Source of the DNA: Butyricimonas faecalis
GTDB taxonomy: Bacteria > Bacteroidota > Bacteroidia > Bacteroidales > Marinifilaceae
Reading direction: 5' to 3'
DNA: 64,000 bases
Assembly (NCBI RefSeq): GCF_003991565.1
Contig: NZ_CP032819.1
Coordinates: 806,001 to 870,000, forward strand
In this document: in pieces, positions 1 to 64,000 of the stretch
Numbering within the stretch: position 1 is the stretch's first letter
Layout of the letters: each line of letters begins with the position of its first letter
Position numbers and translations under genes: made by a program
Notes under the pieces: generated by a model
Told to the model about the DNA's origin: nothing
The model's input: only the letters and a program-made list of their open reading frames with translations
Database searches by the model: none

Positions 1-429
1 CCAAACCTCGTGAACACGGTGAAAGGCTACGCGGAGCATGAACAGAACACGTTGACCCAAGTCGTGGAAGCCCGTGCAAAAGCCACGCAGATGCAGGTGA
101 ACTTTGATCAACTGGATGAGCAAACTATCAGGAAATTCAATAATATGCAAGGCGAACTTTCCTCTGCCCTCTCCCGTTTGCTGGCAATCTCCGAACAATA
201 CCCGGACTTGAAAGCCAACGAGAACTTCCGTGACTTACAAGCCCAACTGGAAGGGACAGAAAACCGTATTGCCGTCGAAAGACGTAAATTCAACGAGGAA
301 GTGAAAGATTATAACGCCTACATCCGCTCATTCCCCAAAAACATCATTGCCGGAATGTTCGGCTTCACCCCGAAACCTTACTTCGAGGCCACTGCCGGTG
401 CGGAAAAAGCTCCGGAAGTTAAGTTTTAA
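1..429 (+). CDS. lemA: LemA family protein (5' end missing)
   Basis: The frame is open from the first base, and the residues before the first GTG (P-N-L) join to VNTVKGYA to give the PNLVNTVKGYA motif typical of LemA, so the start lies left of the window and the GTG at base 10 is internal. The visible 142 codons are mostly predicted helix and end in the usual LemA tail (SFPKNIIAGMFGFTPKPYFEA). LemA proteins are about 190 residues, with one N-terminal membrane helix (missing here) and a helical bundle; their role is not well defined. Two TPM-domain genes follow on the same strand, a common Bacteroidales arrangement suggesting one operon. Confidence 0.93.
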   Translation, partial: PNLVNTVKGYAEHEQNTLTQVVEARAKATQMQVNFDQLDEQTIRKFNNMQGELSSALSRLLAISEQYPDLKANENFRDLQAQLEGTENRIAVERRKFNEEVKDYNAYIRSFPKNIIAGMFGFTPKPYFEATAGAEKAPEVKF

Positions 430-432
430 CCA

Positions 433-472
433 ACTACTACCCCCTCTAACTCCCCCTTACACAGGGGGAGGA
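433..472. repeat. C/G-tract palindromic spacer repeat, copy 1
   Basis: A block of C runs followed by a G run forms a small imperfect hairpin centred on TTACACAG. The 17-mer AACTCCCCCTTACACAG is identical to bases inside the element at 36007-36095. It sits in the 171-base spacer between lemA and the first TPM gene. It looks like a dispersed REP/MITE-like element; function unknown. Confidence 0.6.
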
Positions 473-563
473 CACGCTACATTGTAGCATGATAGCGCTC
501 CGTGTATTGGTCTCCCCCCGGAACAAGGGGAAGTCAGAACGCCTGCCTCGTGCGGCCGGAATC

Positions 564-592
564 CAAAATCTAAAATTTAAAATCTAAAATCC
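564..592. repeat. AT-rich spacer repeat (ATTTAAAATCTAAAAT family)
   Basis: Contains the 16-mer ATTTAAAATCTAAAAT (575-590), which recurs exactly at 10231-10246 and 50684-50699. It lies about 10 bases before the ATG at 601, where a ribosome binding site would be expected. Confidence 0.6.
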
Positions 593-600
593 ATCAGCTC

Positions 601-1035
601 ATGTCTCCCGAAAAGGCCTTTACCCAACAACAGAAAGACGCCATGGTAGCTGCCATCAAGCAAGCAGAAAAAGACACGTCCGGGGAAATCCGGGTACATA
701 TTGAAAATCATAGTAAAATAGACGTACTCGACCGGGCTGCCGACGTTTTTGCCCGCTTAAACATGCACAAAACGGCACAAAGAAACGGGGTTTTGATCTA
801 CGTGGCCTTACTCGACCACAAATCCGCCATCCTGGGAGATGCCGGGATCAACGCCAAAGTCCCCTCGGACTTCTGGGATTCGATCATGAAAAACATGATC
901 GGGAAATTCAAGGAAGGCAAGATCACGGAAGGCATCTGCGAGGCAGTCGTCACCGCCGGAGAACAACTGAAAGCGTACTTCCCCTACCAGGCTGACGACG
1001 TGAACGAACTCCCCGACGAAATCTCCTTCCAGTAA
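601..1035 (+). CDS. TPM domain protein, cytoplasmic type
   Basis: A 144-residue protein with the TPM (TLP18.3/Psb32/MOLO-1) fold. It shows an alpha/beta pattern with SGEIRVHIE near residue 28, NGVLIYVALLDHKSAILGDAGI near residues 60-80 and a final helical stretch. There is no signal peptide or membrane segment, unlike the next gene. It follows lemA and precedes a secreted TPM paralogue, a recurrent LemA-TPM-TPM set. TPM domains have been linked to phosphatase activity and to membrane-protein maintenance in other organisms, but the role here is unknown. The ATG at 601 is the only early start. Confidence 0.85.
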   Translation: MSPEKAFTQQQKDAMVAAIKQAEKDTSGEIRVHIENHSKIDVLDRAADVFARLNMHKTAQRNGVLIYVALLDHKSAILGDAGINAKVPSDFWDSIMKNMIGKFKEGKITEGICEAVVTAGEQLKAYFPYQADDVNELPDEISFQ

Positions 1036-1091
1036 AGAGGAATCACGATTTTGTACGAAAACCCGTACTCTAATTTGTAACTTATAGCAAA

Positions 1092-1865
1092 ATGATAAAA
1101 AGACTTTTCATATTATTCGCCTTCATCGCGGGAACCCTGTTTACCGTTCAAGCCCAAGATATTCCGGAACCCATGAGCCCGAAACGCATCGTGAATGATT
1201 TCACGGGATTATTCAGTACCCAGGAACGGGAGGCGTTGGAGAAAAAACTGGTAAACTTCAACACCAACTCCTCCACCCAGATCGCCGTGGTCACCGTGCC
1301 TTCACTCAACGGGTACGACATCAACGACTACGCGGCCCGTCTCGGGGAAAAATGGGGTGTCGGCCAAAAGGGAAAAGACAACGGCATTGTCATTCTGATT
1401 AAACCGAAATCCGGAAGAGAAAAAGGAGAAGTAGCCATTTCCGTCGGTTACGGGCTAGAAGGCGTTGTTCCGGACATAACGGCATCCCGCATCATCCGGA
1501 ATGAAATCATTCCCGCTTTCCAGGCTGACAACTACTACAAGGGCATTGACAAAGCCACTGATGTACTAATCGACTTATCCAAAGGCGAATATACCGCAGA
1601 CGAGTATAAGAAAAAGAGTGAAGGCAGTCCCCTTGACATCGTGATCGGGGTCATCATTTTCGCGATCATCCTATCACTCATATACCGGAAACGAGGAGGC
1701 GGTGGTTACTCGCCCGGTCACACCTCCGGTAGCGGAGGATTCTTCATTTTCCCCATGGGAGGCAGCAGTAGCGGAGGATTCGGCGGATTCAGCAGCGGTG
1801 GCGGGTCATTCGGCGGATTCGGGGGCGGTTCATTCGGAGGTGGAGGTTCCAGTGGTAGCTGGTAA
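1092..1865 (+). CDS. TPM domain protein with signal peptide and Gly-rich tail (YgcG-like)
   Basis: 257 residues. A signal peptide (about 1-21, cleaved after VQA) leads into a periplasmic TPM domain with FTGLFS near 33-38, STQIAVVTVPSLNG and KDNGIVILI. A single membrane helix follows at about 181-198, ended by RKRGGGG, and then a tail made almost only of Gly, Ser and Phe. This is the YgcG/TPM membrane-protein architecture usually found beside LemA. Function is unknown. The gene ends 12 bases from the convergent gene on the other strand, with no clear terminator between them. Confidence 0.88.
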   Translation: MIKRLFILFAFIAGTLFTVQAQDIPEPMSPKRIVNDFTGLFSTQEREALEKKLVNFNTNSSTQIAVVTVPSLNGYDINDYAARLGEKWGVGQKGKDNGIVILIKPKSGREKGEVAISVGYGLEGVVPDITASRIIRNEIIPAFQADNYYKGIDKATDVLIDLSKGEYTADEYKKKSEGSPLDIVIGVIIFAIILSLIYRKRGGGGYSPGHTSGSGGFFIFPMGGSSSGGFGGFSSGGGSFGGFGGGSFGGGGSSGSW

Positions 1866-1877
1866 CCGACCACTTGA

Positions 1878-2342
1878 TCAACGGATCCATTCGATAAAAC
1901 GATCGGCGTACTTGATGTACAGCAACACCCACACCAGAAAGCGGGCAAAACGCCCCACGAGCATATAGAAAGCAGACATTCTCGGACGGACACGATAGAA
2001 CCCGAGGGCAATGGCGAACAAATCACCCACGACGGGTAACCACGTGAAAAGAGCAAGCCAAACGCCATAACGATCTACGTGTTCCTTTTGTTGCTCCAGT
2101 TTTTCCCGCTTCACCTTAAACCAGCGCTCGATCCAGTCCCAGCGTCCCAACCATCCTATCCAGTACGAGGTCAACCCACCCAACCAGTTTCCCACCGTGG
2201 CTATCGCCAAGCATCCCCACACGTTTCCTCCTAATGCCAACACGCCTACCAACAGCACGTCAGCACTCATCGGGATAATCGTTGACGCGAGAAAAGAACC
2301 GATAAACAACCCCCAATATCCTAAACTTACCAGTGTATCCAT
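1878..2342 (-). CDS. YqaA/DedA-like SNARE-associated family membrane protein
   Basis: 154 residues with four or five hydrophobic segments. The N-terminal part reads GYWGLFIGSFLASTIIPMSADVLL followed by GNVWGCLAIATVGNWLGG, and a later WLPVVGDLFAIALGF-type segment matches the short YqaA branch of the DedA/SNARE-associated family. These are inner-membrane proteins thought to move lipid carriers or ions; the substrate is not known here. The start is 3 bases from the stop of the upstream DUF2157 gene, so the two are probably cotranscribed. Confidence 0.85.
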   Translation of the reverse strand: MDTLVSLGYWGLFIGSFLASTIIPMSADVLLVGVLALGGNVWGCLAIATVGNWLGGLTSYWIGWLGRWDWIERWFKVKREKLEQQKEHVDRYGVWLALFTWLPVVGDLFAIALGFYRVRPRMSAFYMLVGRFARFLVWVLLYIKYADRFIEWIR

Positions 2343-2345
2343 ACT

Positions 2346-3410
2346 TTAATTCATATCATCATTCAGTTTCTTCGAGTCACGTAGAAACTCCAAGTGCCAT
2401 ATTTTCTCTGCTTTACGTCCCAGCAACCAGAAAGATACAGCCAGGATAAAAAAGAACAACCCGGCATGCATAACATCCCATAACAAGGAAAAATATAACG
2501 TGTAAATACCCAGTAGAAAAAAAGTGATCCCGAACCCGCGGGCAACAGCATCATCTCGTTTCAAACCTATAAATATGGCAACCGCCGCCCCCAGAAGAAT
2601 CAACAAATTCCAAGTCCACAGCTCCACCTGTTTCGTGGAATACCAGCGAATCCAACTTTCCGAATTCCCGAATACAGAAAGAAACCATAACGAGATAAAC
2701 AGGTAAAGCATCCCTACCACGTATGTCGAATAATCAAAAGTTGTGAACCATTTCTTCTTGGCCAACAGGAAACGACATGCCACCAGCAATCCCCCGAAAA
2801 CCACGTAACGCAGTGGGTAATTCAGTCCTAGAAAATGATTGCTCCAGTCCGTCAAATACCCCGTCTCGGCCCCATACCACGCTCCCAGCGACAACAGGGC
2901 AAACACCCACACCTGTACCGACAAGAAATAAAAACCCAGTACGCCATAAATCACCGCCGCCAACAGAAAAAGCAACGAGAAATGCCCGCTTCCGCTATCC
3001 AGGGCAGCCCCCAAATAACCTACCGATACAGCCGTCAGCAGTACGCCAAGAAAAAGAATCGTCTCGTTACTGAAAACCTTGTAAGGCATCCGCTTCCGCC
3101 GTTTCCACCCCCAGTAATACACCAAAGTCGCCAGCACGGCAAACACGCCGCTAGCCAAAGAATAAGAGGAAAGAAACAATCTCTCGAGTAAACCCATGAT
3201 CAAATGATCTGCCAACACCGATACCACGGCAATCACCCCGCAAATGATGGCAATCCAGAACGAGTACTTCGCCAATTCCTTCCATTCGAAAGAACGCACC
3301 GTATAACTCTCCTTCAACCGATCCGCCGTACTCGTGTCAATCGTGCCTTCCGCCTCCCACTGCTCGATCACTCGTTTCAACAAATCCCCTTGTGACTTAT
3401 TTAACTTCAT
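2346..3410 (-). CDS. DUF2157 domain-containing membrane protein
   Basis: 354 residues. The N-terminal 40 or so residues are soluble (LNKSQGDLLKRVIEQWEAEG, then TADRLKESY) and match the start of DUF2157. About nine or ten hydrophobic helices follow, starting near residue 48 (KYSFWIAIICGVIAVVSVLA), with short charged loops and a charged C-terminus. The family has no assigned activity. It is the first gene of a leftward pair with the YqaA-like gene and is divergent from the M20 hydrolase, with a 96-base shared promoter region. Confidence 0.8.
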   Translation of the reverse strand: MKLNKSQGDLLKRVIEQWEAEGTIDTSTADRLKESYTVRSFEWKELAKYSFWIAIICGVIAVVSVLADHLIMGLLERLFLSSYSLASGVFAVLATLVYYWGWKRRKRMPYKVFSNETILFLGVLLTAVSVGYLGAALDSGSGHFSLLFLLAAVIYGVLGFYFLSVQVWVFALLSLGAWYGAETGYLTDWSNHFLGLNYPLRYVVFGGLLVACRFLLAKKKWFTTFDYSTYVVGMLYLFISLWFLSVFGNSESWIRWYSTKQVELWTWNLLILLGAAVAIFIGLKRDDAVARGFGITFFLLGIYTLYFSLLWDVMHAGLFFFILAVSFWLLGRKAEKIWHLEFLRDSKKLNDDMN

Positions 3411-3506
3411 GACTGCTTTCTTTTATAATTCGACGTAAAGATAGAAAATAAATGTAACCACACGAACAATTAATTATTTTACCTTCGCGGTGTAAATTGA
3501 AAAATT

Positions 3507-4643
3507 ATGCAAAGCAATACCTTTTACCAGATACGCCGGGAATTGCACCAACATCCCGAACTCTCGGGGCACGAGGCTCAGACGGCCCGTTTCGTCGAGG
3601 ATAAATTACAAGCGTTCAACCCGACTAAAGTCATTCGTCACGTGGGTGGCCACGGGCTGCTCGTTGAATACTTCTTCTCGGAAGATGGCCCTACCCTCCT
3701 GTTTCGGGCTGACATGGATGCCGTTGCGGTACAGGAACCGGACGATATGCTCTACCATTCACAGAATCCGGGAGTAGCACACAAATGCGGCCATGACGGC
3801 CACACAACCATATTACTCCGGTTTGCCCAAATGCTGTCGGAACACCCGTTGACCAAAGGACGCGTACTGCTCCTTTTTCAACCGGCAGAAGAGGATGGTA
3901 GCGGAGCAAAAGCCGTGATGGACACGAAAGTACTAGATTACTACAAGATCGACAAAGCGTTTGCCCTACACAACATCCCGGGCTATCCCGCTTCCGCCGT
4001 TCTTTGCAAAGAAGGCAGCTTCACGTGTGCCGTAGTAAGCGTTTCCATCTCGCTCACGGGGAAAACATCACACGCGGCCGAACCCCAAAAAGGCATCAGT
4101 CCCATTCCCGCCACGCTCAGCATTGTTGACAAACTGTTACGTTGGAACAACACAGACATTCAATCTGACGACTACTTTCTTTCCACGATCGTGGAAATTC
4201 ACGTCGGTGAAGAGGCATACGGAGTATCGGCGGGCAACAGCGTAATCCGGGCCACACTCCGGGCCAAAACCGACAAACTCTTACACCAACACGCTCAACA
4301 ATTGAAAGAGTTGGTTGCCACCGAATGTGAACGTACCCCCGACCTGCAACACGAGATGGAATGGTTGGAACCTTTCTCCGCCAATGAAAACGACTCGCAG
4401 TCCGTAAGCCTGATTAAAAGTGCGGCCATTCGCAATGATTTGCCGTACATAGAATTACAGACACCCTTCAGTTGGGGAGAAGACTTCGGATTATTCACGC
4501 AACAATACAAAGGAGCCCTATTCGGTTTGGGGGCCGGGGAAAACTGTGCTCCACTCCACTCCCCACGATACGATTTCCCGGACGAGGTGATTGAAACGGG
4601 AGCAACCCTGTTTTACATGATCGCTGAAGAAAATCAAAGATGA
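3507..4643 (+). CDS. M20 family amidohydrolase (M20D, hippurate/IAA-amino-acid hydrolase type)
   Basis: 378 residues, the usual length for M20D enzymes. The metal-site motifs are in order: RELHQHPELSGHE near the start, FRADMDAVAVQE around 66, CGHDGHTT around 93, FQPAEEDGSGA around 125 and HSPRYDFPDE near 350. The enzyme should cleave N-acyl amino acids or related amides in the cytoplasm using two divalent metals. It has no signal peptide. The substrate cannot be told from sequence. It stands alone, divergent from the DUF2157 gene and convergent with the clostripain-like gene. Confidence 0.9.
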   Translation: MQSNTFYQIRRELHQHPELSGHEAQTARFVEDKLQAFNPTKVIRHVGGHGLLVEYFFSEDGPTLLFRADMDAVAVQEPDDMLYHSQNPGVAHKCGHDGHTTILLRFAQMLSEHPLTKGRVLLLFQPAEEDGSGAKAVMDTKVLDYYKIDKAFALHNIPGYPASAVLCKEGSFTCAVVSVSISLTGKTSHAAEPQKGISPIPATLSIVDKLLRWNNTDIQSDDYFLSTIVEIHVGEEAYGVSAGNSVIRATLRAKTDKLLHQHAQQLKELVATECERTPDLQHEMEWLEPFSANENDSQSVSLIKSAAIRNDLPYIELQTPFSWGEDFGLFTQQYKGALFGLGAGENCAPLHSPRYDFPDEVIETGATLFYMIAEENQR

Positions 4644-4765
4644 TTAAGTGTACCACGATAGAATGCTAAGAAACCGACTCCCGTGATATTACTCACATCT
4701 TACCCAAATAAAGTAGTAAATATACCCAAATAATCCCACATACTCAGAGATCATTTGAAGTTTAC

Positions 4766-4823
4766 TCGTAGCTCAACCATTACAGGACGGCTGAGCTACG
4801 GATGAACAACGGTTGAGCTACGA
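4766..4823. repeat. Word-repeat cluster A: inverted and direct copies of GAGCTACG
   Basis: In the 262-base spacer 4644-4905, TCGTAGCTCAACC (4766-4778) and GGTTGAGCTACGA (4811-4823) are exact 13-base reverse complements. A third copy, GGCTGAGCTACGGA (4789-4802), lies between them in direct order with the right copy. Just upstream TACCCAAATAA occurs twice and downstream TCAGTAG occurs twice. The 13-bp stem with a 32-base loop could act as a terminator-like hairpin between convergent genes, but the third copy is not needed for that. Confidence 0.7.
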
Positions 4824-4905
4824 ATAAGGGGGAGTATTTCCCTAGCTTCTCAGTAGGATTTCCCATCGTTTTCAGTAGAAGTTGTTTCTGATGATTACAT
4901 ATTAC

Positions 4906-6075
4906 TTATTCCGTCACCGCATCATAAACTCTCGCCCAGGAAAAGTTCCAATAAGCCTTTGTTTCGGTAGTCCATACACCAAGAGGAATGTAAGTTGCTA
5001 TTCCACTGAATGTATCATCGGATATTTCTGTATAATAAAATGGGTTAGTTGCTTTTTTATGGATCACGACCTGGTTATCCAAAAAGTCTCGAAACTCCTC
5101 ATAAAGTCGTCCTTCCCCCCCTGTCACATGCTTTATATACTCTCCTAAATCAAAAAACATATAGTGTTTACCATACTCCACTTTAGGATAACACCAAACA
5201 TCATTTTTTCCCCAACCGGCAACCACCTCTTTTTCCCCTTTCAAAATTTCCCGGGTAAGATCAAATAAATGCTCCATCCCGTCCATTTTAATTAATGCTA
5301 TTGTTCCAAATCGACTAGCTGCATTATACGTGTTATAATAATTCCAAAATTCATCACACACTTTCACCAAATCCTTTTCCAAATCGGCCCCCTTCCCCCA
5401 GAAATAAGGCATCACTCGGTCGTAAGGGAAACCCGGTGCTGGCAGTTCAGCGGGGGAAGCGATCACGTATTTTGCTTTTTCCCGTAAATCATAAAGCACT
5501 TCAATAGAAGACATCATGCAAGCATCGAACAAGATAAACTCCAGATTCTCCTTATTAAAAGGAATTGCCTTTGCCATATCCCGCGTATCCATCAAATTAC
5601 CACCATCATCACCAAAACTCCGAGTAAGTCTGGGTTCCTGATACAAATACCGACTACGCCCAAGATTAGGAGGCAGCCATCCCGAAGCGTGTGAACCGAG
5701 AATTAATCCATACGAATCTGACGGGTACAACTCCTGCATCTCGTTCAACACCTCTTTCAGCACTTCCGGATCTGCAGAATCCATCTCCTCATACGTTTTC
5801 AACACCTGCTTTTCCACCTCTTTTCCTTTAAACTGGAACGTGTAAAGTTCCGGAGTGGAACCGCGACCATCAAAATAAATAACAATATTCGCATTATAAC
5901 TCTTTTTCCATGCAACCATCATATCATTGATATTCTTCTGCATTGCAGACGAAAGAGTATTATCACCCGCCAAGTAAACCATCAACGTCCTCGTCTTCTG
6001 CGGCTCCACATCATCTTTCCCGCAGGACACGAGGAAAAAGAAAAGGATCACTCCTATATATTGTATAATTCGCAT
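4906..6075 (-). CDS. Clostripain-related cysteine peptidase (C11 family), lipoprotein
   Basis: With the ATG at 6075 the protein has 389 residues and opens with a lipoprotein signal peptide (FFFLVSC, Cys-18). This start also has AAGGAAG just upstream. The frame stays open to 6234, but that would overlap the U32 gene and bury the signal peptide. C11 signatures follow: TLMVYLAGDNTLSSAM near 30-45, catalytic His in LGSHASGW (about 129) and catalytic Cys in FDACMMSS (about 186). Such lipoproteins are surface or periplasmic cysteine peptidases with Arg/Lys preference; the target is unknown. Confidence 0.9.
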   Translation of the reverse strand: MRIIQYIGVILFFFLVSCGKDDVEPQKTRTLMVYLAGDNTLSSAMQKNINDMMVAWKKSYNANIVIYFDGRGSTPELYTFQFKGKEVEKQVLKTYEEMDSADPEVLKEVLNEMQELYPSDSYGLILGSHASGWLPPNLGRSRYLYQEPRLTRSFGDDGGNLMDTRDMAKAIPFNKENLEFILFDACMMSSIEVLYDLREKAKYVIASPAELPAPGFPYDRVMPYFWGKGADLEKDLVKVCDEFWNYYNTYNAASRFGTIALIKMDGMEHLFDLTREILKGEKEVVAGWGKNDVWCYPKVEYGKHYMFFDLGEYIKHVTGGEGRLYEEFRDFLDNQVVIHKKATNPFYYTEISDDTFSGIATYIPLGVWTTETKAYWNFSWARVYDAVTE

Positions 6076-6206
6076 AACTTCCTTATAATAAATACATAAA
6101 CTCATGCAAAATAATAAAAAATACCCATATATTCCAATTATATCACGTATTTTTATAATACATTCCGTTGCAAAGTGGTATATAAATACTATAAACAGAT
6201 TATCTA

Positions 6207-8015
6207 TTACATAGATAGTACCTTCATGAAACAATGTTTACAATCAAATTCAAGCCGGAACCGCCCCAAATTGTTAGAAAGGTACAACGGTAACTTCAGT
6301 GCCTTATCCTTCCCCGTCTTACGACACATACCCAATTCGAACAACAGGCAATAGCGGGTAGTCATCACCTCCCGGCCACTCTTCCTGTTTCCGGCTTCAA
6401 ACCCCGGTTCAAGCGTCTCCACACCATGCTCCCGGTAGAACTCCGTCGCGAGACGATTCACCACGTTCAGTCGCCAATCGGCAGGCCCGGTATATTTCAC
6501 GTCCCAGTTCAAAGGCTCCTGCACCCATCTCTCCCGTTGCTCTTCCCGTTCCCGACTCAAAGCATCCAGTAATTGCCGACGATAACCATTCACCACGGAA
6601 GAAGGTATAAATAACACCGTTTCATCGTGATACTCCACCTCACAACAATCGAACTCCGTATCCCCACTCTTCCGCAATTGCCCGACTACACGTTCTGCCT
6701 GTACAGGATTCGTGGCCTTCTCGAATGTCTCGTCACTCCGAACACTCACAGAAACACCATTCTCGTCCGTGGCCACCAATACCAGCCGAGCATCCTCCGC
6801 GTAGACATCAATTTTCACCTTGATTTTTCTCACGGAAGTTCCTTTCGCCAGGCGTGTCACGAACTCGTGGTCATAATTCCGGTACAACAACGTTCCCGGT
6901 TTCACGTTCACTTTCTCGTTGCATGTCAGTCGATTTCCTTCGGCCGTGTTCACCTTCACCCCCTGCAATTCCCGACCGTCAAAGTAACACAATCCATCCG
7001 CGTTATGCAGGGGTTCCAACGGTTCCACCCACATCTGGTTTCCCTTCACCTGTTTCACCACGGCCACCTTCTTCCCCATTGACTTCGGAGAATCCATGTT
7101 CACCATACCCGGTTTCCTCTGCTTGAAAAAATAGTCCGTGTATCCCCGGTTAAAACTTCGCTCGGGATCGGCCTCGAAACTGGCCTTCACGTATCCGGCA
7201 CCCACACGTGCCAAATTCTCATCGCGAGCCACGATTACATCCAGACGACCGGAATAGTAATTCGTAACATTTGCCACATAATCCGCTTCCTTCAACCGGC
7301 CCTCGATTTTAAAAGAATCAATGCCCGCCTCCACCAATTCCGACAAGTGAGCCGACAAGTTCAAATCCTTCAGTGAAAGTACATATTTATCCTTTAACAC
7401 CACCTTTCCCGCATCATCCTCCACGGTCCACCGCATCCGACAGGCTTGGGCACATTCGCCCCGGTTAGCCGAGCGATTCGTCAGGTAATACGACATGTAG
7501 CATTGCCCGCTTAAACTAACACACAAGGCCCCATGGACAAAGTATTCCAACTCGGCCTTCACCTCCCGGCGAATCTCCCGTAACTGCTCCAACGACAACT
7601 CCCGCGCCAACACGATACGTTGGAATCCCAGTCGGTCCAAAAACTTGATTCGCTCCAAGTCATAATTATGCATCTGCGTGCTGGCGTGTAGTGCTATCGG
7701 AGGTAAATCCAACTTCAGTACGGCCGGATCCTGCACGATAATAGCATCCACGCCTATCCTGTACAAGTCATGAATCAAACGTTCCACCTCCGGCAACTCT
7801 TCGTCGTAGAGAATCGTGTTTAACGTAACAAATACCCGGCAATAAAACCGATGTGCATACCGTACCGCCTTCTCGATGTCCTCCAGACTGTTGCCCACCG
7901 CTTTCCGAGCCCCGAAAGCCGGACCGCCGATATACACGGCATCCGCGCCGTTATTGATAGCAGCAATCGCCACATCAACATTCTTTGCCGGGGAAAGTAG
8001 CTCCACTCTTCTCAT
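6207..8015 (-). CDS. U32 family peptidase-like protein (RlhA/YdcP-like)
   Basis: 602 residues. It begins RRVELLSPAKNVDVAIAAI with GADAVYIGG, the start of the U32 TIM-barrel domain, and carries a Cys-rich core around residues 166-192 (GALCVSLSGQCYMS, GECAQACRM) that in this family holds an iron-sulphur cluster. The C-terminal region is a second domain ending in FDCKHCFMKVLSM. U32 members such as E. coli RlhA modify RNA, whereas the collagenase label is historical. The start overlaps the stop of bioD by 4 bases (ATGA), so it is translated from the biotin operon message, though no direct role in biotin synthesis is known. Confidence 0.88.
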   Translation of the reverse strand: MRRVELLSPAKNVDVAIAAINNGADAVYIGGPAFGARKAVGNSLEDIEKAVRYAHRFYCRVFVTLNTILYDEELPEVERLIHDLYRIGVDAIIVQDPAVLKLDLPPIALHASTQMHNYDLERIKFLDRLGFQRIVLARELSLEQLREIRREVKAELEYFVHGALCVSLSGQCYMSYYLTNRSANRGECAQACRMRWTVEDDAGKVVLKDKYVLSLKDLNLSAHLSELVEAGIDSFKIEGRLKEADYVANVTNYYSGRLDVIVARDENLARVGAGYVKASFEADPERSFNRGYTDYFFKQRKPGMVNMDSPKSMGKKVAVVKQVKGNQMWVEPLEPLHNADGLCYFDGRELQGVKVNTAEGNRLTCNEKVNVKPGTLLYRNYDHEFVTRLAKGTSVRKIKVKIDVYAEDARLVLVATDENGVSVSVRSDETFEKATNPVQAERVVGQLRKSGDTEFDCCEVEYHDETVLFIPSSVVNGYRRQLLDALSREREEQRERWVQEPLNWDVKYTGPADWRLNVVNRLATEFYREHGVETLEPGFEAGNRKSGREVMTTRYCLLFELGMCRKTGKDKALKLPLYLSNNLGRFRLEFDCKHCFMKVLSM

Positions 8016-8692
8016 TCCCTGCCCTCCAACGCACTGACATCCACGTCCGGGTAATCGTTTCCGTGTACCACGGGTACCTCGATCAATGCCGTCGACGGGA
8101 AATACTGCTCCAGATACTGTTTGAATATCGTGATCGAATCATTCGTGATCCACTCGCTGTCATTCGGGAAACGGTTGTACACGAGAGAAGCCACCTCGAT
8201 TCCCCGCGTACGGCAGAGTTCCAAACTCATCAGCGTGTGATTAATACTTCCCAGCTTGGATGAGGCCACAAGAATCAACGGATGTCCATGCTCTTGAATA
8301 TAGTCGATCGTGAAGTAATCCCGAGTAACAGGCACGTATAGTCCCCCGGCTCCCTCCAACAACACCACGTCATACAAAGCATCCAACTTACGAGTAGACG
8401 CCTCAATTCGATCCATGTCCAGCGTTACCTTGTCGATCTCCGCTGCCAGATGAGGCGAGGCGGGATACGTCATCACGTAAGGACACGTCGTCCCGTCCTT
8501 ATCCACGGGTTGCGGTTCGATCCCCATAATCTCCCGGTGCTTCAGAATATCCTCCGATATTCCGACACATCCCGTCTGTATAAACTTCTGGGTAATCACG
8601 TTTACCCCTCTTTTTCTCAAAGAGCGAGCCAGCAAGCCGGTTACTACCGACTTCCCAGTATCCGTATCTATTCCACTTACAAAATATACCAC
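8012..8692 (-). CDS. bioD: Dethiobiotin synthase
   Basis: 226 residues. The P-loop GIDTDTGKSVVTG lies at about 7-19 and LEGAGGLYVPV near 114-124, both diagnostic of BioD. It forms the ureido ring of dethiobiotin from 7,8-diaminopelargonate, CO2 and ATP in the cytoplasm. It is the sixth bio gene of the leftward operon, 70 bases after bioC, and its end overlaps the U32 gene by 4 bases. The upstream spacer carries a short AT-rich tandem repeat. Confidence 0.95.
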   Translation of the reverse strand: MVYFVSGIDTDTGKSVVTGLLARSLRKRGVNVITQKFIQTGCVGISEDILKHREIMGIEPQPVDKDGTTCPYVMTYPASPHLAAEIDKVTLDMDRIEASTRKLDALYDVVLLEGAGGLYVPVTRDYFTIDYIQEHGHPLILVASSKLGSINHTLMSLELCRTRGIEVASLVYNRFPNDSEWITNDSITIFKQYLEQYFPSTALIEVPVVHGNDYPDVDVSALEGRE

Positions 8693-8697
8693 GTTAT

Positions 8698-8730
8698 TGA
8701 TTTTTGATTTATGATTTACGATTTATGATT
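8698..8730. repeat. Short tandem AT repeat upstream of bioD
   Basis: The units TGATTTTTGATTTATGATTT and ACGATTTATGATT make four degenerate copies of an 8-9 base unit (GATTTATGA/GATTTACGA). It fills the spacer directly before the bioD ATG on the minus strand. C-rich sequence resembling the spacer repeat at 433 follows at 8735-8757. Confidence 0.5.
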
Positions 8731-8762
8731 AAACTCCCACCCTCTCCCTTTGGGGTACTCTG

Positions 8763-9527
8763 TTATAAATTGTTCTTCCTACACACAAAATAAAACGGAT
8801 GGTAGGTTAAGGTCACCTTCCCATCTACGGCAAAGCGGGCATTATAGTCCTTGATAAAGGCATCCATCCGTCCTTTCGTCCAGATGGTCGGATCACCCGA
8901 AACATTCACCCCTGTCTTTTTCAAATGTTGGAGTACCGCTAACGGGCTGTCAAATTCAAGCGTATGCAACTCTTCTTCCATTCCTTCAATTTTAAAGTAA
9001 GGTTTCAGCATCTTTTCCAGTTCTTCCTTACTCCGATAATCAAGCCCGCCCCCCGTGGTCAGTCGTATCTCCTGCAAGTTAAACTTTCCGAAGGTACTAA
9101 ACACCAGTACACCATTTTGTTCCAACTGTTTAGATAATTTCATGAACGTCTCTTCCGGAGTCGTAAACCACTGGAAGGTGGACGCCGAAGCAATCAGATC
9201 AAAACTAAGGGGCAGAAACAACTTCTCCACATCTCCCGGGAAACAACACGTCTGCGGTACCTGGTTAATCGTCGCCGCATGATAACATAATTCCTCCACC
9301 AAGTCGTTCAAGTACAAGTCAACGTTCGGAAAGGTTCGTTGCAACTGTGACGTCAACAACCCCGTACCACAACCGATCTCCAATATTTTCTCCGGCACAC
9401 GCTTCACGGATGACAAGATCATGGGAACCATCCGGTCTACGATCATTTTCTGCACCCGTGCATTGTCGTTATAACTGGCTCGACTCCGCCTGAAACGCTG
9501 TTCTACCTCTTCTTTATTTATTTCCAT
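8763..9527 (-). CDS. bioC: Malonyl-[ACP] O-methyltransferase
   Basis: With the ATG at 9527 the protein has 254 residues; a TTG at 9539 would add four. The SAM-binding motif I is ILEIGCGTGLLTSQ (about 48-61), and FDLIASASTFQWF follows, the W-F segment typical of BioC. BioC methylates malonyl-ACP so that fatty-acid synthase can build pimeloyl-ACP methyl ester. The ATG overlaps the end of bioG by 10 bases, which suggests translational coupling, and BioG removes the methyl group that BioC adds. Confidence 0.93.
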   Translation of the reverse strand: MEINKEEVEQRFRRSRASYNDNARVQKMIVDRMVPMILSSVKRVPEKILEIGCGTGLLTSQLQRTFPNVDLYLNDLVEELCYHAATINQVPQTCCFPGDVEKLFLPLSFDLIASASTFQWFTTPEETFMKLSKQLEQNGVLVFSTFGKFNLQEIRLTTGGGLDYRSKEELEKMLKPYFKIEGMEEELHTLEFDSPLAVLQHLKKTGVNVSGDPTIWTKGRMDAFIKDYNARFAVDGKVTLTYHPFYFVCRKNNL

Positions 9528-10171
9528 ATCTTTTCCCAATTATCTAGCACGTAAAACGGGTAATGCCCTCCCGACAGGGTAATAATCCTCTCAACACGAT
9601 CTCTCCACCAGTTCCGTTGATTTTCCACCGGGAAGATAACATCCCCCTCGGAAACATAAACCCGGTCCCAATGCATTTCGGGCATCTCCCGTGCCGCCTG
9701 CTCCCGGATAAGTCGCAACTCTTCCCTTTGCTCATCAATATCCCTGCAAGGCTTGTTTTCCTCGAAACGTTCCATCTCCTCCTTCCCCGAGAGCATACGG
9801 GCAAAGAACTTATCTCTCCCCTGCACGGTCATTCCCCGCTCGGTCAACAAATATATTTTAGGATGAATCCCGTAATGTTCATCTACCGGACGTTCTGTCC
9901 CATTGATAGCTACCCGGTAAGCAACAGGGATATTCCAACGCCCCAACAATACCGATGCCGCCCACACGCCCATCGACCAAGCCACGACACGCACACACTC
10001 GTACCCCGCGACCTCCGGAGCTTCCTCCCCGGATATATCCCGATAATCGTAGAACAAAAGCAAATCACCCGTTCCCTTCACGTGTTGCACGGCACGTTCA
10101 TCCATACCCCAACCGCAAAAAAATAACGTAAGTACCCGGCTTCCTTCTTTAGTAATCCATTTTCTTTTCAT
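9518..10171 (-). CDS. bioG: Pimeloyl-[ACP] methyl ester esterase, BioG type
   Basis: 217 residues from the ATG at 10171. The open frame runs on to 10297, but the extra residues come from an AT-repeat spacer and are not protein-like. DUF452/BioG features are LFFCGWGMDE near 17-25, nucleophile Ser-66 in VVAWSMGVWAA, and SGGHYPFY near the end with the probable catalytic His. It hydrolyses pimeloyl-ACP methyl ester to pimeloyl-ACP, replacing the BioH of E. coli. It lies between bioF and bioC and overlaps bioC. Confidence 0.92.
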   Translation of the reverse strand: MKRKWITKEGSRVLTLFFCGWGMDERAVQHVKGTGDLLLFYDYRDISGEEAPEVAGYECVRVVAWSMGVWAASVLLGRWNIPVAYRVAINGTERPVDEHYGIHPKIYLLTERGMTVQGRDKFFARMLSGKEEMERFEENKPCRDIDEQREELRLIREQAAREMPEMHWDRVYVSEGDVIFPVENQRNWWRDRVERIITLSGGHYPFYVLDNWEKIWK

Positions 10172-10230
10172 GAAAATCGCCTTTGCCGGGTTACAAGTTT
10201 CAAGTTGAGGATCTGACCCGTACGACTGGA

Positions 10231-10262
10231 ATTTAAAATCTAAAATCATGAAATTTAAAATT
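10231..10262. repeat. AT-rich spacer repeat (ATTTAAAATCTAAAAT family), copy 2
   Basis: Exact 16-mer ATTTAAAATCTAAAAT at 10231-10246, followed by a further AAATTTAAAATT block. It occupies the spacer between bioF and bioG. The preceding bases (GACTGGA) resemble those before the copies at 575 and 50684. Confidence 0.6.
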
Positions 10263-10263
10263 A

Positions 10264-11421
10264 TTAAAGACTGATTTCTATAAACTCCATCAAGCAATCG
10301 TAATCTTCCTCCGGTATCGCCGCATTTAACGAGAAACGGATACGAGCCTCGTTCTTCGGCACGGTCGGGTATCTCACAGGTAACACAAAAAAACCATTAT
10401 CTTGGAATAATTCTGACATATAAACGCTATTCTCATTACTCCCGCACAAGAAAGGCACAATATGAGAATCACCCCGTGTTTCGAATCCCCGGTTTGCCAG
10501 CGTAGCACGCAGTCGCTCGGCGATACCCGACAGTTTCATGCGGTAAGAGTAAAATTCCGGCATCCGGTTAAGGATAAAACGAGTCCATGCCACGTTCACC
10601 GGGGGCAATGCCGTTGTGAAAATCAAGCTACGCTGCGTGTTCACCAGAAAATCCCTGAACATCTCGTCACAGACCACGAAAGCCCCGTAGGATGCAAAAG
10701 CCTTCCCGAAAGTACCCACGATAAAATCAATATCATCAATACATCCCTGTTCCTCGCAACACCCCAGTCCATTCGTGCCCCGCACCCCGACGGCATGCGC
10801 CTCGTCCACGTACAGGAACGTGTCGTACTCTCTCTTCAGATCACACAACTCCTGCAGGTCCGCCACGTCACCATCCATACTGAATATGGATTCTGTTACG
10901 ATAAACACGTTCTCGTACTCCTCCCGGTGATTAAACAGGATTTCCCGCAAATGTTCGTAATCCAAGTGACGATAGCGTAACATCTCGGCTTCGCTCAACC
11001 GCAAGCCATCAATAATACTGGCGTGTACCAACTTATCTGCCACGATCAAGTCGCGTTTACCCGCTAACGCGGGTAATATCCCGATATTCGCGTGATAACC
11101 GGAATTCAACACCAAGGCAGCCTCCTTCCCGTACAAATCGCTCAAATCATTTTCCAACAAGCTATAATATTCATGATTTCCCGACAACAAACGGGACGAC
11201 ACGGCACTATACGACAGCAACTTCACGTCTGTCTCCTTGCGAAAATCCTCGTACAACACCGGGTTCGATGCCAACCCCAAGTAATCATTCGACGAGAGAT
11301 TCAGCATTTCCCGTTCGTTATAATGTATCAAGAATCCATTATGCTGCACGTTTCGCAACACCCGGTAATTCCCCGATTCCTTAATCTTGTTCAGTTTATT
11401 AATATATCGTTCCTTATTCAT
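10264..11421 (-). CDS. bioF: 8-amino-7-oxononanoate synthase
   Basis: 385 residues, normal for the family. It has NLSSNDYLGLASNP near 41-54, LVLNSGYHANIG near 103-114, YVDEAHAVGVRG near 204-215 and the PLP lysine K240 in VGTFGKAFASYG. It condenses pimeloyl-ACP with L-alanine to KAPA in the cytoplasm. It sits between bioA and bioG in the leftward biotin operon, 72 bases after bioA. Confidence 0.95.
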   Translation of the reverse strand: MNKERYINKLNKIKESGNYRVLRNVQHNGFLIHYNEREMLNLSSNDYLGLASNPVLYEDFRKETDVKLLSYSAVSSRLLSGNHEYYSLLENDLSDLYGKEAALVLNSGYHANIGILPALAGKRDLIVADKLVHASIIDGLRLSEAEMLRYRHLDYEHLREILFNHREEYENVFIVTESIFSMDGDVADLQELCDLKREYDTFLYVDEAHAVGVRGTNGLGCCEEQGCIDDIDFIVGTFGKAFASYGAFVVCDEMFRDFLVNTQRSLIFTTALPPVNVAWTRFILNRMPEFYSYRMKLSGIAERLRATLANRGFETRGDSHIVPFLCGSNENSVYMSELFQDNGFFVLPVRYPTVPKNEARIRFSLNAAIPEEDYDCLMEFIEISL

Positions 11422-11493
11422 GATGTTTTGCCTTCGGCAAAGTTACAAGTTCTTACCTCTCTAAATTTCAATTTTTTATCTTTTCATTTTCAA

Positions 11494-12777
11494 TCATCTC
11501 AAACACGAGATCACGTGCAATAAGGCGGATGTCAGCCTTTGTAGTTCCCAGTCTCGGATGATGAAAGGCGGCATGACGTACACCAACTTGCCGAACGGGC
11601 GCACCCATACCCCCTCTTTGACGAAAGCGGCTTGAATTAATCCCATGTTCACGGGTTCCTTCATCTCCACCACTCCGATAGCTCCCAACACCCGTACATC
11701 TGCCACGTTCGGGAATTCCCGGGCCGGGGCAAGTTCTCTTTCCAACTGGTTCTGAATCCGCCCGATCATGGTTGTCAAGTCATAACTCCGGATCAAATCC
11801 AACGAGGCGTTTGCTGCAGCACAGGCCAATGGGTTACCCATGAACGTCGGACCGTGCATAAATACACCGGGATCTTTCGCACAGATCTGGGTGGCCACTT
11901 TCTCCGTCGCCATTGTAGCCGCAAAACTCATGTACCCGCCCGTAATCGCTTTCCCGACACACATAATATCCGGCACTATTCCCGCATGATCCACACCCCA
12001 CATCTTCCCCGTACGTCCAAACCCGGTGGCAATCTCGTCACAGATCAGCAACACGTCGTAATCATTACACAACTCCCGCACCTGCCGCAAGTAATCCGCA
12101 GAGTAAAACCACATTCCCCCTGCCCCCTGCACAATAGGTTCCAGTATCACGGCAGCGATACGGTTGTGGTTATTCCGCAGGTTTTGCTTCAACTCCTCGA
12201 TATGCTCCGGCAGGCAAGGCTCTCCGTAGCGAGCTTCCGGTCGGTGGATAAAATACTGCATGGGCAACGATCCTCGGAATATACTATGCATCCCCGTCAC
12301 GGGATCACACACGGACATGGCATTCCACGTGTCCCCGTGGTATCCCTTTGTGATCGTCAAAAAATGGCGTTTATCGTCTCTCCCGGCAGCATACCAATAT
12401 TGCAGGGCCATCTTCATCGCCACTTCCACGGCCACCGACCCGGAATCACAATAAAACACCTTGTCAATCCCATCGGGAGCCAGTTCCACCAACTTCTCCG
12501 CCAACTCCACGGCGGGACGATGTGTCAGTCCACCGAACATGACGTGCGACATATTCTTTAATTGCTCTTCAATAGCAGCGTTAATAGCCGGATGATTGTA
12601 CCCGTGTACCACACACCACCACGAGGACATTCCATCAATCAACCGTGTCCCGTCCTCCAGTTCAATATACACTCCTTCCGCCCTCTTTACCGGGTAAACC
12701 GGGAGTGGGTTAACCGTTGACGTATAGGGATGCCATAAATGCTCCCTGTCAAATTTCAATAATTCTGCCGTATTCAC
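11494..12777 (-). CDS. bioA: Adenosylmethionine-8-amino-7-oxononanoate aminotransferase
   Basis: 427 residues. DAPA aminotransferase signatures are LWHPYTS near 14-20, [16 protein letters not shown] near 48-63, [12 protein letters not shown] near 246-257 and PLP lysine K276 in [10 protein letters not shown]. It transfers the amino group from S-adenosylmethionine to KAPA to make 7,8-diaminopelargonate. It follows bioB after an 82-base AT-rich spacer. There is no sign of truncation. Confidence 0.96.
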
Positions 12778-12780
12778 TTT

Positions 12781-12822
12781 ATCTAATTTAGAATTTAAAA
12801 TTTAGAATTTAGAATCTGAAAT
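12781..12822. repeat. AT-rich spacer repeat (TTTAGAAT type)
   Basis: The unit (T)TTAGAATT occurs three times with TTTAAAATTTAGAAT in the middle. It fills the spacer between bioB and bioA. Similar wording occurs at 18596-18664. Confidence 0.5.
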
Positions 12823-12859
12823 CCCATTTAGTTTTTAAACATACAGACTGTCTTGCATT

Positions 12860-13837
12860 CTAAATTCCATCTGTTGTAAAGCCTAATCTTTTCACCTTCT
12901 CCATGTCCTCCATCACTTTCGAGCCAATCGTGGTCAGAAGATCTCCCACAATGGCCGAATTAATCCCGGCCCGGATGGCATCTTCCTCAATATGGGCAAT
13001 CAACGCCCGTCCCCCGGCAAAGCGCAGGAAGGCATCAGGATTGATGAATCGGAAAACAGCCACCGTCGTCAGCACCTCCTCGTCAGCAAGTGGTGCCGCT
13101 CCTTCCAACGGGGTTCCCGGAATTGGATTCAACACATTCATCGGGATAGATTTCACTCCCAGCTCTCGAACAGTCAGCGCTAAGTTCACTCGATCCTCCA
13201 TCGTCTCCCCCATACCGATGATACCCCCTGAACAAACCTCCATCCCCAGTTCAATCGCGTGGCGAATGGTCTCGATCTTCTCGTCCGTCGTGTGGGACGT
13301 GCAGAGGGTTGGGAAATAACGGCGTGACGTTTCCAAGTTACAATGGTAGCGGGTTATGCCTGCCTCTTTCAATCTTTTCAATTGTTCTTTCGTCAGCAAG
13401 CCCATGGAAGCGCAAAGGTTTATCTTCATCTCCTGCTTGATCTTCACGGCATACTCGCATAACTTGTCAATATTCTTGTTTGACAAAGAGCGCCCGCTCG
13501 TAACAAACGAGAATTTGTTCACCCCGTACTTGGCGTTCAAGCGTGCCAGTTCCATGCAACTCTCCTCGTCAATCAGCTCGTACTCCTGCACGTGCGTTTT
13601 GAACACAGCCGACTGTGCACACCACTTGCAATTCTCGGAACAACGTCCCGAACGGGCATTCACGATCGAGCAAGTGTCGAAATACCGCCCCACAAAACGA
13701 TCCCGAATCGCCCCAGCTGCCTCGTACAAGGCTTTCTTGTTCTCCACTCGCGACAAGGCCAGCGCCTCCTCCCGGGTGATTTGTCCACCCGCTTCAATCT
13801 TTTGCTTTAATTCCTCTATAATATTTTCTTCTTTCAT
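12860..13837 (-). CDS. bioB: Biotin synthase
   Basis: 325 residues from the ATG at 13837, where AGGAA abuts the ATG; a TTG at 13861 would add eight. The radical-SAM cluster motif is C66-x3-C70-x2-C73 in SGRCSENCKWCAQS. Further BioB motifs are NLETSRRYFPTLCTSHT and CSGGIIGMGETMEDR. It inserts sulphur into dethiobiotin using a [4Fe-4S] and an auxiliary [2Fe-2S] cluster. It is the first bio gene of the operon, directly after a terminator-like hairpin at 13852-13891. Confidence 0.95.
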   Translation of the reverse strand: MKEENIIEELKQKIEAGGQITREEALALSRVENKKALYEAAGAIRDRFVGRYFDTCSIVNARSGRCSENCKWCAQSAVFKTHVQEYELIDEESCMELARLNAKYGVNKFSFVTSGRSLSNKNIDKLCEYAVKIKQEMKINLCASMGLLTKEQLKRLKEAGITRYHCNLETSRRYFPTLCTSHTTDEKIETIRHAIELGMEVCSGGIIGMGETMEDRVNLALTVRELGVKSIPMNVLNPIPGTPLEGAAPLADEEVLTTVAVFRFINPDAFLRFAGGRALIAHIEEDAIRAGINSAIVGDLLTTIGSKVMEDMEKVKRLGFTTDGI

Positions 13838-13851
13838 TTCCTGTTCTTTAT

Positions 13852-13891
13852 AAAAAAACAAAAAGGTACCCTGTCCAAGAACAGAAATACC
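13852..13891 (-). terminator. Terminator-like hairpin with U tract before bioB (possible attenuator)
   Basis: Read leftward, GGTATTTCTGTTC and GACAGGGTACC pair (GGTA/TACC plus UUCUGU/ACAGGG with one bulged U), and the tract TTTTTGTTTTTTT follows. It begins one or two bases after the stop of the small upstream gene and ends about 15 bases before the bioB ATG. It could simply end the small gene, but bioB then needs a promoter in almost no space, so controlled read-through is possible. Confidence 0.65.
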
Positions 13892-13892
13892 T

Positions 13893-14201
13893 TCAATTTA
13901 AACTATGATAAGAATTCATGAATACATCTTCCATACCGGCACGAACCGGCAATAACTCACAACTCACTCGTTTCGCCTTCTTCTCGTACCCCTCAAACAA
14001 CCTCTCCAGTAGCTCGAATACTTTTGCCAACTCCACGATGACACCCTTTCTTGACGATTTTCGCAACGACATCTCACAAATATGAATAGCCAGTCTTCCG
14101 ATCCGGATATTCCGGCCCAGTGAGGCAAAAATGGCATATCCTTTCCTGTTCCAACGGGAAAAGCATAACATCAAACCGGATTGCATGACGCGTCTGTTCA
14201 T
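13893..14201 (-). CDS. Small conserved-looking protein of unknown function upstream of bioB
   Basis: 102 residues from the ATG at 14201 (a start at 14234 would add 11). I do not recognise a named family. It is basic, with a compact core FSRWNRKGYAIFASLGRNIR followed by IGRLAIHICEMSL, which looks like a real conserved motif, and a C-terminal helix ELAKVFELLERLFEGYEKKAK. It has no signal peptide. It lies upstream of bioB on the same strand, separated by the terminator-like hairpin, and is divergent from the PEP-binding gene. It may be a leader gene or simply a neighbour. Confidence 0.6.
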   Translation of the reverse strand: MNRRVMQSGLMLCFSRWNRKGYAIFASLGRNIRIGRLAIHICEMSLRKSSRKGVIVELAKVFELLERLFEGYEKKAKRVSCELLPVRAGMEDVFMNSYHSLN

Positions 14202-14282
14202 ATCAAATGTTACCGTTATTATAAAACGTCGCAAGTTAATAAAAATCTTCTAGTTTTTTAGCTTTTAACCGCTATCTTTCTC

Positions 14283-14313
14283 TTGTCATTCCGCCAACAA
14301 ATCTTTAGCTTTG
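14283..14313 (+). promoter_or_regulatory. Bacteroides-type promoter for the PEP-binding gene
   Basis: TTG at 14283-14285 and TAGCTTTG at 14306-14313 match the -33 TTG and -7 TAnnTTTG boxes with a 20-base gap. The ATG follows 16 bases after the -7 box, giving a very short leader. Confidence 0.65.
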
Positions 14314-14329
14314 TACAAAACAAAACATC

Positions 14330-17293
14330 ATGGAAAAAATAGACCTGAACAAAATATACAAACGGAAAAAGAGTGATCGCGATATCTTTCAAGAACTTAT
14401 GCCCTTTAAGGTCAAGGAGATTCTACTCATCGCCAACTATTACGACTCTTACACAATCGAGCGGGAAGGACAATTCTCCGGGAAGATATTCGGAGAATAC
14501 CTTCAACTGAATCTTTTCACCGCTCCCCGTTTCACCTCCGTGGCAAACGAGGAAGGAGCCTTGCACGAACTGAAGAAACATCATTTCGACTTAATTATCA
14601 TCATGGCAGGGCTGGACAAAGAAACTCCAATTCTTACCAGCCGTCACATAAAAGAGCAATATCCCGATATCTGCCAACTCATGCTGGTCAATAACAACGC
14701 CGACCTCTCCTATCTCCTGCGGTCGGAAAAGGAGATTAGTGAATCCATCGAGCGGGTCTTCGTGTGGAACGGTTCCACGAAAGTGTTCCTTGCCATGGCC
14801 AAATACCTGGAGGACAAAATAAACCTAGAGGCAGACACCAAATTGGGCGATGTGCGGGTAATTCTTGTTGTCGAGGACTCCGTCAAGTACTATTCCCGCT
14901 ACCTGCCTCTTCTCTACACCGAGATCATGAGCCAGACACAAGCCATCATTGCCGAGGAACCCTCCAATGACGAAATGGGCGTAATCCTCCGGATGCGGGT
15001 GCGACCCAAACTAATTCTTGTCAGTAACTTCGAGGATGCCGTAGAGATCATCAACAAATACCGCAATAACATCATCGGTGTCATCTCCGACGTTCGCTAC
15101 GCCCGCAACGGTGTGGAAGACGAGGATGCCGGAGTCAGCCTCATAAAATACGTACAACAGCTTGACAACAAGATCCCTTGTCTACTTCAAAGTCACGAGG
15201 CTGAAAACGAACAACGAGCACGGGAAGTAAATGCCCATTTCATCAATAAAAATTCACTCACACTGGCAAGGGAAATACAAGACTTCATCAAAAAACAACT
15301 CGGTTTCGGGGATTTCATCTTTCGAGATCACAACGGAAAGGTCATCGACCGAGCGCACAATATCGAAGAATTTCGCCAGAAACTCATGATCATTCCCGAT
15401 GAATCGTTGGAATACCATGCCATTCGCAATGGAATTTCCACCTGGCTCATGGCACGGGCCGAAATCAACCTGGCGAAAAAATTACGCCGTTACAGTTTCA
15501 GCTACTTCAAAAGTCCGGACGAGATACGCCGTTTCATAGCGAACGTCTTCGAAGCATCGAAACTCAAAAAACTACGGGGACGCATCATTAAGTTCAACCC
15601 AAAACTCGTGAACTCCAATCGTTATATCACCCTGCTCGGTGACGGGTCTCTTGGAGGCAAGGGGCGAGGACTGGCGTTTCTCTCCAACTTCATCGAGAAC
15701 GTTTACCTTAAAAAACTCATTCCCGACCTACGTGTGGCCATCCCTAAAACGGCCATTATCGGCGTAGATGAATTCGACAATTTCCTAGAGACCAACAACC
15801 TCTATGACGTTATCTTTGAGGACAAGGAATACGATCACGTTTTGGAAGCGTTCCGCATGGCACGCCTCTCCGATAAACTGCGCGACAATCTGCGGAAGTA
15901 TCTTCAAGTTATGACCAAACCGCTAGCCGTGCGTTCCTCCGGACTCTTCGAGGACTCGCTCAATCAACCGTTTGCCGGAGTGTATTCCACCTACCTGCTC
16001 CCCAACAATCACCCGGACTTCGAACGTCGGCTAGAGGATGTCGAGAACGCCATCAAGCTCGTCTTTGCCTCCATTTATTCACCGGAATCACGAGCCTATT
16101 TCAACGCTATCGACTACATGATCGAGGAAGAGAAAATGTCTGTCATCATACAGGAGGTCATCGGTAACGAACACAACGGACGGTACTACCCTGAAATCAG
16201 CGGCGTGGCCCAGTCTTACAACTTCTACCCCTTTTCCTACATTCAGCCGGAAGACGGATTCGCCGTCACCGCCATCGGATTAGGAGCCTACGTCGTGGGT
16301 GGGGAAAAGACACATCGTTTCAGTCCCGCCTATCCCAAACTACAACTGGCCTCCACGCAGGATAAAATTAAAGCATCGCAACGCTACTTCTATGGCATCG
16401 ATATGCTCGCTCGGGATTACGACCTCTACCGGGACGGGGAAAATGCCGCTATCAAAGCATACGACATCTCTGAAGCAGAGCGTGACGGCACGCTGGAATA
16501 CACGGCCTCCGTCTACGATTTCATGAATGACCAGATTACCTATGATTTCTCTGTCAAAGGACCCCGTATTGTAGACTTCTCCAAAATACTCCAGTACGAC
16601 TATTTTCCACTGGCCCCCACCCTGCAGATTCTACTAAACATATTCTCACAGGCCATGGGCTCACCCGTTGAGATTGAGTTCTCTGTCAACTTTGAAAACG
16701 GCATGCCTGTCTTTTACCTATTACAGATCAAACCGTTGATTAAAAACGAGTATAACATTGACATTGACGACCTTTCTATCGATCCGACCCACGTATTGCT
16801 GAAAGCCGACAAGGGTATGGGAAACGGGAAATTGCAATACATTCGTGACGTCGTGTACGTCGATCCCGACAAATTCGACCGCCTGCGTACCGAGGAAATT
16901 GCCGAAGAGATCAAGCGCCACAACTCACGGATCGCCCGGGAAGGCGACAGTTACCTACTCATCGGGCCAGGCCGCTGGGGCACACGCGACCCACTCACCG
17001 GGATACCCGTGCAATGGTCCGACATCGCCAATGCCAAAGTTATCGTGGAACAAGGACTTCCCGATTTTCCGCTAGATGCCTCCCTTGGCTCGCACTTTTT
17101 TCACAACGTCACTTCCATGAAAGTGGGTTACTTCGCAATCCCCTTTCAATCTGCTGACGCCTTCGTCAATTTTGACATTCTTCGACAACAGGAGGTCATC
17201 GAGGAATTTAAATACTCCCGCCACGTGCGCTTCAAAGCCCCGTTAACCGTGTGGATGGATGGTAAAAAACAAACGTCAGTAGTCACGTATTAA
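14330..17293 (+). CDS. PEP/pyruvate-binding domain protein with N-terminal receiver-like domains
   Basis: 987 residues. The first 330 or so contain two receiver-like folds: KEILLIANYYDS with HFDLIIIMAGLD, then VRVILVVEDSVKYYSRYLP with NIIGVISDVRYAR. The central and C-terminal parts carry the PPDK N-terminal ATP-grasp domain: LGDGSLGGKGRGLAF (about 436-450), KPLAVRSSGLFEDS (about 527-540), a segment ending FYLLQIKPL, and GPGRWGTRDPLTG near 878. No phosphohistidine swivel or PEP-barrel domain is visible, so it is not a complete PEP synthase. It probably binds ATP and a pyruvate-like or regulatory partner; the function is not established. A clear promoter lies just upstream. Confidence 0.8.
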   Translation: MEKIDLNKIYKRKKSDRDIFQELMPFKVKEILLIANYYDSYTIEREGQFSGKIFGEYLQLNLFTAPRFTSVANEEGALHELKKHHFDLIIIMAGLDKETPILTSRHIKEQYPDICQLMLVNNNADLSYLLRSEKEISESIERVFVWNGSTKVFLAMAKYLEDKINLEADTKLGDVRVILVVEDSVKYYSRYLPLLYTEIMSQTQAIIAEEPSNDEMGVILRMRVRPKLILVSNFEDAVEIINKYRNNIIGVISDVRYARNGVEDEDAGVSLIKYVQQLDNKIPCLLQSHEAENEQRAREVNAHFINKNSLTLAREIQDFIKKQLGFGDFIFRDHNGKVIDRAHNIEEFRQKLMIIPDESLEYHAIRNGISTWLMARAEINLAKKLRRYSFSYFKSPDEIRRFIANVFEASKLKKLRGRIIKFNPKLVNSNRYITLLGDGSLGGKGRGLAFLSNFIENVYLKKLIPDLRVAIPKTAIIGVDEFDNFLETNNLYDVIFEDKEYDHVLEAFRMARLSDKLRDNLRKYLQVMTKPLAVRSSGLFEDSLNQPFAGVYSTYLLPNNHPDFERRLEDVENAIKLVFASIYSPESRAYFNAIDYMIEEEKMSVIIQEVIGNEHNGRYYPEISGVAQSYNFYPFSYIQPEDGFAVTAIGLGAYVVGGEKTHRFSPAYPKLQLASTQDKIKASQRYFYGIDMLARDYDLYRDGENAAIKAYDISEAERDGTLEYTASVYDFMNDQITYDFSVKGPRIVDFSKILQYDYFPLAPTLQILLNIFSQAMGSPVEIEFSVNFENGMPVFYLLQIKPLIKNEYNIDIDDLSIDPTHVLLKADKGMGNGKLQYIRDVVYVDPDKFDRLRTEEIAEEIKRHNSRIAREGDSYLLIGPGRWGTRDPLTGIPVQWSDIANAKVIVEQGLPDFPLDASLGSHFFHNVTSMKVGYFAIPFQSADAFVNFDILRQQEVIEEFKYSRHVRFKAPLTVWMDGKKQTSVVTY

Positions 17294-17325
17294 TCCGTAA
17301 ATTCTATATACCAGGTTAAAATTAT

Positions 17326-17333
17326 TAATTTTG
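17326..17333 (+). promoter_or_regulatory. Possible -7 box for the MscS gene
   Basis: TAATTTTG fits TAnnTTTG and lies 33 bases before the ATG at 17367, but no TTG/TTTG is seen at the right distance upstream. Low support. Confidence 0.35.
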
Positions 17334-17366
17334 CCCACACATTAAACCAATTAAAATATTTGAAAC

Positions 17367-18596
17367 ATGACGATTGAAAATTACATTCAAGCCGGCTTGC
17401 AACATTTAGGTGTCTACTCGGAAACCATCTCCGACATCATCTATTTCCTAGCTCTGCTTGTGATTATCGGTATGATCAACTGGATCACCCACGTGCTTAC
17501 CCGCCAATGGTTGGCACGCTTTGTACTTAAACTGACCAAACGGACGGCAACGAACTGGGATGACCTCATGTTCAGTCAACGATTTTTCAACCGACTGGGT
17601 CTGCTTATCGCCCCTATCATCATACAAATCGTATTCAAGGAGTTCGAGTGGACTCAATTTTCCTTCCTCATGCAACTGATCAACGTCTGGATCACGCTCT
17701 CCTTCCTGCTCATCGTGTCGAGTATTTTGGACGGTATCAACCGGATATACGACAGTTACCCGATAGCCAAAGACCGCCCGATCAAGGTATTCATTCAAGT
17801 GATCAAGATATTTTTTTACTGTGCCGCCATCATCATCATTATCAGTATACTGCTTGACAAAGATCCTTTCGCACTACTCGCCGGACTAGGAGCTATCTCT
17901 GCCGTTCTCATGTTGGTATTTAAGGATTCCATTCTCGGGTTTGTAGCAGGTATACAGCTAATATCCAACAGAATGGTAAACATCGGTGATTGGATCGTCA
18001 TGCCCAGCAGCAATGCCGATGGCGATGTGATTGAAATCAATCTCACCACCGTGAAAGTGCAGAACTGGGATAAAACCATCTCCACCATCCCGACTTACAA
18101 GCTCGTTTCTGAATCATTCACCAATTGGCGAGGAATGCAAGAATCCGGAGGGCGACGCATCAAACGTTCCGTCAACATTAACATTTATTCGGTGCATTAC
18201 CTCACCCATGAAGACCTTGAAAACTTAAAACAATCCGCCCTGCTCAAAAACTATATTGAAGGCAAAATGAAAGAGCTAAACGAGTACAATGCCAACGTGG
18301 AGAACCCGCTTGACAAACGCCATCTGACTAACATCGGGACTTTTCGGGAATACATGGAAGCATGGCTTGCCGCCAACCCCAACATCAACCTTGATATGAC
18401 CCACATGGTACGGCAACTACAACCCACCCCGACGGGAATTCCATTGGAAATCTACTGCTTCTCGGCACGCAAAGAGTGGGTGATCTACGAACGGGTGCAA
18501 GCCGACATCTTCGATCATTTGTTTGCCATCCTCCCGCTTTTCAAACTGAAAGTATTCCAATATCCGACGAACATGGAGTGGATGCAGGAAAAATAG
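17367..18596 (+). CDS. Mechanosensitive ion channel, MscS family
   Basis: 409 residues. Hydrophobic helices lie at about 22-45, 70-90, 100-120 and 145-165, then the pore helix GLGAISAVLMLVFKDSILGF at about 172-191. The MscS beta domain follows (ISNRMVNIGDWIVM, VIEINLTTVKVQNWD, TISTIPTYKLVSESF) and then a long C-terminal cytoplasmic part. It is an inner-membrane osmotic safety valve, in the YbdG-like size class. It stands 73 bases after the PEP-binding gene and ends at an inverted repeat shared with the convergent DUF1963 gene. Confidence 0.92.
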   Translation: MTIENYIQAGLQHLGVYSETISDIIYFLALLVIIGMINWITHVLTRQWLARFVLKLTKRTATNWDDLMFSQRFFNRLGLLIAPIIIQIVFKEFEWTQFSFLMQLINVWITLSFLLIVSSILDGINRIYDSYPIAKDRPIKVFIQVIKIFFYCAAIIIIISILLDKDPFALLAGLGAISAVLMLVFKDSILGFVAGIQLISNRMVNIGDWIVMPSSNADGDVIEINLTTVKVQNWDKTISTIPTYKLVSESFTNWRGMQESGGRRIKRSVNINIYSVHYLTHEDLENLKQSALLKNYIEGKMKELNEYNANVENPLDKRHLTNIGTFREYMEAWLAANPNINLDMTHMVRQLQPTPTGIPLEIYCFSARKEWVIYERVQADIFDHLFAILPLFKLKVFQYPTNMEWMQEK

Positions 18597-18607
18597 AATT
18601 TAAAATT

Positions 18608-18664
18608 TAGAATGTAGAATGTAGAATGAAATAGTCAATTCTACATTTTAAATTCTACATTCTA
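18608..18664. terminator. Inverted repeat between convergent genes, probable two-way terminator
   Basis: TAGAATGTAGAAT (18608-18620) is the exact reverse complement of ATTCTACATTCTA (18652-18664), and the bases between them are mostly further copies of the same word. It is AT-rich, and the right arm includes the stop codon of the DUF1963 gene. It uses the same wording as the AT spacer repeats, so it could be a repeat element as well as a terminator. Confidence 0.55.
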
Positions 18665-19666
18665 GTAGCAGTCCCAATGATACAACACCCGACTAAAGTC
18701 CCGTTTGGCTAAATTTTCCGGACGGATAAAGAAATTGCACACACCGGAATCACCCCACATGATCTTATAATCATCGGTTTCCTCAGAATCCAACTGGAAT
18801 AATAAGATTGAATTTCCCCTTAACTCTTGATGATATTCCCGCGGATCAAGTTGCGTGAAGAAAGGATACCCCCCAACGCGGTGTCCTCCCATGTCCAATT
18901 GGTCGTATACCTTATCCAGATCATCCTCCGAGGCACGATCCAAAGAGGGTATCCGAGCATCAGGATTTGCCTCATTATATGCATCAAGTAACAGCTTATC
19001 GAAACGATAATCGCCACCCCCCATCGGCATGGATGACTTCTCAAAATTCAACTTCAATTCACTATCTACCGGGAATCCATCCGGATATTCCACCCCATCC
19101 GTCGGTAAAGCCGAAAGCAAGGCAGATTCATCTTCTACAACCTCCTCATGGTAGATCACCCGAAACCCTTTCTGCTCTTCCGGGTTCTCAAAGTTCAAGC
19201 CATGGGCATTTTCTCCTGCAATATAAAACTGAAGAATTCCTTTGGTCGGGAAACCTTCCAACGGGGGCATCTCACTGAAATTTATCTGCGCCAAAAAACG
19301 CAACGGCAACAACTTCCGTTCTTCCACCTGCTCCACGATCTCACCCGAAGCCGCGGAAGGCATTGCAGCCGTATTCCCGTCCAATCCAGCAAAAGGTCCG
19401 GTTGCCACCTTTGCAGCCTCCACGGGGGCTTGTCCTTCCGTCACCACCGTACTCCCGGCCTCTTCATAAGGATAATCAAACCCTTTAGGCATATAAGGTA
19501 GTCCCCCAATCTTACTCTCCCAAGGTTTGGTCGCTCCCTTTTCCGGGATCAGCTTCACACACTCCGTCATCGTTTTTTCCTTGATAATCCTCAGCATTCG
19601 ATCTGCCGAAGTCTCTTTCTTCCCATCATTTCCACCACCTCCGAATATTTTATTAAAGAATCCCAT
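18662..19666 (-). CDS. DUF1963 (YwqG-like) domain protein
   Basis: 334 residues. Features of the YwqG/DUF1963 family are SKIGGLPYMPKGFDYP near 52-67, LLPLRFLAQINFSEMPPLEGFP, GILQFYI, and the C-terminal GGYPFFTQLDPRE with LLFQLDSEE and WGDSGVCNFFI. The segment between the SKIGGLPYMP box and LLPLRFLAQ contains a low-complexity insert rich in Ala, Gly and Val. The protein is cytoplasmic with unknown activity. It starts MGFFNKIFGGGGND and has no signal peptide. It is monocistronic, convergent with the MscS gene. Confidence 0.82.
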   Translation of the reverse strand: MGFFNKIFGGGGNDGKKETSADRMLRIIKEKTMTECVKLIPEKGATKPWESKIGGLPYMPKGFDYPYEEAGSTVVTEGQAPVEAAKVATGPFAGLDGNTAAMPSAASGEIVEQVEERKLLPLRFLAQINFSEMPPLEGFPTKGILQFYIAGENAHGLNFENPEEQKGFRVIYHEEVVEDESALLSALPTDGVEYPDGFPVDSELKLNFEKSSMPMGGGDYRFDKLLLDAYNEANPDARIPSLDRASEDDLDKVYDQLDMGGHRVGGYPFFTQLDPREYHQELRGNSILLFQLDSEETDDYKIMWGDSGVCNFFIRPENLAKRDFSRVLYHWDCY

Positions 19667-19835
19667 AATATCGTCTTATTAAATGATTTCCGAGCCAAAA
19701 ATACAAAAAAATATGGTAGTTATATACTATTTTGTAGTGAGATGTTAACTCCTACATGCAAGAAGGTATATTTACCATTCGTAATCAAATGGATAAGGGA
19801 TTCATTTCCAAGACAAGCGCCAATTCATTTCGCAA

Positions 19836-19905
19836 CAAAGACGTATCGCGGACGTTCGTGAACGTCTTTGATACGTCTTTGATACGAAATTAATACGTCT
19901 TTGAT
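19836..19905. repeat. Word-repeat cluster B: direct and inverted copies of GATACGTCTTTG
   Basis: Within the 307-base spacer 19667-19973, CAAAGACGTATC (19836-19847) and GATACGTCTTTG (19870-19881) are exact reverse complements. Nested inside is GACGTTC-GT-GAACGTC (19851-19866). ACGTCTTTGAT occurs three times in direct order between 19862 and 19904, with ATACGAAATTAATACG interleaved. No ORF covers it. The rest of the spacer shows only a possible -7 box (CAAAAATA, 19696-19703) for the DUF1963 gene. Confidence 0.7.
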
Positions 19906-19973
19906 CCCTAAGAACATCGAATATGCTATGGATGATAAACGTGTATTATCTAGGAAAAGTTTACTTTATTCCT

Positions 19974-22262
19974 TTACTTCATCCGTCTCATCACCCAAAT
20001 CAAACAACCACACACGACAATCAATGCCGGACATATCCAACGTAAGAAAATCTTAACCCAAGCAAATCCTGCCGGAGTCAAATACACATCATTATCTTTA
20101 GCTGCCGGACGATTGACATCAATGGGATATTCGTCATTCACCAACCACTTGAACATGCCATCGATTAGAGCATAATTAGACCTACGGAAATCCCGATTAG
20201 CCCCAAGTTCCGCATTACTGATACAATCCGCATCACCAAGAACAAAAATACGCTGTTCCTTTCCTTTCACATCGCGTCGTAAAGCGTAACCGGTCGTATA
20301 AGCTTTCTCTTTTTCACCTATAGCCTCATTCAAGGTTGGTTCTTCAAGAGAGAAGTTTTTAGTTTCCAGTTCATTCCAACATCCCGTAGCATCTGTTGTA
20401 AATACAGGTATTACCTCAAACCCGACATTCTCCGTCTCACAAATAGCTGCAGCAGAAGGCATCGTAAGTACATTATTCAATTCAACCATACGGGTAAAAA
20501 TAGGCTCTAACTTAGCTCCCTCCGGTGTAAAGGTAGTCCAAAGATAATCGGCTGTATATCCTTCACGAGGCTGTACCAACACTCCCGGTACAAAAGCAAG
20601 TCCTAATTGTTTCAAAACCGGAGCCGTATATTCTTGACGACGCGGTTCCCCGATCACGATCAAATTACCGCCACGTTCTATGTAACGTTTTACTTGAATC
20701 AATTCATCATCTGTCAAAGCTTTCCGTAAATCAGCAACAACAAGTACATCCACATCTGCAGGAATGTCCCCTCCGGCCGAAAGCGTAAGCGTGTATGGTG
20801 TATATCCCTGGTTGATAAGGGCACCACGAGAATCAAGAATGGTTGTAAAAGAGGTATAGTTTATCCCTGACTTGTCATGTATGCTACGCTCTCCGTGGCC
20901 TCCTAAAAAAGCTACCTGAGGACTTTTTGAAACCATGGTCTTTAACGCGGCTGAAATTTCCGCTTCTGAAGGATATTTCCCTTGGTCGTTAAACATACGC
21001 AAGAAAGCTTTTTGACCATTTTCACGCTCGATAAGAAATACATAACGATACTCCTGTGTAGAAAGATCTATCTTCTCCCGCATTTGTTCAGGTGTAAGAA
21101 TACTCTTGGGATTGATGTCGGAAGTCAGTACAAGGCGTTCAATTGCTTTATCCATTTCCTCGCGTGAAGCATTGGCTCCGGCAGCATTATCGTAATAATA
21201 GTAGCTTTTCAATTTAATTTCCGGCTTGAAACGAATAAACGTCTCAAATATACGCCGGTTATTATTCCAATTGGTAGGCATTCCCAGATATCCCAATTGG
21301 TCAAGAAGATTCACGTAGGAGGTAATAGAAAGACCACCATCCACCTGTTTCAATATCTCTTGGCTATTGGGGGTAAGCGTACGATCCTTATTGGCCGTGG
21401 CATCATAAAAGCATTTGAGTTGAGGGATCGTGGAAACATAGCCGAGAAACGCGATACAAACGACCAAACCCACATACTTACCCACTTTTACTCCCATAGA
21501 ACAACTTTGTCTGGCAAATTGCAATTTCAACACGGAAAAACCGATGAACATGGCAGACACAAGGATAAAATAAAGAATATCTTCACTACATATCAACCCG
21601 CGAATGGATTCATCTGCACGGCCCTTGATCGAGAACCAATACATAATCTCACGAACCCCCTCTATGTGCTGCCACAGGCTGCCGATAAAATTTAAGAAAC
21701 TGATCAGCGTTAGCGTTCCCAAAGCAGCCACAATCTGATAAGAAGTCAACGTCGACATGAAAAGCCCGATCGCCGCGTAAGTGGCCATCAACAAATAAAG
21801 TCCCAACCAACCGGAAAGTACAAGTGAGAGATCAAAATCCTTAATGGAAAAATAAGCAACAATGACCAGTATCAGTACGCTTCCCATCATGATAAAACCA
21901 TAAATCAACATGGAAAGATACTTTCCAAAAATAATCTGGAAACTACTGATCGGGGAAGAAAAAAGCAGTTTTATAGAACCACTACTATATTCCCGGCTCA
22001 TCAAACCCATTGTCAGCAATGGGATATAGAGGTAGAGCGTGGTTTGTATCGTTGTATAAGGAGCAAAACCTCCTATAACGAAAAGCATATAACTCTGGTA
22101 TCCTTGTACCTGGTCAAGAGTCTTCGCGTTCACCGAATACTCTAATATATTTACAAAACTGCCAAAAACCTGAAATACGAATATCACTAATATCAACCAG
22201 GCTATCGGAGAATAAAAGAGTGTACCTAACTCCGATTTTGCTATTTTATATATTGCTCTCAT
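19974..22262 (-). CDS. GldF-GldG fusion: ABC-2 permease joined to Gldg-type auxiliary domain (module 2)
   Basis: 762 residues. The first 245 or so form an ABC-2 permease with six hydrophobic helices (SPIAWLILVIFVFQVFG start, LLTMGLMSREYSSGSIKLL loop). A further helix near 265 leads into a large extracytoplasmic GldG/ABC_transp_aux domain (VAFLGGHGERSIHDK, DVLVVADLRKALTDDEL, GGNLIVIGEPRR, FVLGDADCISNAELGANRDF), and one C-terminal helix follows. It resembles GldF plus GldG of gliding bacteria in one chain. It pairs with the ATPase gene 8 bases upstream and closely resembles the product of 23228-25528. The transported substrate is unknown. Confidence 0.88.
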   Translation of the reverse strand: MRAIYKIAKSELGTLFYSPIAWLILVIFVFQVFGSFVNILEYSVNAKTLDQVQGYQSYMLFVIGGFAPYTTIQTTLYLYIPLLTMGLMSREYSSGSIKLLFSSPISSFQIIFGKYLSMLIYGFIMMGSVLILVIVAYFSIKDFDLSLVLSGWLGLYLLMATYAAIGLFMSTLTSYQIVAALGTLTLISFLNFIGSLWQHIEGVREIMYWFSIKGRADESIRGLICSEDILYFILVSAMFIGFSVLKLQFARQSCSMGVKVGKYVGLVVCIAFLGYVSTIPQLKCFYDATANKDRTLTPNSQEILKQVDGGLSITSYVNLLDQLGYLGMPTNWNNNRRIFETFIRFKPEIKLKSYYYYDNAAGANASREEMDKAIERLVLTSDINPKSILTPEQMREKIDLSTQEYRYVFLIERENGQKAFLRMFNDQGKYPSEAEISAALKTMVSKSPQVAFLGGHGERSIHDKSGINYTSFTTILDSRGALINQGYTPYTLTLSAGGDIPADVDVLVVADLRKALTDDELIQVKRYIERGGNLIVIGEPRRQEYTAPVLKQLGLAFVPGVLVQPREGYTADYLWTTFTPEGAKLEPIFTRMVELNNVLTMPSAAAICETENVGFEVIPVFTTDATGCWNELETKNFSLEEPTLNEAIGEKEKAYTTGYALRRDVKGKEQRIFVLGDADCISNAELGANRDFRRSNYALIDGMFKWLVNDEYPIDVNRPAAKDNDVYLTPAGFAWVKIFLRWICPALIVVCGCLIWVMRRMK

Positions 22263-22270
22263 AACGTTTA

Positions 22271-23206
22271 TTAAAATTTATCGATCAATCTTTTTCCTGA
22301 CAATTGAGCAAAAATTTCTTCTAAAGAAATTCTTTCCAACGTAATCTCACACAATCCCCAACCACCGTGAACGCAAGCATTTGCCACGACTTCTGTTATA
22401 TCTTCTCTCTTGTCAAATTGTACTCTTAAAGTATTTTTATCCAGATGTTTGAGACGTACAACCCCGGGAATGGCAAGGAGGTCTTCATCTGCAGGAGGAT
22501 TATCGAGTTTGACGATAAATGTATCCGGTTTCACGTAATTATCAAACTCTTCCAACGTACCGGAGAATACAAGGTGCCCGTGTTCTATCATCTTGATATC
22601 ATCACACATGGCTTGAACTTCCGACAAAATGTGCGTGGAAAGCAAGACGGCATGATCGACCGCAATCTCTTTAATCAGTTTACGTATTTCAAGAATTTGA
22701 TTCGGGTCCAAACCATTCGTCGGTTCATCCAACACGACAAACTTCGGATTATGCACGATCGCCTGCGCTATTCCCAACCGCTGCTGGTATCCGCCCGAAA
22801 GATTACGAATGAGTCGCTTGCTGAAATGGGCTATACTGCAACGCTCTTTGGCTATTTCAACCGCTTGCTTGATCTTTTTGGGATCCATGAGTCTCATTTC
22901 TGCGGCAAACGTAAGATATTCATCCACCGTGTGATCCGGATACAAGGGTGGTTTTTGAGGAAGAAAACCGATATTCTTTTTTGCCTCCACTGAATTTTTG
23001 CGAGTATCAATACCGTTAATATATACGGTTCCGTCAGTCTGATTCAATACACCGCAAATAATGTTCATCGTTGTTGATTTCCCCGCACCATTGGACCCTA
23101 ATAAGCCTAATATCCCCTTGCGGTTTACCTCGAAATTTATATCTTGAATTGCCCAATCCACCGTATAGCGATGGGACAAGTGTTCTACTCTTACAATAGA
23201 TTCCAT
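22271..23206 (-). CDS. ABC transporter ATP-binding protein, GldA-like (module 2)
   Basis: 311 residues. Walker A is GSNGAGKST at 37-45, the signature is NLSGGYQQRLGIAQAI, and Walker B is FVVLDEPTNGLDPNQ; STHILSEVQAMCDDI carries the switch histidine. A C-terminal extension of about 90 residues is of the type seen in GldA/CcmA-like ATPases. It powers the GldFG-like fusion encoded next. It is a close paralogue of 25540-26481, which points to tandem duplication of the pair. It lies 21 bases downstream of the module 1 fusion gene. Confidence 0.93.
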   Translation of the reverse strand: MESIVRVEHLSHRYTVDWAIQDINFEVNRKGILGLLGSNGAGKSTTMNIICGVLNQTDGTVYINGIDTRKNSVEAKKNIGFLPQKPPLYPDHTVDEYLTFAAEMRLMDPKKIKQAVEIAKERCSIAHFSKRLIRNLSGGYQQRLGIAQAIVHNPKFVVLDEPTNGLDPNQILEIRKLIKEIAVDHAVLLSTHILSEVQAMCDDIKMIEHGHLVFSGTLEEFDNYVKPDTFIVKLDNPPADEDLLAIPGVVRLKHLDKNTLRVQFDKREDITEVVANACVHGGWGLCEITLERISLEEIFAQLSGKRLIDKF

Positions 23207-23227
23207 GATTTTTCTGTTTAAAAATTA

Positions 23228-25528
23228 CTATTTACCCCTTCTCTTAAACCATACCAAGAAATACAACAATAGTATCACAGCCGGGAAGATAACCACAAAT
23301 ACTAATTTCAAAGTACCTCTTGATTGGTACGACAATTTTATATGATTATCCGGTTGATCAGGACGAGGGAAATAAGTCGGGTATCGATAATCGGCCATCC
23401 AGCTGCACATCAGCGTGGTCAATTGCCCGTTAGCAACCCAGTAAACCCTCTGTTTACTGAATTCGCCAGTCGTCATCCAGTCTGCATCACCAAAAATCAT
23501 GATTCGTTGTTCCTTACCATTCACTTGGCGAGTTAATGCCAACACCACGGGTAATTGCTGATTGATTTCTCCTGCTTTCGGATTAAAAACCGGAGTTTCC
23601 CCCTCAAAATCTGTCGTTTCCAATTCCGTCCATGAACCTGCAGGAGAAGCAACCAACGGTACAACATTGTAACCTTTATCCGTCGTATAATTCAAGGCTA
23701 CAGCCCCTGTCATACTTAACGGATAGTTTCTACTCGACCAATGTGCAAATGTCGGGTTAATCATCCCGCTTTGCGGGGTAAAAACAGCATTTATATTTGT
23801 AGGATTTTCATCTTTACGAGGTAAAACCAACATACCCGGTAATGCTTGCACTCCAAAGTCAGCAAGTAACTCACCCATCACGGCAGAACGATTGACATCC
23901 GTGGCTATAATCAAATGGCGACCACTTGCCACGTAATCCCTTATTTTTTCTAGCTCTACTTTTGAGAAGGCTTCTTTCGGATCTATAATTAAAAGTATCT
24001 GCACATCGTCAGGAATACCCCAATCTTCCGTGAGCGGAATGCTTACCGGATCAAATCCCTGGTTGATCAATGAATGCCGGCCTGAACCATTGGTGAAAAG
24101 CCACCCTATCTCCCGATCGCCACTCTTGTTCATTTCACGTTCTCCATGTCCATAAAGAGCTCCCATTTTCACAGCCCCATCTTTCATTCTCAATAAGGCA
24201 ACTGAAATCTCCTGTTCACTCGGATAAGGATTTAAATCATTATACATACGCAAATACGTCCAATTCCCTTCACTGTCTTCAAGAGTACGAACAACTTGAT
24301 TATTCTCCCCGCTCAAATCATGAATTTCCCGCATCTCTTCAGGAGAAAGTACGTCATCGAAATCCAACCCGTTCACTTTAGCTTGTTTACGCGCCGCTTC
24401 CTCCAAATCATCTCCCGGGGCACAACAAGAATGTCCGTTCAACACGTGGTCATAATAATAAATATATTTAAACTTCATGTCCGGTTTGAAACGATAGTAC
24501 TTGCTGAACGCGGACATATCCCCTATCCGACTTTTTGGAAATACCTTGGCTGCCATATGTTCATCCATGATATTGACATAAGTTGTCAAAGTCAGTTCCT
24601 GTCCATCATAACGTTTTAATATGTCACGACTTTTGGGTGTTAGCGTCAATTGTTCATCGCGAGAGAGATCCGTGATACATACTGTCGTTCGACGGGATGT
24701 GGCATAACCGATACCTACAATCACGACAACCAAAGCCAAATATTTCACCATTTTCACGTACCACGGTTTACTCTGTCTTGCAAACTGTAATTTCATAATA
24801 GACATTCCGATAAACAAAGCAGGCATCAAAATAAAATACAAAACATCACCGCTATTTATCAAACCGGCTATTGGACCATGAGGACCGCTACAAATCCAAT
24901 AAGTTATATCTCTCCAAAAATCAACTCCCTGGAAAACCCCACCAATCACTTGTAAAAAAGTCAATGCAGCAAAAGTACCGATAGCCGCAACTACCTGATA
25001 GGAGGTCAAACAAGAAACAAACAACCCTACCGCAGAGTAAAGGCACATGATCAGGTAAATCCCGATTAAACCGGTGATAGCCACTGGATAATCAAAATCC
25101 TTTATAATAAACATATAAAAGACCACGTAAACCGTAACGATAGCCAGCATAATTAACCCATAGAACATCATGGAAAGGAACTTACCCAACACGATTTGGG
25201 TACTGGTAATCGGGGAAGAATACAATAACTTGATCGAACCACTACTGAATTCCCGGCTCATCAACCCCATCGTTAATAACGGGAAATAGAGGTACAAATA
25301 AGAAAGTACCCCGGGAAACAATGGCGTACCGAAACCGGAAAGCAAGAAATAAACGGTCAATCCGTCCCTTTCCCGGTTATTTACCACAAAATCTTTCAAT
25401 TCCCATATAATCCTGTCTGTAAAGACCATACTCAGCTGAAACGTGAATATCACCAATACCAACCAGGCTATCGGCGAACAAAACAAAGAGTTTAATTCTG
25501 ATTTCGCTATTCTATATATTGTTTTCAT
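23228..25528 (-). CDS. GldF-GldG fusion: ABC-2 permease joined to Gldg-type auxiliary domain (module 1)
   Basis: 766 residues with the same plan as 19974-22262: an N-terminal ABC-2 permease (SPIAWLVLVIFTFQLSM, LLTMGLMSREFSSGSIKLL), a helix near 268, an extracytoplasmic GldG-like domain (MGALYGHGEREMNKSG, ILLIIDPKEAFSKVELEKI, RHLIIATDVNRSAVMGEL, IMIFGDADWMTTGEFSKQ) and a final helix before KRRGK. The extracytoplasmic halves differ more between the copies than the permease halves, which suggests different partners or substrates. It follows its ATPase by 11 bases. Confidence 0.88.
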   Translation of the reverse strand: MKTIYRIAKSELNSLFCSPIAWLVLVIFTFQLSMVFTDRIIWELKDFVVNNRERDGLTVYFLLSGFGTPLFPGVLSYLYLYFPLLTMGLMSREFSSGSIKLLYSSPITSTQIVLGKFLSMMFYGLIMLAIVTVYVVFYMFIIKDFDYPVAITGLIGIYLIMCLYSAVGLFVSCLTSYQVVAAIGTFAALTFLQVIGGVFQGVDFWRDITYWICSGPHGPIAGLINSGDVLYFILMPALFIGMSIMKLQFARQSKPWYVKMVKYLALVVVIVGIGYATSRRTTVCITDLSRDEQLTLTPKSRDILKRYDGQELTLTTYVNIMDEHMAAKVFPKSRIGDMSAFSKYYRFKPDMKFKYIYYYDHVLNGHSCCAPGDDLEEAARKQAKVNGLDFDDVLSPEEMREIHDLSGENNQVVRTLEDSEGNWTYLRMYNDLNPYPSEQEISVALLRMKDGAVKMGALYGHGEREMNKSGDREIGWLFTNGSGRHSLINQGFDPVSIPLTEDWGIPDDVQILLIIDPKEAFSKVELEKIRDYVASGRHLIIATDVNRSAVMGELLADFGVQALPGMLVLPRKDENPTNINAVFTPQSGMINPTFAHWSSRNYPLSMTGAVALNYTTDKGYNVVPLVASPAGSWTELETTDFEGETPVFNPKAGEINQQLPVVLALTRQVNGKEQRIMIFGDADWMTTGEFSKQRVYWVANGQLTTLMCSWMADYRYPTYFPRPDQPDNHIKLSYQSRGTLKLVFVVIFPAVILLLYFLVWFKRRGK

Positions 25529-25539
25529 ACACTATAACA

Positions 25540-26481
25540 TTAAAATTTATCGACCACTCGCTTTCCCGATAGCTGGGCAAAGATCTCATCCATAGACACT
25601 TTTTCCATCTGAATTTCACTTAACCTCCATCCCCGGTTCACACAAATTTCTGCCACACGTTTCGCTTCTTCCTCTCCTTCCCGTTCGAATTGTAACCGGA
25701 AAGTATGTTCATCCAGTTTTTTCACTTTGACAACACCCGGAATATTCTTCAACTCCTCTTCTGTCGGGGCATTTTCCAATCTAACAATGCAATTGTTGGA
25801 TTTAACGCTATTATGGAATTCATCTATTGAACCGGAGAATATCAGATTCCCGTGTTCAATCATCTTAATCGTATGACAGATAGCCTCCACCTCGGATAAG
25901 ATGTGCGTGGAAAGCAGTACCGCATGATCTTGTGCAATCTCTCGAATCAATTCCCGAATCTCCAATATCTGATTGGGATCCAATCCATTCGTGGGCTCAT
26001 CCAATACCACAAGCTTCGGATTATGCACAATTGCCTGCGCTATACCTAAACGTTGCTGATAACCTCCCGAAAGATTTTTTACCAGACGTTTGCTGAAATG
26101 AGCAATCCCACAACGTTCTTTTGCCAACTTCACGGCAGCCTTTACCTCTCTATCATCCATCAACCGAAGATGGGCACAATAGGTCAGGTATTCATCCACG
26201 TTATGATCCGTGTACAAAGGCGGCTTCTGCGGTAAAAAACCGATATATTTCTTGGCTTCTACAGGATTTTTACGGGTATCTATTCCGTTAATGTAAACAG
26301 TTCCTTCCGTTTGGTTCAAAACGCCACAAATAATATTCATCGTGGTCGATTTACCTGCTCCATTAGAACCTAAAAGCCCTAGAATTCCCTTTTGATTTAT
26401 CTCAAAATTTATATCCCTGATCGCCCACTGCACGCTATAACGATGGGATAAATGTTCCACTCTTACAATTGGTTCTTCCAT
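25540..26481 (-). CDS. ABC transporter ATP-binding protein, GldA-like (module 1)
   Basis: 313 residues. It has Walker A GSNGAGKST, the signature NLSGGYQQRLGIAQAI, Walker B LVVLDEPTNGLDPNQ and the switch region STHILSEVEAICHTI, all nearly identical to the second ATPase at 22271-23206. It is the first gene of a four-gene leftward operon (ATPase, fusion, ATPase, fusion). The 137-base spacer upstream holds the hairpin that ends the neighbouring SusC/SusD operon but no clear TAnnTTTG promoter. Confidence 0.93.
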   Translation of the reverse strand: MEEPIVRVEHLSHRYSVQWAIRDINFEINQKGILGLLGSNGAGKSTTMNIICGVLNQTEGTVYINGIDTRKNPVEAKKYIGFLPQKPPLYTDHNVDEYLTYCAHLRLMDDREVKAAVKLAKERCGIAHFSKRLVKNLSGGYQQRLGIAQAIVHNPKLVVLDEPTNGLDPNQILEIRELIREIAQDHAVLLSTHILSEVEAICHTIKMIEHGNLIFSGSIDEFHNSVKSNNCIVRLENAPTEEELKNIPGVVKVKKLDEHTFRLQFEREGEEEAKRVAEICVNRGWRLSEIQMEKVSMDEIFAQLSGKRVVDKF

Positions 26482-26572
26482 AAATTTCTTTTTACAATGA
26501 CCTATTTATATACACAACACTCCCTTAGAGATTGTTTTTCTACAATCCCAGAATTATCTAATTTACAATCTA

Positions 26573-26612
26573 TTGCACACGGGGAAAGCCACAATGGCAA
26601 TCCCGTGTGCAA
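26573..26612 (-). terminator. Strong hairpin at the end of SusC/SusD operon 1
   Basis: TTGCACACGGG (26573-26583) and CCCGTGTGCAA (26602-26612) are exact 11-bp reverse complements, with a nested GCCA-CAA-TGGC stem in the loop. It starts 6 bases after the stop of the PKD-like gene. No T tract follows on the minus strand, so it may stabilise the 3' end rather than terminate by itself. Confidence 0.65.
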
Positions 26613-26618
26613 AAAAGG

Positions 26619-28142
26619 CTACAACCTTGATTCTTTATTAAAATTCGATGAATTTCCGTACTTGTATTGCAAATCCACGATACGTCCTAATCCTTCTGCT
26701 TTAAATAACAATTTATCTTTTTGTCCACTAATTGCTTCATAAGATACATCTAAAACATAGAATTCTCCATTATCCAAACCGACAGCTATTTCCTCTCGAT
26801 TTTCTCCATTTGCATAACGTTCTATATCAACAATTACACTTCCATTCGGAAAAGTATAGTAAGGTTCAACACTATTAAGACGATTCCAACAATAAAGGAC
26901 ATTCCCTGCTGTAAAATAGAAATACGAATTCCCGTCTATACAATATTTCGAATTATTATCTACATAATTATTCCCAATAAATAACTCTTCTTTTTCATCA
27001 AAAACATACAAATTTGATGATCCACTACGTGAATAAGCTTTATAAGTTTGGAAGTAATAATCCGACCCTTTCTTTATAATTTGTATAAAATCACGTCCCG
27101 TTGCTCCCGCTACGCTATAAGAATCGATAAATACCACCTCTGTTCCATTTCCCATATTATCTACAGGTGTAAAACTATTCACATGTGTACTATCAGGATG
27201 CATTGATGGATAGATTACCATTCCCGTATAAGCCTGAGGTTCATCTGTCAAAGCAAGCATCCTATGATTTAACTCATCATACATATAAATATATCCTAAA
27301 TAAGCACAATAATACATGTTAGCAATTCGAGCATTACTAAATGCCGGACGTGTATTATACTGGCATATTTGAAAACTTCCATTCGGATTTACTCTTGTAT
27401 ACACATTTCCATCCGTTCCCAAAATCACTTCCAATCTAGCACCATATTCTGCTTGCTTTGGTACGAAACCACTAGGATATGCCCCACCTACAAATTCCTC
27501 TCGAGTGGTGATGGCTTTTGAAAAATCTTGCCCATTTATTTCTACCGCTCCACTTTCCTGCAGAACTAAAATTTGGTCACTCGAACTTGAAAAATGTCTT
27601 CCCATTCGAATAGGCCCTGTACCTAAATCATCTCCTCGAAGTGTCGTGTAGATATTCTCAAAAAGATTATAAGTTACATTACTCTCACCAGACTGTTCAA
27701 CTCGAATATAACTCAAAACAGATTTATTATTCTGTTCTGACAAAATCAACCATCCGGTTGAATAACGCGATGTTGTATTAAGGTCTATCTGCGTTGAAGT
27801 TAAAGCGCCTGTTGGCACATGTTCTACCACAAAAGTTGTCATATATCGACCAAGCTCTTTAAACGCATAATGCAGCTCCTTATCATGTGATATGGTATCA
27901 CTCCATTCCCCTTGAATTTCACTTACCCAAGTGTAAGCAAATTCCGATGAATCAGCATCCCCATAATCGATTTCCGGTTTTATCACGTACTCTTCTCCCA
28001 ATGGTACAGACCAATTACTATACACATTAGTAATTTTTACCGTTTTTAATTCCGAGTAATCATAATTTCCTTTATCATCTATGCAGGCATTTAATAATGT
28101 TATTATCATTAAACACCCCAAAATATAGTTTATCGTTTTCAT
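26619..28142 (-). CDS. PKD-like family lipoprotein of a SusC/SusD operon
   Basis: 507 residues with a lipoprotein signal (LLNAC, Cys-20). An N-terminal beta region reads IDDKGNYDYSELKTVKI then EEYVIKPEIDYGDADSSEFAYTWV, a pattern of the PKD-like lipoproteins found at the end of SusCD operons. The rest looks like a beta-propeller: STGWLILSEQNNKSVLSYI, EVILGTDGNVYTRVN, YIYMYDELNHRMLALTD, IAVGLDNGEFYVLDV. It is a probable surface or periplasmic accessory to the SusCD transporter; the ligand is unknown. It follows the DUF4843 gene by 21 bases. Confidence 0.82.
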   Translation of the reverse strand: MKTINYILGCLMIITLLNACIDDKGNYDYSELKTVKITNVYSNWSVPLGEEYVIKPEIDYGDADSSEFAYTWVSEIQGEWSDTISHDKELHYAFKELGRYMTTFVVEHVPTGALTSTQIDLNTTSRYSTGWLILSEQNNKSVLSYIRVEQSGESNVTYNLFENIYTTLRGDDLGTGPIRMGRHFSSSSDQILVLQESGAVEINGQDFSKAITTREEFVGGAYPSGFVPKQAEYGARLEVILGTDGNVYTRVNPNGSFQICQYNTRPAFSNARIANMYYCAYLGYIYMYDELNHRMLALTDEPQAYTGMVIYPSMHPDSTHVNSFTPVDNMGNGTEVVFIDSYSVAGATGRDFIQIIKKGSDYYFQTYKAYSRSGSSNLYVFDEKEELFIGNNYVDNNSKYCIDGNSYFYFTAGNVLYCWNRLNSVEPYYTFPNGSVIVDIERYANGENREEIAVGLDNGEFYVLDVSYEAISGQKDKLLFKAEGLGRIVDLQYKYGNSSNFNKESRL

Positions 28143-28163
28143 ACTTCTCTAGAACTATTGTTA

Positions 28164-28859
28164 TTACTCCAAACCTAACACAGGTACGGTCATTGGCTGA
28201 CCATCTTCATCTATGGTTTCCGGATCTCCGCGATGATCGATCAAATATTGTTTAAAATCCAAAGCGTAAGCACGTTTTTCACTATCGCTCGCATCCGTTA
28301 AATCCGCTCCTGTTACACGAAGGAACAAAACAAATTTCTTTTGCGAATAAGTACCTAAGTAATATTGTTCCACATTCGAATCCCACCATGCAGGTCTAGC
28401 AATCGTGTTAGAAATTTGAATAATAGCTACTGAATTTTCCAACTTTCCGACCGCCATATCCGATGTTGCTTCCAAGAAAAGAACCAATCTTACTGCACCA
28501 TTAGACAAATCTGCCGTTTTATTCAAACGCACATAACAAGTATCATGATACAACCCTTTACGAAATACCATTGTTTCCGGTAAAGCATAATGCTTACTCT
28601 CGACAGTGGAAAGTTCTCCATCTACAGACACCTTATATGTTAAATCCTTATCGGCAGCTTCTCCTGCAATTTTTACAGGAATCGGTAAATCATAATACTC
28701 ATTATTGGGATAGTAAATAAACGTGAAAATGGTTGAATCAATAGTCTCATTTTCAAATTCTATATAATATTTCCCTGTATTATATTCAGGAATCTCTCGT
28801 TCATCACACCCCATCCACACAAACACACAGACCAATATGATAAATATTCTATTCTTCAT
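28164..28859 (-). CDS. DUF4843 domain lipoprotein
   Basis: 231 residues from the ATG at 28859, which has GAGGAGGAAATT directly upstream and gives a lipoprotein signal (VFVWMGC, Cys-18). An earlier ATG at 28892 would overlap susD and bury the signal. The beta-rich body has NTGKYYIEFENETIDSTIFTF and IPVKIAGEAADKDLTYKVSV followed by RPAWWDSNVEQYYLGTYSQKK, matching the DUF4843 lipoproteins that accompany SusCD pairs and PKD-like proteins. It lies between susD and the PKD-like gene. The role is unknown, probably outer-membrane glycan or peptide handling. Confidence 0.8.
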   Translation of the reverse strand: MKNRIFIILVCVFVWMGCDEREIPEYNTGKYYIEFENETIDSTIFTFIYYPNNEYYDLPIPVKIAGEAADKDLTYKVSVDGELSTVESKHYALPETMVFRKGLYHDTCYVRLNKTADLSNGAVRLVLFLEATSDMAVGKLENSVAIIQISNTIARPAWWDSNVEQYYLGTYSQKKFVLFLRVTGADLTDASDSEKRAYALDFKQYLIDHRGDPETIDEDGQPMTVPVLGLE

Positions 28860-28872
28860 AATTTCCTCCTCT

Positions 28873-30351
28873 TTATTGTGTAATAGTTTCACTATCCGGA
28901 AGTGGAATTACATATTTTCCACTCATGTTTATCGGATACTCTCCATTGTACATGTCCTTATTCAAACGTTTATACAAATAAAACGTCTGCCCTTCTGCTA
29001 TAAATTCTCGTGTAGCATCATTATATAAAGATGTTAAAAACTCATCTTTTGTCAATGAAACACCCAATTGTGAAGCTCCTCTAGCTTTTCTCAACGTGTT
29101 CAATAAAGAAATTGCTTCTGTTAGATTATTATCCGCCAAATATTCACACATGATATAAAACACTTCACTCATTCTTATAACTGGTAATAAAGGATATTGA
29201 TCTGATATATACCATAATGCATTGGCATCAGTCACAGGGAGCCATTTCAATGAATAACCATTGGAAGAATGTAACATATAACGATACCTGAAATCCGAAG
29301 CGTCTTCGGCAAACAAATCATCTCTGTTCTTTATCGGTAAATGATTAGTTTTCCAATAAAAATGTGTTTGTAGCCAATTTTCATAAATGTCATATATATT
29401 GGTATTGTAAAAAGCTAACAAAATATCTTCATATAATTTACATCTACGATATTCTATATTTGTATTGCTTAAATTACTCTCTGATGTAAAACTATACCAT
29501 CGTTTTTCATTATAGAAACGATAGGCTTCGCATGCATATTCATAAGCAGTAGCTTTATCTCCTTTATACTGATAAACTCTAGCCAACAAAGCAGTCACTG
29601 CCACATAATTCATACGAGTTCCACGGTAAGCAAAAAAACCTCCTCCATTAGAATTTCCTTCAAAACGATAATTTGCGTTCTGCATCATCTTTACATTTTT
29701 CAATGTATCATTATCCGCCAATAACTTTTGGGCTTGTTGCAAATCATTAATAATACTATCCAAAACAACAGAAGTTGGCAAATGCACGGGATGAGAAGTT
29801 AAATATGACGATACATACGGAAGATAAGCTGCATCATCCCCAGTAACAGGTGCAGGAGCAAACAATCTCAACATATCAAAATGAATAAATGCCCTCAACC
29901 CTTTAGCCTCACCAATAATAACATTTTTTTCATTCTCTCCTTCATCAAAAAAATCATTTCCTCGTGACTCTGCATTTTGAATAAGCACGTTACAATTTGC
30001 AACAGTATTAAAAGCTTTTTCCCAAATAGCTTGAGTAATACTCTTCAAATCAGCATTATCATACTCATAATTCATTATATTTCCAGAAACATCATACGGA
30101 AGAATATATGCAGGAACTTCATAATTCTGTCCCAACAAACTAATAAAACCAAACGACAGATTATTCCCGTACAATGAAGCATCTGACAAATTTCGATAAA
30201 TACCATTCAATGCTGTCCTGTAACCATCATAAGTCGCAAAAAGATCCTCTTTGGCAATTTCGTTTTCCGGTTGCACTTCAAACCAATCAGAACAAGAGGA
30301 AAAAGATAGAAGCAGCAAGATTGACAATAATATATTTTTATATGTTTTCAT
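28873..30351 (-). CDS. RagB/SusD family nutrient-uptake lipoprotein (operon 1)
   Basis: 492 residues with a lipoprotein signal ending SFSSC (Cys-20) and then SDWFEVQPENEIAKEDLF, the standard SusD start. TPR-like helices follow (NGIYRNLSD, AKGLRAFIHFDMLRLFAPAP), and the C-terminal region has VIRMSEVFYIMCEYLADNN with LLNTLRKARG and DATREFIAEGQTFYLYKR, the conserved SusD end. It is the surface lid that delivers ligand to the SusC pore. It starts 12 bases after susC. The order is sigma, anti-sigma, SusC, SusD, DUF4843, PKD-like. Confidence 0.94.
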   Translation of the reverse strand: MKTYKNILLSILLLLSFSSCSDWFEVQPENEIAKEDLFATYDGYRTALNGIYRNLSDASLYGNNLSFGFISLLGQNYEVPAYILPYDVSGNIMNYEYDNADLKSITQAIWEKAFNTVANCNVLIQNAESRGNDFFDEGENEKNVIIGEAKGLRAFIHFDMLRLFAPAPVTGDDAAYLPYVSSYLTSHPVHLPTSVVLDSIINDLQQAQKLLADNDTLKNVKMMQNANYRFEGNSNGGGFFAYRGTRMNYVAVTALLARVYQYKGDKATAYEYACEAYRFYNEKRWYSFTSESNLSNTNIEYRRCKLYEDILLAFYNTNIYDIYENWLQTHFYWKTNHLPIKNRDDLFAEDASDFRYRYMLHSSNGYSLKWLPVTDANALWYISDQYPLLPVIRMSEVFYIMCEYLADNNLTEAISLLNTLRKARGASQLGVSLTKDEFLTSLYNDATREFIAEGQTFYLYKRLNKDMYNGEYPINMSGKYVIPLPDSETITQ

Positions 30352-30363
30352 AAACGCATGATT

Positions 30364-33300
30364 TTAGAAACTAACACTTAAGCCAAAATTAAACGTTCTA
30401 GCAAACGGATAATCTAAACCTCTTTCTTGTTTAATGGACGAGAATGTTGCCAAATCATTGGTACTAGCCTGAATTCGAACTACATCAAACCCTATACGTT
30501 TAACCCATTCCGGATTAAAATCATAAGATAAAGAAAGAGAATTAATAGAAAATTCATTATTATCCTGTACAAAACGAGATGTGGATTGAGTTGTTCTATT
30601 TCTATCCGCAATATTTTTTAAAGGTGTAACATCTCCAGGTTTCTGCCAACGTTGAGTTAACACACGCTTGTCCGCATTACTAGAAGATAAATCGACACAC
30701 TCTACTTTACTCAATAATGTAGAGTTATACGCTTGTCCTCCAAACTCATACATAAAACTAGTATACAACGTCAATCTTTTCCACCGGATATTAATACCGA
30801 ATGAACCTTGACCTTTAGGTTCTGTATTTCCTATAATTTGTTGCTGTGAAGCCATCCATTCTCCAACTACATTTCCCGAACGATCTAAAAATAATTCATT
30901 CCCATCGGCAGGGTTTATACCCAAAGACTTCATGCCATAAATAGCCGTCAAAGATCCCCCCTCTTCATATTTCAAAAATGGTAAAGATTGTTCCGCTGTC
31001 GGTTTGTACCATGAATACGTTGGTGTTAGATAAGCATCAACTCGTTCATTATATTTTTTCAAAGATTCTGATATTTTCATCAATTTTCCCTCATTATGAG
31101 CAAAATTGGCAAACATATTTAATCCGAAATCTTTGTGATTCACAAGTGTTGCATTCAAACTAATTTCATATCCTCGATTACGAGTTTCTCCCATATTATC
31201 TTTATAGGAAGTAAAACCGGCAGAAGAAGGAATGGTTACATCCGTAATCATATCCACCGTTTGGCGATTGTACCATGAAAAAGTAAGGTTATACTTGCTT
31301 TTGAAAAAGCTGAGATCAAAACCAATATTCGTCGTATTGGTTTTCTCCCACACCAAATTCTCATTTCCGACACCCTGCAATGTGGCCCCAATACCCGTGG
31401 AATACCAATCATCAAATAAGATATTATACATATCTCTAGCTGCATAAGGAGGATAGTTCACCTTACCCGTTGCACCATAAGTTCCACGAATTTTAAATTG
31501 ATTGATCCAAGGAAGCGCTTGCATAAATTGGAAATTATGTACGTTAATTCCTGCACCCAAAGACCAAAAAGAACCCCATCTGGAATCAGAACCAAATTCT
31601 GACGAACCATCAAAACGAATAGACATATCTCCTAAAAAGATGTTATCCCAAGAGTAGTTCCCACTTAAGAAAACTCCCATCAACCGGGTTTTGTTATCAG
31701 CACCGGAAGGTTTCGTTACAATTTCTTTAGCATGACCTACCGTATGCAAAGCAGCAGAAGGGAATCCTCTATATGCTGCAGACAAATTACTGGATTGCGT
31801 TTCTTGTGCATTTACACCAAAAGAAAGATTCAAATAATTCTTTCCAATAGAATTATTGTATGCCAAAAAAGCATTCAAGTTCCAATTGAAATTATCTGTA
31901 CTCTCAACATTTAAACTTCCCCGAGTAAAAGGATTGTCAGAAGAACCGTAAGTCGTAGACAATGGATCTGTAAATTTTTTATTTTCTGTATCTTGCTTAG
32001 ATATAGAGAGTTGACTTTGCAACTGCAAATGATCACTAATAAACCAATAAAAACTTAAGTTATTCGTTAAATTCGAACTTTCTCCCCGACTGAAATTACC
32101 TAAAGTAGCTTCATAAAGAGGATTTGAAATACCAATTGCCAGAGTTTTAAGGATTTTTCCATTATCATCATAGATTGGATAATAAGGCTGCTGCTTTGTA
32201 TAATCGCTAAACGAGCCATAAGGAGAATCAGATGATCTTGCCAAATCATATGATACATGATTACGTATTTGCAACTTTCCTACACGATAATCGACATATA
32301 CACCAACACTCATTCGATTACGATAAGATTCTTTCATCACTCCACCTTCATGGTTATAACTTAAATCCGCTCCAAAACGAAATCCTTCGGTACCTCCGGA
32401 TATATACAAACTATGAGAATGGTTAAATTGATTCTGTAATGGTTGCGACATCCAATCCGTATCAACACCTTTCGTTATATAATTCTTTTTAGTAACATAA
32501 GCCGTCATATCGTTTGCTTTTGAAAGGTCATACAATCCAGACAATAATTCGGCCTGCAATTTTTCCTCTGCATTCATTAAATTATAATCAGAAAGATCAG
32601 GAGCTGTCAACGATGCATTAAATGTATAAGACACCTGCAATTTACCCAATTCCGGTGTTACCGTTTCAATAACAATCACACCATTGGATGCGCGCGATCC
32701 ATACATAGCCGTTGCCGCAGCATCTTTCAAAATAGTAATGCTTGCAATTCTATTCGGATCCATATCATAAATTTTCTGGACATCCACTTCATAACCATCC
32801 AAAATAAAAACAGGTAAATTCGGATTCGTTGTTAAAGAAAATTTAGACATATCTCCTCCCTGTTGCGCTTCCAACTTATCCAATTGGGTCACACCGTCCA
32901 TTCCGGTACGTCCCCGAATGTAGAATTCCGGTAATGTATTCGGGTCTGCTCCCATTTCGTTATTTTTTACTACACGCAAAGAGGGATCGAAAACCTGCAA
33001 AACATCAATAACGTTTCTTGGTGAAATTTTTAGAATTTCATCCTTTGTCACAGTTGTGGCAGCACCGGTAAAACTCTCTTTCCGAATGTTTGCGTAACCT
33101 GTCACAACAACCTCGTCCATACCTACAGCCTCCGGTTGCATCACAATACGTAACGGTTTAGGCTTCGGTAATCCCAACACTTTATGCACTTGTTTTTTCA
33201 TCCCAAGAAAAGAGATTTCAATGTAAATTTCATTACTTATCGGCACCACTAATCTAAACTTACCATTCACATCTGTGGCAACACCGGTAGTAGTACCTTG

Positions 33301-33741
33301 TAAAACAACCGTGGCACCGATGATAGGTGTATCATCTTTTTCCACAACTGTTCCTTCAATAACAACCTCCTCTACAGACTTTTTCTTCTCCTCTCGCTTA
33401 ACCACAATAATTTGCTCTCCCGAGATCTTATAGGTATACCCCTTACCTCGGAACACTTGTTCCAACACCGCCTCCACCGTCTCGTTCTTCACGTTAACCG
33501 TGATCTTTCCCATGTCTTTCTCCTGCGTATCATTGTAGAAGAATTTGAAAGAAGTCTGTTTCTTTATCTCCTGAAACAATACAGAAAGAGAAACCTCCTT
33601 CACGTTCAAGGTCACCCGCTGGGGTTCCACCGGATCCCCTTTTACTGAAAAGCATAAGAAACTTGTCCCTAAAAGTGTCATTAAAACAACTCTACAGAGA
33701 AATTTTAATGACAAAGACAACGAATACTTGTTTTTTTTCAT
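30364..33741 (-). CDS. SusC/RagA family TonB-dependent receptor with STN domain (operon 1)
   Basis: 1125 residues. After a signal peptide (about 1-35) comes an STN domain (VTLNVKEVSLSVLFQEIKKQ to about residue 115), the part that talks to FecR anti-sigma factors. A CarboxypepD_reg-like domain follows (VEGTVVEKDDTPIIGATVVL), then the plug (MDEVVVTGYANIRKESFTGA, AAATAMYGSRASNGVIVIET) and a beta-barrel ending in FARTFNFGLSVSF. It imports a ligand across the outer membrane using TonB energy. The STN domain together with the neighbouring ECF sigma and FecR genes supports control by trans-envelope signalling. Confidence 0.95.
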   Translation of the reverse strand: MKKNKYSLSLSLKFLCRVVLMTLLGTSFLCFSVKGDPVEPQRVTLNVKEVSLSVLFQEIKKQTSFKFFYNDTQEKDMGKITVNVKNETVEAVLEQVFRGKGYTYKISGEQIIVVKREEKKKSVEEVVIEGTVVEKDDTPIIGATVVLQGTTTGVATDVNGKFRLVVPISNEIYIEISFLGMKKQVHKVLGLPKPKPLRIVMQPEAVGMDEVVVTGYANIRKESFTGAATTVTKDEILKISPRNVIDVLQVFDPSLRVVKNNEMGADPNTLPEFYIRGRTGMDGVTQLDKLEAQQGGDMSKFSLTTNPNLPVFILDGYEVDVQKIYDMDPNRIASITILKDAAATAMYGSRASNGVIVIETVTPELGKLQVSYTFNASLTAPDLSDYNLMNAEEKLQAELLSGLYDLSKANDMTAYVTKKNYITKGVDTDWMSQPLQNQFNHSHSLYISGGTEGFRFGADLSYNHEGGVMKESYRNRMSVGVYVDYRVGKLQIRNHVSYDLARSSDSPYGSFSDYTKQQPYYPIYDDNGKILKTLAIGISNPLYEATLGNFSRGESSNLTNNLSFYWFISDHLQLQSQLSISKQDTENKKFTDPLSTTYGSSDNPFTRGSLNVESTDNFNWNLNAFLAYNNSIGKNYLNLSFGVNAQETQSSNLSAAYRGFPSAALHTVGHAKEIVTKPSGADNKTRLMGVFLSGNYSWDNIFLGDMSIRFDGSSEFGSDSRWGSFWSLGAGINVHNFQFMQALPWINQFKIRGTYGATGKVNYPPYAARDMYNILFDDWYSTGIGATLQGVGNENLVWEKTNTTNIGFDLSFFKSKYNLTFSWYNRQTVDMITDVTIPSSAGFTSYKDNMGETRNRGYEISLNATLVNHKDFGLNMFANFAHNEGKLMKISESLKKYNERVDAYLTPTYSWYKPTAEQSLPFLKYEEGGSLTAIYGMKSLGINPADGNELFLDRSGNVVGEWMASQQQIIGNTEPKGQGSFGINIRWKRLTLYTSFMYEFGGQAYNSTLLSKVECVDLSSSNADKRVLTQRWQKPGDVTPLKNIADRNRTTQSTSRFVQDNNEFSINSLSLSYDFNPEWVKRIGFDVVRIQASTNDLATFSSIKQERGLDYPFARTFNFGLSVSF

Positions 33742-33783
33742 AATTTTGTCATATTAAGTTTATTAAATAAGTAAGGTTAATAC

Positions 33784-33822
33784 AAAGAGCATCTGATATG
33801 TTGGTAGCATGAGATGCTCTTT
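33784..33822 (-). promoter_or_regulatory. Hairpin between fecR and susC
   Basis: AAAGAGCATCT (33784-33794) and AGATGCTCTTT (33812-33822) are exact 11-bp reverse complements with a 17-base loop. It starts about 2 bases after the fecR stop and lies some 40 bases before the susC ATG. No T tract follows. It could reduce read-through from sigma/anti-sigma genes or protect the susC message. Confidence 0.6.
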
Positions 33823-33824
33823 TG

Positions 33825-34994
33825 TTACCTTTTCAAAATAATTCGATCTTTATCCATCGTATAAGTAATATTCAAATTCACACACATCGTCTCTATTGCA
33901 GTCCGAATATCCTCTCTATCAAACTCACCACTAAAAGATTGAGTAAATACAAGACCCGTTTCATTCACGATAGACACACCATACCACCGTTCCAATTTCC
34001 AAACGACATCTCGAAATGATTCGTTATCAATCACCAGAATGCCATCTTTCCACATTACTTTTCGAGATGCATCCACTTCTGCTACATCTATTTTCCCGTT
34101 CTTCGTGTTAAATACAAACTGTTGATTAGGTTTCATAACAACAAAACGACTTCCCACATTCACACGCACACATCCTTCCACCAGCGTGGCACTCACCTCA
34201 TCCCGGTCTCCGTAAGTATTCACTTCAAAACGAGTTCCCAAAACTTCTGTCCTCAATTCTCTGGAAACGACAACAAAGGGCCGAGTCGAATCCTTAGCAA
34301 CCTCAAAATATACATTCCCTCTAGCTTCAACTTCTCGTATAGTTTTACCGAAATACGCCGGATAACGTAAAGAACTTTCTGAATTAATCCATACTTTAGT
34401 ACCATCCGACAACCGTACAGAAAAACGTTCTCCCGCGGGAACAATAATCTGGTTGTAATTCAACTCACCTTCTTCGACAACTACCGAATCTCGAACGTCA
34501 TAAGCGATTCCCCGCAGATCTGTTTTATTAATCGTTACAACCTCTCCGACCTCTCCCGACAAATATAATGAATCTGAAAGTACATTGATTTCTTTATTAT
34601 TCGCAAGTTTTAGAATCACACCTGACACCGGACGTTCTTCCTGTTTTTGATTTAAAGAATCAACCATAGCATCTTTCTGCATCCATAAAACAGACGATAA
34701 TACTATCAACAACACGGCAGCGACAGAAGCAATTTTCTTGAATAATCCAATATTTCGTCGAGGTTTCAAAGAATTTTCCATAAATAAACGGTAATCCTTT
34801 ACTCCTGCTTCCAACATTTCTTTATTCACATGACATCCTGTTGAAAGATTCCATAACTTTTTGAATTTTTCAAAAAATATCCGATTCTCCTCCACCCGAA
34901 TCCACGCAGAAAAATATCGAATTTCTTCCTTACTCGCTTTTTTCTCTAGAATACGGAGTAATAATTCTTCTATATTTACGGTTCTATCGTCCAT
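33825..34994 (-). CDS. FecR family anti-sigma factor
   Basis: 389 residues. The N-terminal cytoplasmic part (about 1-85, EELLLRILEKKASKEEIRYFSAW) should bind the sigma factor. A single membrane helix lies near 88-105 (IASVAAVLLIVLSSVLWM). The periplasmic FecR domain follows (NQIIVPAGERFSVRLSDGTKVWINS, RYPAYFGKTIREVEARGNVYFEV, RPFVVVSRELRTEVLGTRFEVN), and a DUF4974-like end (NESFRDVVWKLERWYGVSI, FSGEFDREDIRTAIETM) resembles STN. It probably senses the SusC STN domain in the periplasm. It follows the sigma gene by 42 bases. Confidence 0.94.
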   Translation of the reverse strand: MDDRTVNIEELLLRILEKKASKEEIRYFSAWIRVEENRIFFEKFKKLWNLSTGCHVNKEMLEAGVKDYRLFMENSLKPRRNIGLFKKIASVAAVLLIVLSSVLWMQKDAMVDSLNQKQEERPVSGVILKLANNKEINVLSDSLYLSGEVGEVVTINKTDLRGIAYDVRDSVVVEEGELNYNQIIVPAGERFSVRLSDGTKVWINSESSLRYPAYFGKTIREVEARGNVYFEVAKDSTRPFVVVSRELRTEVLGTRFEVNTYGDRDEVSATLVEGCVRVNVGSRFVVMKPNQQFVFNTKNGKIDVAEVDASRKVMWKDGILVIDNESFRDVVWKLERWYGVSIVNETGLVFTQSFSGEFDREDIRTAIETMCVNLNITYTMDKDRIILKR

Positions 34995-35036
34995 CTTTTT
35001 TGTGTTTTTACACTCTAAAGACAGTTCAAAAAAAAT

Positions 35037-35642
35037 TTACCCCCAATGAGAAACCGAAAAAAATAAAATAAATTGTAGAAGCCAATTCAACTCCTCCCTT
35101 AACTTACTCAAAGCGATCGACATATGCCGTTCTACCGTTTTTTCAGAAATACCCAATTTTTCAGCAATCTCCCGATTTTTTAATCCTTCAATTTTGCTTA
35201 AAACAAAAACTTCTCGACACTTTTCCGGTAAAACAGCCATGGCTTCCCGAATAGCCTCTTCTATATCCGACTTCCACAAAACCTCTTCTGCTTCCGGGGA
35301 CTGAATTACCGTGGAAAAATAAAAATCAGACAATTGTTCCTGTTCATACTTCTGAATATTCTTTTGATGAGCAAGCGTGTTTAAACAACCGTGATAAACC
35401 GATTTAAAAAGATAAGCTTTAACAGAAAGAGAAATACTCAACGCATCCCGATTTTCCCATATTTTATAGAACACCTGTTGTACAACATCTCGGGCCGTCT
35501 CCACATCATTCAGCAAACGATCGGCATAATTCAGCAACGCATCATAATACGTGGTGTATATATCTACAAATGCAGAGATCTCACCACGCCTCAATAACGT
35601 TAACAATTCCCTATCTTCTGAATAATCCAAGACCATGCACAT
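35037..35642 (-). CDS. ECF-type RNA polymerase sigma factor
   Basis: 201 residues. Region 2 reads LLRRGEISAFVDIYTTYYDALLNYA with DVVQQVFYKIWENRD, and region 4 reads LPEKCREVFVLSKIEGLKNREIA then GISEKTVERHMSIALSKLREEL, the DNA-binding helix-turn-helix. A second ATG two codons in (35636) is equally possible. The C-terminal stretch LLQFILFFSVSHWG is hydrophobic, as often seen in Bacteroidetes FecI-like sigma factors. It is probably held by the FecR protein encoded next and drives the SusC operon when ligand is sensed. Confidence 0.94.
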   Translation of the reverse strand: MCMVLDYSEDRELLTLLRRGEISAFVDIYTTYYDALLNYADRLLNDVETARDVVQQVFYKIWENRDALSISLSVKAYLFKSVYHGCLNTLAHQKNIQKYEQEQLSDFYFSTVIQSPEAEEVLWKSDIEEAIREAMAVLPEKCREVFVLSKIEGLKNREIAEKLGISEKTVERHMSIALSKLREELNWLLQFILFFSVSHWG

Positions 35643-35655
35643 TCATTCTTTCGTG

Positions 35656-35663
35656 CAAATATA
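35656..35663 (-). promoter_or_regulatory. Possible -7 box for the ECF sigma gene
   Basis: Read leftward this is TATATTTG, fitting TAnnTTTG, 13 bases before the start codon. No -33 TTG is seen at the usual distance, so support is weak; an ECF-dependent promoter would not need one. Confidence 0.35.
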
Positions 35664-35846
35664 AAGGATTAATTGAAAATATTTACGCACGTCCGATAGA
35701 ATTTAAAACAAAACAAGAAGAGCAACTACATAAGGACTTAGAAAAATTAGAAGAGGTAAGCGTCGGGAAATAGTCCGGTTTTAAATCCGATTTTATTAAC
35801 CAAATGAGAATAAACACATGATTACATCCGGAGCACTACCGTGTAA

Positions 35847-35921
35847 AACGCTATTAAAACCCTATTAGAACGCTATTAAAACGCTATTCTGTATAGCGTT
35901 TTAATAATGCTTTATAAGCAT
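35847..35921. repeat. Word-repeat cluster C: direct and inverted copies of AACGCTATTA
   Basis: This lies in the 511-base spacer 35643-36153. AACGCTATTAAAAC occurs twice, with CCCTATTAGAACGCTATT between. TATTAAAACGCTAT (35874-35887) and ATAGCGTTTTAATA (35893-35906) are exact 14-bp reverse complements around a 5-base loop, and ATGCTT-TAT-AAGCAT (35907-35921) is a second hairpin directly after. The rest of the spacer holds the C/G repeat at 36007-36095 and a short coding-like stretch at about 35696-35773; I see no intact gene. Confidence 0.7.
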
Positions 35922-36006
35922 ACTGAAAACTTTATATTCGGAAGTGATCCGCTAGTAATTATGATTTGTAACTCTATTTTAATAGAAGTTTAATATAATT
36001 ACAAAC

Positions 36007-36095
36007 TATCCTCTCCAACTCCCCCTTACACAGAGGGGAGGTTGATTACCAAGCGATTTTTCCTCTTGTGTTAGGAAGAGTTAGGGGAGGTAGTC
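36007..36095. repeat. C/G-tract palindromic spacer repeat, copies 2 and 3 (inverted pair)
   Basis: The left half (36007-36041) shares AACTCCCCCTTACACAG with the repeat at 433-472. The right half (36060-36095), read leftward, is a diverged copy of the same unit (CTACCTCCCCTAACTCTTCC, then TAACACAAGAGG). Together they form a long imperfect inverted repeat of about 90 bases, MITE-like in shape. It lies beyond the 3' end of the fimbrial operon. Confidence 0.65.
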
Positions 36096-36153
36096 GTTAA
36101 AAAATAGACTTTGACCGTCTCTATCAATTAAGTTATGAAGATCTTATTAATGT

Positions 36154-36510
36154 TTAAATCCGTTCTTTCTGTAATCCTTGGTATTTCATCTCTATTATTC
36201 CTCGCCAAAAATGAAAACCTCCACACAAAATTTTACACATCAGTACACATTCAGTACTTTGTTTCCGGATTAATTGTAACGAGGAAGCATACAAAAGCCT
36301 ATCCAAGTTGTTAACACATATCCGGATAACCCTTTTCTCTACTACCCTAGAAGTACAGGTTAACCAATCCACATCGAATATTCCTAAAAGAGAATAACAA
36401 TAAAAAGCAGAATGCTCGTAGGCATACCAATTTCCATCCTCTTGATAAAGAAAAATATATTCTTCATTCCGTTTTTCCTTTTGTAATATCTCTTCCAGTT
36501 CCATACACAT
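36154..36510 (-). CDS. Small hypothetical protein at the end of the fimbrial operon
   Basis: 118 residues from the ATG at 36510 (ATG 36504 and TTG 36528 are alternatives; no clear ribosome site decides). I do not recognise the family. Visible features are an N-terminal acidic helix MELEEILQKEKRNEE, then EYIFLYQEDGNWYAYEHSAFYCYSLLG and VEKRVIRICVNNLDRLLYASSLQL, a compact alpha/beta pattern with several Cys. It has no signal peptide, unlike the other products of the operon. It begins 7 bases after the preceding gene, so it should be cotranscribed. The Cys-rich C-terminal 40 residues are the least convincing part. Confidence 0.55.
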   Translation of the reverse strand: MCMELEEILQKEKRNEEYIFLYQEDGNWYAYEHSAFYCYSLLGIFDVDWLTCTSRVVEKRVIRICVNNLDRLLYASSLQLIRKQSTECVLMCKILCGGFHFWRGIIEMKYQGLQKERI

Positions 36511-36517
36511 ATGAATT

Positions 36518-38149
36518 TTATTGAACAATGATTATTTTATACGCTTTTGTCTTACCGCTGACAACCGAACTCATCTGTACCTTCCCGCTCCTGTTATTTC
36601 CGAAGCCGACATGCAGGTAAGCATGAGTATAGTGATTACTATTAAGTTCCGATAAAAAACCGTCTACTCCCGGGAAGGCTGCAGGCAAGCTGGCGGTAGG
36701 ATGCAAGGCCAACCAGGTGGTAGACGATGGATTCATAATCTGTATAGACCAATTATGATTTGTTGTGTTCACCAAATCCAGAACATACGAATTCCCATCC
36801 TTTTGACTCGAAATTTCCGGATGCCAATTGACATCAACAGTCTGAGACAAATTATCACAAGCAATTGTCAATGTTGTAGATACTAAAGTAGTCATTCCCC
36901 CGAAGTTTCCGACGAGCTTGTATTTGTTGCTTCCCAATGCTTGGACTTGTAAACCGGTAAGCCAAGCAGTTCCTCCCGTCACCACGGGTGTGACACCACG
37001 GCTTGAATACACCGTGCAAATTTCAATATTGTTAGCAACAGAAGTAGCCTGATTTTTACCATACAAGTTAAACACGTTATTGGATATTGTCATCCGGTGT
37101 TGAGCGTCAGCCACGATACAAGGGAAATCTGCGTCCTCATCCGTCAACTCCACCTTTAAGGCATTTGATGGGGCAAAATTAATGGCATCCGTCACGTTCG
37201 CGTACCCTGGACCATTCACGCTTATTATCGTAATTATATAACGATGATTCCGCACGACATTCAAAGGTGTCCCTCCATTATCAAACATCATCACTTTATA
37301 ATACCCCTCTTGTCCTTTATACTTAGCTTTAATAATCACTCCCATATAATCGGAAATGGTACAATTACACTCGTAAATATACAAAGAAGGAGTTTCACCA
37401 GCAGACCATCCATTTGCATAATTCAATGTACTACCAGCAAGAGGACGTCCCGTCGCCGGAGTAACCGTTGTCGAATAATTGGTAGGTGTCAGATAACCAC
37501 GATCAAATCCTTTGTTCACCGTTATACTTTGAATAACAAAATCATTCAATCCATTCGTCGAATTCGTCACCCCTTTCTTCACTTGCAAGCAAGCCGCGGC
37601 ACGTAGTAGTTTTACCCCTTCGGCTTTTGTCACAATGTTTATTCCTGTCGGAAGTTCAACACGTCCCCACATAATCAAAGGCATCACGTGATTCTCCCAA
37701 CTTCCGGAAGTGATCGCTGTTGTCTTCAACGCGGGGATAGCTGCACTTTCCAACATTCCCGGAGTGATATCATTAAAATTTAATCGATCTGTCATGCCAT
37801 CAGGAGTCCGCCCGTTAGTAATCAAATGGATGACACGTCGTTTTGAGGTCGCATCCAAACGAATGGAGAAAGAAATTTCCGTACCGCTCGGCGTTAATTC
37901 TCCCCCGTCAACTTTCACCCGTTCAATGAACTTACCATCCTCTCCAAACACAAGCACGTCTACGTTTCTGATCTCACTATCCGTATAGGCCCGACTGAAG
38001 GAATGTACGTTTTCCGGTTCCGGCAATGTTACTGAAAGAGCAACATTCACTTTACCGTACACGGTTCCTTGATTCTCTCCCTTATCAGAACACGAACCAA
38101 GTCCCAAAGCAATAAGCATACATATTATATATTCTATTTTCATCTTCAT
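36518..38149 (-). CDS. Fimbrillin-like lipoprotein, probable minor or tip subunit
   Basis: 543 residues from the ATG at 38149. The lipoprotein signal ends LGLGSC (Cys-20). The N-terminal half looks like a Mfa/FimA-type fimbrillin (KVNVALSVTLPEPENVHSFS, IRNVDVLVFGEDGKFIERV, LLRAAACLQVKKG, YIYECNC, VVRNHRYIITIISV). The C-terminal half has a BACON-like segment (MTISNNVFNLYGKNQAT, TLTIACDNLSQTVDVNW) and a final domain ending KAYKIIIVQ. The protein should be exported by the lipoprotein route and built into, or sit on, the fimbria. It lies 45 bases after the 801-residue gene in the fimbrial operon. Confidence 0.75.
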   Translation of the reverse strand: MKMKIEYIICMLIALGLGSCSDKGENQGTVYGKVNVALSVTLPEPENVHSFSRAYTDSEIRNVDVLVFGEDGKFIERVKVDGGELTPSGTEISFSIRLDATSKRRVIHLITNGRTPDGMTDRLNFNDITPGMLESAAIPALKTTAITSGSWENHVMPLIMWGRVELPTGINIVTKAEGVKLLRAAACLQVKKGVTNSTNGLNDFVIQSITVNKGFDRGYLTPTNYSTTVTPATGRPLAGSTLNYANGWSAGETPSLYIYECNCTISDYMGVIIKAKYKGQEGYYKVMMFDNGGTPLNVVRNHRYIITIISVNGPGYANVTDAINFAPSNALKVELTDEDADFPCIVADAQHRMTISNNVFNLYGKNQATSVANNIEICTVYSSRGVTPVVTGGTAWLTGLQVQALGSNKYKLVGNFGGMTTLVSTTLTIACDNLSQTVDVNWHPEISSQKDGNSYVLDLVNTTNHNWSIQIMNPSSTTWLALHPTASLPAAFPGVDGFLSELNSNHYTHAYLHVGFGNNRSGKVQMSSVVSGKTKAYKIIIVQ

Positions 38150-38194
38150 CGCATATTTCACATTATACACACGAAAGTTCATTCCTCGTACATT

Positions 38195-40600
38195 CTATAT
38201 TTTAGCAGCCCAAATTTGAACTTTTGCAGAATGCTTAACACGATCATAAGTAATGGTTGCCACTCTAGTATACCCTCCTGTAGCATAACTACCCACCCCT
38301 CTCGTCGTAGTAATCATTACGGTATGAGCCTCATTATACAAAAGTTCGCCACCGACATTGACAAAATTAGTTCCGACGTGGTTCATTGTTCCTCCTTTAT
38401 AAGCATACATGGTAAATGTCATCTTATCCGGAGCTCGCCCACTAGTATACCACGTAGCATAAACGTCAAGTTTAATTTTTCGAGGAGAATTAACATCCCC
38501 TTCCAATATCGGAGCATTAAAGAATGCAGTTTCTCCTTGTCCTCCCGTGGCATCTCCTCCCCATTGTAAAAGGACTTGTCCTTTATACGAAACATCACGT
38601 TGTAAACTCCAACCTACAGCTTTTTTGTCATAAAGAGAATTATTATTCCCATTGCCAGCAAGATCATTACCTGCAAACTCCACAGCAATATCCACATCAT
38701 TCCCATTCCATGTAAATTTCACTACAAAGAAATGGAATGGAGGAATCGTTACTAATATATCTTGATAAACACCAGCAGTCACCTCGTAATCCGGACACGC
38801 AGCATGTCTAAATTTCATCGTACCCGCTCGCGGTTCATCATCATCTTCCGGATTAGGATTTCCTATGTTACGATCTGTTGTAAACGTTAATTTTTGAGCG
38901 ATAAAATCCCATGAAATATCATGAATCCAGCTCTGTGGTGACGAAAAATTCTCAATCATTCTGTTTCCACCATATACAATAACATCCTCCGAGTTAGTCA
39001 CCGCAGTTGTTGCCCCTCCTTGCGGAGCTGCCGCACTGATCGTATTATCATTATCAACATATATATAACAATTAACCAAACGTATCGTATCGGTAGCAAG
39101 TGTCATGATGTTTTTTACGATGACAAGAGTATCTCCATACACCAAATGTCCTTCATCCAACGTCTTGTTGTACGCGACAGAAGAACGCGTAAAATTCACA
39201 TTACTTTTTCCCGCGTTTCCACTCTGCACGTTTGCCCGAGCTTTCTTGGGGTCTGCCGTCAGAAATTTCCATCCCCCACCAATACTAGTAATTTCAACCT
39301 GCCTATTCTCGTGAAGGTTCGGACAGAAAACCAGTCGTTTATTATTCACACGGATTGTCCCTTCATCCGGTCTTTGCGTCACGGGTATCCTCTTTGTCAC
39401 GTTATTCGCCTTAATCGTGATATAAGAACTACGAGGTTGACCATCCACGTAAGAATTCACATCAGCCGTGATCTCGACACCATTATTCTCGATTTTCCGA
39501 ACGGAAGTAATCCAGCCACCTGTCGGGTAGTTTACCGTAAAATCGGAAGCATTCGTATTCACGTAAAGCGTATCCTTATACGATAGTCCCACGGAAGCTT
39601 TGTCCGTATAAAGCTGAGTTTGGGATAGGTCGGCATTTAATTCCACATCCTCCCAACCCAAAATATCAGCCGTCACATCCAGCTTTCCACCTACAAGAAG
39701 ACGTACAAGTAATATACCGTTTACACGGGGAACCCGGGGAATGACCACATCTGTTTTTTGAAAATGACTTCCCCCCACACAAGCCAGATCAACACTCACT
39801 TTCATATGGCTCTCTATCGTATCTTTGGGATTAGCATTCAAGTAATCGTTCCCTTTATGAGCCGGGATAACAAAGTACAACGTGTCACTACGTTGGTGGC
39901 CCGGTAACGAGGTGCTATCCTTAACACGGAAAGTCCCAGTCATTGGTACGGTACTCACCCGAGGATTCTTTGCCGTCGGGAATAATCCCCCTTCCCAATT
40001 TAAGGTAGTAGGAACATCTTTTAATTCAAGTTTATGAGTCCCGTTCACATCCAACCCACCCGCATCGGCAATAACCACCTTTACCAAAGCCACGTTTCGT
40101 GACAATATCGTTGTACCAGCAACCGAATTATCCTGTCCGCCTATAACCTGTTGTCCATCAATACTGGCCGTACGTAATTCCGGCATAGAAGGCAATACTC
40201 CTCCCGCCGGCTGTGTTTCCCACATTTTCAAATCCTTGCGGGCAGCACTACGAACAGGCTGTATCAACCCACCACTAAAATTTGTATTGGCAGTCACAAG
40301 AGCTATATTCCACGTCCCGGCAGCGACAGTCATCGAAAGTCGATCCGGGCCGTAAGTTACCTCTTGAACCTTATGGTTGAACTTTCCGGCATCACTTCCC
40401 TGTCCATCAAAAAGATAGACCAACGTGTTACTGACAATATTCCCTCCTGCTCTCGTCATATTGAACGTCAGTAGAGGATCTCCACCCGCTTGCCCGGACA
40501 GGGAATCCCTATCGTCCGAGCAAGCAGATAAGAAAATAGTCAATAACCCTAACAATATGTTTATATATTTTCCTGCCATAAAATTCTCTTTTTTATCCAT
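38195..40600 (-). CDS. Large fimbrial lipoprotein with BACON-like repeats
   Basis: 801 residues from the ATG at 40600, which has GGGGGAGAAA upstream. The lipoprotein signal ends TIFLSAC (Cys-27). A fimbrillin-like N-terminal part (NTLVYLFDGQGSDAGKFNHK, TWNIALVTANTNFSGG, LSRNVALVKVVIADAGG, TADILGWEDVELNADL) is followed by BACON-like units (LYVNTNASDFTVNYPTGGWI, SYITIKANNVTKRIPVTQRP) and a large C-terminal beta domain. It is a good candidate for the tip adhesin. It is followed by the 543-residue fimbrillin-like gene and preceded by the split propeller gene. Confidence 0.75.
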   Translation of the reverse strand: MDKKENFMAGKYINILLGLLTIFLSACSDDRDSLSGQAGGDPLLTFNMTRAGGNIVSNTLVYLFDGQGSDAGKFNHKVQEVTYGPDRLSMTVAAGTWNIALVTANTNFSGGLIQPVRSAARKDLKMWETQPAGGVLPSMPELRTASIDGQQVIGGQDNSVAGTTILSRNVALVKVVIADAGGLDVNGTHKLELKDVPTTLNWEGGLFPTAKNPRVSTVPMTGTFRVKDSTSLPGHQRSDTLYFVIPAHKGNDYLNANPKDTIESHMKVSVDLACVGGSHFQKTDVVIPRVPRVNGILLVRLLVGGKLDVTADILGWEDVELNADLSQTQLYTDKASVGLSYKDTLYVNTNASDFTVNYPTGGWITSVRKIENNGVEITADVNSYVDGQPRSSYITIKANNVTKRIPVTQRPDEGTIRVNNKRLVFCPNLHENRQVEITSIGGGWKFLTADPKKARANVQSGNAGKSNVNFTRSSVAYNKTLDEGHLVYGDTLVIVKNIMTLATDTIRLVNCYIYVDNDNTISAAAPQGGATTAVTNSEDVIVYGGNRMIENFSSPQSWIHDISWDFIAQKLTFTTDRNIGNPNPEDDDEPRAGTMKFRHAACPDYEVTAGVYQDILVTIPPFHFFVVKFTWNGNDVDIAVEFAGNDLAGNGNNNSLYDKKAVGWSLQRDVSYKGQVLLQWGGDATGGQGETAFFNAPILEGDVNSPRKIKLDVYATWYTSGRAPDKMTFTMYAYKGGTMNHVGTNFVNVGGELLYNEAHTVMITTTRGVGSYATGGYTRVATITYDRVKHSAKVQIWAAKI

Positions 40601-40624
40601 TTTCTCCCCCAAAGGAGTTTCTGT

Positions 40625-42499
40625 TTATTTACGAATCGTAAACTCAGCCGTGGATTCTGCATCCGAAACACTGATCGGTTGTGCACCCGTAGGTTGAACT
40701 ACAGATTTGATCTTCAATTTCACTTGTTTTTCCGCTGCATCCATACTATATAACACCACTCCATATACATTCGCGGAACTATGATTTCCATCACCATTGA
40801 TACGAAGATCATGCATATTCGTGAATACAAAGTCTTTACCTTCTTTAGCAGAAGCATCCGGAATTGTCGTGCAATTCACGATAACATCACTTCCCGTCGC
40901 GTTCATTAGCAAAGCCCCATCAGAAGTCCGTACCAAAGACACGGTGAAGAATCCTGACACAACATTATTATTCAATCTGTGATCACCAAGAGAAGCGATC
41001 ATCAAGCGTGCCGGTTGATCGACAAGAACCCCGCTACAACTCAACAACTCTCCTTCAAAAGCCACGTTCGAACCACTCAAGCAATGTATCTTATTAAAGT
41101 TTATCACAACCGTTTTAGGTAATTCATAACGGGTATCCTCCAACGTTTTTACAGAGAAAGATGACTTCTGCGAGCCATTAGCAAACATCACCCTTGGAGT
41201 TAAACCCATATCGAAATCAAGAGCATCGGCTGTTCCTTCCCCGTAGATACCATCCACGATTATATTGGCTCCCGTCGAATTTGTTAAAGGAGTTCCATCC
41301 GGTTTGAACAATCCAAGTTCGTACAAAATATCTTTTGTTCCCTCTTCTCCCTGTTCCGTGCGTACCATCTTCACAACAGCCTGTTGATCTTCTATAACCG
41401 CTTTACCCACGGGCTTCACCAAATAACTTTGTTGCGCATCCGAAAGCACAAGTTCGAATTCTTTCATCCCTTCGATCAAATTATTCGCTTTCACGGAAAC
41501 CTCTATGTCTTGTTTTACCAAATAACGGTCTGCTGTTCCCCGTGACGGGGTAAACGAAAGTTTGCCTTTTACCGGGGTAAAATTATTCATGACATTAGCC
41601 GTTTTCTCTTGTGTAGCATATCCCACGCTTACCGGAATAGGTGCACCTTCCTTGGTTGTCGCATATCCGGTCAACGTAACGGTAAAGATCGCCGTGGCAA
41701 CTCCATTCACCGGTTTCGTAATCTTCACGTCCGAAACATAAAGACCATGTCCCAGCTTCACAAGACGACTTCCTGCTCCCAAGAAAAGTAATTCTCCGGA
41801 AGAAGCCGTATATGCCTGACGATAAGCCGTCGGTTTATTATCTGTCACGTAACGGTCAAACTCTTTTTCACCCGTGGAGGAGTACATACAAACCCGCCCT
41901 TCGGAAGAAGATAATAATAATATCTCCCCGCTATTGGTCACCTTCATCTTATCAAAATTACCATCCAGAGAACGTTCAAACTCAACTTTTCCCGTCGGGT
42001 GAATACGTATAAACGTCCCTCGACGCCCATTCACATCGTAAGTCGTTACTACAGATTCTCCGGTTACCGGGTTCATCCCTATTCCCTGTACATTTCCCTT
42101 GGATGTACCCGAATACAAGGCTGTTCCATCATTACGTAACAAAGCGTAATATCCTTGACTCCCGCTACCTCCAACTAAAATATTACCATTACGAGCCACT
42201 TGAAGATGATCTAACATTGCAATTCCTTGATTAGCTGGAATCATATTTTTTGCAAACACAATATCTCCCTCCGGGCGAATCTTGTAAATAATTCCCCCCT
42301 CTGCCGGAGAATTACCAATCACAAGTACCGAACCATCATTGATATTGGCATTCAACCCGGTCACGACAAACTGTTTTGCCGGGATTGTTGTCATGTAATA
42401 AGGTTTTCCCTTATCATCCAAACGAACCACCAGTGCCTGTTCTTTATCCTTTCCGGCTGAAAACGCCGCACAAATATATTCAATCGAATTTCCCATCAC
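40625..42499 (-). CDS. C-terminal part of a frameshifted propeller/Calx-beta-like fimbrial-operon protein
   Basis: 624 residues if read from the GTG at 42499 (ATG at 42496), but it is almost certainly the continuation of 42496-43086. Its first part goes on with propeller blades (VVRLDDKGKPYYM, INDGSVLVIGNSPAEGG, NGNILVGGSGSQGYYALL). It then has three Calx-beta-like units (TAIFTVTLTGYATTKEGAPI, KEFELVLSDAQQSYLVKPVG, TVVINFNKIHCLSGSNVAF, VSGFFTVSLVRTSDGALLM) and ends SDAESTAEFTIRK. Adding one G to the G tract at 42518-42522 joins the two frames without a stop. No signal peptide is present, so alone it would not be exported. Confidence 0.75.
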   Translation of the reverse strand: MMGNSIEYICAAFSAGKDKEQALVVRLDDKGKPYYMTTIPAKQFVVTGLNANINDGSVLVIGNSPAEGGIIYKIRPEGDIVFAKNMIPANQGIAMLDHLQVARNGNILVGGSGSQGYYALLRNDGTALYSGTSKGNVQGIGMNPVTGESVVTTYDVNGRRGTFIRIHPTGKVEFERSLDGNFDKMKVTNSGEILLLSSSEGRVCMYSSTGEKEFDRYVTDNKPTAYRQAYTASSGELLFLGAGSRLVKLGHGLYVSDVKITKPVNGVATAIFTVTLTGYATTKEGAPIPVSVGYATQEKTANVMNNFTPVKGKLSFTPSRGTADRYLVKQDIEVSVKANNLIEGMKEFELVLSDAQQSYLVKPVGKAVIEDQQAVVKMVRTEQGEEGTKDILYELGLFKPDGTPLTNSTGANIIVDGIYGEGTADALDFDMGLTPRVMFANGSQKSSFSVKTLEDTRYELPKTVVINFNKIHCLSGSNVAFEGELLSCSGVLVDQPARLMIASLGDHRLNNNVVSGFFTVSLVRTSDGALLMNATGSDVIVNCTTIPDASAKEGKDFVFTNMHDLRINGDGNHSSANVYGVVLYSMDAAEKQVKLKIKSVVQPTGAQPISVSDAESTAEFTIRK

Positions 42500-43086
42500 A
42501 GCGAACTGGTCACAATACCCCCTCCGGCATTTTTATACTGGTAAACAACACTACCGGTCGGGTCCAGTTTCAACAGAATTCCCTGGCGACCATCGGCTCC
42601 TTTCGGTTCCGAGCCGGACACTACGAACGAGCCGCTCCGCAGTAACATTCCTTTCAAGAAATTACTTCCTTGATCCCCTGCATAAATATCAGTAACGATG
42701 CGTCCGTTACGTTCAATCACAACGACCCGTCCACATAATGTAATTTTACCTTTTTTACCTTTAACATACTGCATCGTAGACTGTCCTACCACCAAAACCC
42801 GGTTGTTATCCAACTCCACAATTTCGTTCACGACAGTAAAACCCATTAAAGAAAGTGAAAAGACCACATTTCCTTCTCGTTCTATCCAGGTCAGGTTATA
42901 TTTCTGACCTTCTTTACCTACTATAGCTATTTCATCACCGGGCAGCGGGCAAACCAGTTGAATCTGATTTTTATCACCATACACCTTATCGAACACCACC
43001 GGCATATACTGAGCCTTCACCTGCAAACAAGTGAAAACGCTCAGCAGGAACAACATCCACACGCTATGAATTCTTATCTTCTTCAT
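42496..43086 (-). CDS. N-terminal part of the frameshifted propeller protein
   Basis: 196 residues. It has a signal peptide (1-25, cleaved after QVKA) and propeller blades such as LPGDEIAIVGKEGQKYNLTW and ELDNNRVLVVGQSTMQYV, then RSGSFVVSGSEPKGADG. It stops at TGA 42496-42498 soon after a G5 tract (read leftward; C5 at 42518-42522). In the other frame the sequence continues YCDQFAVMGNSIEYICAAF, whose CDQFAVMGN mirrors the earlier blade GDEIAIVGK, so the stop is due to a one-base loss, not a true end. It lies 23 bases after the OmpA-type gene. Confidence 0.78.
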   Translation of the reverse strand: MKKIRIHSVWMLFLLSVFTCLQVKAQYMPVVFDKVYGDKNQIQLVCPLPGDEIAIVGKEGQKYNLTWIEREGNVVFSLSLMGFTVVNEIVELDNNRVLVVGQSTMQYVKGKKGKITLCGRVVVIERNGRIVTDIYAGDQGSNFLKGMLLRSGSFVVSGSEPKGADGRQGILLKLDPTGSVVYQYKNAGGGIVTSSL

Positions 43087-43109
43087 ATATTATCGTTTAC
43101 TTTTTAATT

Positions 43110-44951
43110 CTACCTCTTATGATATATCTCAACACGTCTTGCCCGACGATTCAATTGAATCCAATCAATATTTCCTTCCGATTGTTTTTCCATTTCTTCC
43201 TTTATCTCTTCTGGAGAAAGTTTCACCTTACCGTGAGCTTTTATATTGAAATTTATATTGACACCATGATTCTGCAAAAACTCGGCAACCCTCTTTGCTC
43301 TTCTTGCAGACAAGGCATAATTGTAATTGTCACTACCCATTTCGTCCGCAAAACCGTCAAACCTCAATTCAGAAAAATAATAAGTGCCCATTTCATTAAT
43401 AAACCGCTCCAGGCATTGAATGGATTCTGTAGTTAATTTATCCGAATCGAAATTAAAATAAAGAGTCATTAGTAAACCTTCTGGTGCATATTGTTTTAGT
43501 GAAATAATTTCCTTGGTAACTGCTTCTGTGGCCCCATTCAATAACAAAACTCCACCTAGAATTGCACTTTCTTCACTCATTCCGAAATAAGGGTCTCCCC
43601 GTTGAACCCCCAAATCTTCCTCTGTTTGCAGATAATAAATATCATCCCGGAACTTCATTTCCCGGTCTGAAACAAAATAAGCAGTTCGCAAATCCAGTGG
43701 ACACATAAAATAGTCATTGAAAACCGAATTCACCGGATAAGGGAAATGACGCACACTGCCCGGGATTACTCCTTCGTGATCATAATCAACATTAAACAGG
43801 TCATATCCACCGAAACCGGGTAACCCGTTAGATGAAAAAATAAGATGTCCTTCGTAAAGTATAGGAAAAATTTCATTCCCTTCCGTATTAACATCTGCAC
43901 CCAAATTCATCGGGGTTCCCCACTCTTGCATCTCTTCGTCCCAATGAACGACATACAAGTCAAATCCACCAAACCCACCCGGCATATCAGAAGTAAACAA
44001 CAACGACTTTCCATCATTAAACAAATAAGGGTGAGCGTACGAATTTTCCGGATTTTGTGGAAAAATCGGAATGTATTTCCCAAAACGTTTACTCTGGCTT
44101 TTGATCACGGAATAATACAATTTGGTACGGAAAGGACGATGCTTTTTATTCACCATTTCCACCGATACATTCTTTTTATCATACTCGATCACAGTGGTCA
44201 CCATCATTTTCATATCTGATGAAAACGTTACCGGTCCATTCTGCAAATCCACCGGAATCCTCCGGAAATAATCGGAATACCTCGGTGATTTCTGAGCCAT
44301 CACCTTTTCCCCGGCTTCCTTCAACTCGTAATAGTGTGTACGATGAAAAAATAACTTCCCGGGATCGTTAAACTTACTGTAACTAATGGCATAGAAAGGT
44401 TGTTCCCCGTAATTTCCGACCCAATATTCTGCATTCGGCGTATTCAAAGACAACCGTTTGGCCGTGAATCCGGGAAATCCCTGCACAGAATGACGCATAG
44501 CAAGAGCCTCCAGGGTATTCTGATAACGTTGGTACCTGCTATACTGATCTTTATAGGCATTATCCAGACAAATTGCCTCGGCTTTCCGAGCCTGACCTTG
44601 AAAACGCAACGCATCGATATAATCACACACGTCATCCACGAGAAATAAATCTCGTTCCTGTTCCATTGCCTTCTCGTAATGTTCTATAGCCCAATTATAA
44701 TCCCGTACCATAAAATACAAGCGCGCAATCTTCAAGTGAAGAGCTGCTTGGTTTTGCACATTCTCTTCTTTTTTAAGAGCCGTTTCATACTGCATCATAG
44801 CCTTATTAAACTTTTGCCCCACAAAATTACGGTCAGCACGCCTCTCCACCCGTCCCAACTTACGTTCCTGCGCTTTAACAGGAATTACCCCATCCATCAA
44901 GAAAAGGAATGCGGTAGCCAACAAGAGAATTTGTATCTTTTTTTTTCTCAT
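43110..44951 (-). CDS. OmpA family protein with TPR and PD40-like repeats
   Basis: 613 residues. A signal peptide ends at about 28 (PVKAQ), TPR-like helices run to about 140 (ALHLKIARLYFMVRDYNWAI), then PD40-like blades (PYLFNDGKSLLFTSDMPGGF, GFDLYVV, HLIFSSNGLPGFGGYDLFNV). The C-terminal OmpA domain (about 485-610) has LYFNFDSDKLTTES, LRFDGFADEMGSDNYNYALS and LNRRARRVEIY, so it should grip peptidoglycan. This layout resembles OmpA-like anchors encoded with Bacteroidales fimbriae and type IX secretion (PorE-like). It probably anchors the fimbrial base. It lies 26 bases from the DUF3575 gene. Confidence 0.88.
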   Translation of the reverse strand: MRKKKIQILLLATAFLFLMDGVIPVKAQERKLGRVERRADRNFVGQKFNKAMMQYETALKKEENVQNQAALHLKIARLYFMVRDYNWAIEHYEKAMEQERDLFLVDDVCDYIDALRFQGQARKAEAICLDNAYKDQYSRYQRYQNTLEALAMRHSVQGFPGFTAKRLSLNTPNAEYWVGNYGEQPFYAISYSKFNDPGKLFFHRTHYYELKEAGEKVMAQKSPRYSDYFRRIPVDLQNGPVTFSSDMKMMVTTVIEYDKKNVSVEMVNKKHRPFRTKLYYSVIKSQSKRFGKYIPIFPQNPENSYAHPYLFNDGKSLLFTSDMPGGFGGFDLYVVHWDEEMQEWGTPMNLGADVNTEGNEIFPILYEGHLIFSSNGLPGFGGYDLFNVDYDHEGVIPGSVRHFPYPVNSVFNDYFMCPLDLRTAYFVSDREMKFRDDIYYLQTEEDLGVQRGDPYFGMSEESAILGGVLLLNGATEAVTKEIISLKQYAPEGLLMTLYFNFDSDKLTTESIQCLERFINEMGTYYFSELRFDGFADEMGSDNYNYALSARRAKRVAEFLQNHGVNINFNIKAHGKVKLSPEEIKEEMEKQSEGNIDWIQLNRRARRVEIYHKR

Positions 44952-44977
44952 TTTTCAGCAACATTTTATCTGTAACA

Positions 44978-45574
44978 CTAGCGGAATATATTATACGTAA
45001 GACTTACGCCAAACTTTGTCGGGCCAATCCATTGCTTAGTCTTTTTGACTTCCAACGGGAAATTCGCGTACTCTCCTCCTAGTTTATATTTATCGTACTG
45101 GAAATGAACATACCCGACACCGAGATTCAAATCCAGTCCCAAACGGGAATTAAAAGCAAATTTGTATCCGAAAGTAATACCTCCTGATATTCCCCATCCT
45201 TTCCGCCGATAACTCTGGAGAGGATCATTATGTTTCAACAATCCGATATTAAAGTTGCCATACATAGCGTAAGGACCGATATAAAATCCATCCCATGAAT
45301 CATTTGTATAAAAATTTTGTGGGTTCCAGTAGTAGCGCAACTCTGCAACCCCCGTTAATATGCGAAAAACCTCTTCATGCTTTTTAAACATATACGGTAA
45401 CCATGCCCCCTCGGCATTTACCGTCAATTGTCGCGTTAACGTGTATTCAAAACCGATATTAGGTGAACCGGTTAACCATAAAGGTATATTTACCTTAACA
45501 CTTTGTGCCCGTACCCCGCCAAATAAACAAAGTAAAACGGAAACAAGTAAAATATATCGTACAACTGGTTTCAT
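44978..45574 (-). CDS. DUF3575 outer-membrane beta-barrel protein
   Basis: 198 residues from the ATG at 45574, which gives a clean signal peptide cleaved after GVRA; an ATG at 45592 and an open frame to 45640 exist, the latter overlapping the Mfa2-like gene. The body alternates aromatic beta strands (NIGFEYTLTRQLTVNAEGAW, ELRYYWNP, GFYIGPYAMYGNFNIG, GISGGITFGYKFAF, LGLDLNLGVGYVHFQY) and ends in Phe-Arg. DUF3575 proteins are predicted small barrels often encoded with fimbrial and OmpA genes. A role in fimbrial anchoring or secretion is likely but not shown. Confidence 0.82.
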   Translation of the reverse strand: MKPVVRYILLVSVLLCLFGGVRAQSVKVNIPLWLTGSPNIGFEYTLTRQLTVNAEGAWLPYMFKKHEEVFRILTGVAELRYYWNPQNFYTNDSWDGFYIGPYAMYGNFNIGLLKHNDPLQSYRRKGWGISGGITFGYKFAFNSRLGLDLNLGVGYVHFQYDKYKLGGEYANFPLEVKKTKQWIGPTKFGVSLTYNIFR

Positions 45575-45602
45575 ATTATTCTCTTTATTCATGAATATCA
45601 TA

Positions 45603-46508
45603 TCATTCCATATTCGTATTTCCACTCTCAATATCTTCATTCCATCCCACGATCGAAACTTTGATCACCACGTAAGAATCGATTTCGATAATGATTCGTT
45701 GACCATGCAATAACCTGAGTGGCAACCCGGTCTGTTTATCTTTCACTTCCACTGGTAAATGATTGACAGCAATACCGTCACGATCTAGGAATGTATAATT
45801 CAGCCGCATAAATTCGCCTTCTATAGACGGTAAATAACGGTAATCAACCTCTAAATACTCATCAGTCGTCTGTGTCGGTAACTTTCCGAAATGAAACATA
45901 TGATCATCCTCTGTTTGTCGACCAGCAATAGTATCATACTTTAAATATTGTACGGTGGACACCCCTTCTGCCAACAATTGCACATTGGCTATGCGAGACA
46001 CGTCGCCAGGAAAATTTTTAAAACGTACAGTTATCCGTCCTGTATAATGTTCCAATTCTACCGTGTCGGTATGTAAAATTCCAGGATGATCGATCACAGG
46101 CACAAACTTCTGGAACAAGACGTCCGAAGGATGCACGTACTGATTTTTCCCGGAACTGCTATTATTCAACATAAAAGCAGAGGTTTCCAGTTGTTGTTCA
46201 TCCACAAATGAAAGGCTATCCGTATTCGTATAACAATAGACCTTATATTCACCAGGGGGTAATCTGAAACTAAACAACCCTGCTCTCATACGGGGATCTT
46301 TCCATGGGGCAGCCTCGTAACGTGCTCCCACCAACACTCCAGTTTTATCATAAACCAGAACTCGACAGTCACTAACCTTATTATCAACCACTTCTTGTAC
46401 GTAAACTTGGTAATTGGTTTCATCTTTAAAATAATCATAGGTACATGACACGAGCAGGAGTAGGGTAATCACACCCGTAAATACTATGAGAAGTCTGTTC
46501 TTTCCCAT
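45603..46508 (-). CDS. FimB/Mfa2 family fimbrial anchor subunit
   Basis: 301 residues with a lipoprotein signal (LLLLVSC, Cys-22). The FimB/Mfa2 pattern is present: SDCRVLVYDKTGVLVGARYE, LFSFRLPPGEYKVYCYTNTD, an N-terminal beta domain ending at a second domain (ELEHYTGRITVRFKNFPGD, EYLEVDYRYLPSIEGEFMRL, RIIIEIDSYVVIKVSIVGWN). In Porphyromonas Mfa2 is the outer-membrane anchor that also controls fimbrial length. It follows the major fimbrillin after a 98-base spacer that holds a hairpin. Confidence 0.9.
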   Translation of the reverse strand: MGKNRLLIVFTGVITLLLLVSCTYDYFKDETNYQVYVQEVVDNKVSDCRVLVYDKTGVLVGARYEAAPWKDPRMRAGLFSFRLPPGEYKVYCYTNTDSLSFVDEQQLETSAFMLNNSSSGKNQYVHPSDVLFQKFVPVIDHPGILHTDTVELEHYTGRITVRFKNFPGDVSRIANVQLLAEGVSTVQYLKYDTIAGRQTEDDHMFHFGKLPTQTTDEYLEVDYRYLPSIEGEFMRLNYTFLDRDGIAVNHLPVEVKDKQTGLPLRLLHGQRIIIEIDSYVVIKVSIVGWNEDIESGNTNME

Positions 46509-46540
46509 ATTTAATATTTTTGTTGATTTTACACCGATTT

Positions 46541-46588
46541 CAGATTACCCGGGAGCAGAGTAATCACACGCTCCCAAGTAATCATCTG
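46541..46588 (-). promoter_or_regulatory. Hairpin between the major fimbrillin and Mfa2-like genes
   Basis: GATTACCCGGGAGC (46543-46556) pairs with GCTCCCAAGTAATC (46570-46583) at 12 of 14 positions, and flanking CAGAT/ATCTG extends it. There is no T tract on the minus strand. It probably stabilises the abundant fimbrillin message or reduces read-through, as needed when the shaft subunit must exceed the anchor. Confidence 0.6.
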
Positions 46589-46606
46589 AGTGTATAAAAA
46601 GGAATT

Positions 46607-47827
46607 TTACAATGTAAGTGCTGATTCTACTATATTACTACTCCAAGCTACCGGTACAGTAACAGCAATTGTCAAACCACCCTCTTCTCTAGGAGTAGTT
46701 GGAACCTCCGTGGAACCTCCGGAACGTAAAGTCAAATTTACTTCACGAATAGTATTGGGTGTAAAGTTCTCCTTGATCAAACCTGACCAATAAACAGGAC
46801 CCTCAGAGAGCATTTTATCTCCGTTTGCCAGAACATGACCGACTTTACCACGTCCAGAAACAACGATAAAGTATTGACGATCTACTGATGCATCTGCCGT
46901 TGAAGCACCATTAATAGTACGTCCTCCATTATTCGGCCACACAATAACATCTCTCCACATCGTAAAATTACCACCCAAAATAACCTTAGGATTATACCCG
47001 GAAGTAGGATTAGCCGTGTTGAAAATAGTTCCATCTTTTACTGTCAATACATTGGTATTAATCGACGTTGAACTCACCCCACCTGCAGTTGTAGCCCCAA
47101 CTTTCATGTTTTCAGGCAAACGGTAAATCATGATAGAAGCATCCTTTGTAAAATCAATCGTATTTTCATTATTCGTCTCGCTATCCTTTACATTCAGACG
47201 AACACGCATCATGGCGACTTCACGTTTCAAAGCAACTGCCGGCACGGAAGTGGTAACACCCGCTGTAACATTAATACCTGTTGCTGCTCCCATAAAAATC
47301 TCTGACGGTTCAACATAAGCAGTATTACCTGCAGTTGTCTGTTTAGTTGAACAGAATGTCGGGAAAACCCCTGTTTTATGTTTTATCACTAAATTCTGAA
47401 TTGTTTTCTGACGCACATTCCACATCGTCCATTCAGTTGGAGTTGTACCTCCGTCTATATAAGTGGTGATTGCATCGGAAGAGCTTTTCACGTTCGCAAC
47501 TGCAACTAATGTATAACCAGTTCCTACCGGTACATCCGTGTACGTGAAAGTAGTCAATGCACTTGACGGATTCACGATGGTTGAATAAACCACTTGACCA
47601 GACGAGTTGTACAATAAAAATTGTAGTTGCTTGATATTTGCCCATGAAGTTTCCGGGATTGCCGTGGATTGCGGAGCTCTTCCTTCCATTCCGGTTTTGT
47701 CAAAAGTAACCTGAAACGTTAAACCGGCCTTTTCTGGATCCGGATAATCCGAACCACCATTCTTTGAACAAGCACACACTACTACCATTGCGAGCAATGG
47801 CCATAATAAACTAATTTTTTTTTTCAT
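46607..47827 (-). CDS. Major fimbrillin, FimA/Mfa1-like lipoprotein
   Basis: 406 residues from the ATG at 47827; an earlier in-frame start at 47854 would precede the signal peptide. The lipoprotein signal ends VVVCAC (Cys-20). The fimbrillin body has GLTFQVTFDKTGMEGRAPQS, NIKQLQFLLYNSSGQVVYST, YTLVAVANVKSSSD, VALKREVAMMRVRLNVKDSE, REVNLTLRSGG, and a C-terminal strand GLTIAVTVPVAWSSN suited to donor-strand assembly. It should be the shaft subunit, polymerised at the surface after protease trimming. It is the first gene of the operon and the first target of the invertible promoter. Confidence 0.88.
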   Translation of the reverse strand: MKKKISLLWPLLAMVVVCACSKNGGSDYPDPEKAGLTFQVTFDKTGMEGRAPQSTAIPETSWANIKQLQFLLYNSSGQVVYSTIVNPSSALTTFTYTDVPVGTGYTLVAVANVKSSSDAITTYIDGGTTPTEWTMWNVRQKTIQNLVIKHKTGVFPTFCSTKQTTAGNTAYVEPSEIFMGAATGINVTAGVTTSVPAVALKREVAMMRVRLNVKDSETNNENTIDFTKDASIMIYRLPENMKVGATTAGGVSSTSINTNVLTVKDGTIFNTANPTSGYNPKVILGGNFTMWRDVIVWPNNGGRTINGASTADASVDRQYFIVVSGRGKVGHVLANGDKMLSEGPVYWSGLIKENFTPNTIREVNLTLRSGGSTEVPTTPREEGGLTIAVTVPVAWSSNIVESALTL

Positions 47828-47904
47828 AATCCATACTTTAAAATTACCTAACATTTGAAATCTGACAGAATGTCATCAAAAAATTTTACTATACACGATT
47901 TAAA

Positions 47905-47933
47905 TTTACCGTTACTTTGTAGGTAACGGTAAA
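47905..47933. repeat. Left inversion site (IRL) of the fimbrial promoter switch
   Basis: Arms TTTACCGTTAC (47905-47915) and GTAACGGTAAA (47923-47933) are exact 11-bp reverse complements around the asymmetric 7-bp spacer TTTGTAG. The inner 21 bases (47909-47929) are the exact reverse complement of 48184-48204. Arms plus a 6-8 bp spacer is the normal layout of a tyrosine-recombinase core site. Confidence 0.9.
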
Positions 47934-48197
47934 ACATAAAATTTCAAATAAAAAAGAGGTCTTTCGGCGGTTTGTTATTTATATAATGAATTTTTGTAGC
48001 CCAGAGAAGGCGATCTTGAATACACCCATTTTTAGAAATTAGAGATGGGGAGTAGGTTTTTTTGTCTCCTCCAAAACTACTACTCAAAAAAAATTGAATT
48101 ATTTTATCATCTATTGAAAAATAATCGTCGCATTATTTGAAATAATAAAAAAATATATATAAATTTGCACACATTAAAAGATTCCGTTACCTACAAA
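47916..48197. other. Probable invertible promoter segment (phase switch), shown in OFF orientation
   Basis: The DNA between the two crossover spacers is about 275 bases, has no gene, and carries a promoter (48136-48167) that points right, away from the fimbrillin at 47827. Inversion would move its -7 box to about 47946-47953 pointing left, giving a leader of roughly 110 bases to the fimbrillin ATG. Small hairpins flank the switch on the outside (TGACAGAATGTCA at 47863-47875 and CTGACTAATTGTCAG at 48213-48227). The whole 447-base region 47828-48274 is otherwise non-coding. Confidence 0.85.
48136..48167 (+). promoter_or_regulatory. Bacteroides-type promoter inside the invertible segment
   Basis: TTTG at 48136-48139 (-33) and TAAATTTG at 48160-48167 (-7, TAnnTTTG) are separated by 20 bases of nearly pure A/T. 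Start of transcription is expected near 48170-48175, directly before the right inversion site. In the present orientation it reads antisense towards the recombinase gene. Confidence 0.75.
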
Positions 48198-48212
48198 GTA
48201 ACGGAATCTTTT
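48176..48212. repeat. Right inversion site (IRR), also a terminator-like hairpin
   Basis: Arms AAAAGATTCCGTTAC (48176-48190) and GTAACGGAATCTTTT (48198-48212) are exact 15-bp reverse complements around spacer CTACAAA. The core 48184-48204 is the inverse of the left site. Read rightward, the RNA would fold into a 15-bp stem ending in UUUU, resembling an intrinsic terminator right after the promoter start. Confidence 0.88.
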
Positions 48213-48274
48213 CTGACTAATTGTCAGATATTTATATCCCCAAACATCACATAATTTCTATATTATTCTCAACA

Positions 48275-49192
48275 CTACACTTTCTTAGACAAAACAAAAG
48301 CTACAAGTGCATTATTTAATCGATTCACCTCATCTTCCCGATAACGCTGGAAATAAGTTTCTGTCACCTTTATCGAAGAATGCCCCATTGCATCACAGAT
48401 CAGACTGGAATTATAATTCTGCCGCAAGGCCGTCGTTGCCCATGTATGGCGTGCCACGTAAGTACTTAGCTGCTCCCTGATCTTCAGAAAATACCCTACT
48501 TGCCGCAACCGGTAATTATGCAAGCGTAACATCTTGGAATACTGCCGGTACTCATCCTGCTTGGAGTTCTGAATAATAGGAAGCAAATAAGGAGAATCAG
48601 GATATATATCCTTGTACTTCTCGATAATAGCCATCGCCTCGGGGCAAACCACAACAGTCAATTTCCGTCTCGTCTTGTGCCGATGATAAACAATCACATT
48701 CCCCTGTAAATCACATCTACGCAAGAATGCTAGGTCAACAAAGGGCATTCCACGCAACAAAAACAACAAGACAAACATGTCCCGGGTAAAAGAAAGTCGT
48801 TCAGGCAGAGGCTTTTTATCTGTCATTAATCGACAGATTACCTCTGGGGAAACCGCCCTTTTCACCTGACAATCAATCCCGGTGTGTACCCGACTGAAAA
48901 GACGGGGTTTATAAGGGGCAATTCCTCGTTCAACCGCTTGGTTATAAACGGATCTCAACGTCCGCATATATGTTGAAATGGAATTCCATTTCAACTGGTC
49001 AGACAATAACTTTCGCTCGAATTGAGATAACAATTCTGGGGTCAATTGCTTAAAACTAACATCACACCCATTCGAAAATTTCTTCAATCGTTTCAAAGTA
49101 CTTTGATAAACATGAGCAGTACCATCTCGCTGCTCTCGTTCCAACTCAACAATAAGTCGCTCCATAAACTGTGTTAAAAATTCTCGTTTCAT
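48275..49192 (-). CDS. Tyrosine site-specific recombinase, probable fimbrial promoter invertase
   Basis: 305 residues. The N-terminal SAM-like DNA-binding domain runs to about 110 (YQSTLKRLKKFS, WNSISTYMRTLRSVYNQAVE). Catalytic residues visible are R147 (LLRGMPFVDL), K173 (HKTRRKL), R248 and the following His (TYVARHTWATTA), H271 (MGHSSIKVTE) and nucleophile Y280. The first position of the usual HxxR box is Tyr (Y245), a variant I associate with Bacteroidales shufflons and promoter invertases. It ends 71 bases from the right inversion site, so the switch DNA lies between it and the fimbrillin. Confidence 0.93.
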   Translation of the reverse strand: MKREFLTQFMERLIVELEREQRDGTAHVYQSTLKRLKKFSNGCDVSFKQLTPELLSQFERKLLSDQLKWNSISTYMRTLRSVYNQAVERGIAPYKPRLFSRVHTGIDCQVKRAVSPEVICRLMTDKKPLPERLSFTRDMFVLLFLLRGMPFVDLAFLRRCDLQGNVIVYHRHKTRRKLTVVVCPEAMAIIEKYKDIYPDSPYLLPIIQNSKQDEYRQYSKMLRLHNYRLRQVGYFLKIREQLSTYVARHTWATTALRQNYNSSLICDAMGHSSIKVTETYFQRYREDEVNRLNNALVAFVLSKKV

Positions 49193-49268
49193 TTTCTATC
49201 TATTTAGATTTCAATTTAAGTGTTCTATAATTCAGCCTTGGGTAACTTCTTCTCCTTCATGACCTTTT

Positions 49269-49673
49269 TTACTTTGATGTTTTTTCCTTCACGGGTGCAT
49301 TCATTCCGGTAGTATTACAAACTCCATCAAACCTGGCATTCGGTTCTATTTCCAGCTTACGCGTATAGACATCACCTTTTACCATACACCCAGATCGCAT
49401 GTACAGTTCATTCGTCGCGTGAATATCTCCTTGCAACGAACCATATAACACCGCAATATCACAGTTTACATTTCCCTTGACTTTTCCTTGTGAACCAATG
49501 ACAACTTTCCCTTTACAAATAATGTCTCCCTCTAACGTTCCCTCCAGATGTAATCCTCCCGCAATAGTAATTATCCCTTTCACTATTGTCCCTATTGTTA
49601 GCATTGTCAGGTTGTCAGCACTGACTTCTATTAATTTTTCAGAGTCATCTTCATTCTTTTTCTTTCCAAACAT
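49269..49673 (-). CDS. Bactofilin (polymer-forming cytoskeletal protein)
   Basis: 134 residues. After a charged N-terminus (MFGKKKNEDDSEK) comes the bactofilin beta-helix: TIGTIVKGIITIAGGLHLEG, TLEGDIICKGKVVIGSQGKV, KGNVNCDIAVLYGSLQGDI, HATNELYMRSGCMVKGDVYT, and ARFDGVCNTTG. Such proteins polymerise without nucleotides and act as scaffolds on the inner membrane or the wall-synthesis machinery. It ends 76 bases before the recombinase gene on the same strand, which may share its promoter. No link to fimbriae is evident. Confidence 0.9.
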   Translation of the reverse strand: MFGKKKNEDDSEKLIEVSADNLTMLTIGTIVKGIITIAGGLHLEGTLEGDIICKGKVVIGSQGKVKGNVNCDIAVLYGSLQGDIHATNELYMRSGCMVKGDVYTRKLEIEPNARFDGVCNTTGMNAPVKEKTSK

Positions 49674-49737
49674 ATCAAATACGAATTAGTCATTAAAAAA
49701 GATGAACACTCTTTGATTTTCAAATATTAGTATCTGA

Positions 49738-49771
49738 CAAATATAAAATAAATGGGGAAAATAAGAGCAAA
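49738..49771 (-). promoter_or_regulatory. Probable promoter for bactofilin (and perhaps the recombinase)
   Basis: Read leftward, TTTG (49768-49771) and TATATTTG (49738-49745) are -33 and -7 boxes with a 22-base gap, slightly long. The start codon is about 60 bases further on. The divergent queC promoter lies in the same 279-base spacer. Confidence 0.45.
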
Positions 49772-49892
49772 ATAGTAAATAAAAAAAGTTTTATAAAAGT
49801 GAAAAACGAACGTAATTAATGCCGCACGGCAAGATTTCCGATGATCAAAATAACTGACAAAAAGTCTTATTAATTACTCATTCCATATCTTA

Positions 49893-49922
49893 TTGATCGT
49901 AACCCGAAATATATTACCTTTG
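49893..49922 (+). promoter_or_regulatory. Promoter of the queCDE operon
   Basis: TTG at 49893-49895 and TACCTTTG at 49915-49922 fit the -33 and -7 boxes with a 19-base gap. The leader to the queC ATG (49953) is only about 25 bases, which leaves no room for a preQ1 riboswitch. Confidence 0.65.
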
Positions 49923-49952
49923 CATCTATAAATAAAAGAAGAAAGAAAAATC

Positions 49953-50624
49953 ATGAAGAAAGCACTTGTTTTATTATCCGGTGGACTGGATTCCACGACA
50001 GCTCTATACGTTGCCAAAGAACAAGGATTTGATGAATTATATGCCATCACCTTCGAGTACGGGCAAAAACACGATAAAGAGATAAAAGCGGCAAAAGCCG
50101 TGGCAAAAGCTGCCGGAGTAAAAGAACACAAATTCGTGAAGATCATGCTGAACCAATGGGATGGATGTTCCCTCACAGACGAGAAAATGGATATTCACGA
50201 CGGAGATATAAACCGGACTACTATTCCGGACACGTACGTTCCAGCCCGAAACATGGTATTTCTTTCCGTGGCGGCCTCCTATGCCGACGCCCTCGATATC
50301 ACTGACATTTTTATCGGGGTCAGCGAAGTGGATTATTCCGGGTACGTGGACTGCCGGGAGGAATTCATCCGTTCCATGGAACAAACGATCAACTTGGGAA
50401 CCGTTCTCGGTGCCGAGAAAAAACAAAAAATCACCCTTCACGCTCCTTTCATGCACATGACCAAAGCCGACGAGGTACGTTTAGGCGATCGTCTAGGGGT
50501 TGACTACAGCCTCACCTGGACCTGTTACCGCGGCAATGAAAAACCTTGCGGCACCTGCGATAGTTGCCTTCTCCGGGCCAAAGCATTTGAAGAGGCAGGA
50601 ATAAAGGATCCGTTAGTTAATTGA
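49953..50624 (+). CDS. queC: 7-cyano-7-deazaguanine (preQ0) synthase
   Basis: 223 residues. The PP-loop LLSGGLDSTTALY lies at about 7-19, and a zinc-binding Cys set near the C-terminus reads CYRGNEKPCGTCDSCLLRAK. RTTIPDTYVPARNMVFLS is also diagnostic. It converts 7-carboxy-7-deazaguanine to preQ0 with ATP and ammonia, a step towards queuosine in tRNA. It is the first gene of queC-queD-queE and has a clear promoter. Confidence 0.97.
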   Translation: MKKALVLLSGGLDSTTALYVAKEQGFDELYAITFEYGQKHDKEIKAAKAVAKAAGVKEHKFVKIMLNQWDGCSLTDEKMDIHDGDINRTTIPDTYVPARNMVFLSVAASYADALDITDIFIGVSEVDYSGYVDCREEFIRSMEQTINLGTVLGAEKKQKITLHAPFMHMTKADEVRLGDRLGVDYSLTWTCYRGNEKPCGTCDSCLLRAKAFEEAGIKDPLVN

Positions 50625-50683
50625 AAATGGAGAATTGAAAATGAAAAAAACGATGTAATATCAAAAATCAAGAAATTAGTCGG

Positions 50684-50699
50684 ATTTAAAATCTAAAAT
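50684..50699. repeat. AT-rich spacer repeat (ATTTAAAATCTAAAAT family), copy 3
   Basis: The exact 16-mer seen at 575 and 10231, here 6 bases before the queD ATG. The 81-base spacer also holds GAAAATGGAGAATTGAAAATG, a second AT-rich near-repeat. Confidence 0.6.
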
Positions 50700-50705
50700 T
50701 GATAC

Positions 50706-51254
50706 ATGTTAATCAGAAAGTTATTCAAATTCGAGGGGGCACACATCGTGCGGAATTGTTCTTCACATCGTTGTCGGGAGAACATTCATGGACATTCATA
50801 CATCGTGGAAGTGTTTATCACGTCCGACAAGTTGGACCGGGGATATATGGTGATGGACTTCGTGCTGCTGGATAAAGTGAAGGAACTTGTGGATAGTTTT
50901 GACCACACCTACTCGCTGTGGCAGGAAGAATCCGATGATTTGAAGACTTTTATCTACAAATATAACCGGCGGGTGGCAGAAATCCCCGTCTCTCCTTCTG
51001 CAGAAGGGTACGCTTTGTTGCTCCTTTACTTGATCGACAAAATTCTGCAAAACACGGAGCATAAAAACGGAGAAGGAAACGTACGGCTCTCTTCTGTTCG
51101 GGTACACGAAACGGCAACCGGGTATGCCGAGGCTTTCCGGGAAGACTTGAAACTCGTGAACTTCAATATTCATGATATCCGTTTTTCCGAGGCTATCCGG
51201 GAAGAATGGAAAGATGAGCTGTGGTGGGAAGAAATGAAAAAAGATAAAAACTAA
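50706..51254 (+). CDS. queD: 6-carboxy-5,6,7,8-tetrahydropterin synthase
   Basis: 182 residues, longer than the 120 of E. coli QueD. The QueD/PTPS fold is shown by FEGAHIVRNCSSHRCRENIHG with HGHSY (zinc histidines and the catalytic Cys region), GYMVMDFVLLDKVKELVDSFDH and VRVHETATGYAEA. The extra length lies mainly in the middle (QEESDDLKTFIYKYNRRVAE). It makes 6-carboxytetrahydropterin from dihydroneopterin triphosphate. Its product is the substrate of QueE, encoded 10 bases downstream. Confidence 0.95.
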   Translation: MLIRKLFKFEGAHIVRNCSSHRCRENIHGHSYIVEVFITSDKLDRGYMVMDFVLLDKVKELVDSFDHTYSLWQEESDDLKTFIYKYNRRVAEIPVSPSAEGYALLLLYLIDKILQNTEHKNGEGNVRLSSVRVHETATGYAEAFREDLKLVNFNIHDIRFSEAIREEWKDELWWEEMKKDKN

Positions 51255-51264
51255 AAACTTAAGC

Positions 51265-52080
51265 ATGTTGCATTTGGCAAAAGATGGTATATTCCCCATC
51301 ACGAAAGACAAGGACGGAAAACTGCTAAAGGAATTACCTGCCTCGGGATTACACGTGCCGGGAACGATTCAAGGCGAGGGAAAATTAAACGGCATACCTT
51401 CCCTGTTTATCCGGTTAGCCGGGTGTAACCTCCATTGCACGTGGAAAACACTTGCCGGGAACACTTGCGAATGCGACACGGCATATGCCGCTTTTAAAGT
51501 TGAGAATTCATTCTCCCTACCAATAAGAGAGATCATACAAATTATCGGTCACAACCGGGGAAACATAGATCATCTCGTGATCACGGGTGGTGAACCTTTC
51601 TTGCAAGCGGATAAAGTCAAGGAGTTGTGTCTGCAATTAAAAAAAGAGGCCCATTTTCACATTACCGTCGAAACTAACGCCACGCTTTATGTAGAAGAGT
51701 GTGCCCAAACGATCGACTTTTTTAGTCTTTCTCCCAAATTGTCAGGCTCTGTTCCTCCCACTCCCTACGCAGAGCACCACAACAATACCCGTATCAACAT
51801 TCCGGCCATACAATCATTTATCACGCACGTACGCAAAAACAAAAAAGAATTTCAACTAAAATTCGTTTACTCCGGGGAAAACGACGTGAGTGAAATTCAA
51901 GCACTCTTGAGACAACTAGACGGATGGGCAAACGAAGACATTTTGTTAATGCCCATGGGTGCCACTCCCGAAGAATTAAACCTCTCGATCCCTAAAACAC
52001 TGGAACATTGCATCCGAAACGGATGGCGTTTCTGCGATCGACTGCATATATCTCTTTTTGGAAATAAGCAAGGAGTATAA
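51265..52080 (+). CDS. queE: 7-carboxy-7-deazaguanine synthase
   Basis: 271 residues. It has TIQGEGKLNGIPSLFIRLAG followed by a radical-SAM Cys set C-NLH-C-TWKTLAGNT-C-E-C-DT, in which about nine residues are inserted between the second and last cysteines of the usual Cx3Cx2C. Later motifs are HLVITGGEPFLQ, VETNATLYV and FSLSPKLSGS. It makes the deazaguanine ring from carboxytetrahydropterin. It ends 48 bases from the convergent jetD gene. Confidence 0.94.
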   Translation: MLHLAKDGIFPITKDKDGKLLKELPASGLHVPGTIQGEGKLNGIPSLFIRLAGCNLHCTWKTLAGNTCECDTAYAAFKVENSFSLPIREIIQIIGHNRGNIDHLVITGGEPFLQADKVKELCLQLKKEAHFHITVETNATLYVEECAQTIDFFSLSPKLSGSVPPTPYAEHHNNTRINIPAIQSFITHVRKNKKEFQLKFVYSGENDVSEIQALLRQLDGWANEDILLMPMGATPEELNLSIPKTLEHCIRNGWRFCDRLHISLFGNKQGV

Positions 52081-52128
52081 ATCAAAAAACTACAGGAAAC
52101 CCTCAAGTTATTTCTGCCATTTTTAGAA

Positions 52129-52989
52129 TCAGACAATATACCCTTCCTGCTCGTATACTTTCCGATAACGATGAATCATTTCAACCAACCAATTCAAACG
52201 TGAATCAATAATCTTCATATTCCTATATCGGAGATATTGAGCATTATACAACTTTTCATTACCCGTTCTCAATCTTTCCTCGATATCCTTAGGGACGAAA
52301 AAACTTGCCCTTTCACCAAGAATCCTGTAAAATTCAGATTGATATATACTTATACCCGCCAGATCATAATCACCAAAATGAATGTACTCATTAGATATCC
52401 CCCTAAGCCAATCTTTCAAATCAGACGACTGCGGATAACGGGATACAAAAAGTATCTTTTTGTTACCGAACAAATATTTCTGATGACGGATATACCGAAA
52501 ATTTTCTCCATTTTCAATACCAACAATTACAACGTCGGATGGGATATGGAATTTTTCGGGATTTTGTATAAAAACAGCAGTACTCTCAGTAGGCGAAATA
52601 ATAAAATCAGAGTCACCCATCATTGCTTTTACAGGTTCATAACTATTCACAAGAAAACCTCGGAACGTTCTTAACTTCACTGATTTAGAGTTTCCTGTTT
52701 CTTGTACAAGCATATGGCGTCCCAAGGCATCATCATCTTCACTCAAAACTTCAATCCACCGTTCAAGTGCCGTGCCTGAGGTGTATTTATCTTTAACATA
52801 TCTACGACAGGCCTCAACATCCGTCAGACGATACGAATACCTGCTACCGCGAGCAACAGCAGAGATGAGTCCTTCTTCTTTAAGTTCGTCAGCGATCCAA
52901 TGTGGCAAAGAGCTTGAAGGAAGCGACTCTCCGCCAAACATACGCAATACTTTTCTCGCTATCGAAACTGTAAATTTATTTCTCTCCAT
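52129..52989 (-). CDS. jetD: Wadjet JetD-like nuclease subunit (Toprim)
   Basis: 286 residues. A winged-helix-like N-terminus (ARKVLRMFGGESLPSSSLPH, VARGSRYSYRL) is followed by a Toprim domain: the catalytic glutamate in VVIVGIENGENF (E159 or E162) and the acidic DxD in HFGDYDLAGISIY (D207, D209). In Wadjet and MksBEFG systems this subunit is the topoisomerase VI-like nuclease that cuts plasmid DNA loaded by the SMC complex. It is the last gene of the leftward set, 30 bases after the SMC gene. It is shorter than the best-studied JetD proteins (about 380 residues). Confidence 0.85.
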   Translation of the reverse strand: MERNKFTVSIARKVLRMFGGESLPSSSLPHWIADELKEEGLISAVARGSRYSYRLTDVEACRRYVKDKYTSGTALERWIEVLSEDDDALGRHMLVQETGNSKSVKLRTFRGFLVNSYEPVKAMMGDSDFIISPTESTAVFIQNPEKFHIPSDVVIVGIENGENFRYIRHQKYLFGNKKILFVSRYPQSSDLKDWLRGISNEYIHFGDYDLAGISIYQSEFYRILGERASFFVPKDIEERLRTGNEKLYNAQYLRYRNMKIIDSRLNWLVEMIHRYRKVYEQEGYIV

Positions 52990-53019
52990 ATTTCAAAATG
53001 CATTACCGAAACAAATCTT

Positions 53020-56000
53020 CTATTTACGTGTAAGCAATGGTACAATTCTGGTATTACTCCGGGAATCCTTGCTTAACAGATAAGTATATTTATAATCCTC
53101 AACATTATATGTTGTAGGAGAACTGTTTACTAGAAGGATATTTCGACAATTAGCAAAATCAAGTATCCCTTTTACGTTATTAGGATGCAGTTTACCTATT
53201 TCGTCCATCATGCAATGTACTTTGAAATCTCTAAATTTTCTTGAAGCCTTTTCCTTGAATACATTAATAAGCATAATATTCACCATAGCTTTTACCAAAA
53301 TATCTGTTCCATCGGAACCTACATTCGCAATTTTCTCTACCCACCCGGTATCGTTGTCATTTTCCACTACACGGAACTGCAGATTAAAGGTGTCGGATAC
53401 AACCAGACTTTTGCGCGACGGCTCGTCCTTGAGGAGTTTACTGAATGTATTCAAGTATTTCACGGCCCGAAGATTGACATTTTCACGCGAATCTTGTGAA
53501 AACAGATCCATCTCTCCCATGTTGAAGCTATTCTCGTTATTGAATTTCATTATTTCGGTCAACAACTGCATGAGCTTATCGTTACTTTGCTGCGGACGAA
53601 GTTCGATGCTACGTATCACTCCGGCAAAATTCCGTTTCACGAAATCATCGTTTATATCATTTATCGTTTTATGTATTTCACTTTCATTCTGGGTAAGGTT
53701 CCCCGTTTCTTTTGATACTCGTCGGATTATATTCACATACCTTTCACTTATACGATTTTGATATTCAGCAATCTTATTATTCTCTACAAACTCACTCAAA
53801 TTGGATGCAAAATCCATATAGTCCGAATCACTTACAAGTGCCAAGGGAAAACTGAAAGTATTCCTTGCCGTAAAATTACTATTAAAAAGATTTACGGCCT
53901 TCTTAAAATTCTCCGTATCCTTACTCAAGGAAATAATAAGACTTTTCAGTTCTTCAATAATAATTCCACATGTCTTTTTGGTAACAAGTTCACATGACGT
54001 GTATGATTCCGGTGGACAAAAATTTTCATCCTTTCTAAAACTATCAAGTACATCAAAATCCTTCTTTATAGAGTTTCTCTCGTTATCTCTGGCATCCACT
54101 TCATTTTTTGCAGCATTATACTGATCAATAAGTTTTTTCTTCCTCAATGCATATTTTTCATTCAAGTCATTAAGATGCAACTCATTATTTTTCTTATCGT
54201 CACGCAATTGCTGCTCCCGGTCAAAAAGTTCTCTTTTATCCTTTTCATAATCCGACACTAAAGAACGTTTACTAGATATGTATTTCAATTCGTTTTTTAT
54301 AGAATTTATCTTTGACTTGTATACATCTATAACCGATGTATCGGCCCCTTTACCGCTTAGTTCATCATTTTGAAGTTTGAATAGCTCTTTTTTCTTGATT
54401 TCCATTTCCAACCGATGATCAGAAATTTCATTTCCAATAGCCTCTGTTTCGCTGTCTACAGCAAGCCTTTCTCTCTTTTCGGCCTTTCTTTGTTCATCAT
54501 AAATAAGACCTATGCGCTTATCCCTTTCCTTTTTTAATACTCCCTCATCATCAGAGCATTTCTGTCTTTCCTTTTCCTTACCGCCGATGCTTATTTCTAT
54601 TTCTTCCAACTGTTTTTTCTTCCACTCATCTTCCTTGCGTTGCCAGGATACCAATTCTGCTTTCAAGTTTTTCATCTTTGTCGGATACTGCTGAAGCTGA
54701 CTCTCAAGAAGATGCATCTCGTTTGATATCACGGAAATTTGCCTTCTGTATTTATTCCTTATAGATTCTGCTTGCTTTTCTTTTTCCTCATTCAGTAGAT
54801 TAATCTTTCTCGTATCAGCATCTCTTTCAGAAGATTTAGTTTCAAATTCCGCCTCTAGTTGCTCGGGAGTACGTAGATCACGTTCCACTCCTGCAAGATT
54901 TACCTTCACACCAAAGAAATTATTACCGTCTTCCCCAAGTTGCGGACTAAGATTCTGATTATAGAGAATCAGTTTCTCGTCTGCAATCTTACCAATACTT
55001 TCCTGCCATCCGGGCTTATTCTTTTCAAGCCATTCGCAAAAGGAGCCTTTACTATTGTCTATAAGAATTCGCAAGGCCTCCATTTCAACATCCAATTGTT
55101 TTCTATGACATACGATATCATCAATTTCTGTATCATATTTCTTGTCGGAGAGCCCTGTTTCCTCTTGTGATTTTTGTCGGAAGCGGTCACAATCCAACTT
55201 CATACGCTCCACTTTCATGGCTGTATCTTTTTCTTCGACAGACAGAGATCTCAACTGATCTTCATAATCATCTATTTCCGTTTTAAAATGAACCGTATAC
55301 TCTATTTTGGTCTTTTGCTGTTTTAAATTGAATATCTCCTCTAGTATGAAAGATTTATTATCTGACAATGTTTTCAGCTTTTCGTCATAAATAGTCCTTA
55401 TTTCGTCAACCTGCTCGTCACATGTCTTTTTCAGGGCAGATATTTTATTATTGAGTTTCTCTTTCAAAAGAAGAATTCTTTTATTCGATTCATTTTCAAA
55501 TTTTACAAATTCAGCATCAATTCCTTGCTCAAGCAAATTATATTTGCGGATAATATCACTATACGTGTTCGTCAACTCGTTATACATCCGAGTCAAAGAT
55601 TTCAACTCGTATTCCAATGCAGGCTCTTTACTTACTCTTGATATTACCTCATTTATATGCTCCTGTTCATAATATTGATGTTTTCTCTTGACACTCTTCA
55701 AATCTGATTCTATGATTCCACTTTGCTTTACAAGTTTGTCACGCTCCTGTTCAAACTTGTCTTTCTCTTCGTTAAGCAAACGATTATAACGTTCAACCTC
55801 CTTGTTCAAAGAAGCAATCTGTTCTTCGAGCCTTGGAAGCATCTGCAATGCCATTTTTTCCGAATAATTAAGCTCTGCCCTGCCGTCATCTATCTGCTTT
55901 TTTGAATACAAAAGCTTTCTATATCCTTTTATTACCGAATCGGCTTGTCTTCTGACCGGAACAACACCATTCTTATCCTGCTTTATCCAAAGCATCACAT

Positions 56001-56682
56001 CGGAATATTCCTGTTCAAACGATTCAATCTGACTGCGATAATATCCCAAATCAATAATAAACTCATCATCATTCATTGACTGTATGATGGTATCTTTTAT
56101 AAAATCCGCATCAAGTTTTGAATTTAAAAATACATTCTGGATTGTACGGGGTATATTCTGGTATCTGGGGCTTTCCACGATGGCATATTTACGAAACTGC
56201 ACCATCTCCGGCTTTCTGTTGTTACCGAATATGATATCACGAAACATATCGTATCCTGAAACTAATGAAGAGGCATTACTGCCGGAATTGGAAATGCGTG
56301 TACGAATCTCGCTCCAGTCTGCCGACACCTCGTTTTCTCCGTTTACAAACCACTCTTTCCGGTAGGGGGTATCAATAAACCGAAAAGCAGCCCTTCCCAT
56401 CGACTTCGTTACCACTACCGTGTAAGCGCCATTCTCGCGCATCACCTCGTAAATGATATAGGAATTGGCATAAGGGAGATAGAATGTATCGAAATTCATC
56501 TTTTCTTTCGGAATTCCCAACCTAAGTTTATCCGCATTATAAAAGAACAGAACTGCACGCAGAAGAGTACTTTTTCCTACTCCCTGCGTTCCTATAAAGT
56601 GTACATTACCGTCAACTTTTACTTCGGCATACGGCACATGGGCGCTATTAAGAAAAATAACCTTATTGAGATATCTCATCAT
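53020..56682 (-). CDS. jetC: Wadjet JetC-like SMC/MukB-type ATPase
   Basis: 1220 residues. Walker A GTQGVGKST lies at 31-39 after an N-terminal beta segment. Two long coiled-coil regions (about 270-560 and 610-900; SLNKEVERYNRLLNEEKDKF and similar) flank a hinge-like section near 570-620. The C-terminal ATPase half has NVGSDGTDILVKAMVNIML (signature-like) and HCMMDEIGKLHPNN (Walker B). It should extrude DNA loops on invading plasmids together with JetA and JetB. The ATG overlaps the jetB end by 20 bases and has GGAGG six bases upstream. Confidence 0.9.
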   Translation of the reverse strand: MMRYLNKVIFLNSAHVPYAEVKVDGNVHFIGTQGVGKSTLLRAVLFFYNADKLRLGIPKEKMNFDTFYLPYANSYIIYEVMRENGAYTVVVTKSMGRAAFRFIDTPYRKEWFVNGENEVSADWSEIRTRISNSGSNASSLVSGYDMFRDIIFGNNRKPEMVQFRKYAIVESPRYQNIPRTIQNVFLNSKLDADFIKDTIIQSMNDDEFIIDLGYYRSQIESFEQEYSDVMLWIKQDKNGVVPVRRQADSVIKGYRKLLYSKKQIDDGRAELNYSEKMALQMLPRLEEQIASLNKEVERYNRLLNEEKDKFEQERDKLVKQSGIIESDLKSVKRKHQYYEQEHINEVISRVSKEPALEYELKSLTRMYNELTNTYSDIIRKYNLLEQGIDAEFVKFENESNKRILLLKEKLNNKISALKKTCDEQVDEIRTIYDEKLKTLSDNKSFILEEIFNLKQQKTKIEYTVHFKTEIDDYEDQLRSLSVEEKDTAMKVERMKLDCDRFRQKSQEETGLSDKKYDTEIDDIVCHRKQLDVEMEALRILIDNSKGSFCEWLEKNKPGWQESIGKIADEKLILYNQNLSPQLGEDGNNFFGVKVNLAGVERDLRTPEQLEAEFETKSSERDADTRKINLLNEEKEKQAESIRNKYRRQISVISNEMHLLESQLQQYPTKMKNLKAELVSWQRKEDEWKKKQLEEIEISIGGKEKERQKCSDDEGVLKKERDKRIGLIYDEQRKAEKRERLAVDSETEAIGNEISDHRLEMEIKKKELFKLQNDELSGKGADTSVIDVYKSKINSIKNELKYISSKRSLVSDYEKDKRELFDREQQLRDDKKNNELHLNDLNEKYALRKKKLIDQYNAAKNEVDARDNERNSIKKDFDVLDSFRKDENFCPPESYTSCELVTKKTCGIIIEELKSLIISLSKDTENFKKAVNLFNSNFTARNTFSFPLALVSDSDYMDFASNLSEFVENNKIAEYQNRISERYVNIIRRVSKETGNLTQNESEIHKTINDINDDFVKRNFAGVIRSIELRPQQSNDKLMQLLTEIMKFNNENSFNMGEMDLFSQDSRENVNLRAVKYLNTFSKLLKDEPSRKSLVVSDTFNLQFRVVENDNDTGWVEKIANVGSDGTDILVKAMVNIMLINVFKEKASRKFRDFKVHCMMDEIGKLHPNNVKGILDFANCRNILLVNSSPTTYNVEDYKYTYLLSKDSRSNTRIVPLLTRK

Positions 56683-57214
56683 TCATTTCCTCCGATATCG
56701 TTATGCAGTCCACTAAATCCTCCATATAGTGAAATGCAGTTAATACTTTATACGTATTGTCATGCTCGTTCTCCAACTCAATCATCCCCGACTTTTCAAG
56801 TTCCAATACAAGTTTTTCTACAACTTCATTGTATTTCTTCTTATCTGAAAAAAGTTTGGAAGCCTTCTCCTTTAGTTCTATCTGACAACTAATCTGTACC
56901 TCTATGTCGGCAGGACGAAATTTAAATCCCGGCCCAAAGGTAGCATCATAGGTTTTCAAGAAACTCAAATAGTCTATCCACTTCATTACCGCCTCAAGTT
57001 TACGCTCAAGATCCACCTTGGATTCCTGACGGGTAAACATATAATACCCGTCACCACCTTCAAGATAGAAACCAATTCCTTTATAATACTCATAATAATC
57101 CGTGAAGTCTTCTTCTAAAGCATCATAAAACCGTTTTATCGCAGACGATACACTATTAGCTGAGATGAAACCTCCCTTACTTAGTATATTGAATATTTCT
57201 TCCGTATATCTCAT
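56663..57214 (-). CDS. jetB: Wadjet JetB-like (MukE/MksE-type) subunit
   Basis: 183 residues, no membrane segment. The order of short helices and beta strands (RYTEEIFNILSKGGFISANS, GIGFYLEGGDGYYMFTRQES, KLVLELEKSGMIELENE) matches the winged-helix KITE/MukE type, and the length and position between the kleisin-like and SMC genes agree. The name rests mainly on operon context. It ends inside the start of jetC and begins 20 bases after jetA. Confidence 0.8.
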   Translation of the reverse strand: MRYTEEIFNILSKGGFISANSVSSAIKRFYDALEEDFTDYYEYYKGIGFYLEGGDGYYMFTRQESKVDLERKLEAVMKWIDYLSFLKTYDATFGPGFKFRPADIEVQISCQIELKEKASKLFSDKKKYNEVVEKLVLELEKSGMIELENEHDNTYKVLTAFHYMEDLVDCITISEEMNDEISQ

Positions 57215-57234
57215 GTTGAATTTAAATTTTAAAG

Positions 57235-58431
57235 TTATTTGGAATACACGACAGGATACTCCACGCCATAGCTTGTTTCATAAACATCAGTAAAATTCAG
57301 GTTATCTGCATATTGCGATGCTATCTGACAGAAATACAAAATCTTGCAGTCAACACTCAGATCCTTGTGATAATTATAGTTCATAACAAACTTAAACAAA
57401 TGACTGCTCGAAGCTGTAAAAGCATTATAGACTTCCTGCAAATTAACAGAATCCATGATTTCACTACTGCCATACAAATACTCTTCCGGAATGGCTCCGG
57501 CTATATTCTTGGGTCCCTTACTCTGTTTTTTTCTTCTGGCAACAACTTTCTTTATCAATTCGAGAGCCGTAGTAGAGGTTCGCAAATAATCGATAGAGAG
57601 TTTTATACGATAATTTGTCTGAGACTCCATCCATACAGGATTCCTAAGACTGAGAACTTGACGGATATCACTTTTCTCCTCCAATAGAAACTGATCTCGA
57701 AGATACTTCAGACGGCGCACTTTCTCGAAAATACGGTTCTGATAAGCAATCAAATTCAAATAATGAATTATCTGTTTCTCTATCTCGATCAGATTATGGT
57801 AAGAATCGTTCAACTGATATTTCACATCGTTCACAACCATTCGCATCTGCGTATCCATGGCAACTCTAAAAAACACCGGTTGCTGATTCTCTATCACATC
57901 CTCACTCCTATTGATGAGCATGGCTATGTTCTTACGCTTTTCATCCAAATTTCTCAGTTTAGAAAGTTTAATCTGATAACTTGGTTCATTCTTATATGTA
58001 TTGTCAATATTACGTTTCAAATCGATAACATTACGCACAGTAATCATTGCAATATTTTTCAAACATCGTTTGACTTCCCTCTGATAATTATACTTACGCT
58101 GTTCATTATCTTCTTTCAGATAATATTCTATATTCTCATTGAGACTTCCCAGATAATCATTAACAAAAGAAACATTGATATTTTCATTCACTTGCAATAC
58201 ATCTTCAAAAAATTTCAGATATACATCCTCCATCTCGAGAAAATTTCCGCTGTCTCTTATTATTCCATAGTCAATAAGATACTTTATCCTTTCTTCCTTA
58301 TACTCCGTAAGCTCCAAGGCATAGTCGTACTTAAAAGAAGACGATGTTCTTTTGTGGAACATTTCCTTTAGCAGAACCTTCTCCCTTTCAAGAACTCGTA
58401 AAAGTTCATCTATGGATTTAAAAGTATTCAT
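57235..58431 (-). CDS. jetA: Wadjet JetA-like (kleisin/MksF-type) subunit
   Basis: 398 residues, almost all predicted helix, acidic and basic stretches mixed. An N-terminal winged-helix-like part (LELTEYKEERIKYLIDYGII) is followed by helical bundles (QVNENINVSFVNDYL, EIEKQIIHYLNLIAYQNRIF) and a C-terminal part starting near LSLRNPVWMESQTNYR. The kleisin role is inferred from first position before jetB and jetC and from size. It should bridge the SMC heads. The upstream region has a probable promoter with a leader of about 105 bases. Confidence 0.8.
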   Translation of the reverse strand: MNTFKSIDELLRVLEREKVLLKEMFHKRTSSSFKYDYALELTEYKEERIKYLIDYGIIRDSGNFLEMEDVYLKFFEDVLQVNENINVSFVNDYLGSLNENIEYYLKEDNEQRKYNYQREVKRCLKNIAMITVRNVIDLKRNIDNTYKNEPSYQIKLSKLRNLDEKRKNIAMLINRSEDVIENQQPVFFRVAMDTQMRMVVNDVKYQLNDSYHNLIEIEKQIIHYLNLIAYQNRIFEKVRRLKYLRDQFLLEEKSDIRQVLSLRNPVWMESQTNYRIKLSIDYLRTSTTALELIKKVVARRKKQSKGPKNIAGAIPEEYLYGSSEIMDSVNLQEVYNAFTASSSHLFKFVMNYNYHKDLSVDCKILYFCQIASQYADNLNFTDVYETSYGVEYPVVYSK

Positions 58432-58536
58432 ACAATATCACTTATAAATTCTGAAATCCTTCAATACCTGCTTGATAACTATCGATTATACATACTAACA
58501 TTTTTCACTCAATGGAATGAATAATTTTACTCATCA

Positions 58537-58568
58537 CAAAGATAAAAATATATTTGATGAATATTCAA
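58537..58568 (-). promoter_or_regulatory. Probable promoter of the jetABCD operon
   Basis: Read leftward, TTG (58566-58568) and TATCTTTG (58537-58544) fit the -33 and -7 boxes with a 21-base gap. The leader to the jetA ATG is about 105 bases and AT-rich, with no clear structured element. Confidence 0.5.
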
Positions 58569-58618
58569 GGCGCACGAGTACCATAAATAAAAGGACCACG
58601 TGTGACAACGCTTTTTCA

Positions 58619-58656
58619 AGAAAACAAAATAAGGGATCCGCACAACACGGACCCCT
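58619..58656 (-). terminator. Intrinsic terminator of SusC/SusD operon 2
   Basis: Read leftward, AGGGGTCCG (58648-58656) pairs with CGGATCCCT (58632-58640; one G-T pair) around a 7-base loop and is followed by TATTTTGTTTTCTT. It lies 25 bases after the stop of the last gene of the operon. Confidence 0.75.
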
Positions 58657-58680
58657 CAAGCCTCTACGATCGCTCTTTGT

Positions 58681-59106
58681 TTACTTCACGATAAAAGTGT
58701 AAACATCTTTTAGAACATGGCTATATCCCTCGTTTGTAATCCGGATCGAAACCACATACTTACCTGCTGGAGCTTTGTGTTCTAAAGGATAATAAAAACT
58801 ACCGTTTCCTATAATACTCAATTCCTGTTTAAACATCACGGCATCCCCTCCTTCTGTTGCTGTCACTTCCTCGATAGTATAAATCAACGGAGCAGTTCCC
58901 TCTATTCCCTGAATGGGTTGTGTTACCCAAGGTGCATTATTCTTTATACGTTGGGCATCTGCAATCTCATCCAGCTCCCCGATTTGAGGTATTTCCATGT
59001 AATCAGGCATATATTCGGCATTTTCAGTCTCTAAGTATCCTACCGTAACATCATTACACGCAACAAGAAACACGACACATATTAAATATATAAAATAACC
59101 TCTCAT
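58681..59106 (-). CDS. Small lipoprotein of SusC/SusD operon 2, unknown function
   Basis: 141 residues. A lipoprotein signal ends VVFLVAC (Cys-17). The mature part starts NDVTVGYLETENAEYMPDYM and contains a likely beta sandwich (PLIYTIEEVTATEGGDAVMF, LEHKAPAGKYVVSIRITNEG). I do not recognise a named family with certainty; the C-terminal half resembles an Ig-like or cadherin-like strand pattern. It is the last gene of the operon, 20 bases after the fasciclin gene and before a terminator. It is probably a surface-exposed accessory to the SusCD pair. Confidence 0.65.
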   Translation of the reverse strand: MRGYFIYLICVVFLVACNDVTVGYLETENAEYMPDYMEIPQIGELDEIADAQRIKNNAPWVTQPIQGIEGTAPLIYTIEEVTATEGGDAVMFKQELSIIGNGSFYYPLEHKAPAGKYVVSIRITNEGYSHVLKDVYTFIVK

Positions 59107-59126
59107 AATCCATTATTTAAAGTTCA

Positions 59127-59711
59127 TTATAATCCACCTAACACGTAATTATAGCTCAACGAATGTACAACCCCATTGGTAGGCTGTATGTTAGAAGAAG
59201 CAACATCAATAGTCACATTTCCCTTTAAATAGATCACCCGCACTCCCCCTTCTACAACATTGCCATAATCCTCATAAAACAACCCCATCCAAATACTCTT
59301 CCCAGAAAGAGTCGTATAAACATCTCCTCCTTCCTGTGTAAGATATTCTCCTTTGGGAATATCGTCACGCAATATTTTCCCGGCAAACAAATGATCCTTA
59401 ACAATTTTAATACAATCATCCTTATCTATGTCATTGATGGAAGTTATAAACTTGTTATTCATCCACTTTCTAACAGAGTGATTCGTGGGACCTATAAACG
59501 TGATCGGGTCTTCCCCCTCGAACAAAGGCACCAACTCTGCCCTTTCTATTATCAAACGTATTGAATCCCAATTATAAGAATCACTTTTTAGATATTCATA
59601 CATATTTCCGTCGAAATGCTCTTTAGCTAATCCCGTATTCTCAAAATTCCAATTTGTAGAACACCCTCCTAATGCAAGGAGTACGATCATTGTAACTAAT
59701 AATTTACTCAT
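59127..59711 (-). CDS. Fasciclin (FAS1) domain lipoprotein
   Basis: 194 residues from the ATG at 59711; an in-frame start at 59756 would overlap susD and put extra residues before the signal. The lipoprotein signal ends LLALGGC (Cys-17). FAS1 features follow: MYEYLKSDSYNWDSIRLII, ELVPLFEGEDPITFIGPTNH, SVRKWMN, IKIVKDHLFAG, VTIDVASSNIQPTNGVVHSL. FAS1 domains bind sugars or matrix proteins, so it may aid ligand capture by the SusCD pair upstream. It lies 26 bases after susD. Confidence 0.88.
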   Translation of the reverse strand: MSKLLVTMIVLLALGGCSTNWNFENTGLAKEHFDGNMYEYLKSDSYNWDSIRLIIERAELVPLFEGEDPITFIGPTNHSVRKWMNNKFITSINDIDKDDCIKIVKDHLFAGKILRDDIPKGEYLTQEGGDVYTTLSGKSIWMGLFYEDYGNVVEGGVRVIYLKGNVTIDVASSNIQPTNGVVHSLSYNYVLGGL

Positions 59712-59737
59712 AACTACACTGTATATTTTACCAATCA

Positions 59738-61288
59738 TTACCATCTTGCTAACCAATACGGATTCTGACGCATTAAAGTATTGCGCTGCATTTCCGTATC
59801 CATTATCGGAACATATAACGCTCCATCTTTTACATCTTGTTCGGTAAGTTGCTCAAATACCTCCGAAATCATTCCCGGAAGAGTATAATACCCATTCCGA
59901 ACAATATCATAATAGCGTTCTCCGTCAAAAAACATTTCCCGTTCTCTCTCCCGGAATATTGCCATCTGCAAACCTTCCGTATCAGTATCTGCGGGATATG
60001 CTTTTGCATGAGCCCGATTTCTAACACAATTCAAATCATCTTCTGCTCCCGGCAAATTTGCACGACAACGTGCTTCAGCCCGTAATAAATAAATCTCTGC
60101 CAAACGCCAGAATATTTTATTCCCATCCACATTTATCATTTCTGCCGGATCCCAAGCAGCATCCAACAATGGTTTACGCCAGAAATAGGGATAAGCGAAT
60201 CCACCCGTGATCTCCTCATCAGCAGCTGCCATTTCATCAAATTTCCAGAAATAAGCCGTACGTCTCAAATCTCCATCACTCCAGATTTTCTTTACCCGAT
60301 CGTTTTTTATCAAATAAAGATTTTCATATTGATTATTAGACAACGAGCCAAATGGATTTAACGGATAACCTCCAGAACCATAGTTTTCTCCTATATGGAA
60401 ATTTATCCCTGGAGAAAAACGTCCGGTCGTGAAACCAAAATCAATACTACTATTCAACAATTCAAAAACAGACTCAGAACTCAAGCGATCCATGACAACA
60501 GAACAGACTTCTTCGGGCGTGTCAACCATTTTATAAATCCCCACTTTATTTTCAATAATTAAAGTACAGTACTTTTCTGTCTCTTTGTAAGCATCCGGAT
60601 CATTGAACACACCACCTTTCCACGCATAGATGTTAGCTAAAAGCGCCGCAGCCGCTCCTTTATGTGCATAATATTTTTTCAATTTCTGTCCGTTATAATC
60701 AACCGCTTCCTCGTAATTCTTTAACAGATCAAAAGCCCTCAAAGCATTGGACAACGCCGTATCCAATACAACTTTCGCATCACTACGTCCTAACGGATCT
60801 ATACTTTTGGAATCTCTCGTAATCGGAGCATTCCCCCAACGCCGAGCAATTTCATAATACATTAACCCTTTGGCAAAATAACAATGTCCTCTATAAAAAT
60901 TCTCTCTGTCTTTAGGCAAATCCTGCACCCGATACAGATTATCCAATATCAAATTGGATTGAAAAATTACATTATAATGAAGCAGCCAACTCGTTCCGTC
61001 AACTTTTTTAAAAGCTTCAGCAGAAAGATTTTTCAATTCATCGGCATAAGAGTAATATTCATTACATTGATCATATACCAGTCCCATTTTATGATGCGGT
61101 TGCAATTGATATTGAAAATATACTTCTCGTAATTTAGCATACATATCAATATACGTTTTATGCACATCCTGTTCATTTTGAAAATAATTCGTATAGGTTA
61201 CAGCAATCTCAGGCTCTACATCCAACATGTTGTCACAAGAACAACATAGTAATAATCCCGCTATATACAACAATCTTTTCAGTCTCAT
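59738..61288 (-). CDS. RagB/SusD family nutrient-uptake lipoprotein (operon 2)
   Basis: 516 residues. A lipoprotein signal ends LLCCSC (Cys-18), followed by DNMLDVEPEIAVTYTNYFQN. SusD hallmarks are RGHCYFAKGLMYYEIARRWG, AALLANIYAWKGG and IFWRLAEIYLLRAEARCRAN, and AIFREREREMFFDGERYYDI near the end. It forms the surface lid of the SusC transporter encoded 4 bases upstream. It shares little beyond family motifs with the operon 1 SusD, so the ligand is probably different. Confidence 0.95.
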   Translation of the reverse strand: MRLKRLLYIAGLLLCCSCDNMLDVEPEIAVTYTNYFQNEQDVHKTYIDMYAKLREVYFQYQLQPHHKMGLVYDQCNEYYSYADELKNLSAEAFKKVDGTSWLLHYNVIFQSNLILDNLYRVQDLPKDRENFYRGHCYFAKGLMYYEIARRWGNAPITRDSKSIDPLGRSDAKVVLDTALSNALRAFDLLKNYEEAVDYNGQKLKKYYAHKGAAAALLANIYAWKGGVFNDPDAYKETEKYCTLIIENKVGIYKMVDTPEEVCSVVMDRLSSESVFELLNSSIDFGFTTGRFSPGINFHIGENYGSGGYPLNPFGSLSNNQYENLYLIKNDRVKKIWSDGDLRRTAYFWKFDEMAAADEEITGGFAYPYFWRKPLLDAAWDPAEMINVDGNKIFWRLAEIYLLRAEARCRANLPGAEDDLNCVRNRAHAKAYPADTDTEGLQMAIFREREREMFFDGERYYDIVRNGYYTLPGMISEVFEQLTEQDVKDGALYVPIMDTEMQRNTLMRQNPYWLARW

Positions 61289-61292
61289 GTTT

Positions 61293-64000
61293 TTAAAAAT
61301 TAAGAGTTAAACCTATGGTCCATTTTCGTGCTAACGGGTAAGCATTAAAATCATCCCGCCCATTCTCTATGCTGACAACCTCCGGATCAACACCCGAATA
61401 ATTAGAAAGAGTAAATACATTCTCCCCTGTAATAAACGCTCTTAATCCAACCATTCCCACTTTTTTAGCCCATTCTTTCGGAAGATTATAACCTAACGTG
61501 AGTTGTTTGAGTTTCATGTAAGAAACTGTTTCAAGATTAGATTCCAACATACCTCCCATGGCATTCAATGTTCCCAAGCGAGCATACTGAGCCTTATGGT
61601 TGTCTTCCGTCCAAAACGAGGCTTTATCTGTATTGATATACAATGCCTGTCCACCTTGTCCACCATCGTAAGCATCTAACGAACGAATATCATAAGTTTT
61701 ATACATATCCCTTCCCAAAGAATAGGTAAAAAGTAAATTTAAATCAAAATCCCGCCATTTCAGTTCATTCGCCCAACCGCCATAAAGTTTCGGCACGGAA
61801 GAACCGACTCTCACGAGATCAGATATATCTATTCTACCATCACCATTGACATCCATAATTTTAGGATCTCCTGCCGTAAAATATTGTGTTGCATACATCG
61901 GCATTAAATACTTTTTAGATCCGTCAGTTTGATAATAAACAGGAACCTCATCCTGTGAATTATAATAGCCATTGTCTTTATATAGATAAATATTGAAAAG
62001 AGGTTTACCGATGATAAACGAATCCTCATCTTTACCCGAATAAGATTTTTCAAAACGATTCCAATTTCTAGCAGCCGTGATTTTACTCCGCCAAGTAACT
62101 TTAGTCTCTCTAAGAATATCACAAGTAACCTCAAACTCAATACCTTCATTGGAAACTTCCATGGCATTTCGCCATTGCTTAGAGAATCCACCTAAAAAAC
62201 TTCCCCTACTTGGCAGGTTTACATTCCATAATTTATCTTTCGTATAACGATAATAGTAATCAAATTTAAATTTGATCCGATAATCAAGAAAATCCAAGTC
62301 CAATCCCAAATCATACTGATCGGATTGTTCCCAACCCAACTTCCGATTCAATATACCACTAGCACTCATTCCTCGTTCTCCATCATAAATAGAACCTATT
62401 CCCATCAATCCATGAGCTAGATAAGCCTTATCAAACTGTACTCCGGATTGTCCCCAACTTGCTCTAATTTTTCCAAAACTCAACCAATCAACTGATTTCA
62501 AAAAGGACTCGTCTGAAAATGTCCAACCTATAGCCACCGACGGGAATGTTGCCCAACGTTGATCTTCACCGAAAACAGAAGACCCATCCCGACGCAAGGT
62601 TAACTCAAACAAATAACGACTTTTAAAATTATAAGCCAAACGACCAAAATAACTCAAATTTATCTTTTCTTCCAAACTAGAAGAAGCATGCACGGTTTCA
62701 TAAGGCTGTGGCTCACCCCATTCGGGATTCGTGTATTTAATAGAAGTTACCCCCTGTATATAATGAATGTAATCACTTGGAGTACCAAGAGCATCTGCAT
62801 CATTTTCAAACAATTGAGATTTATCCACAGACATTCCCAATAATAACTCAAAATTGTGTTTCTCCTGGATAGAAAACCTGTAATTCAAAAGAGCTTCACC
62901 CTGCATGAAAATATTCCGAGTAATTCCCTCTTCTATATAATTTTCATTCATATTAGTTACATCCATCGTACTAGGGCGAAAGAAGTTACGGTTATTCTGA
63001 TTATAATCAATACCACCATCTATCCTTACATTCAATCCATCTATAAACTCGAAACTCAACCCCATATTTCCCATGAACCGATAAGAATTATTTTTATCTA
63101 TCTGTTCATTAAGAGCTTCTAACAATTTATCTTTCACTACACCAGAATTCAATGTTAAAGAAGAGGCTGTTCTCGGATCCACGGTTAATCCCTCAACCTT
63201 ATAATTCAACCTTTTCCCATTCGTAGACTTTCCTCTACTACGATCCGTATAAGCAGCATAAAGACGTGTATCCAACTTTATCCGTTTATGAGGTTGAATA
63301 TTCAATCCCACATTCACATTCATCCGGTTAAAATCACTACTCAACATAATTCCTGATTCACTATAATACCCGGCTGCTACCATATAACGCATTAACTCCG
63401 TTCCCCCGCTAGCTTGCAAATTAACATTATATATTTTCCCCGTGCGGAAAGCCTCTTTATACCAATCCGTAGCATTATTATAAAATGGATTCAAACTATC
63501 TTGTAAAACCCGAAGTGCTTTTATCGTATTTCTGTCAATAGAATTACCTTTATTCCAAAAATAATCATATTGTCCCCCCATAAAATTACTTGCATCTGCA
63601 ATTGAATTGGGATATTCCCCCGTAAAAAGACTAGCCGTACGATAACCTCTCAACGCCGCTATATTATAATTGCGTTCCATCATCCCACCATAATGCTTCG
63701 GAGCTTTTGGGAAAATAGAACCTGTATATGAAAAATTAGCGGAAAAAGTTGAATGTCCTTGCTTCCCTTTTTTAGTCGTAATCAAAATAACACCGTTTCC
63801 AGCCCTGGAACCATAGATAGCAGCTGAAGCCGCATCTTTCAACACTTCCACGGACTCAATAATAGACGGATCGATCTCCGCGATGGTATTGGTTCCCGTA
63901 CGAGGAGAAGTGAATGAATACATGGGAACACCGTCAATCACGTAAAGAGGAGCACTATTACTAAGAGGTTCATCAAACTGCGAATTAAACGTATTATACC
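61293..64000 (-). CDS. SusC/RagA family TonB-dependent receptor (operon 2, N-terminus outside window)
   Basis: The frame is open to the right edge, so only about 902 C-terminal residues are visible. It starts within the plug: [20 protein letters not shown], then [20 protein letters not shown] and [17 protein letters not shown], a classic SusC plug. The beta-barrel follows with [20 protein letters not shown] and ends in [11 protein letters not shown]. Whether an STN domain and a FecR pair exist lies outside the window. It forms an operon with susD, the fasciclin gene and a small lipoprotein. Confidence 0.95.

Follow-up and report, generated by a model that had tools for sequence, protein, structure and literature searches.

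A pair of short inverted sequences beside a fimbrial operon of Butyricimonas faecalis raises the question of whether the DNA between them is a promoter that flips and, in doing so, switches the operon on and off. A sequence-only reading of the window (the whole stretch of DNA analysed, 64,000 nucleotides) had claimed two 21-bp inverted sites, a single TAnnTTTG promoter between them directed away from the fimbrillin gene, an adjacent tyrosine recombinase gene and a fimbrial operon next to the switch, and all of these elements were recovered at the positions given below. We consider it probable, at roughly 85%, that the 254-bp segment at 47930-48183 is an invertible promoter flipped by the adjacent recombinase and controlling the fimbrial operon. 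The flipping of this locus, the action of the recombinase on it, transcription that would follow orientation and a rare ON state are predictions from sequence comparison.

The site pair, its promoter and the neighboring genes

The operon-side (distal) site, CCGTTACTTTGTAGGTAACGG (arms CCGTTAC and GTAACGG around the spacer TTTGTAG), lies at 47909-47929 on the forward strand, and its exact reverse complement, the recombinase-side (proximal) site, lies at 48184-48204 on the reverse strand, both being 21 bp long. These copies are the only perfect CCGTTAC-N7-GTAACGG sequences found by pattern search in the window and in the 4,976,422-base genome. With the shorter exact-arm pattern GTTAC-N7-GTAAC, seven places were found in the genome (eight for a control pattern), and a spacer is common to these two only. 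An inverted GTTAC-N7-GTAAC pair with a matched spacer is what defines the promoter-inverton class of Bacteroidales, and the locus carries such a pair. Both sites are also found in two congeners, G002 and G004, with one arm change in one G004 site, and the segment between them is collinear and 88-90% identical in these genomes. An Rfam search of 47800-48300 returned no match up to E 1. Short matches of the segment in G015, in G023 and elsewhere in G002 and G004 were discarded, as they seem to be AT-rich or terminator look-alikes at other places.

The promoter, at 48136-48167 on the forward strand, consists of TTTG at 48136-48139 and TAAATTTG at 48160-48167. As is typical of the class, it is located inside the segment near one end and reads outward, here away from the fimbrial operon, which is the OFF orientation. 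A generic sigma-70 scan stood at chance level (3 found, 3.0 expected) and was not used.

The putative inverting enzyme, a tyrosine recombinase of 305 aa, is encoded next to the switch at 48275-49192 on the reverse strand, and both its sequence and its predicted model indicate the tyrosine-recombinase fold. An adjacent recombinase of about this length with its catalytic residues is also a feature of the class; its first arginine lies here in an RGM motif, not in GxR. Residues R147, K173, R248, H271 and Y280 do not vary among the 44 loci compared. When the protein is aligned with 4a8e, the usual GxR place is taken by Pro150, and R147 stands three residues before it; the RGM arginine (Arg I) and Tyr245, which we take to occupy the usual place of His II, are both invariant in the same 44 loci. 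The AlphaFold model has a mean pLDDT of 85, falling below 50 at 273-282 around the nucleophile, and we therefore make no claim about the geometry of the active site. Among the six genomes of the genus searched, the recombinase is 95% identical in two (G002 and G004), and a scan of viral contigs gave one relative only, at 32%.

The fimbrial operon, on the reverse strand, starts with a gene for a fimbrillin-type lipoprotein (Mfa2/FimA, 46607-47854, assigned from Pfam and relatives' proteins), and the proteins of relatives suggest that its real start is near 47827. Domain searches then identified a second Mfa2-family fimbrial gene (45603-46508), genes for a DUF3575 outer-membrane protein (44978-45640) and an OmpA/PD40/TPR protein (PorE-like, 43110-44951), a Calx-beta gene also recognized from relatives (40625-43086) and, as the last gene of the row, an Mfa2/FimD-like gene (36518-38182). 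Just before the latter lies a gene for an 805-aa lipoprotein-like protein (38195-40612), with no Pfam match and with homologues in L058-L060 and L101. Three genes exceed the Mfa2 cutoff of 21.2 bits (48.9, 27.7 and 27.9 bits), which makes the operon, genes 36518-47854, one of type V (Mfa/Fim). Two other Pfam-type models stay below their own cutoffs in the operon proteins (P_gingi_FimA, 21.0 of 21.4 bits; Fimbrillin_C, 20.4 of 27 bits), and none of the NCBIfam fimbrial models reaches its cutoff on them. Upstream of the recombinase, on the same strand, is a bactofilin gene (49269-49673, Pfam PF04519).

The Calx-beta gene is a single frame of 820-825 aa in G002, G004 and several Bacteroides loci and is split here into two overlapping frames (42496-43086 and 40625-42499), reflecting either a sequencing error or a real mutation in a silent operon; such a split is compatible with an operon that has long been silent. 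Separately, a predicted protein of 520 aa (P0218; 6 member sequences, 7 contigs) fuses the C-terminal part of a recombinase resembling this one directly to the fimbrillin, so that the whole switch seems to be deleted in some relative.

Taken together, these elements suggest the following mechanism. The adjacent recombinase would exchange strands within the 7-bp spacers of both inverted sites, thereby flipping the promoter. In the orientation seen, transcription from the promoter would run toward the recombinase gene and reach it at its 3' end, and no conserved promoter would serve the fimbrial operon (OFF). Inversion would bring the -7 box to 16 bp inside the operon-side site, from where this promoter would drive the type V fimbrial operon (ON).

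Spacers and orientation across relatives

Recombinases were searched for in the order (393 genomes), in the family of G114 (399) and in the genus of G644 (158), and by one named scan. Loci were analysed down to 37% recombinase identity; 5 of the 17 loci of the named scan (29-34%) and 14 of the 46 places from the 399-genome search were left out. The order and G114-family searches scored at most five candidates per genome, so that locus counts are lower bounds. The search in the genus of G644 gave 13 places, five of them new (L133, L136 and L139-L141), the rest matching known loci by coordinates or identity. The named relatives include Bacteroides fragilis S82 and Q1F2, Bacteroides sp. UBA939 (four loci), B. 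pyogenes and Phocaeicola barnesiae.

Two places resembling CCGTTAC-N7-GTAACGG were found near the recombinase gene in 50 of 52 loci, five of the 52 being duplicates. For the spacer comparison, site pairs were picked by their arms alone. The 7-nt spacers proved identical as inverted copies in 48 of the 50 two-site loci and as direct copies in none, and cross-locus agreement, a figure that ignores phylogeny, was 9.3% (228/2450 comparisons). Eighteen kinds of spacer occur among the 48 matched pairs, the mis-paired L090 and L096 being excluded; with them, 20 are distinct. After de-duplication (47 loci including this one, 45 of them with two sites; L052 and L092 are without two sites), the arms differ at 42/630 positions and the spacers at 9/315 (Fisher p 0.014). 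When the two loci mis-paired in this tally are removed (L096 and L100, in which a chance arm match was taken as the partner), the differences become 34/602 for arms versus 0/301 for spacers (Fisher p 9e-7), positions and loci being treated as independent in these statistics. A spacer that is constant within a locus but variable from one locus to another points to recombination, because strand exchange in the spacer gives that pattern. In five of the 44 unique loci (L049, L050, L051, L088 and L095), the recombinase gene itself lies between the matched sites and would thus flip with the segment.

A flipped state is seen in a pair of sister loci of relatives. The flanks of the G732 and G688 loci are collinear at 84% and 78%, and the stretch between the sites aligns on the opposite strand, at 72% over 329 columns; the G732 switch is ON, with capsule/EPS genes downstream, and that of G688 is OFF. 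The promoter of G770 is also ON, before a DUF3575 - DUF3868/OmpA - Fimbrillin_C - Mfa2 gene row. Over the 39 promoter-type unique loci, a count that omits the five loci whose sites bracket the recombinase, 23 are OFF, 2 are ON and 14 are uncallable, TAnnTTTG being absent from the expected place. The sequence-only reading had proposed that the segment flips and so switches the operon. Spacer matching at 45 loci and the flipped sister pair sustain the part of this proposal that concerns an invertible promoter, and the flipping of the present locus would follow by extension from them.

The orientation of the switch in its closest relatives is uniform. We delimited a fimbrial clade of 16 loci (3 in Butyricimonas, 13 in Bacteroides), with recombinases at least 62% identical and a fimbrillin homologue in each. 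All 16, this locus included, are OFF in the assemblies, and no ON copy was found among them (0/16). The position of the promoter relative to the site is fixed in the relatives compared: in 16/16 loci of the clade, 37-39 bp separate the end of the -7 box from the outer limit of the recombinase-side site, and the promoter reads toward the recombinase. The 420-bp intergenic region of G002 and G004 aligns end to end with that of this genome at 89-90%, and these three genomes therefore share the OFF orientation. Spacers are matched in 16/16 loci of the clade, with eight kinds of spacer, and the arms of the two sites differ in 9/16. These arm changes lie mostly in the recombinase-side site: all 14 arm bases are kept in the operon-side site of 15/16 loci and in the recombinase-side site of 7/16. 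B. pyogenes DSM 20611 and P. barnesiae DSM 18169 carry two paralogous switches each (L065, L067, L068 and L069), all four OFF.

A single orientation in all relatives had been named beforehand as counting against flipping, and the uniform OFF state of the 16 loci does weaken the claim, with spacers still matched in every one of them. It means either that the ON state is rare or that the switch is stuck. A rare ON state, like that of C. difficile cwpV, accounts for this uniformity no less well than a dead switch would, given that the spacers have remained identical.

A terminator-like recombinase-side site

The recombinase-side site is contained in a hairpin at 48176-48212 with a perfect 15-bp stem and a 7-nt loop, folding at -18.4 kcal/mol in the OFF orientation, which may act as a terminator; in the ON-oriented leader, the stem of the site is 7 bp. 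A second small hairpin with a T-rich tail lies between the site and the recombinase (48212-48228, forward strand) and was the one terminator-like site found by a consensus terminator scan (shuffles mean 0.2), a scan that did not list the site hairpin itself. The 15-bp stem was also considered as a conserved OFF device and rejected: over 25 loci, the mean number of extra stem pairs is 3.0 in OFF versus 2.2 in ON, this genome alone has the 8-pair extension at the recombinase-side site, and relatives do not conserve the stem past 7 bp.

The T tail is conserved. In the ten bases beyond the site, T is more frequent on the recombinase side than on the operon side in 16/16 loci of the fimbrial clade, and the same holds for 21 of the 25 called loci, with 2 ties and 2 reversals; for the 23 OFF loci, the T excess is 19 versus 2 (Wilcoxon p 3e-4, a value without phylogenetic correction). 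Counted over successive tens of bases in eleven loci, T averages 6.1, 4.1 and 3.2 on the recombinase side and 1.6, 3.4 and 3.3 on the other, indicating that the enrichment is local. From this we infer that the recombinase-side site would terminate transcription from the OFF-facing promoter as well as that of the recombinase gene, and that the absence of a tail is maintained at the operon-side site. As a less certain step of the mechanism, intrinsic termination at the recombinase-side site and its T-rich tail would stop both transcripts, and the operon-side site, devoid of a tail, would let the ON transcript through. A bolder version is tentative and, in our view, has the odds against it: the sites would double as orientation-dependent intrinsic terminators, the end and perhaps the level of the recombinase mRNA would depend on orientation, and the resulting feedback would keep the cassette OFF in almost every cell of all the hosts to which it has spread.

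Termination at inversion sites has precedents. In the passages of PMC2784873 on C. difficile cwpV, a repeat junction contributes to an intrinsic terminator predicted only in the OFF state, and genomic DNA is 96% OFF; in those of PMC4747536 on B. fragilis BF2766/tsr19 (IVp-I/IVp-II), the number of repeats between promoter and genes correlates inversely with transcription. The likeness to cwpV is partial: OFF is the majority state in both, but the cwpV promoter is outside the invertible segment whereas the present one is inside (PMC2784873). Folding and the T tail favor an OFF terminator of the cwpV type here, but the consensus scan omits the hairpin.

Alternative explanations, known systems and the cassette

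Could a former switch now be fixed OFF in this lineage, its sites persisting, recombination negligible and the operon silent or otherwise driven? The OFF state of all 16 clade loci, the altered arms of the recombinase-side site in 9/16, the operon gene split here and P0218, with the switch seemingly deleted in some relative, would all fit such a history. Set against them are spacers that are identical within each of the 16 loci yet of eight kinds between loci, the perfect sites of this genome and a recombinase frame that is open and 95% identical in two congeners; moreover, the OFF majority of cwpV, described in PMC2784873, belongs to a working switch. We thus regard a fixed OFF state as unlikely. 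Slightly less probable still is that the segment is flipped by another tyrosine recombinase of the genome, or that this recombinase mainly acts elsewhere. A genome search with the recombinase gave 20 matches including itself, and BF2766/tsr19 of B. fragilis, in the part of PMC4747536 describing it, acts on a distant promoter too; but none of the other 19 matches exceeds 37% identity, their frames are 378-516 aa long, and recombinase and sites co-occur across genera. The recombinase seems dedicated to this locus, because no other exact GTTAC-N7-GTAAC places in the genome share a spacer.

That the two palindromes are only transcription terminators or mRNA hairpins, and no recombination sites at all, is very improbable. 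The right palindrome does form a 15-bp stem, but the loops match within loci and differ between them, when terminators need no identical loop sequence, the operon-side palindrome has no T tail, and the G732/G688 sister locus is flipped. An invertible promoter served by its adjacent recombinase is thus the reading that we retain.

Promoter inversion before fimbrial genes is known from E. coli, in which FimB and FimE, both tyrosine recombinases, invert the ~300-bp fimS promoter element before a fimbrial operon; that system differs from the present one by its unrelated fimbriae, its two recombinases and its other repeats. Weinacht et al. 2004, with tyrosine recombinases in the title, reportedly dealt with a phase-variable fimbria-like surface locus of B. 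fragilis, to which the present operon can be likened by description only.

The locus of Weinacht et al. is described in a passage of PMC12632263. BF2766/tsr19, likened here by description, shares a tyrosine recombinase near an invertible TAnnTTTG promoter and differs in controlling EPS and a distant cluster through two target regions (PMC4747536, in part). The sequence-only reading had supposed that the site sequence and its pairing with this fimbrial operon might be undescribed; for the site this was not borne out. The 20-mer GTTACTTTGTAGGTAACGGA, identical to the recombinase-side site with the next base, is already printed in a passage of PMC12118408, where it belongs to a potential inverton of 280 bp with an integrase before it (B. 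xylanisolvens, by context); the same source gives the class CCGTTACCTABVRAGTAAC in B. thetaiotaomicron. The GTTAC-N7-GTAAC invertons in its passages (S-layer/OmpA and CPS in B. thetaiotaomicron, CPS in B. xylanisolvens) resemble the present switch in site class, segments of ~280-290 bp, an adjacent integrase/invertase and surface-structure operons; they differ in their cargo (capsule, S-layer, OmpA) and in genus, and the exact-arm pair is unique in the genome here. Fimbrillin genes beside invertons are reported in PMC11892184, whose passages on the hCom2 gut community place them for inverton-promoter drive in groups 137, 112 and 122; that work is a survey by groups, and Butyricimonas is absent from its main text. 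Inversion sites in Odoribacter splanchnicus appear in a passage of PMC5903667. Among the matches listed for literature naming Butyricimonas, a coverage outside which most subscription journals fall, there was no account of this switch. The promoter-inverton kind of switch is thus already known in related bacteria, and the parts worth following are the cassette, the uniform OFF state and the terminator-like sites.

The order of recombinase, switch and operon, from fimbrillin to Calx-beta, is kept in Bacteroides (L058-L060, at 52-85% protein identity, and G644). Bactofilin stands beside this module in 10 of the 16 fimbrial-clade loci (this one, G002, G004, L058-L060, L063, L101, L133 and L136); it was not found in L062 and L064, nor in the 1.5 kb examined for L139-L141, and L061 is cut by a contig end. 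Another species of the genus, G003, has the equivalents of window positions 35664 and 49906 ~290 bp apart, an interval that we read as the empty site of a ~14-kb unit, and G001 and G005 have other genes in it. The genus is variable between an ECF sigma gene (35037-35642) and the queC-like gene at 49953: three species have the cassette there, two have other genes and one has ~290 bp. For the Calx-beta protein, Bacteroides L058-L060 stand at 85% identity and other genera of the family from which the window comes at 45-58%, and the closer match to Bacteroides favors a transfer of the cassette between families. On contig G004:C1, the cassette region occurs near both ends, where one Calx-beta copy matches in pieces; these duplicate ends are probably an unresolved circular overlap.

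Two points are possibly new: a ~14-kb recombinase-switch-fimbriae cassette that Butyricimonas and Bacteroides have in common and whose empty site is seen in one Butyricimonas species, and a T tail on the recombinase-side copy of the site that is missing on the operon-side copy (16/16). A known class of switch now extends to Butyricimonas. The distribution indicates that a single ~14-kb unit, made up of recombinase, switch and fimbrial operon and often including bactofilin, has spread between gut-bacterial families. The finding that all 16 loci are OFF, together with the terminator-like sites, bears on how such switches stay OFF.
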